Shown piece by piece: positions 1 to 37,363 of a DNA stretch of 37,363 nucleotides. The position numbers were made by a program, and so were the translations under genes. Source of the DNA: Bacteroidota bacterium (GTDB lineage: Bacteria > Bacteroidota > Bacteroidia > Chitinophagales > Saprospiraceae); contig JAFMDF010000059.1 of the NCBI GenBank assembly GCA_017857395.1, positions 1 to 37,363 on the forward strand. The letters run 5' to 3'. The first letter of the stretch is position 1; every line of letters begins with the position of its first letter. Below the pieces are notes generated by a model that saw nothing but the letters and a program-made list of their open reading frames with translations, made no database searches and was not told where the DNA came from.

Positions 1-3000
1 TTATTACCTTTACTATTCATATTCAGAATGCAGGAAATGCACCCATTTATGATATTAACCTAAGAGATACTTTACCAACAGAGGTAACTTATATAGCCAA
101 TACCACTAGAATAAACGGCTATATTATTGTAGATGGTAGTGTTGGAACTGCTTTTCCTTTGGATGAAATGGGTTATGATAAAGCGAGTTTAGCCGTAAAT
201 GAAACGGATGTGTATAGTTTTGAAACCCAAGTAAATAATCCACCACCCACCATTACTACCTTGACGAATCGCTTTACCGCAGTAGTCGGAACACCCAATA
301 AAACCTTGACGGGAGAAGTAACCGTTCCAGTGGTGGGTAGCACCGTGACCGTAGAATATTGTAACCTAGATTTTACTGATAATGGAGGAAGCATTCAGTC
401 CACTTTTACAGAAAATGAGGCAGTTTGTATTACAGTTAGCGACAATGACCAAAATACCAATATTAGCAGCACCCAAGACATTAAAGTATTAATTATTAAT
501 GGAAATACTGGAGATAGAGAAACGGTTTGTTTGACCGAAACGGGCAATAATACGGGTGTTTTCAGAGGTTGTATAAATAGTTCGGCATCAGGAGGAATTG
601 GCGTTGAAGATGGCATTTTAAATGCAGTAGGTGGTGATTTAATAGATGCCAGTTTTACAGATCCGATTTATGGAGAAGTTTGTACGAATACTGCGATTAT
701 TTCTGCGCCGACCGAAACAAAAGTACTGTATCTTTCCACTCCTGGGCAGGGTTTAGATAGGGTAGACCCTGTTGCTATAAACGATGAGACAACTGCTGCT
801 TTTTCGATTTCAGCAGGAGGAGGATTAGGAGGAACATTAGATGAATTTACCTCTATTTCTTATAGTGGAAATAATGGTACTCAGAATTGGATAGGTAACT
901 GGACGGAAATAGGAGAACCTGACGGTTCGATAGCAGGGGATGTGAAAGTGGTTTCTAGTTCCTATTGTACTTCTGGCAACTGTCTAAATTTGCACCCTTG
1001 GTCAAACAAGGGGGCTTCTCGTCGAGTAGATTTAAGTGGTGCTACTAACGCCACTTTAAATTTTGATTGGAATTTTAAAGAACCCGAAGATAATGTATTA
1101 AAAGTACAAGCATCGACCAATGGAGGCACTTGGTCAGATTTAATGACCATTGCTTATAGTGGTTCAACAACCCGTTCGGGTAGTGAATCCATTGATATTT
1201 CTAGCTATATTTCTAGCACTACCTATATTCGGTTCTACTTTACAACCGTATATTATACTGGTACTACTACCGATATGTTTATTGATGATATTGCCGTAAA
1301 TCATGATGGTACGAATGCTGGTAGTAGTGGTGGTAACAATAGTGTTACTTATGGTTCAGACATGGCCATTTGGTCTGCATCTGCAACCCCAGAATATAGT
1401 CTTTGGGATGGTTCGTCTTTTGGAACGAGTCAGAGTGCCGTTAGTCAGGCAATTCGCTGGAGAATTATGCAAGGTGTTTCTGCTCCTACCCGCGATGAAA
1501 AGATAGTCGTTGGAATAGAAAGTGGTGGGGAAATAAGCGGAGAACTATGGAATGGAAGCACATGGGATAAAACAAATATGACCTCCTTAGCTTATGCAAA
1601 TGAAACCTATTGGTGGTTAGCAGACGTAGCTTATGAACAACAAAGTGGAGATGGTATGATGGTCTGGTCAGGAGGAAACACTTATGCTAATGAAATCCGT
1701 TATCAGGTCTGGAATGGTAGTACTTGGTCCGCAGCAGCAAACATCTCTGCATATTCTGGGAATGAGCCTAAACAAATGCACTTAGCAGCTAATCCCAATT
1801 CGGATGAAATGGTATTAATTGTGAATGCAACGAATGAAACAGATTATGCGCTTGTTTGGGATGGAACGAGCTGGGGAAATTTAGTAACTCTAGCTTCTTC
1901 AACATCAGATGATAGAACTGATATAAATGTTATCTATGAACAACAAAGTGGAGATGCTATGGTGGTTTATGGAAACGGCAATGGAAATGTAAGATATCGT
2001 ATCTGGAATGGGACTAGCTGGAGTGGTGAGAACAGTATCTCTGCACCTTCTGGAGTAGATGGTTATGCTCGCTGGACTACCTTGGCTGCCAATCCAAGTA
2101 GTGACCATATCATGCTGGGCGTACAAACTTCTGGCAGTGACGGCTGGGCTACTGTATGGAATGGCTCCAGTTGGGAAGCAGCTTCCTTGGCTATTCCAGC
2201 TAATTTTCTGGCTACTACCACTGCACCTTGTTTGGCCGTAGCCTTTGAAAGTAACTCTGGCGAAGGTTTGGTAGTAGTTGGTACTAATGACAGTAATAAG
2301 TCCCTTTATCATAGTTGGACTAGTGGAAGTGGCTGGTCTAGTCAACTTACGCTTCCTTTTGTTGGTTCAAGTGGCGTTAATTCAATGATGCTCTATTCCC
2401 ATCCATCATCTGATACAATTATGTTTGCCATTCAAGATGGGGCTAGTGACCTTAATTTAATGCCTTGGTCTGGTTCTTCTTGGGGTTCGGTAACTGAATT
2501 AGAAACCAATACTGGAGAGACCAAAAACCAACCATTCGTGTTTTTGTGGGGTGGTGATGGTAGTAGTGGAACTGTAACTTTAAACCCATCAAAAGATACA
2601 TGGATTGATGGAGATAATCCTGACTTGAATTATGGTCTTTCTACCGAACTTAAAGTCGATAGGGAAGCAACTAAACCAGAGAGAACCTTGATACAATTTG
2701 ATTTGTCATCAATCCCTGCTGGAGCAACAATCAATTCCGCTTCTTTAAAATTAACTAAATTATCTGGTAATAACGACATTAATATTGATGTTCATATGGC
2801 AACTGCAGATTGGGATGAAGGAACTGGAGTAATAGGAGGAAGTTCTGGAGATGCTAGTTGGAACGAAAGGCAACCTGGTATTGGATGGGGTACAACTGGA
2901 GGTGATTATGGTCCTTCAGTAGCTTCTTTGAATATAGGGGCGAATGGTGATTATAATTGGGATGTTACTTCAATCGTTCAGGATTGGGTGAATGGAAGTA

Positions 3001-6000
3001 CAAACTATGGGTTTATGGTAGAATCACCTGATGGTGGTGGTAATCGCGACCAGATTTTTGCTAGTGTAGAATACGGAACAATTAGCGATAGACCAGAACT
3101 TTTCATTGATTTCATAGGAGGCAGCAACTCGACCTCCGTAACTTTTTCTCAGGGTATCCCAATGTGCACTAACCTAGAAATGCCGGCTGGGGGAGGTATT
3201 AATGTAATTAATTACATTTCAGCAAACTCAGGTAGTGTTCCTGCTAACCCAGATATTACGGCTACTCTAAAACATAATGGAACCACTTTTGCAGCTATAG
3301 ATAATCCTACTTACAATAGCGGAACGGGGACGCTTACTTGGAATACAACTTTGGCCTCAAATTATACCCTACCAGCAGGGGATACCGTCAAATTAGAAAT
3401 TAATCAAAACGATAGTGGTTATAGTTTTGACATTGAATACGATAGTGATACGAAACCTTCTCGAATCGACTTACCAGTAACCACCGTAATAGAAATTGAA
3501 GAACTAGCCATTTATGATGCTCCATATCCAGATGGAGACCAGGTACAAAGTCTAGAAAATGGAGAAACTGGCTATATCAGAACAACCATTAGCGACCCTT
3601 TTGGCCCTTACGATATTACGGGCTTAGATTTAAATATTTCTCCTCCATCTGGGATCGCTATTAATCTAAATTTGGATGAAGATGATGTAGTAGAAGCTGC
3701 GGGTTGTAATAAAATCTACGAATATACTTGGAAAACTTCTGTAGAACAGGGGGAATTTTCCATTGAAGCTATTGCCAAAGAAGGATATGAAGGGATTACA
3801 GATAGTTTGACGACACCAGTAGAGGTCAGTTTTAGAGATTTAGGTACTTCCTGCGCTGTACAGTTTTTAGATAGCAGTTTTAATTCAACGGAAACTTATG
3901 ATGGGGATGAGCAAATTTGTATGGAAGTAACCGATATTGATGAAAATGAAGACTCCCTGGCTATAGAGACCCTAATAATTACCTTGGAAGGTACGAATGA
4001 TACGGAAACAGTCACCTTAACCGAGACGGGAATAAATACAGGCTTGTTCCAAAGTTGTATTAATTCGAATAGTACGGTTACGGGGAGTTCAGAAAATGGT
4101 ACCTTATATGCACCAGCGGGTAGTTTAATTAGTTTTAAATATATAGATACTCAAGATTCTACAGATATTTGTGAAGCAGTAGCTTCGATTGCAGCCTTAA
4201 CGCCAACTTTGCAAATCAGAAAGACTTTAGTCGCACCAAGTGACGGAACGGCTTTAGTCAATGATTTCCTACAGTTTGATATATTAGTGACTAATACTGG
4301 TAATACTACGATTACCAATATCGCATTATTGGATAATTTTGACCACGCTTGCATGCGCTATGATTCCGCTAGTATTGCTCCTGATATGACGGGTACGGGT
4401 ACGTTAAATTGGACGGATATTGGTCAACTGAACATCGGCGAAAGCAACGTTATTAGTGTTTATTTTACCGCTATTTCTTCTTGTAACCCCGCTCAAAATA
4501 CCGTGAGTGCTAATGCGATTGACGAATTTAGTACGCCGCTTTCCGCTGGCCCAGTAAGCGCAGAAGTTATTATTACGAATCCTTTGATTTCAATTAGCAA
4601 AACTTTAATTACGCCTGCAAGCGGGCCATTTTTTGAATACGACCTATTAGCATTTCAAATAGATATTACGAATATAGGAAATACAGATATTATCACCTTG
4701 CCCTTAGTAGATGATTTTAGTGGTTATTGTTTGGAATTTCAATCTGCCAGTATTACGCCTGACGGATACGGTAGTGGAACCATTGTTTGGGATGATTTGG
4801 GTGCGTTGGCAGTTGGCAACACCATTTCGCTGACGACTCAATTTATGATATTAAATGCTTGTGATCCAGCAATAAATGAGGCAGAAGTAGCTTTTGCTAT
4901 AGATGAAAATGGCGACGTTGTACCCACCGTAATGGATGAAGCACAATTGAGTATAGAATCTCCTCCTGTTGCGATTGACGATGAAGACGTCACTTATCCA
5001 GGGGTAGGTGTAACGGTTTCTGTATTAGATAACGATTATGACATCAATGATAATATTCATCCAGGAAGTGTCACCACAACTGGGGTCTTGCAACCAACGG
5101 ATGGTACAATTACTTCGATTAATACCATGACTGGTGCGATTACTTATACGCCAGATATTTCCTTCCTTGGAATAGATACTTATGAATACATTGTTTGTGA
5201 TTCTACAAATCTATGCGATACGGCTTTGGTCACTATTACGATAAAAGCGAATTTACCGCCTAATGCCGTAGATGATTATTCTAGCACATTGATAGATGTT
5301 CCAGTTGCTATTGCCGTACTGAACAATGATTCTGACCCTGATGATGGTTTAGATACAGCTAGTATTTCCACTACTGGACTATTACCTCCTACGAATGGCG
5401 GAACTGCCACAAATACAAGTACAGGTGTCATTACCTATACGCCTAGTTTAGGATATACAGGATCCGATAGTTTTGAATATCAAATTTGCGATGTGGCAGG
5501 TGCTTGTGATACAGCGACGGTCTATGTAATTATTCGCCCTTGTGTAGAAACCCCAGGGCAAAATACGCTTACAGGAACTGTTTTTCAGGATGTGAATGGC
5601 AATGGAATTTATGATAATCAGGATAATGGAGCAAGTGGGGTAACAGTTTCTCTTTATGAAGATATTAATGCGGATGGGCTGCTAGATGGAGGAGATATTT
5701 TGGAGGGAACCATTGATAGTGATGGAAGTGGTAATTACTCTTTTAATGTTACCCCTTCTTTTGGTGGAACCGTTACTTATGAAGATGTACCTGCTTCAGC
5801 GATTAATATTAATAGCGGAACTTCCTGTAGCGGGACGCCAATAACCCGAACCATCACCGTATCAGAAAATTTGACTATTAATGATATTGACTTTGGTTTT
5901 AATGCCAGTCATGCTTATAGAGGAGATGTTGAAGTTACTTTACAATCTCCTCAAGGGACAATTGTCACCGTTCTTGTTGGGGGAGTAACGGATGCTAGAT

Positions 6001-9000
6001 TTAATTATGACCTACTTTTTGATGATGGATCAGGTGGAAGTATTCATAATGGCGTAAATGATAATGTGGCTGCTCCCTATTATGATCGTACGGTATCTCC
6101 AGATAATGCACTTAGTGCTTTTAATGGACAGAATGCTGCTGGAATATGGACTATTCGTATTTGTGACGGCTATCCCTCTCTTGATGATGGTCAATATTTT
6201 CGAAGTCAGTTAACGATAGCAGGGACAGGTAGTAGTGAGGTTCGATATGTTTTAGCAATAGATGAAAATGATTTACCAGGCAATGCGACGATGAGTACAA
6301 ATAATCTGGAGGTTGCCACTTTTACAAATACTGGACAAAGCGACTGTGCCAATGATTTTGGATATGTAGTGCCTAATAGCCTTGTGCTTAATACTGTTAC
6401 TACCGATATTAATTGCGAATTTGACCCAATTGGGACTATTGACTTAACTGTTTCTGGAGGGATATTACCGTATCAATATAGTTGGTCTAATGGCGCAACG
6501 GTGGAGGATTTGAGTGGATTATCCGCAGGTATTTATACGGTAACCGTAATTGATAATTTAGGGGTTTTTGCAGGAATGAATGTTATCATAAATGCGCCAG
6601 ATCCTATGACCTGCCCAGAAATATGTGGCGATGGGCTAGATAATGACGGTGATGGATTAATTGATAATGCGGATCCTGATTGCTGTGATAATGTAACGGA
6701 TGCTGGAATTATAGGTGCGGATGAAGAAAGATGTGGCAGTTTTATTTCAAATAATATAGTTGAGCTAGTTGCTCCTATGGACGGAACTGGAACTATTTAT
6801 TATCAATGGCAAATTTTTAATGGTACTTGGATGGATATTTTGGGGGCTACTAATAGTTCTTACAGTCCAGGAAATATTACAGCTACCACTCAATATCGAA
6901 GAGGCGTACACCGAGAAGGTTGTGCGGATTGGTTTTATTCCAATATTGTTACCAAGACCGTGATTACCAACCATACAGATGCGGGAACTATTGCGGGGGA
7001 CGAGGTAGGCTGTGGTACTTATGATCCAACGGAAATTACAAGCAGTTTAACTCCAAGTGGTGGCGCGGGAGGAATATTGGAATACCAATGGCAGTACGAT
7101 GATGGAAGCGGTTGGACGGATATTGTCGGGGCGAGTAGTGCCAATTATAATCCACCTCTAATTACTCAAACGACTCAGTATCGAAGAAGGGTAAGATTAT
7201 CGCCCTGCACCACTTGGATTGAAACTAATGTCATTTTAAAGACTGTTGAGCCTGTTCCAATTGCAACGATAAGTACTACACCAACTGGCTGGCTTTGTGA
7301 AATGGAAGATTACACTTTTGAGGCAGCAGATTTAGGTCTAGGAGTAACCTATTCTTGGAATTTTGGTGCGAATGCCTCTCTTGCTACTGCCAATGGAATA
7401 GGCCCTCATACCATTCAATTTATAGCCCCTTATGATACCGCTGCTTTTTATCCAGAAATAATTTTGACCGTCCTGCAAAACGGTTGCGAAGATCGAGATA
7501 CGGTTAATTTAAGTATTCATCCATTGCCAACTATAACCTCGGTTATGCCAACTGATCCAAGTAATTGCAATGGTAGTGACGGCGCTATAGCTGTAACAGT
7601 TATAGGGGAGGAGAATTTATGCTTTGAAATAAGCTTAGATGGGGGAACTACTTGGGAAGCTAATAATGAAATAGCTTTCAATGGATTAGAAGATGGTTCT
7701 TATTCTTTACATATGAGGTATTGCAATATGGATTGTCCAAATCCTTACGGTCTTGTTGTTTTATCTGATCCCGCAGCGATCGTTGCAGTCAATGATTCTT
7801 TTAGCTTATGCCCTGGGGCAAATATTAGCAATACCGTAGCAGAGAATGATTCCAATTTGACGAATGCGACCTTCAATGTGTTGGGACAACCCCTTTACGG
7901 TGGGGTCGTTTTGGAATTGACTGGCGCTTTTACTTATACGGCAACTACGGCAATATGTGGCACAGATGAATTTTCTTATCAGGTTTGTGATCCTAGTGCG
8001 ACTTGTTGTGCAACCGCAATTGTATATTTAACATTTGAAGATACTTCCATTCCAACATTAGTTAATGTCCCAGAAAATGACACGATAAGCTGTGATGAAG
8101 AGATTCCGCTGGCTCCTCAGGTTTTTGCTTTTGATAATTGCCCTTCGATAGGAATTGATGTGACCGAAGAAAGTACAAAAGGAGAAGATGGTTGTTCCCA
8201 ATATGATTATACCATTACGCGTACTTGGACCGCAACCGACCAATGTGGTAATTCTACTTCTGCCAGTCAAATTGTCGATGTTCAAGATGTAGTTGCACCA
8301 GATATTTTTAGAATCTATACTTTACCTAACGGAAAAAAAATGGTAGCTGGAGTAATGGAAATGGTAGGTAAAAACTGGAAAACAGTCAATTTACCAATAG
8401 ATTTCGCTACTCAACCAATTATTTTGCATCAAGTTGTCACGACAAATGATGGAACACCTATTGTTTCTCAAATTCGCAATAGTTCCGTTTCCCAATTTGA
8501 ATTAAGAATTCAAGAAGAAGAAAATAATGATAACCTACATGCTAGAGAAAGTGTTGCATGGATTGCTATGGAGCCAGGGTTGCAAACAACTGATTATCAG
8601 TTAGAAATGGAGTCTTTGCTTTTATCGGATGTCCCACAAGGCGTGACTTTCTCCAATGCCTTTACAAGTATTCCCACATTATTTACTAGCGCTCAAACAA
8701 CCAATGAAACCGATCCTTTTTTCCTTAGAAATGATGGATTGACGAATACTGGCGTGGCACTAAACATTCAAGAAGAAGCCTCTAAAGATGCAGAATTAAC
8801 TCATGCCAATGAAAAAATAGGTTTTTTAGCAATAGAAGATATTGGAAACCTCAAGGATAAACAGGGAATTTTAATGGGGGAAGTTGGAACAATTTCAATT
8901 AATAATACTTGGACAACTGTCCCTTTAAATAATGACTACCATAACCCTGTTATTATTGCCAATAATAGGAATAATTCAAGTGGCGAATCAGCTACTGTAA

Positions 9001-10121
9001 GGGTAAGGAATGTAGGACTTAATTCTTTTGAAGTAAGCCTTGAAGAATGGGATTATTTAGATGGAATACATGCTAATGAAACTGTTCCTTATATGGTCAT
9101 TGAGGGGAGTATACCTTTAGAATCACCTGGTTATTGTGATACAGGAACAGATAACTTAGAAGTAGGAACTGATTTTAAGGCAGTAGACAATTGTGATATT
9201 AGTGTGGTCATTAATTATACGGAAGTGGCGGCCTTTATTGGGGCTAAAAAAGTGATACAAAGAACCTGGGCAGCAGAAGATGAATGTGGTAATGCTGTAA
9301 CTTATACTCAAGAAATTACATGCGAAGGCGTTTCTCTTAGAATGAAATCAGTCCTACAAGGAGCAATGTTGAATAATCGTATTGAGGGGTTGATGCGGGA
9401 TGATTTAAGAAGAAAGGGTTTACTTCCACTTGAAGAACCCTATTCAAAAATGAATCGGTTTCTACATGTAAATGCTGGAGGAGGTGAAATTACCGATACG
9501 GCTTTATTCGAAATAGAAGGCGTAAATGCCATCGTAGATTGGGTGTTTCTTGAACTAAGAGATCCTAATGATATAGATAATGTGATAGCGACTAAATCTG
9601 CTTTATTGCAATCTGACGGGGATATTATAAGTGTGGAAGGAGACTCTATTCTTCATTTTACGGATACCCCAGTAGGAGATTATTATATAGCTGTCCGTCA
9701 TAGAAATCACTTAGGAATAATCAGCCTCAATCCCTATACTTTCTCTCCTACTTTAATTCCTCTGGTTGATTTTACTTTTACTTTTACCCCCGTTGTAGGA
9801 GCTAATGCAACGATAGAAATGGATGATCTGAAGTCCCAATGGGCAGGCGATTTAAATGGGGATGGAAAAGTAATCTATCAGGGACCGAATAATGATATTT
9901 TTTATATGTTTTTACAAATTCTTCTTGATGAAGATAATAAAGAATTTTTAACGAATTTCATAAGCAATGGCTACACTCCAAATGATTTTAATTTAGACGG
10001 TACAGTTATTTATCAAGGACCAAATAATGATAAAGCTAATTTATTATTTAATACGATTTTAAACCATCCTGATAATCCACAGAAGTTCTCTAATTTTATT
10101 ATTCATGTAGGAGGTAATTAA
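1..10121 (+). CDS. Giant multidomain secreted adhesin-like protein, 5'-truncated by the window edge
   Basis: The reading frame is already open at base 3, in the middle of a DUF11-like module, so the true start lies upstream; the first in-frame ATG (159) is internal. At least 3,372 residues are visible. Modules in order by nucleotide: DUF11 remnant (3-260); a 'LTETG-x-NTG-x-F' module (360-720); MAM-like jelly roll (840-1310); propeller-like repeats with W-x-G-[ST]-[ST]-W (1360-2560); DNRLRE/CBM96-like domain (2570-3115); second LTETG module (3850-4200); two DUF11 (4200-4960); two Big_9-like Ig domains (4965-5540); SdrD_B-like domain split by a P-domain (5560-6375); SprB repeat (6380-6600); two 'YQWQ...TTQYRR' Ig-like repeats (6700-7245); PKD (7250-7520); third Big_9 (7775-8040); HYR-like domain interrupted by three lectin-like repeats (8045-9330); beta-sandwich and dockerin-like tail (9480-10075). 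It is probably an exported surface protein for adhesion or polysaccharide contact. The role is inferred; the modular architecture is directly visible. Confidence 0.9.
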   Translation, partial: ITFTIHIQNAGNAPIYDINLRDTLPTEVTYIANTTRINGYIIVDGSVGTAFPLDEMGYDKASLAVNETDVYSFETQVNNPPPTITTLTNRFTAVVGTPNKTLTGEVTVPVVGSTVTVEYCNLDFTDNGGSIQSTFTENEAVCITVSDNDQNTNISSTQDIKVLIINGNTGDRETVCLTETGNNTGVFRGCINSSASGGIGVEDGILNAVGGDLIDASFTDPIYGEVCTNTAIISAPTETKVLYLSTPGQGLDRVDPVAINDETTAAFSISAGGGLGGTLDEFTSISYSGNNGTQNWIGNWTEIGEPDGSIAGDVKVVSSSYCTSGNCLNLHPWSNKGASRRVDLSGATNATLNFDWNFKEPEDNVLKVQASTNGGTWSDLMTIAYSGSTTRSGSESIDISSYISSTTYIRFYFTTVYYTGTTTDMFIDDIAVNHDGTNAGSSGGNNSVTYGSDMAIWSASATPEYSLWDGSSFGTSQSAVSQAIRWRIMQGVSAPTRDEKIVVGIESGGEISGELWNGSTWDKTNMTSLAYANETYWWLADVAYEQQSGDGMMVWSGGNTYANEIRYQVWNGSTWSAAANISAYSGNEPKQMHLAANPNSDEMVLIVNATNETDYALVWDGTSWGNLVTLASSTSDDRTDINVIYEQQSGDAMVVYGNGNGNVRYRIWNGTSWSGENSISAPSGVDGYARWTTLAANPSSDHIMLGVQTSGSDGWATVWNGSSWEAASLAIPANFLATTTAPCLAVAFESNSGEGLVVVGTNDSNKSLYHSWTSGSGWSSQLTLPFVGSSGVNSMMLYSHPSSDTIMFAIQDGASDLNLMPWSGSSWGSVTELETNTGETKNQPFVFLWGGDGSSGTVTLNPSKDTWIDGDNPDLNYGLSTELKVDREATKPERTLIQFDLSSIPAGATINSASLKLTKLSGNNDINIDVHMATADWDEGTGVIGGSSGDASWNERQPGIGWGTTGGDYGPSVASLNIGANGDYNWDVTSIVQDWVNGSTNYGFMVESPDGGGNRDQIFASVEYGTISDRPELFIDFIGGSNSTSVTFSQGIPMCTNLEMPAGGGINVINYISANSGSVPANPDITATLKHNGTTFAAIDNPTYNSGTGTLTWNTTLASNYTLPAGDTVKLEINQNDSGYSFDIEYDSDTKPSRIDLPVTTVIEIEELAIYDAPYPDGDQVQSLENGETGYIRTTISDPFGPYDITGLDLNISPPSGIAINLNLDEDDVVEAAGCNKIYEYTWKTSVEQGEFSIEAIAKEGYEGITDSLTTPVEVSFRDLGTSCAVQFLDSSFNSTETYDGDEQICMEVTDIDENEDSLAIETLIITLEGTNDTETVTLTETGINTGLFQSCINSNSTVTGSSENGTLYAPAGSLISFKYIDTQDSTDICEAVASIAALTPTLQIRKTLVAPSDGTALVNDFLQFDILVTNTGNTTITNIALLDNFDHACMRYDSASIAPDMTGTGTLNWTDIGQLNIGESNVISVYFTAISSCNPAQNTVSANAIDEFSTPLSAGPVSAEVIITNPLISISKTLITPASGPFFEYDLLAFQIDITNIGNTDIITLPLVDDFSGYCLEFQSASITPDGYGSGTIVWDDLGALAVGNTISLTTQFMILNACDPAINEAEVAFAIDENGDVVPTVMDEAQLSIESPPVAIDDEDVTYPGVGVTVSVLDNDYDINDNIHPGSVTTTGVLQPTDGTITSINTMTGAITYTPDISFLGIDTYEYIVCDSTNLCDTALVTITIKANLPPNAVDDYSSTLIDVPVAIAVLNNDSDPDDGLDTASISTTGLLPPTNGGTATNTSTGVITYTPSLGYTGSDSFEYQICDVAGACDTATVYVIIRPCVETPGQNTLTGTVFQDVNGNGIYDNQDNGASGVTVSLYEDINADGLLDGGDILEGTIDSDGSGNYSFNVTPSFGGTVTYEDVPASAININSGTSCSGTPITRTITVSENLTINDIDFGFNASHAYRGDVEVTLQSPQGTIVTVLVGGVTDARFNYDLLFDDGSGGSIHNGVNDNVAAPYYDRTVSPDNALSAFNGQNAAGIWTIRICDGYPSLDDGQYFRSQLTIAGTGSSEVRYVLAIDENDLPGNATMSTNNLEVATFTNTGQSDCANDFGYVVPNSLVLNTVTTDINCEFDPIGTIDLTVSGGILPYQYSWSNGATVEDLSGLSAGIYTVTVIDNLGVFAGMNVIINAPDPMTCPEICGDGLDNDGDGLIDNADPDCCDNVTDAGIIGADEERCGSFISNNIVELVAPMDGTGTIYYQWQIFNGTWMDILGATNSSYSPGNITATTQYRRGVHREGCADWFYSNIVTKTVITNHTDAGTIAGDEVGCGTYDPTEITSSLTPSGGAGGILEYQWQYDDGSGWTDIVGASSANYNPPLITQTTQYRRRVRLSPCTTWIETNVILKTVEPVPIATISTTPTGWLCEMEDYTFEAADLGLGVTYSWNFGANASLATANGIGPHTIQFIAPYDTAAFYPEIILTVLQNGCEDRDTVNLSIHPLPTITSVMPTDPSNCNGSDGAIAVTVIGEENLCFEISLDGGTTWEANNEIAFNGLEDGSYSLHMRYCNMDCPNPYGLVVLSDPAAIVAVNDSFSLCPGANISNTVAENDSNLTNATFNVLGQPLYGGVVLELTGAFTYTATTAICGTDEFSYQVCDPSATCCATAIVYLTFEDTSIPTLVNVPENDTISCDEEIPLAPQVFAFDNCPSIGIDVTEESTKGEDGCSQYDYTITRTWTATDQCGNSTSASQIVDVQDVVAPDIFRIYTLPNGKKMVAGVMEMVGKNWKTVNLPIDFATQPIILHQVVTTNDGTPIVSQIRNSSVSQFELRIQEEENNDNLHARESVAWIAMEPGLQTTDYQLEMESLLLSDVPQGVTFSNAFTSIPTLFTSAQTTNETDPFFLRNDGLTNTGVALNIQEEASKDAELTHANEKIGFLAIEDIGNLKDKQGILMGEVGTISINNTWTTVPLNNDYHNPVIIANNRNNSSGESATVRVRNVGLNSFEVSLEEWDYLDGIHANETVPYMVIEGSIPLESPGYCDTGTDNLEVGTDFKAVDNCDISVVINYTEVAAFIGAKKVIQRTWAAEDECGNAVTYTQEITCEGVSLRMKSVLQGAMLNNRIEGLMRDDLRRKGLLPLEEPYSKMNRFLHVNAGGGEITDTALFEIEGVNAIVDWVFLELRDPNDIDNVIATKSALLQSDGDIISVEGDSILHFTDTPVGDYYIAVRHRNHLGIISLNPYTFSPTLIPLVDFTFTFTPVVGANATIEMDDLKSQWAGDLNGDGKVIYQGPNNDIFYMFLQILLDEDNKEFLTNFISNGYTPNDFNLDGTVIYQGPNNDKANLLFNTILNHPDNPQKFSNFIIHVGGN
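1632..1956 (+). repeat. 22-bp direct repeat inside the propeller region
   Basis: Identical 22-base copies lie at 1632-1653 and 1935-1956, exactly 303 bases (101 codons) apart, and both encode Y-E-Q-Q-S-G-D. They mark a recently duplicated or conserved two-blade unit of the beta-propeller-like array at 1360-2560. Confidence 0.85.
5560..6375 (+). other. SdrD_B-like domain split by an inserted P-domain
   Basis: The first half of an SdrD_B module (G-T-V-F-x-D-x-N-G-N-G ... G-N-Y-S-F) ends near 5750. Its usual last strands (Y-V-L-A-I-D-x-N-D-L-P ... D-F-G-Y) resume near 6245. Between them, about 5752-6234 reads as a proprotein-convertase-type P-domain, with T-I-N-D-I-D-F-G-F, H-x-Y-R-G-D-V-E-V-T-L-Q-S-P-Q-G-T and W-T-I-R-I-C-D. 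The frame is uninterrupted. This is a region within the giant CDS, not a separate gene. Confidence 0.75.
9480..10075 (+). other. C-terminal beta-sandwich plus duplicated dockerin-like Ca-binding tail
   Basis: A beta-sandwich block (I-V-D-W-V-F-L-E-L-R-D ... Y-Y-I-A-V-R-H-R-N-H-L-G) is followed by two loops. One is D-L-N-G-D-G-K-V-I-Y-Q-G-P-N-N-D near 9850-9897; the other is D-F-N-L-D-G-T-V-I-Y-Q-G-P-N-N-D near 9982-10029. The acidic DxNxDG spacing is that of EF-hand or dockerin loops. From memory, this block recurs at the C-terminus of large Saprospiria and Flavobacteriia secreted proteins, but I know no established name. No CHU_C or Por-type sorting domain follows it. Confidence 0.7.
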
Positions 10122-10157
10122 TTAAGGGGATGAAACTATAGTTGAGGTTAATTACCT
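10112..10157. terminator. Inverted repeat spanning both stop codons of a convergent pair
   Basis: AGGTAATTAA (10112-10121) and TTAATTACCT (10148-10157) form a perfect 10-bp inverted repeat with a 26-nt loop. The left arm holds the stop codon of the giant + gene and the right arm holds the stop of the - gene. Neither side has a strong T tract, so terminator function is only plausible. Confidence 0.4.
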
Positions 10158-13100
10158 AACCAAAGTCACATCTCCAGTTCTAATATCTGTCGTTCCATTT
10201 CTAAACCCAATTTCTGCGTAATAGAGATAAACGCCTGAAGGTGCTTTTCGACCCGTTAAAGTCGTTCCATTCCAACCATTTAAGCCTGAACTTTGTGCCA
10301 TATTGGTATTTTCATACATCAATTCCCCCCAGCGATTAAATACTCTAAACATTGGAACGTCTTGGATTTCTGACCCCATAAACGGATGTAGAACATCATT
10401 CGCACCATCTCCATTTGGAGAAAAAGCACTGGGTATATATAGACGCTGTTGATTTTGTACTTGTACCAATATTTGGTCTGAAGCTACACAACCTGCGTCA
10501 TTAGTAACGGTTATTTTATAACGCTGAGAAGTGCTTGGTTTAATGGTTGGATTTGGACAATCTAAACATAAGCTAAGATCTTCTGATTCCCACTCAATTA
10601 CGGTTTCTGTATCGTTAATTTGTGGGTTGAGTGTCAAACTATCTCCTAAATTTAATGCTTTATTATCTCCTAGGGAGACATCCAATTGGGATGGATTGTT
10701 TAGCGTTACTTCTCCTATCCATTGGCAACCATTTTCATCTTGAACTGCAATAGGATAAACACCTGCGGGTAATCCATCTCGTTGTCCTTCGGCTTTAAAT
10801 GGACTATTATTAAAAGAATAATTATAATCACCTGTTCCACCTTCTACTTGAACAAATAAAATGACACCATCACTGTCATCAAAACAACTAGGATCTAAAG
10901 TATTGACACTGGTTGTGATGCTAGTAGGCTCAATTAAACTAATTGAGTCCGTTACGACACAACCATTGGCATCTGTTACGGAAACAGCAGACATCCCTGG
11001 CGCAATGTTAGGGGCATTTTGAGTAGTTGCACCCGTACTCCAAAAATAGGTATAAGGTGCTTCTCCATTAATGGGAGTAGCTGTTAAAATCGCATCTTTT
11101 TCGCCTCTACAAGTAATCGCTTTAAGGGTGGAAATTTCGACTGAAATATCTGATGTACAGAAACATTCGGCTACACCAATAATCGAAGGAGAAGGGCAAT
11201 TATTAAGGTCTGAAACGGAAATTTCATAAGGGGTGTTATGAGCAATAGAATCACTCGTAAATTCATTTCCTTTGAAAGAACCTGCTATGCCATCGACCAT
11301 ATAAGTCGCTTGGTCTCCACCAATCACCTCAAAAGTTAAAACTAATCTTGTACCTTCTTCATTACAACTGGTGACTAGATTTTGAATAGTTGGCACTTCA
11401 AAAACACTTAAATCTACTTGATTGTTGATAATAAGTGGTGTGTCTCCACAGTTATTGATACCACTTTGTTTGACAGATTCTACATAAAAATTAGTACTAA
11501 ACTCAGGCGTTAAACTAAGCGTATGTCCATTAGGAATATCCATCAAAGACCTCTGACCTGTACCGTCAAAGAAAATGAGATCAAATGGTCCAACCCCATC
11601 TATGTTAAAGGTTAAATTAACCGATTCACCTTGGCAAATAGTTGGACTAGACAAGCTAAGACTAGCTTCTGGTATGCTATAAAAAATGACTGGCGCACCT
11701 TCGGAGACAGCCATACAGGAATTATTGACTAAGTTTAAAATCGGTTCTCCTAAAATGTCTGTTCTAGTGACAACCGCAGACATATAATAGGTCACGCCAT
11801 GCTGCATAGTTGCGTCATTAAAGGTGAAAATAGGAACGGTTTCATAACCAATCACATTTCCTAAAGTAGTGGTTGGACTATCGTGTAAAACGAAAAAACG
11901 AGCGCCGCCATCTAAATTCTCCGCCCCAGGTCCAAGATAATTACCAATTGCAGCTTCTCTATCACAAATATTGATTGGTTGGGTATCCATTGCGTCTACC
12001 CTTGCATTACAGGCACAACTGAACGCAATATTTTGAGTGGCGGATGGACAGCCATTTGTCCCAACTATTTCTAACGTAAAAGAAGTCCCACTTGGGATTG
12101 GGTCACTGGTGAAAACAGCGCCACTTAGACTGCCAGTTACTCCTTGAACAGTGTATATATCATTGCCAATGATTTCAAAACTTAAGGTATATTCGGTGTT
12201 TTCTGCATTGCAGGTTTGGCTTAAATTATTGATAATAGGGGATTCACTGACTATAATATCAGCTGTTCCAGCGGCATTACCAATGCAACCATTATTATCT
12301 GAAAAAGAAAAAATAGAATAAGTTCGTGTACTATTTGGGCTTACTAAAAGCAGAAAATTATTTGTGGTAGCAATCGTATCAAAGAAACCAACACCATCTG
12401 TATATCTTAAGTTGAATGGGGCATCACCCGTAAAATTAATATCAATAGCAGCTGCGCCGCCTGCGCAAATTGTTTGATCTCCCCTAAGATTTGCCGTAGC
12501 TAAAGGCATCCCTTCGATGGTAATTTGGGCTACATCAAAACAACCATTTTGTAAATTGGTAACGTTGACCCAGACTTCGCTTGGATTACAAATTAATAAC
12601 TCTGCTGAGGTTAAAGGGGTTGCATTGATATCTGCTGCTGCTGCTTGAGTTGTAAAATAACTATAAAACAACTCTGCTGCATTAATGCCATTTTTTTCAG
12701 TTAAAATCAATTCTGCTAAATTGACGCAACCAAAATTACAATCAAGCGGTAAGGTAACATCATCAATATCTGGTGCGGGCGAAAAATTAATGGTGAAAGG
12801 CGCTACTGTAAAGCAAGAAGCCGAACTAGCTGCCCTGACCCAATAAGTACCATCAGCGCAAACCTCTGTATTTAGGGTATTATCAATACTTCCAGCTAAA
12901 GCATCTGCTTCATTAGTATAAAAACTTAAGTCTAAATTGGAAATTGGATTACCAGCTGTGGTCGTAATGGGTAAATCTATTAATTGAAAACAAGCGTTAT
13001 TGCATAATTCTTGAGTTGGAATAGGCGCAATATCTGGTGCGGTATCAAAAACTAATTCAAAAGAGGTTAAATCAAAACAAAGTCCACCACCTTGACTTTC

Positions 13101-14471
13101 TGCCCGAACCCAATAAGTGCCATCTGCAAAAACAACGGGGGGCGTAATAAAGTTGGTACGATTAATGGCTTCCAAACTGTCTTCATAGAAAACAAATACT
13201 AAATCTCCTGTATTTCCATTCAAGGACTGAATAGTTAGTTCCTCTCTTAAATTTACAAAAGTTTCATCGCAGACACTTAACCTTTCGGTGACCTCAATCG
13301 AAATATTATCTACTAAAACAGTCATTTGTACGATGTCGGAACAACCATTTGCCGTTGTTTTTCTTGCCCAATAATTTCCCTCAATACTCACAGTATTAGA
13401 AACTAAAGGATTGATTGCATCCATTGCATCTTGGGCGGTTTCGTAATAAGCTATTGTGCCAATTGTATTATTATTGTCTTGAAAGCGAGTCGCTAAATTT
13501 ACGGGTTCGCAAGAAGCGATTGCATTTGGAATGGCGGCTAAGTCTGGTATTGCCTCCACTTGTACATCCCAGCAAATAATACTTTGGATGGGACAAATTA
13601 ATTCCATACAAATTTGACCAGAACTAGTACCAAAAGTAACGGTGGCGCTATCTCCTAAAGCATTGGGAATAATAACCGCATCGCCAATAGTTGATTCAGA
13701 TACCCAGTCATAGGTGGAGGCATTAGGGACTCGACTTACGGCGAAAGTGACTTGGTCACCTGTGCATGGCGTTAAAGTAGCTGTATTAGGAAATGGTGTT
13801 AATGCGATTGGTGCTTCGTGGATGATTTCTGGGCCTATGATTGCATCGCCAGCAAACTGAATCGTAAAGCCTAGACTATCACTTGTTCCACCGGGACATA
13901 ATAGATTGGTTGCTTCATCTGTATTTTGTACTAATAAGTAATAATTTTCTCCTGCTTGTAGCGGAATGTTTTCTAAGTAGATATTTAGATTTGTACTGGG
14001 GTCTGCGCCAAATGTTGCTAAAGGAGTCGTACTAACACCAGTAGGTAGAAAAACACCACATTCAAAAGAACCTACTCCCCAAGCACAATAATGTAATTCG
14101 CTACAATTAGCATCATTCGGACAGCCACCTTTCCACAAAGCAAAATCATAGGTTGTGCCAGGTGCTTCTGGTGTAATCATCAATTCAAGACTACCAGCAG
14201 TTTCCGCTGAAAAAACAAACCAATAAGATTTGTCATTTGGCTGTGCAATAAAAACTCTTTGTGGACCACATTGGTCTTCATTATCATTAAACCATTCTGT
14301 GGGGTCATTTCCTGAACCAATTAATTCATCAATCGTAATATCTGGAATATCTGAGAGTAAAGTAGCCGTTGGTGCTAAGACATGTGCATCTACACAATCT
14401 TCGCTATTCTGAGCGAAAGTAGCAGGTAATAAAGAACAAAGTAGCAATAGTAATAACACTAAGTGTCTCAT
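10152..14471 (-). CDS. Secreted T9SS type B (CHU_C) multidomain protein, PPC-like N-terminus
   Basis: It encodes 1,439 residues from ATG 14471. That start is chosen because a clean signal peptide follows it (M-R-H, eight Leu-rich residues, cleavage after T-F-A-Q); the frame extends to a TTG at 14510 that would add 13 residues with no signal character. Residues about 22-210 resemble a bacterial pre-peptidase C-terminal (PPC)-like beta-sandwich (Y-W-F-V-F-S-A-E-T-A-G-S-L). Next come a PKD-like domain, about four 'Y-W-V-R-A' Ig-like modules, further beta modules, two SprB repeats (about 1104-1260) and the gliding-motility-associated domain (about 1343-1439: I-P-S-A-F-S-P-N-G-D-G-A-N-D, F-N-R-W-G-E, G-W-N-G-T). 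By family knowledge the last is a T9SS type B sorting signal, so the product should be secreted or surface-attached. No enzymatic domain is seen. It converges on the giant gene with a 30-bp gap. Confidence 0.93.
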   Translation of the reverse strand: MRHLVLLLLLLCSLLPATFAQNSEDCVDAHVLAPTATLLSDIPDITIDELIGSGNDPTEWFNDNEDQCGPQRVFIAQPNDKSYWFVFSAETAGSLELMITPEAPGTTYDFALWKGGCPNDANCSELHYCAWGVGSFECGVFLPTGVSTTPLATFGADPSTNLNIYLENIPLQAGENYYLLVQNTDEATNLLCPGGTSDSLGFTIQFAGDAIIGPEIIHEAPIALTPFPNTATLTPCTGDQVTFAVSRVPNASTYDWVSESTIGDAVIIPNALGDSATVTFGTSSGQICMELICPIQSIICWDVQVEAIPDLAAIPNAIASCEPVNLATRFQDNNNTIGTIAYYETAQDAMDAINPLVSNTVSIEGNYWARKTTANGCSDIVQMTVLVDNISIEVTERLSVCDETFVNLREELTIQSLNGNTGDLVFVFYEDSLEAINRTNFITPPVVFADGTYWVRAESQGGGLCFDLTSFELVFDTAPDIAPIPTQELCNNACFQLIDLPITTTAGNPISNLDLSFYTNEADALAGSIDNTLNTEVCADGTYWVRAASSASCFTVAPFTINFSPAPDIDDVTLPLDCNFGCVNLAELILTEKNGINAAELFYSYFTTQAAAADINATPLTSAELLICNPSEVWVNVTNLQNGCFDVAQITIEGMPLATANLRGDQTICAGGAAAIDINFTGDAPFNLRYTDGVGFFDTIATTNNFLLLVSPNSTRTYSIFSFSDNNGCIGNAAGTADIIVSESPIINNLSQTCNAENTEYTLSFEIIGNDIYTVQGVTGSLSGAVFTSDPIPSGTSFTLEIVGTNGCPSATQNIAFSCACNARVDAMDTQPINICDREAAIGNYLGPGAENLDGGARFFVLHDSPTTTLGNVIGYETVPIFTFNDATMQHGVTYYMSAVVTRTDILGEPILNLVNNSCMAVSEGAPVIFYSIPEASLSLSSPTICQGESVNLTFNIDGVGPFDLIFFDGTGQRSLMDIPNGHTLSLTPEFSTNFYVESVKQSGINNCGDTPLIINNQVDLSVFEVPTIQNLVTSCNEEGTRLVLTFEVIGGDQATYMVDGIAGSFKGNEFTSDSIAHNTPYEISVSDLNNCPSPSIIGVAECFCTSDISVEISTLKAITCRGEKDAILTATPINGEAPYTYFWSTGATTQNAPNIAPGMSAVSVTDANGCVVTDSISLIEPTSITTSVNTLDPSCFDDSDGVILFVQVEGGTGDYNYSFNNSPFKAEGQRDGLPAGVYPIAVQDENGCQWIGEVTLNNPSQLDVSLGDNKALNLGDSLTLNPQINDTETVIEWESEDLSLCLDCPNPTIKPSTSQRYKITVTNDAGCVASDQILVQVQNQQRLYIPSAFSPNGDGANDVLHPFMGSEIQDVPMFRVFNRWGELMYENTNMAQSSGLNGWNGTTLTGRKAPSGVYLYYAEIGFRNGTTDIRTGDVTLVR

Positions 14472-15333
14472 TCGTAGGAGAATAATTTGTTGATAAAATT
14501 CCGTGTGCAAGGAGTAAACGCAGATATATAATTTTTATTCAATTATCTCTGGTTTTTTTCTTGCTAGTGGTTCAAGTCATAAGTAATTGATAGTTTAGCC
14601 GAGTGTATTTTTTTGTTAGGCAAGGCATTTTTTTTGAGAATAGCCGTAGCTCTTTGAGAAAAAATAACATGAGCAAACACCGTTTGTGAACCGCTTTCGG
14701 ACGGGATTGCTAACGGAAAAAGACGCCGATTAAACTTGTCAAGAATTGATGTCTTGAATCATTAGGTCAAATAGTTGCTACTCAGATTTGAATGATGCTA
14801 AAATCCAATACTGAATATTTACTTCAAATAGGCTTTTATAGTGTATGAGGGAGTGTAACTTTTTTAGTACGGACGATATTACATCCGTAATCTTATTAGA
14901 TACTTTAATCGGTAGGTGGTGGTTTCAAAAAAAGGCGTCTTATTAGCGACTTTCCTTGAGAATTACAAAGCTAAAAGAAAGATTATAAAAAATCTTAATT
15001 TTTAGTAATTTTTTCAAAATGGTTGATATTAGGGTGTTGTCCATGAACAAGAAGGTGATATTTTTTCTGTCTCATTGGACGGCGCAGCCATCCGACGGGA
15101 ACAATGCAAAAATCATCAAAGAATCAATTATAATTATCAAATTTCAGAAATAATTAATCGAAGCTTGTAAAATAACATTCTTTGGAAGAAACAAGCCTTC
15201 TTTTTATATCGTTGATAAATTAAACCTTCATGCCTCCCTTTTAGCTTTAATCTATAACGCATTAGTAGTGATGAAAAAATAAATTCACCAAAATATTTTT
15301 TCAACGTTTCTGATTAAACAAACAACCATATTT
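14472..15333. other. 862-bp gene-free region between divergent genes
   Basis: I find no convincing ORF or RNA gene. It must hold the promoters of the T9SS protein (-) and the large unknown protein (+). Small structures are present: TACGGA/TCCGTA with a 10-nt loop near 14866-14887, TCAAGA/TCTTGA near 14739-14757, and a distant 8-bp inverted pair AAGACGCC (14720-14727) / GGCGTCTT (14934-14941). None is strong enough to name. Confidence 0.4.
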
Positions 15334-18300
15334 TTGAGAGACTTCCCAAACATACTACAATGGCTATTTTGTTTTTTGACTTCGCTTTTTTTGAAACGGA
15401 ATGGCATTATTGTGGGCTTATTTTTGCTTGTTCCACTTTTATTAAATGGACAAAAGACCACTAAACCGAGCTCAGTTTTATTGACAATCTTAGCTGAAAA
15501 TATTTCAGAAGGAGACTTAATTGCTTTCAGAGATTTAGCCAAATTATACGATAAATATCCTGAAAATCAGGAGGTTATTGGCTTATTGAAACAACATACT
15601 CTTTTTACTGATTTAGAATGGGACTGGAATGTTAAGGGAAAAAACAATTTACTGACCCATTTTTTTTATGAAAATGAAGCGCTATTTCAGTTTTCAGAAT
15701 TATTAGAAACTTTTTACTTAACGCCTATTGAGGGAAGAACCTCAAAAGTTGAAATAGAACCAATTGCTTCTTTGCAGATAGACCCTTTTTTGATTCGTAA
15801 ATCTGTACAAAAGATAAATAGCCATTTACGAAAGAAGGAAATTGATTTATTGCGTAAAGAAATTGAGCATATTGGTCTATTAAGAAATGCTACTGTTTTT
15901 AATATCTTAAGTAAATTTTTGGAAAGAAAAACTTTATTTTCCTTAGAGAAAGAAGCACAGCAAATAGTTATTAAGGATATTTTAGATTATTTACCCGATT
16001 CTATTGCCTTTGAAAAGCTATTAATTTTAACTAAAAAGGAAGTATTACCTTTAACTTATTGCCAAACCCAATTGGCACGTTTGACCAATAATTATTTTAA
16101 CGAACCCAATTATGGCAAGTTGTTGGATGCCTATCAGCAGCTACAAGCTAAATTTGATAATGATTTAAGCTTAATTAAGGAATATGGCTATCAAAAAACG
16201 AATTTGACTGCCGCCTTATTTTTTGAAGAACAAGTAGATTATTACGGTTGGTTATTAGCCACTTGCAGTGATTCTTTATTTTGGATTCGACGAAATGCGA
16301 TGGTAGACATGTTGGCTACTAAACATCCAAAGGCGCTGTTTTATATAGCAGGAATAAATTTTAGGGCTTGGAAACAATATGGACGAAATATACTGGCACT
16401 AGAAAAATTGCTTCAACAGAGTATTGATGTAAAACTAAAAATTGCGATACCTGAAAATCAAGCAAATAAAGTCATTTCAGAAAGTAGAGAAACGCAATTA
16501 ATTCATTATTGGTCGGTTCATTATGATGATTATGAATGGGATGATTTTGAACAAAAATTTGTCAACCAGCAATTGTTTTCGGATGAATTAGACGCTTATG
16601 ATAAATATTTTCGACGCCTAAATTCTACTAACGACACCATTGCTTACAAAGCTTTTGTCGCCCTTTGTACTGGTAAACCGAATGAGATTCGTCAATTAAT
16701 CAAAAAATTTAAGCCATTATTAAGGAATTATAATGCATCCTTACCTCCTTTAAAATATAAAATTCTGGAACAGGTCTCTTTATTGACCTATTTTTGTAAA
16801 CAATATAATATTATCTATTTGCCTAGCCCAGCTTTGGAAAAAGTGTTAGTAGATTTAAAAAGGTATATGTCTCCTAATGAGCGTTTGCGGTTGGAAAATA
16901 AATTGATTGATAATTTGACGATTGACGATTTGACTGCTTTAGAATATTATGCGGCTATTAATGCCCAGAATTTGAATTTAAATTATTCTATTGGGCGCAT
17001 TTTAGATTATGTATATACTAAACACTGGGATACTATTCTTTCTAATGAACGATATTTTAGGCTATTTTTATTAAAAATTCGATTGTTTCATGATTTTGGA
17101 GGTTTTGGTATTATTAAAAAATATGCAAATAAAATAACGCTTACAAATGAAAAAACATTAACCGCTTTAAATAGCCTTAAAAACCTAGAAACTAACCCAT
17201 TTATTAAAGAGAGTGTGGCTTATTTTTTAGACCAAGAAGCAGAAAATCCAACTGCAAAAAAAATAGCTAGATTCCTCGATGCACCTGTAGCTATTGACCT
17301 TAATGAATTAAAAGCATTGCCTCCTTTTGGTCAAGCAATATTTCCAGACATAGTGACGGAACTTTTTTTACAAACAGATAAAAAAGCGGCTAAAAATATT
17401 GGCACTTATCTAGAATTACATGCGTCCTTAGACATTATTCCTCAATTATTTGAAACACCCGAAAAACAATGGGCTGCTAATAAATATGCAGGGAAAGCTT
17501 TAGTCAAAGTCTTAGAAAAAGTGTATCAATTTTCTTTTGAGGCAAAACAAGAAGAAGCGATAAATAAATGGTGGAAGCTTTGGAAAACTACACCTGAAAA
17601 CTATACGGAATGGAGTAAATATCTCTTTCAAGAGCAGTTAACTCTACTTAATGAAGCGGAGTCATTAACTATTAATGATATAAATAAAGTATCGGAATCC
17701 ACCCATTATCAAGATAAATATAGAGATTTATGTTTAACGAGTTTACAAAAAATTAAACGTAGTCGAACTATTTATAGATTAAAGATAAGCCCTAAAATAT
17801 CTGTAGAAAATGAATTACATTACCTAGAAGGCATTGAATTTACGCCCAAAATATTGAGTAATTTACCTAGGGTTTTTGAAAATGACAACCCTACAAAGCT
17901 ATTGCAGTTTATTTATGAGCAATTAGCATCCGCTACTATAGAAGAAAAAAGTGCTTTATTTAACTCCCTTTTTCGGCAGGATTGGTTTATTGACCATATT
18001 ACAAGTGGAGCTATCGAAGCTAAAAAATGTGATGCCATTAAACTGATTTTTTACCAATACCTTTCAAAAAGCACTTTTTTAACGGAGTATGAAGAACAGA
18101 ATACGCAATTGAATATCGTGCATTTAGAAAATGCATTTTTATCATTAAAAGAAAAATTAATCCGTATTTCTAAAGATTCATTAAATGAAACCATTCGGTA
18201 TGAATATTTAAATGCTACTTTATCTAGAATGGAATTTCCTCAAATTATGGTCGCTTTCCCCATTTTGAAAGATTTTGAAATTCCAGAGAAAAACCTTTTT

Positions 18301-18726
18301 CTATTTTTAAATAGAGATTTTGGTTTACCGATTTTTGATGTACCTTCTGAAAAAGCTGCGCAAAAAATATTGACCCGATTAAAAAGTCATAATGAATATG
18401 AATTCTATGAGCAAACCTTAATTGATTTTGGCTTGCCTATTCTTAAAAAATCAGGTGATCTAGATTTTCAAAGAGTTTACCAATTATTGACTTATGATTT
18501 AGTCGTCCCGTTTTTAGGAGAAGGCGGAAAATATCGAGATAATTACTGCTATGGATTGGTTAAATTATTAGAATTACACTTTAAAACTACCTTAGGTTTT
18601 CATCCAAAATTGAATGAAAATCAGATTTTTTATACCTTTAATAGCTATAAACGAGTGGAGGCTTGGCGTGCCTATTTAATAGCAGAAGGCCTAGTGAATT
18701 TGGAAGTGCAACACGCTTTTAAATGA
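15334..18726 (+). CDS. Large uncharacterised alpha-helical protein with signal-like N-terminus
   Basis: I do not recognise this family. The product is up to 1,130 residues, rich in Leu, Lys, Glu and Asn, and predominantly helical, possibly HEAT-like; I see no catalytic motif and no T9SS C-terminal domain. There is no usable ATG at the 5' end. The frame can start at TTG 15334, or at TTG 15391, which gives M-K-R-N-G-I-I-V-G-L-F-L-L-V-P-L-L-L-N-G-Q, a near-ideal signal peptide. I list the longer version but think 15391 at least as likely. An in-frame ATG at 15271 is followed by AAA AAA TAA, so an upstream start would be cut by a nonsense codon. It sits between two T9SS cargo genes and ends 16 bp from the convergent one at 18743. 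Export to periplasm or envelope is inferred from the N-terminus only. Confidence 0.8.
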   Translation: MRDFPNILQWLFCFLTSLFLKRNGIIVGLFLLVPLLLNGQKTTKPSSVLLTILAENISEGDLIAFRDLAKLYDKYPENQEVIGLLKQHTLFTDLEWDWNVKGKNNLLTHFFYENEALFQFSELLETFYLTPIEGRTSKVEIEPIASLQIDPFLIRKSVQKINSHLRKKEIDLLRKEIEHIGLLRNATVFNILSKFLERKTLFSLEKEAQQIVIKDILDYLPDSIAFEKLLILTKKEVLPLTYCQTQLARLTNNYFNEPNYGKLLDAYQQLQAKFDNDLSLIKEYGYQKTNLTAALFFEEQVDYYGWLLATCSDSLFWIRRNAMVDMLATKHPKALFYIAGINFRAWKQYGRNILALEKLLQQSIDVKLKIAIPENQANKVISESRETQLIHYWSVHYDDYEWDDFEQKFVNQQLFSDELDAYDKYFRRLNSTNDTIAYKAFVALCTGKPNEIRQLIKKFKPLLRNYNASLPPLKYKILEQVSLLTYFCKQYNIIYLPSPALEKVLVDLKRYMSPNERLRLENKLIDNLTIDDLTALEYYAAINAQNLNLNYSIGRILDYVYTKHWDTILSNERYFRLFLLKIRLFHDFGGFGIIKKYANKITLTNEKTLTALNSLKNLETNPFIKESVAYFLDQEAENPTAKKIARFLDAPVAIDLNELKALPPFGQAIFPDIVTELFLQTDKKAAKNIGTYLELHASLDIIPQLFETPEKQWAANKYAGKALVKVLEKVYQFSFEAKQEEAINKWWKLWKTTPENYTEWSKYLFQEQLTLLNEAESLTINDINKVSESTHYQDKYRDLCLTSLQKIKRSRTIYRLKISPKISVENELHYLEGIEFTPKILSNLPRVFENDNPTKLLQFIYEQLASATIEEKSALFNSLFRQDWFIDHITSGAIEAKKCDAIKLIFYQYLSKSTFLTEYEEQNTQLNIVHLENAFLSLKEKLIRISKDSLNETIRYEYLNATLSRMEFPQIMVAFPILKDFEIPEKNLFLFLNRDFGLPIFDVPSEKAAQKILTRLKSHNEYEFYEQTLIDFGLPILKKSGDLDFQRVYQLLTYDLVVPFLGEGGKYRDNYCYGLVKLLELHFKTTLGFHPKLNENQIFYTFNSYKRVEAWRAYLIAEGLVNLEVQHAFK

Positions 18727-18742
18727 GGCATTTGGATAATTC

Positions 18743-21700
18743 TTACCGTATCAACGTTGAATGTCCTTTCTCCAACTTCAAAGTCCCGTCCGAAAAACGA
18801 GCTTCCACAATCCAAGCAAAAACATTCGTATTCATTGGCTTACCTTTATAATAGCCATCCCAGCCAGCAGATAAATCATTCGCTTCAAAGGAATCCGTTA
18901 CAAAAACCAATTCTCCCCAACGGTCAAATATTTTGAAAGACAGTATTTCCGTTCCCTCTATGCCATGTACAGTTAGTCGATCATTCGCACCATCCCCATT
19001 AGGTGTAAATCCAGTGGGAACAAAAATTTGTTGATTTTTCTCTACTAACACTCTAATTCTTGTTGTTGCCTCGCAACCGTTTTTATCGACTACAATTAAT
19101 TTATATAGTTGGGAATTAGTCGGCGTAATAGTAGGAGAAAGGCAATCTATACAACTTAAATCGTCTAAATTATTACCTGACCAAGTGTAAGTTAGTTCTC
19201 CATTTCCATTATTGATAATAGGCGTGATTTCCTGAGGAATTGCTGCTTTTAATTCCAAGTTGTCTATACTGATACTCAAAGGCAGTGCCTCCTCAACTTT
19301 TATTGGGGCTATCGGAACAGTACAATTATTCGCATCTTTTATAGCTGGTTCATAATTACCAGGGGTAAGGTCGAAAAATTCATTTTTAGTAGTAAAACGG
19401 CGACCGTCTTCGCTAAAGAAATAAGGTGGAGTTCCACCCATTGGCAAAATAGTTAAAACACCATCGTTTCGACCAGGACAAGTAATGGGGTCGAAAATAG
19501 TTTCAGCAAAAAGCTCGGTTGGTTCAGTAATAGTAATGGCTTCTTCATGCGTACAGCCGTTTTCATCCGTAATGGTTAACTGGTACCTATTGGCGGCTAT
19601 ATTTGTTAAGGAAGTAGCGGCTTCTCCATTTGACCATTGATACGTTAAACTATTAGAGGTGCTATTGACCAAAGTGGTGATTTGACCATCATTTGCGCCA
19701 AAACAACTAATGTCTTTTTTCTCAAAATTAATAGCAACAGGAATGGTATTATCAGGAACTGTGATAGACCTAGTTTTTTCACAACCATTATTATCTATCA
19801 CTAAAACCATATAATCGCCTGCTGCTAAATTCTGTGCAGTTGGGCTTTCCTGCGCAGCGGGGTCATCCCAAAGGTAGATGAAATTACCACTGCCACCTGT
19901 AGCGACAACGGTCGCACTACCTGTCGACTCTTCCGCACATATTACGGGAGTAGTGGAGGTGACTAAATTAATACCTTCTTTTTCTTCTAGCGTAATAGTA
20001 TTAGTAGCACTACAACCCTCTGCATCAAAAACAGTAACGGTATAGTTGCCTTTAGCTAAATTAGTAGCAATAGCAGTTGTTCGATTTGGGTCATCTTCCC
20101 ACGAAAAGGTATAGGCACTATTCCCTTCAATGACGCCTATAACGATTATGCCATCAGCAGCGTTACAACTAGCAGGTGTTTGGTTGGTAATTAAGTTAAT
20201 AGGCGCTTTATCGGCTATAGTAAAATCAAGGATAGCCGTACAGTTATTGGCATCATTAACGGTTAGTTGATACGCACCTGCGGCTAAGTTATCTCGATTT
20301 GCCGTAGTAATTTCGGGCGTATCATTCCATTTAAAATTATACCCTGGAGTGCCACCGGCTATACCTAAAGTAATAGAACCATTTGTTGCGCCAAAACAGC
20401 TAACTGCCCGAATTAAAGTATCAAAGGTAATAGCTGTAATTTCAGGGATAGTAACAGTTAATCGTTGACTACAACCGACTTCATCAGTAGCTATGACTTC
20501 ATAATCTTGAGCGATTAATTGATTGGCGGTAGGCGTAGTTTGATTGAGTACATCATTCCATTGATAACTAAAATTGCCATTTCCGCCCGTTGCTACAACG
20601 GTTGCTATTCCATCATTTTCGCCATTACAACTAATAGGCGTAATCGTTTCTTCTCTTAAAATAATTTCAGGCGCTGATTGGATATCGAATTGTCGAGTTT
20701 CTTCACAACCTGCTTCGTTGGTTACGGAAACAGTGTATGGACCATCGGATAGATTGTCAACACTGGCTGTTCGTGCGCCATTACTCCATAAAAAATTGAG
20801 GTTATTAAAATTTGGATGGACACTAATTGAGGCGACTCCATCTCCATTGGCAAAACAAGTTTCATCCAAACTAGCGGAATCTATGATCATTGCTTGTGGT
20901 TCTGGAATGGGTAAGAATTTTTGATCTGCACAATTATTGGCATCCGTTACCAGAATGCGATATTCTCCTGGAGGTAAATCGCTGAGGGTATTTGCTTCAT
21001 TAAAATCTAGCGTAGGGTCAGTTAAGCTAGACCAGCTATAATTATAAGGCGCAGTTCCGCCTGTAGCAATAGTCGAAATGGCACCATCATTTGAACCAAA
21101 ACAGGATAAAGCTCTACTTTCCGTAATCTGTACATTTAGATTATCAGGTTCGTTGATAGTTGCAGTTAAAGTATCTCTACATAATTTTGAAGCAGCTAAG
21201 ACAAGAATTTTATAAGTATTGGCAGGTAATTGGTCAAATATAGCCGTTTGTCCTAATTCGCTTGTATCCGTTCCTAATACAAAAAAAGCATCCGCAGTGG
21301 CAGAAACATGAATTTTTCCATCAACTCCTGCTGTACAACTTACATTATTGGTACTGTCTAATTGGAAAGGGGGCAAGGCGCATAATATCGTCTCACAAGT
21401 AATGAGTTCCTCAGACGAAGCACAGATTCCATTGGAATTAGCTCGTACTTGTACCGCTAAACTTTCTCCTTCTGATAAGCCTGTGATTTTATGTTGTAAA
21501 TTGCCACTATTCGCAGCTTCCCAACCATTTTCATTGATATTAACGGAATAATTTTCTGCACCAGCTACTGCCTTCCAGCTAATCGTGATGGTACTTGTAC
21601 TTACATCTGAACAAGTAGGAATTGGTGCGACTAAAGGTTGTCGCACATTAACGGTGATATTATCACTTGCAGTACAGCCGTAATTATCTATTGCAGATAG

Positions 21701-23533
21701 GGTATATTGCGTTGATTGGCTAGGAAAAACTAAAGGGTCTAGACAATCTTGGCAGGACATGCTATCTGATACTTCCCACGCATAAGTTACTTGATAATCT
21801 GGATTGAAATTAATGGACCAATTTAGCATCGTGCCTGTGATGTTACCACTTCCTGCACCTTCATCGTCTCGAACAATTAAATTCCAAGTGCCATTAATAG
21901 GTTCTCCATATAATTTTTCCCAACTGCCTTCTGGTAGAAAATTTCCAGTAAAAGGTGCTGTTCCATCCATAATAGAAGTAGTGGCACTTTCTGTAAAACA
22001 AGTTTGAATATAATCATCACCTAACCGACCATTATCGGTGGATAGTTCGATAAACCGACCACTTGGGGCTTGCAGAAAAATGTCTAAATCTCCAGCTCTT
22101 GGATGATTAATGTTCACACAAATAGAATGCAATAAACCTTCCGTTAAGTTCGCTGGGGTAATTCCACTAACGGTATTCGAGAAAATTGATGGATTTAAAT
22201 TACCTGGATTAGAGGAATTGTCTTGGACTTCTGCAATTTCACTTAATGGTGTTTCTATAAAAGAAATGATGGTATCAGATTGAATAGCTGCTTGTCCCAT
22301 TAGTTGTACCGTATCTCCTAAACAGATGGTTCTATCTCCTCCTAACTCTGGTAAAGATAATTGGTCGTCTTTAATGGGTATCCAAATTTCTTTAGGTGGA
22401 AAACAGGGCGCTATTTCAATCGCTAACCCAATTGAATCTAAGCCTTCTGCTACTTGGTCGCTAATGGTTTCAATAGAAAGCGATGTACTTAATTGCCCTG
22501 CTGGAATGGTAACGAAACTAGGAAAATCTACAAAATCTTGACCAGCCGTGGCATTACCTATTTTAGTAAAATTAATGGTATAATCATCTGCTTTAGCTTC
22601 GGGAATACTAAATACTAAATCTGCGGAGGAACAACCTTCGATAATACTTCCATCTAAACCAACGCCAATTGCTTCAATATTCACCTTTTTAGAATTAAAG
22701 CTTTCTGCTTCTAAAAAAACAGCAGAATCAACAATGTCATCCTTCACATCGGCGATGGCAATTTTAAGCGTATATTCTTCACATGGGGTTACTTTTGCCC
22801 TAGCGATTAAGGTTCTAGTAAATCCATCGTATTCTAAGGTAGTACTACCTGAATTATCTATATATAAATTTTCATTGGCAGGGGTACAATCTGGTAAATC
22901 AATCATACAACCTGCCCCATTATCAGCGTCAGGGTCAAAAGGGTGAATTGTTTTAACAGAAACAGGTAGATTACTATTTGGTAAGATGGCCATGTTTTCT
23001 CCATTTGGGTCTAGTCCAGGCCCATAAATGTAAAAAGCAAAGACATCATTAAAACAATCACAACCAAATTCTGGATATTCTTCTGAAGCAAAGCGATATT
23101 TAAAAGCGATGGAGTCAGTGGAAGGTCTGAAAGTAATCACATATTCTAATACATCCTCTAATTTTTCGGTAGTTAGCCGCTCTAACTCTGCACTGTTCGC
23201 AAAACTGTTATTAGGGCTTCCTGCAATAGCACTAGTATTGGCTCGGTCTGCTTGCCAAGATTCGCCCGTGGTTAATAAAATGCCTTCCTCAAAGCCGATG
23301 TCTTCCATACCATTTGAGAAATAACCAACGGCTTCTGGTTTACCAGTAAATCGGATATTTGTAATTTGAATGCCATCTCCTAAGAAGACGTTTTTGATTA
23401 AACTGTCAGGACTAAAAGGGGCAGTAATGGCGGGTTCTACTTCAATTTGCCCACAGAGTTGTGTTGCTTTGAAGGCAAAGGCAAATAGTAGCACAAAGGG
23501 GATTTTCCAGTAGTTGGCAAAATGGTTTGTCAT
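18743..23533 (-). CDS. Secreted T9SS type B protein with choice-of-anchor L, P-domain and nine SprB repeats
   Basis: The product has 1,596 residues, with a signal peptide at about 1-28 ending L-C-G-Q. The choice-of-anchor L domain (about 45-282) is recognised by F-R-P-S-T-D-S-I-A-F-K-Y-R-F-A-S-E-E-Y-P-E-F and F-N-D-V-F-A-F-Y-I-Y-G-P-G. A Calx-beta-like module (about 288-391) has A-G-Q-D-F-V-D-F and T-I-P-A-G-Q. A P-domain-like beta-sandwich (about 421-578) has P-R-A-G-D-L-D-I-F-L-Q-A-P-S-G and G-T-W-N-L-I-V-R-D-D. An Fn3-like module (about 638-721) precedes nine SprB-type repeats (about 722-1415), each near 75 residues with S-C-F-G-x-N-D-G, a Y-x-W core and D-x-x-G-C. The gliding-motility C-terminal domain fills about 1502-1595 (F-V-P-T-G-F-T-P-N-G-D-G-A-N-D, F-D-R-W-G-E). 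It is inferred to be a T9SS-exported surface protein, possibly an adhesin; SprB itself is a mobile gliding adhesin. No enzyme domain is seen. Confidence 0.95.
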   Translation of the reverse strand: MTNHFANYWKIPFVLLFAFAFKATQLCGQIEVEPAITAPFSPDSLIKNVFLGDGIQITNIRFTGKPEAVGYFSNGMEDIGFEEGILLTTGESWQADRANTSAIAGSPNNSFANSAELERLTTEKLEDVLEYVITFRPSTDSIAFKYRFASEEYPEFGCDCFNDVFAFYIYGPGLDPNGENMAILPNSNLPVSVKTIHPFDPDADNGAGCMIDLPDCTPANENLYIDNSGSTTLEYDGFTRTLIARAKVTPCEEYTLKIAIADVKDDIVDSAVFLEAESFNSKKVNIEAIGVGLDGSIIEGCSSADLVFSIPEAKADDYTINFTKIGNATAGQDFVDFPSFVTIPAGQLSTSLSIETISDQVAEGLDSIGLAIEIAPCFPPKEIWIPIKDDQLSLPELGGDRTICLGDTVQLMGQAAIQSDTIISFIETPLSEIAEVQDNSSNPGNLNPSIFSNTVSGITPANLTEGLLHSICVNINHPRAGDLDIFLQAPSGRFIELSTDNGRLGDDYIQTCFTESATTSIMDGTAPFTGNFLPEGSWEKLYGEPINGTWNLIVRDDEGAGSGNITGTMLNWSINFNPDYQVTYAWEVSDSMSCQDCLDPLVFPSQSTQYTLSAIDNYGCTASDNITVNVRQPLVAPIPTCSDVSTSTITISWKAVAGAENYSVNINENGWEAANSGNLQHKITGLSEGESLAVQVRANSNGICASSEELITCETILCALPPFQLDSTNNVSCTAGVDGKIHVSATADAFFVLGTDTSELGQTAIFDQLPANTYKILVLAASKLCRDTLTATINEPDNLNVQITESRALSCFGSNDGAISTIATGGTAPYNYSWSSLTDPTLDFNEANTLSDLPPGEYRILVTDANNCADQKFLPIPEPQAMIIDSASLDETCFANGDGVASISVHPNFNNLNFLWSNGARTASVDNLSDGPYTVSVTNEAGCEETRQFDIQSAPEIILREETITPISCNGENDGIATVVATGGNGNFSYQWNDVLNQTTPTANQLIAQDYEVIATDEVGCSQRLTVTIPEITAITFDTLIRAVSCFGATNGSITLGIAGGTPGYNFKWNDTPEITTANRDNLAAGAYQLTVNDANNCTAILDFTIADKAPINLITNQTPASCNAADGIIVIGVIEGNSAYTFSWEDDPNRTTAIATNLAKGNYTVTVFDAEGCSATNTITLEEKEGINLVTSTTPVICAEESTGSATVVATGGSGNFIYLWDDPAAQESPTAQNLAAGDYMVLVIDNNGCEKTRSITVPDNTIPVAINFEKKDISCFGANDGQITTLVNSTSNSLTYQWSNGEAATSLTNIAANRYQLTITDENGCTHEEAITITEPTELFAETIFDPITCPGRNDGVLTILPMGGTPPYFFSEDGRRFTTKNEFFDLTPGNYEPAIKDANNCTVPIAPIKVEEALPLSISIDNLELKAAIPQEITPIINNGNGELTYTWSGNNLDDLSCIDCLSPTITPTNSQLYKLIVVDKNGCEATTRIRVLVEKNQQIFVPTGFTPNGDGANDRLTVHGIEGTEILSFKIFDRWGELVFVTDSFEANDLSAGWDGYYKGKPMNTNVFAWIVEARFSDGTLKLEKGHSTLIR

Positions 23534-24189
23534 AGTGGAAAAATTTCAAAATGAGTTAGGTGACGGTTATTAATTTTGATGGAATTTTTAGCATTTCAAT
23601 ATCAGCCGCAATGTTAATGTCAATTGCAGTATTGCTGAAACAGCGTCATGAGGGGTATCCTAACTAATCGGTTTTAGTGTTTGTTAATTAAAAACCAATG
23701 ATACGAATCTTCTAGGAAGATTAATAATATAATAATAATTTTTAATGTCTGCTATCTATTGTTTAGGTAGGATACTATGTGAAAGTTAAGAACGGTAAAT
23801 TATTATTTACCTCCTTTGTTTAGGGTTAAATTGTATAAGATTCAGTGGTGAAAAATGAATAAAATGGAAACCTATAATAAAACCAAAACAATGATTTTGT
23901 CACATACGATGGTAATGGAAGAAATAGTAAGGGGGGGGAATAGTTGTTCAAAACTAACTAAACTTCTGCTTAGAGTCAAGGTTTATCTAAAAAAATAGGG
24001 CATAAGTCTTTTATCCGTTAATTTTATAAACTTAGGTTTGATTATATTCGTTCTTACAAAAACAACAAAATAACCTTATTTTTGTTCCTTTTAAATAATT
24101 ACTTACGCAGTTAATTAAATATTCTAATAATTTCAGATTGGTATTCGTGTACGATGTGCCGTAAACCAAATAAGTTCAAACAATCATAA
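23534..24189. other. 656-bp divergent intergenic region
   Basis: There is no convincing ORF. It separates the T9SS gene (-) from sppA (+) and should hold both promoters. I see a 7-bp hairpin AATCTTC-TAG-GAAGATT (23706-23722), a 7-bp hairpin GGTAAAT-TATT-ATTTACC (23794-23811), a run of eight G (23931-23938), and a TAnnTTTG-like string TATTTTTG at 24077-24084, about 100 bases before sppA. That string lacks a TTG at the usual -33 distance, so I do not call it a promoter. Confidence 0.4.
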
Positions 24190-25995
24190 ATGCAACAATT
24201 TTTTAAGTTTGTTTTTGCCTCTTGCTTAGGCGTTTTATTATCTACTTTAGTCTTAAGTTTTTTAGCGATTGCCCTTGTTGGTGGTGCGGCTGCTAGTTTA
24301 GGAAGTAAAGAAGCGGTGTCTGTTCGACCTAATTCTGTATTAGAACTTAATTTTAATAATGTTTTGCCAGAGAAAACGAATAATGTTGCTCAAGAAGGCT
24401 TTACGTTGGAAAATAAAGATGTAGTGGGTTTGTTTGATGTTTTGGCGGCTATCGACTATGCTAAAACAGATGATGACATTAAAGGAATTTACTTAGATTT
24501 AGATAGTGCACCGGGAGGGATGTCTACTCGTTCAAATTTACGAGATGCGTTGATAGATTTCAAAGAGAGTGGTAAATTTATTGTGGCGCACTCTAAGTTT
24601 TATACACAAAGTGCTTATTACTTAGCTTCTGTAGCGGATGATATTTCTGTGCATCCAACTAGTATGTTGGGGGGCGTTGAATTTACAGGATTTGGGCGGC
24701 AGATTCCATTTTATAAAAACGCTTTAGATAAATTGGGTATCAAAATAGAAGTTTATTACGCGGGGCAATTTAAAAGTGCTACGGAATCTTACCGTTTAAC
24801 AGAGATGAGTGACCAAAATCGACGTCAGATAAAAGAATATTTAGGTCCATTGTATGAAAAATATTTGGCAGATATTAGTGAATCTAGAGATGTTTCGGTG
24901 GCAGAATTAAAACGAATTGCGAATGAGTGGCTTGTTAGAGACCCCAAAGATGCCGTTGCTTACAAATTGATAGATAGGGTAGCGTATAAGGATGAAGTAT
25001 TAGATTTACTGAGAGAAAAAATTGGATTGGAGGCTAAGGATAAAATTTATAAAGTAGGCTTAGAAGATTATGTAGGAAAAGCAAAACCTTCTGTGGATTA
25101 TTCTGTGAAGGATAAGATTGCGGTTATTTATGCAGAAGGCACGATTACTTCTGGAAAAGATATGCCTGGTTCTGTTACGGATGATGATTATGGGCCAATG
25201 ATTAGAAAAATTCGACAAGATGATAAAATCAAAGGTATTGTCTTGCGGGTAAATTCTCCAGGAGGAAGTGCGCTTTCCTCTGAAAGTATTTGGAGAGAAT
25301 TGAGCTTGGCGGTTGAAGAAGGAAAACCTGTAGTTGTTTCTATGGGAGATTATGCGGCCTCTGGGGGGTATTATATTGCTTGCATGGCAGATAAAATATT
25401 TGCAGAACCAACGACTATTACAGGTTCAATCGGTATATTTTCGACCATTCCTAATGCTAGTAACCTATTGCAGAATAAATTGGGCATTACAATGGATACA
25501 TTGAATTTAGCAACACATGCTTCTGCCTTGAATACGATACCATTTCATGAACACTCTCCTAAATTTAAAGCCGTTTTTCAACAGATGACAGATCAAGGCT
25601 ACGAACAATTTTTAGGTAGAGTGGCAGAAGGCAGAAAAATGACCAGAGACGAAGTGCACGAAATCGCTCAAGGCCGAGTTTGGACAGGTTCGAAAGCCAA
25701 GGAATTAGGTTTGGTAGACGAGTTGGGAGGTTTAGATGCAGCGATAGCAGAAGCGCAAGAATTAGCAGGCTTAGAGAAATACCGTATTACTGAATACCCA
25801 AAAGTAAAAGACCCGCTCCAACAATTCATGGATAAGTGGTTAAATATGCCAAGTGCAACTGCAACAGCGGCTACTAAGCAAGCGATTCTGAAAGAAGAAA
25901 TGGGGGAGTTATACCCGTTTTATAACCACTTAAAAGAAGTATCAGAAATGAAAGGCTTACAAGCTAGAATGCCTTTTTTAATGGACATTCAATAA
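24190..25995 (+). CDS. sppA: Signal peptide peptidase SppA (protease IV, long 67K type)
   Basis: SppA is a membrane-anchored Ser/Lys protease that degrades cleaved signal peptides, with its active site on the outer face of the inner membrane. The 601-residue product has an N-terminal membrane segment (about 7-35) and the tandem S49 domains of the long form. The N-terminal domain carries the general base, K195, in A-G-Q-F-K-S-A-T-E-S-Y; the C-terminal domain carries the nucleophile, S391, in D-Y-A-A-S-G-G-Y-Y-I-A. These correspond to E. coli K209 and S409. Length and domain order match the family, and no key residue is missing. It is a single gene closed by its own intrinsic terminator. A role in handling signal peptides from the many exported proteins is natural, but proximity to the surface-protein genes proves nothing. 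Confidence 0.97.
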   Translation: MQQFFKFVFASCLGVLLSTLVLSFLAIALVGGAAASLGSKEAVSVRPNSVLELNFNNVLPEKTNNVAQEGFTLENKDVVGLFDVLAAIDYAKTDDDIKGIYLDLDSAPGGMSTRSNLRDALIDFKESGKFIVAHSKFYTQSAYYLASVADDISVHPTSMLGGVEFTGFGRQIPFYKNALDKLGIKIEVYYAGQFKSATESYRLTEMSDQNRRQIKEYLGPLYEKYLADISESRDVSVAELKRIANEWLVRDPKDAVAYKLIDRVAYKDEVLDLLREKIGLEAKDKIYKVGLEDYVGKAKPSVDYSVKDKIAVIYAEGTITSGKDMPGSVTDDDYGPMIRKIRQDDKIKGIVLRVNSPGGSALSSESIWRELSLAVEEGKPVVVSMGDYAASGGYYIACMADKIFAEPTTITGSIGIFSTIPNASNLLQNKLGITMDTLNLATHASALNTIPFHEHSPKFKAVFQQMTDQGYEQFLGRVAEGRKMTRDEVHEIAQGRVWTGSKAKELGLVDELGGLDAAIAEAQELAGLEKYRITEYPKVKDPLQQFMDKWLNMPSATATAATKQAILKEEMGELYPFYNHLKEVSEMKGLQARMPFLMDIQ

Positions 25996-26018
25996 GCTAT
26001 ATTCTATAAAAACATATT

Positions 26019-26053
26019 AAAAAAGGGTAATTGCAAAACAATTGCCCTTTTTT
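26019..26053 (+). terminator. Intrinsic terminator of sppA
   Basis: A 15-bp stem pairs 26019-26033 with 26039-26053, has one T-G wobble and a CAAAA loop, and ends in TTTTTT. It lies 23 bases after the sppA stop codon. The A-rich 5' arm could also let it work in the minus direction. Confidence 0.88.
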
Positions 26054-26110
26054 AATTTTATAATAAACTTTCCGTGGGAACTTAAATTCGTGGAAAAAAA
26101 ATTGAGATAA

Positions 26111-26273
26111 GTCACCAAGCAACGACTGTTTCATTCTAGGTCTTATTGGGCGGCAATTTCCCATTGCCGCCCCATTTTAGGCTAAAACAAGGCGGCAATG
26201 GGAAATTGCCGCCTTGTAAGTGAAACTGCTACAACTCCATTTTAGAGAATGAAACAGCTGTTGTCACCAAGCA
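26111..26273. mobile_element. MITE/REP-like nested palindrome flanked by 11-bp direct repeats
   Basis: The outer 12-bp inverted repeat CTGTTTCATTCT (26126-26137) / AGAATGAAACAG (26246-26257) encloses two GC-rich hairpins. Hairpin one has a 10-bp perfect stem (26148-26157 / 26163-26172, loop TTCCC). Hairpin two has a 12-bp perfect stem (26188-26199 / 26205-26216, loop GGGAA). The 23-base cores of the two hairpins are exact reverse complements of each other. GTCACCAAGCA occurs directly repeated just outside, at 26111-26121 and 26263-26273, like a target-site duplication. No transposase is encoded. Its GC-rich hairpin cores stand out in an AT-rich gap. Confidence 0.6.
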
Positions 26274-26374
26274 GAGCTTGGCGCTACAGAAAAAATATCT
26301 GAGATAAAAAACATGTCGCCAATTTTTTTGTTTATTCGCTATTACTTAATTCATCATCAAAAGCGGGAAAGAAT

Positions 26375-27010
26375 ATGAATCGAAGAAATATAGCACCACA
26401 CGATATCAGTTACGAAGAAGACAGCGTATCGCTAACGTTCCATCCCTATAATATTTTATTGACCTTTACTTTAGCAGGTATTACGGCGCTCTTTTTTGCC
26501 TTTTCTGCGGCCTATTTATATACGAGAGTGACTATGGGCATTCCGCCGATTAAATTACCGAGTTTATTTTTTGTCAATACTGCCTTATTACTGGGCACAA
26601 GTTATACCATGATTCTGGCGAAAAAGGCATACCTCAATGATAATACGGAAGGATATAAGAGCATGTTAGCAGTCACTATCGTTATGTCTATCATCTTTGT
26701 GATTGCCCAATTAATTGCTTGGCGGCAGTTATTCGGCCAACAAATCTTCATCAATTATAGCACGACGGCTTCTTATGTCTATGTGATTAGCGGCTTACAC
26801 TTTGCTCACGTTTTGGCAGGATTACCATTTTTGGGCTTATTTCTATGGACGGCACATAGCCGAATGAAAGAACCTGTCAGCGTTCTAGTTTATTTTTCTG
26901 ACCCAGAGAAGCAATTAAAACTAAAATTATTGACTCGCTATTGGCATTATTTAGATGCTTTATGGATTTATTTGGTAGTGTTTTTTAGTTTGAATTATTT
27001 GTTGAGTTGA
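26375..27010 (+). CDS. Cytochrome c oxidase subunit III-like membrane protein
   Basis: This looks like a heme-copper oxidase subunit III, the non-catalytic membrane subunit that stabilises the aa3-type oxidase core. The product has 211 residues with about five transmembrane helices (roughly 22-50, 61-86, 96-120, 131-162 and 187-211). Family signatures are S-G-L-H-F-A-H-V-L-A-G in helix four and the C-terminal Y-W-H-Y-L-D-A-L-W-I-Y-L-V-V-F-F. The length fits the short five-helix bacterial form. ATG 26375 follows a purine-rich G-G-G-A-A-A-G-A stretch. No subunit I, II or IV gene is adjacent: the neighbours are sppA and a UbiA-like gene. It is therefore either an extra copy or an isolated subunit. 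The fold assignment is firm; the oxidase it serves is unknown. Confidence 0.85.
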   Translation: MNRRNIAPHDISYEEDSVSLTFHPYNILLTFTLAGITALFFAFSAAYLYTRVTMGIPPIKLPSLFFVNTALLLGTSYTMILAKKAYLNDNTEGYKSMLAVTIVMSIIFVIAQLIAWRQLFGQQIFINYSTTASYVYVISGLHFAHVLAGLPFLGLFLWTAHSRMKEPVSVLVYFSDPEKQLKLKLLTRYWHYLDALWIYLVVFFSLNYLLS

Positions 27011-27416
27011 GTCGAGTTGCTAGTTTTTTAACTGAGAATAAGCTGAAGATTTGTTGCAGATTTTTGACTCGTAACAAAAAATAATAAAATTTTAAAACTT
27101 TTTTCCTGCTTCATGCATCCTTTTATAAAAAGGAGAGTCTTTTAAGTAGAAATCATCCAATATATTGAAATCCGACAAAAAAGCACTTCGCTAGGAACTT
27201 TATCAAAAAGGGATTAGTTAGTAGTGCGAATGAAAACTTTTTAAATCATCCGACAAAATTTTTAAAAATGAGAGCTTCTGAATGGAGTGATTTGGTTTTT
27301 GACCTAATCAATCGCTAGTGGGATAGGCGATTATCCAACATTTCGACTGTTAAAAAACTTTAAAATACATCCCAAAAAGTAGAATCAAGTGTACCTTTAC
27401 GCTTGATTCTTTTTTT
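27011..27416. other. 406-bp gap with an intrinsic terminator at its end
   Basis: No ORF is supported. It holds a 7-bp hairpin TCCTTTT-ATA-AAAAGGA near 27118-27134, a loosely repeated 'ATC(A)TCCGACAAAA' motif, and a strong terminator ending at 27416. A small RNA ending at that terminator is possible, but I see no promoter to support one. Confidence 0.4.
27381..27416 (+). terminator. Intrinsic terminator directly abutting the next start codon
   Basis: The stem AGAATCAAGTG (27381-27391) / CGCTTGATTCT (27400-27410) is 11 bp with one wobble and has loop TACCTTTA. Six T follow (27411-27416), and GTG at 27417 comes next. The previous + gene ended 370 bases upstream, so the terminator may end an unseen transcript or act as a leader attenuator. 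Confidence 0.75.
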
Positions 27417-28310
27417 GTGCCCAAAGCACTCATTAATCTAAGTAACTTGAAAGGACTTGTCCAAAAAATTATCAACCTTATCCTTTTCGGAAACTTCTGG
27501 ATTGCCTTTTGTGCGGTAGCCATGACTTGGCAAACGGAGTTATTATTATTTGGAACGGTTGAATGGACGCCACTTACCAGTTTTGTTTTTTTTAGCACTT
27601 TATTTTTATATGCGGTTCATCGAATAGTGGGTCTAGTAAAAGTCAAGCCTTTTTTAGAAAAATATCGCTATGCGATTATTTATCGTTTTAGAAATCATAT
27701 TAAATTTTATGCTTTTTTAGGTGGAGTAGGAGCGTGCTATTTTTTCTTTCAATTAAGTCTTGCGAATCAATTATTATTAGTTATTCCGTCTATTTTATCG
27801 CTGGGTTATGTTTTACCTTTTGTGAAGGGAAAGAAGAGATTAAGAGATTTTGATTATATCAAAATCTTTTTAGTTGCCATTGTTTGGGGAGTGATTACCG
27901 TTTTAATGCCGATTTTAGAAAGGACAACTACCTTAGAAATGCGGCATCTATTGATTTTATTGGAAAGGATGTTTTTTATCTTTGCGATAACTTTGCCTTT
28001 TGATATTCGAGACTTGAAAATTGATGCCCATATTGAAGTGAAGACTATTCCAGGAATGATTGGCATTAAAAATACGAAGCAGTTGGCTAGATTTAGTTTA
28101 TTAATGGTTGTTTTACTAGCTGTACTAAATTGGAATTGGTTTTTGGGTTATTATAGCTTTAATAATTTATTAGGTATCTTTTTTGCTTGTTGTACTACCT
28201 TGTGGTTAATTGAAAAAAGTGATAAAACAGATGAAGATTATTTTTTTACAGGCTTAATGGATGGGACAATGATACTACAATTTCTATTGGTACTTTTCTT
28301 CAATTCTTAA
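27417..28310 (+). CDS. UbiA-like polytopic membrane protein (putative prenyltransferase family)
   Basis: The product has 297 residues with about eight hydrophobic helices. The spacing of F-D-I-R-D-L-K-I-D-A-H (about residues 198-208) with the following K-T-I-P-G-M-I-G resembles the second Asp-rich motif of UbiA prenyltransferases. The first motif (N-D-x-x-D) is not clear; the matching region reads H-R-I-V-G-L-V-K-V-K. It may therefore be a divergent or inactive relative, a type often annotated only as a membrane protein in Bacteroidota. The start is uncertain: GTG 27417 lies immediately after a terminator T tract, the first in-frame ATG is far inside (A-V-A-M, about residue 40), and a TTG at codon 11 is an alternative. 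It converges with the Kazal lipoprotein across 15 bp. Confidence 0.7.
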   Translation: MPKALINLSNLKGLVQKIINLILFGNFWIAFCAVAMTWQTELLLFGTVEWTPLTSFVFFSTLFLYAVHRIVGLVKVKPFLEKYRYAIIYRFRNHIKFYAFLGGVGACYFFFQLSLANQLLLVIPSILSLGYVLPFVKGKKRLRDFDYIKIFLVAIVWGVITVLMPILERTTTLEMRHLLILLERMFFIFAITLPFDIRDLKIDAHIEVKTIPGMIGIKNTKQLARFSLLMVVLLAVLNWNWFLGYYSFNNLLGIFFACCTTLWLIEKSDKTDEDYFFTGLMDGTMILQFLLVLFFNS

Positions 28311-28325
28311 ATCCTTCTATATACC

Positions 28326-28760
28326 TCAATTAGACTGAATATCAATCAAATCCATATAAATAATCAGTTGTTCTTTCCCTTCTAAAACGCAATTAAAAGC
28401 TATATCATTTGGTAGGAAATTAACAGTTACTTGCTGGTTTTCTTTTTTCAATTCATTAGGTAATTCTGGTGTGTACCAACGATTGATAAAGAGCGTAGAA
28501 TCTTCTTTTGTCTCTAGTATCCATGTACATTTATTGTCCGCTTGGTCACCGTAATAACGAACGGTTGCATCTGTTCTTATCGTACAAATACCTTCCGAAA
28601 AAGAAGTATTCCCTGCGGCGGTAGCGAGGCAAGCATTGCGATAACTCTTACCATCTGTACCGCAGACAGGAGCGTAAATACCAGTGCATTCACTTTTTTT
28701 GCATTGTATTATAGAAAGTAAGAAAAGTAGAGCTATAATGGATTTGTAAATGGGTTTCAT
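28326..28760 (-). CDS. Kazal-type protease-inhibitor domain lipoprotein
   Basis: The product has 144 residues. A lipoprotein signal ends L-S-I-I-Q-C (lipid-modified C20). Residues 25-59 form a compact Kazal-like domain: C25-T-G-I-Y-A-P-V-C33-G-T-D-G-K-S-Y-R-N-A-C44 and then C59. This is the four-cysteine bacterial variant with the diagnostic P-V-C-G-x-D-G-x-x-Y-x-N-x-C. About 85 further residues of unknown, probably beta, structure follow. By family knowledge such domains inhibit serine proteases, so a surface lipoprotein protecting against host, prey or own proteases is plausible; the target is unknown. The start codon lies inside the first copy of a 29-bp direct repeat whose second copy is upstream. 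The product ends 15 bp from the convergent membrane-protein gene. Confidence 0.85.
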   Translation of the reverse strand: MKPIYKSIIALLFLLSIIQCKKSECTGIYAPVCGTDGKSYRNACLATAAGNTSFSEGICTIRTDATVRYYGDQADNKCTWILETKEDSTLFINRWYTPELPNELKKENQQVTVNFLPNDIAFNCVLEGKEQLIIYMDLIDIQSN

Positions 28761-28847
28761 GTCAACAGTGTTTACTGAGAGATGAGGTATGTTGTCGGTT
28801 CTTTTTAGTATTAAATACGTTTCATGTCAACAGTGTTTACTGAGAGA
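28754..28847. repeat. 29-bp direct repeat carrying a start codon
   Basis: Identical 29-base copies at 28754-28782 and 28819-28847 are 65 bases apart start to start. Read on the minus strand each copy ends in GTTGACATGAAAC. The downstream copy supplies the ATG-AAA of the Kazal lipoprotein. The upstream copy supplies ATG AAA CGT ATT TAA, a four-codon mini-ORF. The segment thus duplicates a leader plus start codon. Confidence 0.9.
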
Positions 28848-28918
28848 GGGCTTAGCTATAACTACCTACAATTATTATACCTTAGTTGTTAAAAAGTGGA
28901 GAATAAACGAAATGAAAT

Positions 28919-29764
28919 TTAAGAAGGGAGCGAATTTAAATATTTTTGATACCGTTCTTCCACTTTATCTAAATTTTTTAAACCTTCTAAGCCTTTTGAT
29001 TCAATACAAAATGAAGCTACAACGTGCCCGTAACTCATTGCTTGCGTGATGTTTTTGGTCGAAAGGTACTTGACTAAAAAACCAGTCGCAAAAGTATCAC
29101 CTGCGCCTGTCGGGTCGACTACATTAGTTGGATAAACAGGAAAATCTAATTGTTGCCCATCTTTAAAAACACTAGCCGATTTAAAACCTCTAGTCAATAC
29201 GACAATAGGAATTTGTTCAATAATGGAAGGGAATAATGCTTCGTAACCTAAAATATCTTCATCGCTGAGAATCAAAATATCAATTCCTTTTAATTTATTC
29301 CAGTCAAATATTTTGGGACTAATTTTTCTAGTTTTCTCATCCCATTGTCGCAGCCAACCTTGCGGTGTCGCAGCAATAATGGTAGCAGGAGAGAACGACT
29401 TAATAAGGGAAAAGTCCACTTCGTCGGCAATTGGCCCTAAATGCACTAAGGGAACATTTTTCCATTCGACTGGTAAATCATTGGCCGTAATATCGGCTGC
29501 TCTATTAAAAATATATTGAGTCCGATGAGTAGGGTGGTAAACATTCTCAAAAACGGTTGTTTGACTCGTTTTTTTATTATGAATAGTAATATTTTGAAAG
29601 CTGGAAAGGAAAGAGAAATCGTCACTAAAACTGGTGAGAATACCAGTCTTTTTGCCCAAAAAATGAGCAGCGATACTAGAATAAGAAGCGGAACCGCCAA
29701 GTGCATATCCCTCTGGGACTATATCTTGGCAAACGTGACCGATACATAAATAATCAAGAGTCAT
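28919..29764 (-). CDS. PfkB/ribokinase-family carbohydrate kinase
   Basis: An ATP-dependent cytoplasmic sugar or polyol kinase of the ribokinase fold, 281 residues. The N-terminal strand (Y-L-C-I-G-H-V-C-Q-D) and the early G-G-S-A-S-Y-S-S segment are substrate-side signatures. The C-terminal PfkB signature D-P-T-G-A-G-D-T-F-A-T-G-F-L contains the anion hole and the catalytic base D223. It is slightly shorter than ribokinase (about 300). The substrate cannot be read from the sequence. The upstream gene on the same strand is myo-inositol-phosphate synthase, and PfkB kinases include inositol kinases, so an inositol or sugar-phosphate link is an inference. The 323-bp gap between the two makes a shared transcript uncertain. 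Confidence 0.9.
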   Translation of the reverse strand: MTLDYLCIGHVCQDIVPEGYALGGSASYSSIAAHFLGKKTGILTSFSDDFSFLSSFQNITIHNKKTSQTTVFENVYHPTHRTQYIFNRAADITANDLPVEWKNVPLVHLGPIADEVDFSLIKSFSPATIIAATPQGWLRQWDEKTRKISPKIFDWNKLKGIDILILSDEDILGYEALFPSIIEQIPIVVLTRGFKSASVFKDGQQLDFPVYPTNVVDPTGAGDTFATGFLVKYLSTKNITQAMSYGHVVASFCIESKGLEGLKNLDKVEERYQKYLNSLPS

Positions 29765-30087
29765 TAATCACTAGTGATTGGTGTCTAGTCATGAGTTTTC
29801 AAACTGATGACTGATGACTATTCTACTGCTGATGGTTTAATACCAAAAATCAGATGAATTGTTTGTTTAAATCATACATCATAAATCTTCAATCATACAT
29901 CATAAATCTGTCACGTTTTTGTTTAGATAGATTTATGATTGAAGATGTATGAACTATGATTTATGATTTTTTCGCCCCGTTTTGGGTATAGCTAGAGAAG
30001 CTAGTTTTCTTTTATATGCCTTATCAATCATAAAGCCATTAACCATTAGCAGTATTCCACTAATGATTAATGACTCTTTGACTACTA
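29765..30087. other. 323-bp gap made of 7-bp periodic repeats and inverted repeats
   Basis: There is no ORF. Three stretches have a 7-base period: 29763-29840 (e.g. GATGACT-GATGACT), 29868-29970 and 30024-30087. In the middle one a 19-base unit is directly repeated at 29870-29888 and 29891-29909 (21 bases, three heptads, apart). It is followed by a reverse-complement version at 29928-29967 and then TTTTTT, giving a long imperfect hairpin. Near the synthase stop, AACCATTAG / CTAATGATT forms another imperfect hairpin. Confidence 0.65.
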
Positions 30088-31401
30088 CTAGTAATAATAA
30101 TCTAAACCTAAATGCGTAATTAGGTCTTCCCCTTGCATGTGGCGTAGGGTATTATTAATTTTCATTAATTGCTTGAATAAATCGTGTTGAGGCGGTAAGC
30201 CTTGCTTAGTTTGTGGAGACTTGAAGAAAAAGCCTAAGTATTCTTGAATACCGCCCATTTCTTTTCGGCTCGCATAATCTAATAATAGACATAAATCCAA
30301 AACGATTGGTGCCGCCAAAATAGAATCTCTACATAAGAAATCTACTTTAATTTGCATTGGGTAACCCAACCAACCAGAAATATCAATATTATCCCAACCT
30401 TCTTTATTATCACCACGAGGTGGGTAATAATTGATTCTTACTTTATGGTAAATATTACCATACAATTCAGGATTTAATTCAGGTTGTAAGATATGTTCGA
30501 TGACACCCAATTTAGATACTTCCTTTGTTTTGAAGTTATCAGGATCATCTAATACCGCACCATCTCTATTTCCTAAAATGTTAGTCGAAAACCAACCGTC
30601 AACACCTAAAGAACGAGCTTTGAAACCAGGCGTTAAAATCGTCTTCATTAAGGTTTGACCTGTCTTGAAGTCTTTACCACCAATTGGCACTTTCTTGCTC
30701 TTCGCTAATTCTACTAATGCTGGAATGTCAGCAGATAAATTCGGCGCACCATTTGCATAAGGAACCCCCATTTTAATCGCTGCATACGCATAAATCATAC
30801 TTGGTGGAATCGCTGGATCATTATTCTTTAAGCCTTTTTCTAAAGCCTTTAAGTTTTTATGACAAGCAGCTTCTTCCATATAGATTTCGGTAGAACCACA
30901 CCAAACCATAACCAAACGGTCACAACCATTGGTTTTTTTGAAGGCTTTCATGTCTGCCATTAAAGCCTTCGCCAAATCCATTTTGGTTTTGCCTTTTTTG
31001 ATGTGTGTACCATCTAATCTTTTGACATACTTTTTGTCAAAAACAGCCTTCATAGGCTTAACCGCCTTTAATTCATCCTTTACTTGGTCTAAAAGTCGCT
31101 TGTCTAAAACGCCTGCTTTCACAGATGCTTTGTACATATTGTCTTTGTAGACATCCCAACCACCGAAAACCATATCGTTTAAATCGGTTAATGGAACAAA
31201 TTCTTTAATTTTTGGGTAACGCTTTTCCGTTCTTTTACCCAATCTGATTCTACCCATTTGGGTGTAAGAACCAAAAGGTTGTGCTAATCCTTTTCGGACA
31301 GCCATAACACCAGCTACGAAAGTGGTTGCAACAGCACCCATACCAGGTAATAAAACACCTAATTTACCTTTAGCGGATTTGATTTTAGTCTTCTCTGCCA
31401 T
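30088..31401 (-). CDS. ino1: myo-Inositol-1(3)-phosphate synthase
   Basis: It converts D-glucose 6-phosphate to 1D-myo-inositol 3-phosphate using NAD+ in the cytoplasm, the first step of inositol and inositol-lipid synthesis. The product has 437 residues, the usual prokaryotic length. The Rossmann segment G-V-L-L-P-G-M-G-A-V-A-T-T-F is at about 14-27. The conserved catalytic-domain blocks are present: V-W-C-G-S-T-E, N-G-A-P-N-L-S-A-D-I-P, G-G-K-D-F-K-T-G-Q-T, S-L-G-V-D-G-W-F-S-T-N-I-L-G-N-R-D-G and V-D-F-L-C-R-D-S-I-L-A-A-P. The lysines of the K-D-F-K-T-G-Q-T region match the family's active-site cluster. The ATG at 31401 starts M-A-E-K-T-K just before the Rossmann strand. No inositol monophosphatase or phosphatidylinositol-phosphate synthase gene is in the window. 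Confidence 0.96.
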   Translation of the reverse strand: MAEKTKIKSAKGKLGVLLPGMGAVATTFVAGVMAVRKGLAQPFGSYTQMGRIRLGKRTEKRYPKIKEFVPLTDLNDMVFGGWDVYKDNMYKASVKAGVLDKRLLDQVKDELKAVKPMKAVFDKKYVKRLDGTHIKKGKTKMDLAKALMADMKAFKKTNGCDRLVMVWCGSTEIYMEEAACHKNLKALEKGLKNNDPAIPPSMIYAYAAIKMGVPYANGAPNLSADIPALVELAKSKKVPIGGKDFKTGQTLMKTILTPGFKARSLGVDGWFSTNILGNRDGAVLDDPDNFKTKEVSKLGVIEHILQPELNPELYGNIYHKVRINYYPPRGDNKEGWDNIDISGWLGYPMQIKVDFLCRDSILAAPIVLDLCLLLDYASRKEMGGIQEYLGFFFKSPQTKQGLPPQHDLFKQLMKINNTLRHMQGEDLITHLGLDYYY

Positions 31402-31437
31402 TCTTGTTTTTAAATTTTTAAAAAGGTGGAATAATAT

Positions 31438-31500
31438 AGTGATGAGTTTTGAGTGATGAGTTATAAGTGATAACCACTATTAACTAAAAACTAAAAACTT
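31438..31500. repeat. Array of nine degenerate heptads upstream of ino1
   Basis: From 31438 the sequence splits cleanly into nine 7-base units, beginning AGTGATG, AGTTTTG, AGTGATG, AGTTATA, AGTGATA and ending in AAAACTA-type units. It lies 37-99 bases upstream of the ino1 start (minus strand), so it may overlap that gene's promoter or leader. Confidence 0.7.
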
Positions 31501-31541
31501 TACACCGAATAAAATTCCCAAATTCTGTAGGATAAAAAAAA

Positions 31542-31600
31542 AGTGATGAGTTATGAGTGATAAGTGAGTGATAACCACTTATCACTCATAACTCATCACT
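31542..31600 (-). terminator. Perfect 25-bp stem terminator of the epimerase gene, built of heptads
   Basis: Arms 31542-31566 and 31576-31600 are exact reverse complements with a 9-base loop. Transcribed from the minus strand, the hairpin follows the epimerase stop codon by four bases and is followed by a run of T. The arms consist of 7-base units (AGTGATG, AGTTATG, AGTGATA). Confidence 0.85.
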
Positions 31601-31604
31601 AAAT

Positions 31605-32597
31605 TTATAACCAATTGTTTTCTTTATACCATATTAATGTTTCTGCTAGACCTTTATGAAGGTCATAAGCAGGGGCAAAGTTAAAATCATTTTGCAAAGG
31701 TGCAATGTCTACTTGCCAATTTTTTGCTTTTAATGTTTTAACCTTCTCCAAATTGAGTGGCGGCATCTTGCCAGTTAGCTTGCCAACCCCTTCTCCAATC
31801 GCTGCCACCACCTTAACAATACCAATTGGAATATTGATTTTGATGAAGGGCTTTTTATTTAAAATTTTTGCGGCATATTTTCCTAAATCTTGTGTCGGAT
31901 AGCTATTGCCATCTGAGACAAAATATCCTTTTTGAATTTTATCGGATAACGTTCCATCTAAAACCACTTTCACTAAATCTTTCACATAAATAAAAGCCAT
32001 TTTTTGTGGACTTCTACCAATATGTCCTTCTAAGCCTTGATTAAATGCCTTAAAAAAGGTAAAAATTTCCGTTTCTCTAGGCCCATATACGCCCGTTGGA
32101 CGGAAAATTAAGTAAGGAAAATTGGCTTGACTTTTCAACCATTTTTCTGCTTTTAATTTGCTTTGTCCATACGTATCAATTGGTTGAGGTGTATCCGTTT
32201 CTTTAACAAAATCTCCCACTTGATTATCCGCTGGCCCATAAGCTGCGGCACTACTGATATAGATGAATTTTTTTAAATCTGGCTGCACTTCTTGCAGCAT
32301 TTGTGCAAAATTAGTAGTCAACTCCGTATTATACTTAAAAAAATCTTGCTTGTCATTGACGGTAACAACCCCTGCATTATGAATAACGAAATCAAAATTG
32401 ACTTGTTGTAAACGGTCTTTTAATTCACTTAAATTCCCAAAATCAAGTTCAAAAATGTTAATCCGCTTGTCTTGTAAATATTTCCGACTACTTGTACTTC
32501 GTACACCAGCATAGACTTCCAAGCCTTTTCTTAAAGCTTCTTCTACTAAAAAACTGCCAACAAAACCGCTGGCACCTGTAATGAGTATTTTTTGCAT
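31605..32597 (-). CDS. NAD-dependent epimerase/dehydratase (extended SDR)
   Basis: A 330-residue extended short-chain dehydrogenase/reductase, probably acting on a nucleotide sugar or a related hydroxyl substrate in the cytoplasm. The nucleotide-binding motif G8-A-S-G-F-V-G14 follows the first strand. The catalytic set is S115/S116 in Y-I-S-S-A-A-A-Y-G and Y143-G-Q-S-K147. The R-P-T-G-V-Y-G-P block that precedes substrate contacts is also present. The C-terminal third (K-L-T-G-K-M-P-P-L-N) is of the type seen in atypical SDRs related to dihydroflavonol reductases and 3-beta-hydroxysteroid dehydrogenases, so the substrate is open. It has its own promoter-like site upstream and a strong terminator, suggesting a single-gene transcript. 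Confidence 0.93.
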   Translation of the reverse strand: MQKILITGASGFVGSFLVEEALRKGLEVYAGVRSTSSRKYLQDKRINIFELDFGNLSELKDRLQQVNFDFVIHNAGVVTVNDKQDFFKYNTELTTNFAQMLQEVQPDLKKFIYISSAAAYGPADNQVGDFVKETDTPQPIDTYGQSKLKAEKWLKSQANFPYLIFRPTGVYGPRETEIFTFFKAFNQGLEGHIGRSPQKMAFIYVKDLVKVVLDGTLSDKIQKGYFVSDGNSYPTQDLGKYAAKILNKKPFIKINIPIGIVKVVAAIGEGVGKLTGKMPPLNLEKVKTLKAKNWQVDIAPLQNDFNFAPAYDLHKGLAETLIWYKENNWL

Positions 32598-32625
32598 GCT
32601 TTCTGAACTATTATAAGAAACGAGT

Positions 32626-32634
32626 GCAAAGATA
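32626..32634 (-). promoter_or_regulatory. Bacteroidota-type -7 element for the epimerase gene
   Basis: The minus strand reads TATCTTTGC, a full match to the Bacteroidota sigma-ABfr -7 pattern TAnnTTTG, 29 bases upstream of the epimerase ATG at 32597. No clear TTG is seen at -33. Confidence 0.5.
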
Positions 32635-32894
32635 GAATTATTTAAGGAAGGTGTAGGGTAAGTAGCAGGACAAGAATGACCAAATAATTTTTTACAAAGA
32701 AAATATTTCTTACGGACGCTTTATAGAAACGCTATTTAATACAAAATGGGGCATCAATCTTTCCAATTCTACAGCATTAACAGCGGAGTATACCTTCTTC
32801 TTTTGGTGTAAATTTGAGGTGTAATTTTTAAAAGAGAAGTGAGAAAAGAGACCGTAAATTACAATTTGGAGGCAGACTGTCAGATATCAATAGT

Positions 32895-32921
32895 TTGACT
32901 TCTTGAAAATTTACTATTTTG
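32895..32921 (+). promoter_or_regulatory. Possible sulfatase promoter
   Basis: TTG (32895-32897) precedes TATTTTG (32915-32921) by 17 bases. This approximates the Bacteroidota -33 TTG / -7 TAnnTTTG layout, but the -7 box is one base short. The ATG follows 25 bases later. Confidence 0.35.
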
Positions 32922-32946
32922 TTGATAAATTTAAAACCACATTTTT

Positions 32947-34656
32947 ATGAATACTAAATTTATCGTTAAAATAGCTTTATTTCACTTAGGTAGTTTACTA
33001 TTTTTTACTAGCTGTACGAGCGAAAAGTATACCACCGAAAATAGGACTAAGCGTCCAAATATCTTATTAATTGTCGCAGATGATTTAGGTTTTACTGACT
33101 TGGGCTGTTATGGTAGTGAAATCAAAACACCTAATATAGATGCTTTAGCTAAGCAAAGTGTTCGTTTGACTTCTTTTTGTACTGGCCCAACTTGTTCGCC
33201 TACTCGTGCGATACTTCTAACAGGGGTAGATGCCCATCGCAACGGTTTTGGTACAACGAATGATGACTGGGCAGCTAATCAGCTAGGTTTACGAGGCTAT
33301 GAAGGGTATTTGAATTTTGATGTCGTTACTTTTCCGAAACTTTTACAAGATAGAGGTTATCATACTTCTATTGCTGGAAAATGGCATCTAGGCTCTCCAC
33401 GTAGGAAAGAACAATGGCCCATAAATCGAGGCTTTACCCGTTCTTTTTGTTTATTACCTGGCGGAGGTGGTCATTTTTATGACCAACAACCTTTATTTTC
33501 ATTTATCCCAAAATCATTGTATGCCCAAGACAGTATTTTGGCAAAACAATTACCAAAGGATTTTTATTCGAGTAAAAACTATGCGGATAAAGCAATTGAA
33601 TATATTGATGAAAGTGTTAAAGCGAATAAACCTTTTTTTCATTTTCTATCCTATACTGCACCACATTGGCCTTTACAAGTGCCTGATGAATTCGTGGATT
33701 TATACAAAGGGCAATACGATAGTGGTTATGAGGAATTGGCGATACAACGCTTAGAAAAAGGAAAAAAGCAAGGGGTTATTCCTGAATACACTACACTACC
33801 TACTTTAAGCCCGAATGTAGAACCATGGGAAGGTTTGAAAGCAGAAGAACAGCAAAAAGCTAGTAAGTCCATGGAGATTTATGCGGCTATGATAGAACGA
33901 TTAGACTATCATACAGGCAGAGTCATTCAGCATTTGAAAGACAAAGGAGCATATGAAAATACCTTGATTATTTTTATGGCAGATAATGGTGCAGAAGGCA
34001 ATAGTATCATGGGCTACGAAGGTACTGGAGAATGGGTAGACACGACTTTTGATAATAGTTTAGCGAATATGGGGAAATTAAATTCTTATATCGAATTGGG
34101 AACTGGTTGGGCACAAGCGAGCTCGTTGCCTTTTAAATGGTATAAGGCTTTTGCTAGTGAAGGTGGCGTTAGAGTGCCCATCATGATTCATTATCCTCAA
34201 TTGAAAAAAGCAGGTAATACCATTCACCACGATTTTATATCTGTCATGGATTTAGCACCTACTTTTTTAGAACTGGCAGGTGTTCAACATCCACAAACCG
34301 AATATAAAGGACGAGAAGTATTCCCTATGAATGGGACATCCATGTTACCATGGTTAGCAGGAAAAACAACGACTGTTCATCCAGTAGACAAAGCTCACGC
34401 ATGGGAATTATACGGACGTAGAGGAGTCAGAAAAGGAAAATGGAAAGCAGAATGGATGGAAGCACCCTATGGAAATAACGAATGGGAACTATACGATTTA
34501 TCAAAAGATATTAGTCAACAATATAATTTGGCAGCAAGCCAACCCGAAGTTCTACAGGAATTGATTAATGATTGGGACAATTATGTTAAGTCTAATAATG
34601 TAACTGTACCTGACCGACCAACAGCTTATGCGACAGAAACGATTTGGAGAGAGTAA
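32947..34656 (+). CDS. Lipoprotein sulfatase (arylsulfatase family, type I formylglycine)
   Basis: It hydrolyses sulfate esters, in marine Bacteroidota usually on sulfated polysaccharides. The product has 569 residues. A lipoprotein signal ends L-F-F-T-S-C23, placing it on the periplasmic face or the cell surface. The metal site D45-D46-L-G and the signature C83-S-P-T-R-A-I-L-L-T-G are intact; C83 is the residue converted to formylglycine by a maturase not encoded here. G-K-W-H-L-G, the A-P-H-W-P block and M-A-D-N-G-A match the other conserved sulfatase blocks. It stands alone, with no SusC/SusD or glycoside hydrolase genes beside it, so the substrate is unknown. It is divergent from the epimerase and convergent with the small GNAT gene across a strong hairpin. 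Confidence 0.95.
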   Translation: MNTKFIVKIALFHLGSLLFFTSCTSEKYTTENRTKRPNILLIVADDLGFTDLGCYGSEIKTPNIDALAKQSVRLTSFCTGPTCSPTRAILLTGVDAHRNGFGTTNDDWAANQLGLRGYEGYLNFDVVTFPKLLQDRGYHTSIAGKWHLGSPRRKEQWPINRGFTRSFCLLPGGGGHFYDQQPLFSFIPKSLYAQDSILAKQLPKDFYSSKNYADKAIEYIDESVKANKPFFHFLSYTAPHWPLQVPDEFVDLYKGQYDSGYEELAIQRLEKGKKQGVIPEYTTLPTLSPNVEPWEGLKAEEQQKASKSMEIYAAMIERLDYHTGRVIQHLKDKGAYENTLIIFMADNGAEGNSIMGYEGTGEWVDTTFDNSLANMGKLNSYIELGTGWAQASSLPFKWYKAFASEGGVRVPIMIHYPQLKKAGNTIHHDFISVMDLAPTFLELAGVQHPQTEYKGREVFPMNGTSMLPWLAGKTTTVHPVDKAHAWELYGRRGVRKGKWKAEWMEAPYGNNEWELYDLSKDISQQYNLAASQPEVLQELINDWDNYVKSNNVTVPDRPTAYATETIWRE

Positions 34657-34724
34657 AGAATAGCTAAAATTAGGTTCCGTTGTGTCTGAAAGTCATTTTA
34701 AGAAAGTAATATCCTATATTGAGT

Positions 34725-34759
34725 CTAGTGCTTTGGAAATTCTATTTTCAAAGCACTAG
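34725..34759. terminator. Terminator hairpin between the sulfatase and GNAT genes
   Basis: A 16-bp stem (34725-34740 / 34744-34759) has one G-T wobble and loop TCT. The 3' arm contains the stop codon of the minus-strand GNAT gene (34748-34750). A T-rich stretch (TAATTCTTTT) follows on the + side. It can serve the sulfatase transcript; use in the minus direction is weaker because no T run follows there. Confidence 0.7.
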
Positions 34760-35395
34760 TAATTCTTTTCTCATCGTCCAATTCAAAAAAGCAAGCGGCT
34801 CTTTGCCAATTTTTTCTTCTAAAAGTACCTCAAAACCAAGCCCTTCATAAAATCGAACGGTTCTATATCGTTGGGTGGAAAGAGCTAGTATAGCTCCTTT
34901 TTCCTTTGCTTGAATCGTAGCAAACTGTTGTTGTAAAATACTAGCACCCAAGCCTTTTCCTCGCATATTTTCTTGAATTACCATATTATTGAGGTATCGA
35001 TAAGGCTGCGTTTCGCCCATTGTTCTGGTCAAATGTTCTGCAATACCACCAGAGACTTCCATAACTCTAGACAAGGCACTAAACCCCATTTTAAAAGGCA
35101 CTTTCAATAAACCTCCTTGTATTTGCGGGATTAAGCCAACTTTTATTTGATTAGGTTTTGTCCAAAAGCCCATAGCTTTGGTCTGTCCATTTTCTGCCAT
35201 ACAAAAACTTTCTGCTCCATGTTTTAATTGTATACGTAAATTTATACCTAATAACCATTCCAATTGTGCTTGTCTAGTGGCGTCATTCGGGCATAAATAA
35301 ATATGCGCAGGATTATCATAAAAAGAAGTGGCGACTAATTTTGCAGCAGAAGGATAATGATGGGGAAGAATAGAGGATAGGTTAAGGTGTTTCAT
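34748..35395 (-). CDS. GNAT-family N-acetyltransferase
   Basis: A 215-residue acetyl-CoA-dependent transferase of the GNAT fold. The acetyl-CoA-binding motif A is R-G-K-G-L-G-A-S-I-L after strand four (Y-L-N-N-M-V-I-Q). The usual motif B segment T-V-R-F-Y-E-G-L-G-F-E-V is near the C-terminus. The substrate (small molecule or protein N-terminus) is not readable. It is the last gene of a three-gene minus-strand cluster, 12 bp after the ferric-reductase-like gene, so it is probably co-transcribed. Its stop codon is buried in a terminator stem shared with the convergent sulfatase. Confidence 0.9.
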   Translation of the reverse strand: MKHLNLSSILPHHYPSAAKLVATSFYDNPAHIYLCPNDATRQAQLEWLLGINLRIQLKHGAESFCMAENGQTKAMGFWTKPNQIKVGLIPQIQGGLLKVPFKMGFSALSRVMEVSGGIAEHLTRTMGETQPYRYLNNMVIQENMRGKGLGASILQQQFATIQAKEKGAILALSTQRYRTVRFYEGLGFEVLLEEKIGKEPLAFLNWTMRKELLVL

Positions 35396-35407
35396 GTCTG
35401 CCTTTAC

Positions 35408-36004
35408 TTATTTTTTCTTGAAAATTCTTAGTAATAAAACTAGTATCAATATCAAGACAAACGGCAGAAACTCAACCCCTACATTTTTTACCTTTTTAAA
35501 ATAAGTACTCATAAAAATCATCCAAATCCAATAGCCACCAATGGTATGTAAGAGCTTCCAGTTTTTTGGAGAAAGCTGTTTGGAAAAAGGCTCAAAAGAA
35601 GTCAATAAAATCAAAACGACAAATAGATAAGCTAAGCCTCCTGCCATTAGAGAAGTGCCAGCTGCCAAATCAAATACAGGATGAAATACTTGTTGTAAAA
35701 GGACTAAAAAGCCTAAATGTAATAAGTGATTAATGGCAAAGGAAATACCTAAATACTTGCGATTCATTAACCACCAAAAAGATAAGGAATTTCTAATGCG
35801 CAGATGAGCAGCGGATGCGGCAAAGGCTAGGCAGAATAATGTGAAACTAATTTTGGCAGACCAAGCAATGGCGGCTCTAGTACCGTCTTCATTAAAACCA
35901 ATAAAAAAGAAAAAAGCCGCATATAAAAGAATGGGCAACCCGACTGCTAATTTTACGACCTCCCAATCCCAGATGCCTTTACTTGCTGGCGCTGAATTAC
36001 TCAT
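35408..36004 (-). CDS. Ferric-reductase-like (MsrQ/YedZ-like) membrane protein
   Basis: A 198-residue integral membrane protein with about six helices. The layout resembles ferric-reductase-like transmembrane domains that bind heme b. Histidines lie in or next to helices at H67 (A-S-A-A-H-L-R), H93 and H96 (N-H-L-L-H-L) and H153 (L-L-H-T-I-G-G-Y-W-I-W). R-K-Y-L-G-I-S-F-A before the His pair and N-W-K-L-L-H before the last helices are typical of the family. This suggests quinol or membrane electron transfer, by family knowledge. No MsrP-like oxidoreductase partner is adjacent, so MsrQ function is not claimed. It lies 25 bp downstream of the YghO-like GNAT gene and 12 bp upstream of the small GNAT gene, probably in one operon. 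Confidence 0.7.
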   Translation of the reverse strand: MSNSAPASKGIWDWEVVKLAVGLPILLYAAFFFFIGFNEDGTRAAIAWSAKISFTLFCLAFAASAAHLRIRNSLSFWWLMNRKYLGISFAINHLLHLGFLVLLQQVFHPVFDLAAGTSLMAGGLAYLFVVLILLTSFEPFSKQLSPKNWKLLHTIGGYWIWMIFMSTYFKKVKNVGVEFLPFVLILILVLLLRIFKKK

Positions 36005-36034
36005 AACTCATCATTTATAACTTATAACTCTATA
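36001..36034. repeat. Heptad repeat in an intercistronic gap
   Basis: The 25-bp gap between the YghO-like gene and the membrane-protein gene reads in 7-base steps (ACTCATA, ACTCATC, ATTTATA, ACTTATA, ACTCTAT from about 36000). It resembles, in opposite orientation, the arrays at 31438 and 31542. Confidence 0.55.
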
Positions 36035-37148
36035 CTTCTTTCTGATAAATCCGATACCGCTTATAAGGCTCCCCATTCAAATTTTGCAAGCCTTTATTCA
36101 TCATTTCATTATTCTCTAAAATCCAAGACCCTTCGCCAAATTCAATGCCGTTGTTTTGGGCGTAGCGAATGATTTTAGCATAAAAAATAGCTTCAATTCC
36201 CAATCTTCGGTAGGTTTCTGTCACCCCTAAAAGGATGATTCTCAGTATTTTCGTTTTCCTTTTACCCATTAATAAACGAATGGCTCCAAACGGTAAAATT
36301 CGACCTCGCTTTTGCTTAATCATGATTTCATTGATGTTGGGGACGGCTAAGAAAAAGCCAATACCTTCTCCATCTTTTTCCGCAAGAAAGACCATTTCTT
36401 CGACTAAAATCATTTTTAGGCTTTCTGCAAGATGTTCAAATTCTTTATCTGTAGGCGGTACAAATCCCCAATTTCTATCCCATGCTTCTTTATATAATTT
36501 ATGAATAACGGGGACTTCTTTTTTCCAGTTTTTTAGGCTGACATTCCGAATAGTAATACCTCTAGTCTTGAGGCGTTCCTCTAATCTTTCAGCTACCCTA
36601 AGGGATTTTTCTGAAACCGTTTTGGTGGGTACTTTATAAGCCAATAAATCCATTTGTTTGGTAAACCCAAAACGATTTAAAAAATCGACATAATACGACT
36701 TATTATAGGTCATATTGATGACGGGAGGACTATCGTATCCGTCTACTAAAATACCTGCGGTTTCATTAGTCGAAAAATTGGTAGGACCATAAAGTGCGAC
36801 ATGCCCTTTGGCTTTTATCCAATCAACAGCAGTCTCTAATAATTTTTCAGCTACTGAATAATCTTCAATGACATCAAAAAAACCGAAATAACCGACATTA
36901 GAATTGGCAAATTTATTATAATTATTATTTTGGATAGCTGCTATTCGACCGACTATTTTTTTATCTCTGAATGCTAGAAAAAGGTCAGCATTGGAATGGG
37001 CAAAAAATGGATTCTTTTTAGGATTCAATAATTCTTGCATCCCTAAATATATCTCAGGGACATAATTCGGATCACCTTTGTAAAGGTCATGCGGAAAGTC
37101 TATGAATTGCTTTTTTTGTTTTTTGGTGGTAACTTTTACTATCTGCAT
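36030..37148 (-). CDS. YghO-like GNAT-fold protein
   Basis: The product has 372 residues. The N-terminal part (L-Y-K-G-D-P-N-Y-V-P, then F-A-H-S-N-A-D-L-F-L-A-F-R-D-K-K-I-V-G-R-I-A-A-I) is the start of a GNAT-type fold. The centre has G-P-T-N-F-S-T-N-E-T-A-G-I-L-V-D-G-Y, a conserved block of this broadly distributed family. The C-terminal half has a second acetyltransferase-like region (E-K-D-G-E-G-I-G-F-F-L-A-V-P-N-I and Y-R-R-L-G-I-E-A-I-F-Y). From memory this matches proteins annotated as YghO-like or simply GNAT superfamily, with no settled substrate. It appears to be the first gene of a three-gene minus-strand cluster. Confidence 0.8.
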   Translation of the reverse strand: MQIVKVTTKKQKKQFIDFPHDLYKGDPNYVPEIYLGMQELLNPKKNPFFAHSNADLFLAFRDKKIVGRIAAIQNNNYNKFANSNVGYFGFFDVIEDYSVAEKLLETAVDWIKAKGHVALYGPTNFSTNETAGILVDGYDSPPVINMTYNKSYYVDFLNRFGFTKQMDLLAYKVPTKTVSEKSLRVAERLEERLKTRGITIRNVSLKNWKKEVPVIHKLYKEAWDRNWGFVPPTDKEFEHLAESLKMILVEEMVFLAEKDGEGIGFFLAVPNINEIMIKQKRGRILPFGAIRLLMGKRKTKILRIILLGVTETYRRLGIEAIFYAKIIRYAQNNGIEFGEGSWILENNEMMNKGLQNLNGEPYKRYRIYQKEV

Positions 37149-37363
37149 TAGTTGGTTGGTCTTTTTGTTTTAGGATGTTTTTTCATAGCCTCTTTAATAG
37201 GCTAGTAAGGAGACCGAAAATTGAAGTTTTCTGTCAGAAGAGTCAGATAATTTCTGATTAAAATGCTTATCATCAGGTATTTATCTGGGGGAAATCTGAT
37301 TTCTGACAGTTTATAACGCTAGGTTCGCCCAAAATTAGTTAATAAAATAAAATATTATCAAAA
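37149..37363. other. 215-bp right-edge intergenic sequence with inverted repeats
   Basis: It holds CTGTCAGAA (37231-37239) and its exact inverse TTCTGACAG (37301-37309), plus further TCAGATA / TATCTG pieces between them. The left part (37210-37250) resembles 32848-32887. No ORF begins here. Confidence 0.5.

Follow-up and report, generated by a model that had tools for sequence, protein, structure and literature searches.

A 142-bp MITE-like element inserted into a dispersed REP-like repeat in the sppA-cox3 interval of a probable Bacteroidota genome

The sppA-cox3 interval

The window, the whole stretch of 37,363 nucleotides that was analysed, is contig C427 of a fragmented assembly (10.15 Mb in 631 contigs, 100% complete, 4.82% contamination). 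It contains a short inverted-repeat element in the intergenic DNA between the end of sppA at 25995 and the start of a cytochrome oxidase subunit III-type gene (cox3) at 26375. The element, designated family A and described as MITE-like, spans 142 bp on the forward strand (26121..26262) on the basis of three further copies of 142 bp, and the longest open reading frame lying wholly within it encodes 25 amino acids. A hairpin resembling an intrinsic terminator follows sppA (26016..26056, forward strand) and is separate from the element. No Rfam family reached its gathering threshold in the window, and the element was not matched in plasmid and phage collections at E-values up to 1e-5.

Comparison of the copies gave terminal inverted repeats (TIRs) spanning 17 bp with two mismatches. 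The left TIR, AACGACTGTTTCATTCT, was observed at 26121..26137 on the forward strand and the right TIR at 26246..26262 on the reverse strand, with 15 of 17 positions in agreement and a consensus of AACGGCTGTTTCATTCT. The perfect 12-bp outer arms of the original prediction were located at 26126-26137 and 26246-26257; the gap of 4-5 bases that it placed between these arms and the flanking direct repeats was not found, as the 17-bp TIR abuts the duplication in the copies. The target duplication GTCACCAAGC occupies 26111..26120, adjoining the left TIR, and 26263..26272, where it runs on into a second repeat, family B (both on the forward strand). The predicted direct repeats of GTCACCAAGCA were present at 26111-26121 and 26263-26273, but the duplication measures 10 bp and not 11, as the eleventh base, an A, belongs on the left to the element, of which it is the opening base, and on the right to the host. 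Taken on its own this repeat is weak evidence (8 matches with up to two mismatches, against 6.2 expected), and it is the other copies, together with the paralogous empty sites described below, that give it weight.

Inside the element we observed two GC-rich hairpins matching the pattern of a hairpin family designated C, one with a TTTCCCA loop (26145..26175) and the other in reverse orientation (26187..26217), both annotated on the forward strand. As had been proposed, each 23-base core (26149-26171 and 26191-26213) is the exact reverse complement of the other, and the conspicuousness of the cores was borne out by the count of GGCGGCAAT, which occurred four times in the window, always within the element, against an expectation of 0.24. 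Folding of 26105-26280 gave z-scores of -10.5 for DNA and -8.9 for RNA, and in each case none of 200 shuffled sequences was as stable. The clover-like structure suggested earlier was not recovered, the minimum-energy form being a single long hairpin in the centre that sits on the TIR stem. Positions 26142-26180 and 26182-26220 are arms of 39 nt that are 85% complementary. If the interior is transcribed, its RNA is predicted to fold into a long stable stem, which may lessen read-through between sppA and cox3; an effect of the element on transcription is possible.

Copies of the element and the repeat that it splits

Two of the 60 genomes searched, the source genome included, contained the element. 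Within the source genome two full-length copies were observed, that of the window and one on contig C13 (97%), together with three derived copies on C129 (83%), C107 (70%) and C477 (a palindromic fragment), and a congeneric genome (G006) contained two copies of full length, on C237 and C296 (95 and 94%). The element is thus not single-copy, with three further copies of 142 bp found elsewhere, and its copy number is low. All four full-length copies measured exactly 142 bp and started with AACGRYTG. Each was flanked by its own, different duplication of 9-10 bp abutting the TIR at the same boundary: GTCACCAAGC in the window, GTCAGACAC on C13, ATGCCTTAAG on C237 and AGTCTACTAT on C296. The alignment of these four copies places the ends of the element at 26121 and 26262 and sets the size of the window duplication at 10 bp. 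The ends of the C13 copy matched the TIR consensus at 17 of 17 and 16 of 17 positions. No clear duplication was observed for the decayed or shortened copies, whose flanks agreed at 6 of 10 (C129), 5 of 10 (C107) and 6 of 10 (C477) positions. The C477 fragment (L006:1501-1579) is a perfect palindrome of 79 bp that consists of the left end, a single hairpin and the left end again, a fold-back derivative of family A apparently lying inside another inverted repeat.

The right duplication is continuous with family B, a dispersed repeat of the form CTGTAGCGCCAAGCTCTGCTTGGTGA, and part of one such repeat was observed at 26263..26289 on the reverse strand, where it reads CTGTAGCGCCAAGCTCTGCTTGGTGAC. 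A search of the source genome with the stretch around the element gave 53 matches, of which at least 33 were family B by our own count, with 40 of 67 candidates scored. When the two flanks of the window were joined with a single duplication between them, the joined sequence aligned across the junction in all 18 family-B loci tested, these being the loci available among the 33 matches and representing 16 separate places (two pairs overlap). One locus (L023) had one additional base beside the junction, and at L012, L017, L018/L019 and L023 the alignment reached far into the left flank. Alignment across the junction indicates that the element split the family-B palindrome close to its centre. The element was thus inserted into an older REP-like repeat, and the empty sites with a single duplication anticipated by the original prediction exist in paralogous form in 18 of 18 loci.

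On our own reading, family B carries an unpaired GTAG beside its palindrome and is of the GTAG type, for which such an unpaired GTAG is described as a hallmark (PMC3733652). The lineages named for GTAG repeats in that account are Proteobacteria, Cyanobacteria, Chloroflexi and PVC bacteria (PMC3733652). The family-B palindrome was observed here in a probable Bacteroidota genome, as singles or as inverted pairs.

Relatives were examined at the corresponding places. Of 20 genomes, the source genome included, 16 had genes of the cox3 type, and in three of them (G002, G005 and G007), where sppA and cox3 are adjacent, the interval contained no sequence of the element and the intergenic DNA does not align. 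At the site orthologous to the C296 copy, G000, G005 and G007 each had both flanks on a single contig with no element between them; for the latter two genomes the left alignment ended 14 bases short of the element. The orthologous intergenic DNA is too diverged for a base-exact empty site, and the result is one of absence. A further dispersed short repeat, of the attcatcgttcatcgtttatcatt type, was observed at L092:1833-1880 and many other places in several genomes of the genus.

The interior hairpins and families D and E

Both interior hairpins fit the pattern AGGCGGCNNTTTCCNANNGCCGCCT within the allowed mismatches. At up to three mismatches this pattern had 40 matches in the genome, those in element A included, while the reversed control had none. 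A tighter pattern, GGCGGCNNTTTYCCANNGCCGCC, allowing one mismatch, was found in 3 of 60 genomes (26 in the source genome, 13 in G006 and 2 in G002), and a query with a family E element returned related hairpins in G002 (15 rows) and G005 (one). Family-C hairpins were observed singly, paired in doublets and arrayed in tandem, and two further MITE-like families, D and E, also contain them. Lone hairpins often lay directly after a gene: of the 40 matches 30 had loci, four of these were element A, and 9 of the other 26 started within 16 bp past the end of a mechanically defined open reading frame on the same strand. Doublets outside element A had a spacer of 7-18 bp. A tandem array of 91-bp units, each with a family-C doublet, was observed on contig C519 of G002 (L273:1-280), with three units seen and the contig end reached.

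Family D (L064:1464-1560, L081, L084, L243 and L062) has the ends GTATC...GATAC or variants of these, measures about 97-141 bp and contains one or two family-C hairpins; possible duplications of 7-8 bp were observed in L064 and L081 and were not clear in the others. Family E was observed in G006 (L239 at about 1423-1575, L241 and L099, the latter two 94 and 91% identical to L239), with ends near ACTACTATACA and a family-C doublet inside. The direct repeats at its flanks, e.g. TAAGCTGTGACCACA, measure about 9-15 bp; they lie beside the ends and do not always abut them. Judged by eye, the ends of families A, D and E appear unrelated.

The arrangement of the hairpins differed among these families. 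In D, E and the G002 doublets found by script, the hairpin with the GGGAAA loop comes first in the unit, an order reversed in all four full-length copies of A. The outer flanks of the hairpins in A are similar to the spacer inside D and inside one G002 doublet, and the inner spacer of A resembles the outer flanks of D (shuffle p-values of 0.0004-0.043, for short sequences picked by hand). These likenesses are suggestive of a hairpin pair in A that is circularly permuted relative to the doublets of D, E and the free array, as it might be if its source had been a tandem array or a circle. The family-C pair is a REPIN-like module of the lineage, probably acquired by the element. We tentatively entertain, while leaning somewhat to the other side, that this REPIN-like doublet moves as a module between unrelated small transposons and is more than filler, being selected in several MITE families. 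Such a module could provide structure for insulation, transcription termination or help in transposition.

Mode of transposition and relation to known systems

In its size, lack of coding capacity, TIRs, copy-specific duplications and dispersed copies, element A has the features of a MITE. It is very probably a 142-bp non-coding MITE with 17-bp TIRs, moved by a transposase acting in trans that is most likely of the DDE type, with a staggered cut giving rise to the 10-bp duplication. The non-autonomous mobile element with a target duplication that was originally proposed thus stands, on four of four copies of 142 bp, their differing duplications, the empty sites and the absence in relatives. 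As a mechanism, the transposase supplied in trans would insert the element, and its staggered cut would leave the 10-bp duplication at the target; the chemistry is deduced from the TIRs and the 9-10-bp duplications, which together are indicative of a DDE transposase.

Two other explanations were weighed against the MITE. The interval might hold a fixed, immobile regulatory structure that serves the sppA-cox3 region as a terminator or insulator, and the very stable fold would suit this, as would the nine family-C loci, of 26 not belonging to element A, that lie within 16 bp after a gene-like end on the same strand. A terminator-like hairpin already follows sppA, however, and the element is missing from three relatives that share this gene order. 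Its copies elsewhere, complete with duplications, and its absence in relatives refute a regulatory structure as the sole explanation, and we regard this account as extremely improbable. The second explanation is that of a REP doublet (REPIN or BIME) spread by a Y1 transposase of the RAYT type, with the outer repeats incidental. The hairpin family does include singlets, inverted doublets and a tandem array, and RAYT genes are present: seven Y1 transposase matches were found in the source genome, and the four that were classified comprised two IS200-type and two RAYT-type genes, the latter being the 2 of 4 that passed the REP_Tyr_transpos cut-off. TIRs and a target duplication are not known as features of REPs or REPINs, and the mobile unit of a REPIN is bounded by palindromes. 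The conserved unit in four of four full-length copies is instead the 142 bp that include the TIRs, with duplications of 9-10 bp, and an inverted pair of dispersed palindromes was found in the interior only.

Neither A, B nor C sequences were observed beside any of the seven Y1 genes in the available flanks, some of which were shortened by contig ends (the hairpin scan covered three of the seven loci), so that no RAYT gene sharing the ends of the element was found there. A hairpin 3' of a RAYT-like gene (L110:1063-1111) contains AACGGCTGTTT, which equals the outermost 11 bp of the consensus of element A; this may be chance, as an 11-mer is expected several times in 10 Mb. The suggestion of a REP doublet thus holds for the interior hairpins, with their repeated family, doublets and tandem array, and not for the whole unit, with its TIRs, its duplication and none of seven Y1 loci linked in the available flanks. 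What moves as a unit is a TIR element with a REPIN-like interior. For the element as a whole the RAYT account fails, and as regards the hairpins it is unproven; as an explanation of the locus we consider it very unlikely.

For the MITE, a partner transposase was sought by its ends. TIR-like sites at up to three mismatches numbered 67 in the source genome, against 45 for a control pattern. No autonomous insertion sequence (IS) with paired TIRs was found in the source genome, the genus, or the GTDB or viral contigs. Among 42 loci with an exact end (40 GTDB and 2 viral), only the sister MITE had an inward partner and a duplication within the locus, where loci extended to about 12 kb and a partner was allowed up to four mismatches within 5 kb. 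Individual inspection, which covered a minority of the sites with three mismatches, showed no inward second end at up to four mismatches for six other near-matches in the source genome, G006 and G008. The PF01609 transposases of G000 (two) and G006 (three), namely one ISAs1, one IS701-type and three unclassified, were rejected as partners, none having similar paired ends.

The DDE transposase could belong to the ISAs1 family, in which duplications are about 8-10 bp. The source genome contains one IS of this family (NF033564, E-value 1e-118; L188/L193 on C81) that measures 1234 bp, with perfect ends AATGGCAATCGCACGAAA that begin AATGGC and, at L193, a 10-bp duplication, ATACATAAGT. Matches in 21 of 298 family genomes gave 21 ISAs1 loci, of which 8 had duplications of 8-11 bp and 13 had none recognised; the 9-10 bp of the MITE fit this range, and the ends of ISAs1 and of the MITE share the start NAN-GG. 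A matrix was built from the ends of 14 members, leaving out L201 and L210 (near duplicates of L199 and L208) and L202, L207, L211, L212 and L213 (no clear ends). Members scored 4.7 to 22.4 on a leave-one-out basis, whereas the outer 17 bp of the MITE fell outside this range, with -2.3 for the consensus end and -8.1 and -8.5 for the window ends, all below every member. The consensus end nevertheless scored better than random (p = 0.007) and shuffled (p = 0.0025) sequence, in a single post hoc test picked after the ends had been seen, with the register set by hand and ISAs1 as the sole IS family compared. The resemblance in ends and duplication size is a lead only, weakly indicating a link between the sequences, and we rate ISAs1 as a possible source of the transposase that falls somewhat short of an even chance.

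Element A is of a known kind, a bona fide MITE family that is new to its lineage as far as searched. In literature on ISAs1, MITEs, REPs and Saprospiraceae/Bacteroidetes, the element was not described in titles or abstract openings. The family adds a well-bounded MITE with clean insertion evidence to a lineage that is very probably Bacteroidota, and it connects REP-type palindromes, associated with Y1 enzymes, with MITEs, associated with DDE enzymes, which are usually handled separately. The shared, permuted hairpin core is the part worth following. Should the hairpin pair truly recur in several unrelated TIR families, it may be asked whether it aids the transposon, protects host genes or is simply easy to capture.

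A target duplication is a feature of bacterial MITEs, as it is of element A. Bacterial MITEs, including RUP, NEMIS, ERIC and Nezha, are given as 70-300 bp in size with TIRs of 15-30 bp (PMC3733652), and element A is like those outlined there in these ranges, in being non-coding and intergenic, and in its strong secondary structure. It differs from them in its own TIR sequence, its host lineage and its REP-like doublet interior, and no autonomous IS was found here. With the REPINs or BIMEs and RAYTs as presented in PMC3116915 it shares an interior that is an inverted palindrome pair of a dispersed family, also present as singlets and a tandem cluster, while it differs in its TIRs and target duplication, the lack of a linked RAYT and its low copy number. 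BrickBuilt, a MITE of Porphyromonas gingivalis, is described with a tandem minisatellite interior of 23-nt units and 19 copies in one strain (PMC4596501). Like element A, it is an intergenic MITE of the Bacteroidota in which small inverted repeats at the ends enclose a repeated module; in that description the module is a minisatellite, whereas the interior of element A consists of paired hairpins.
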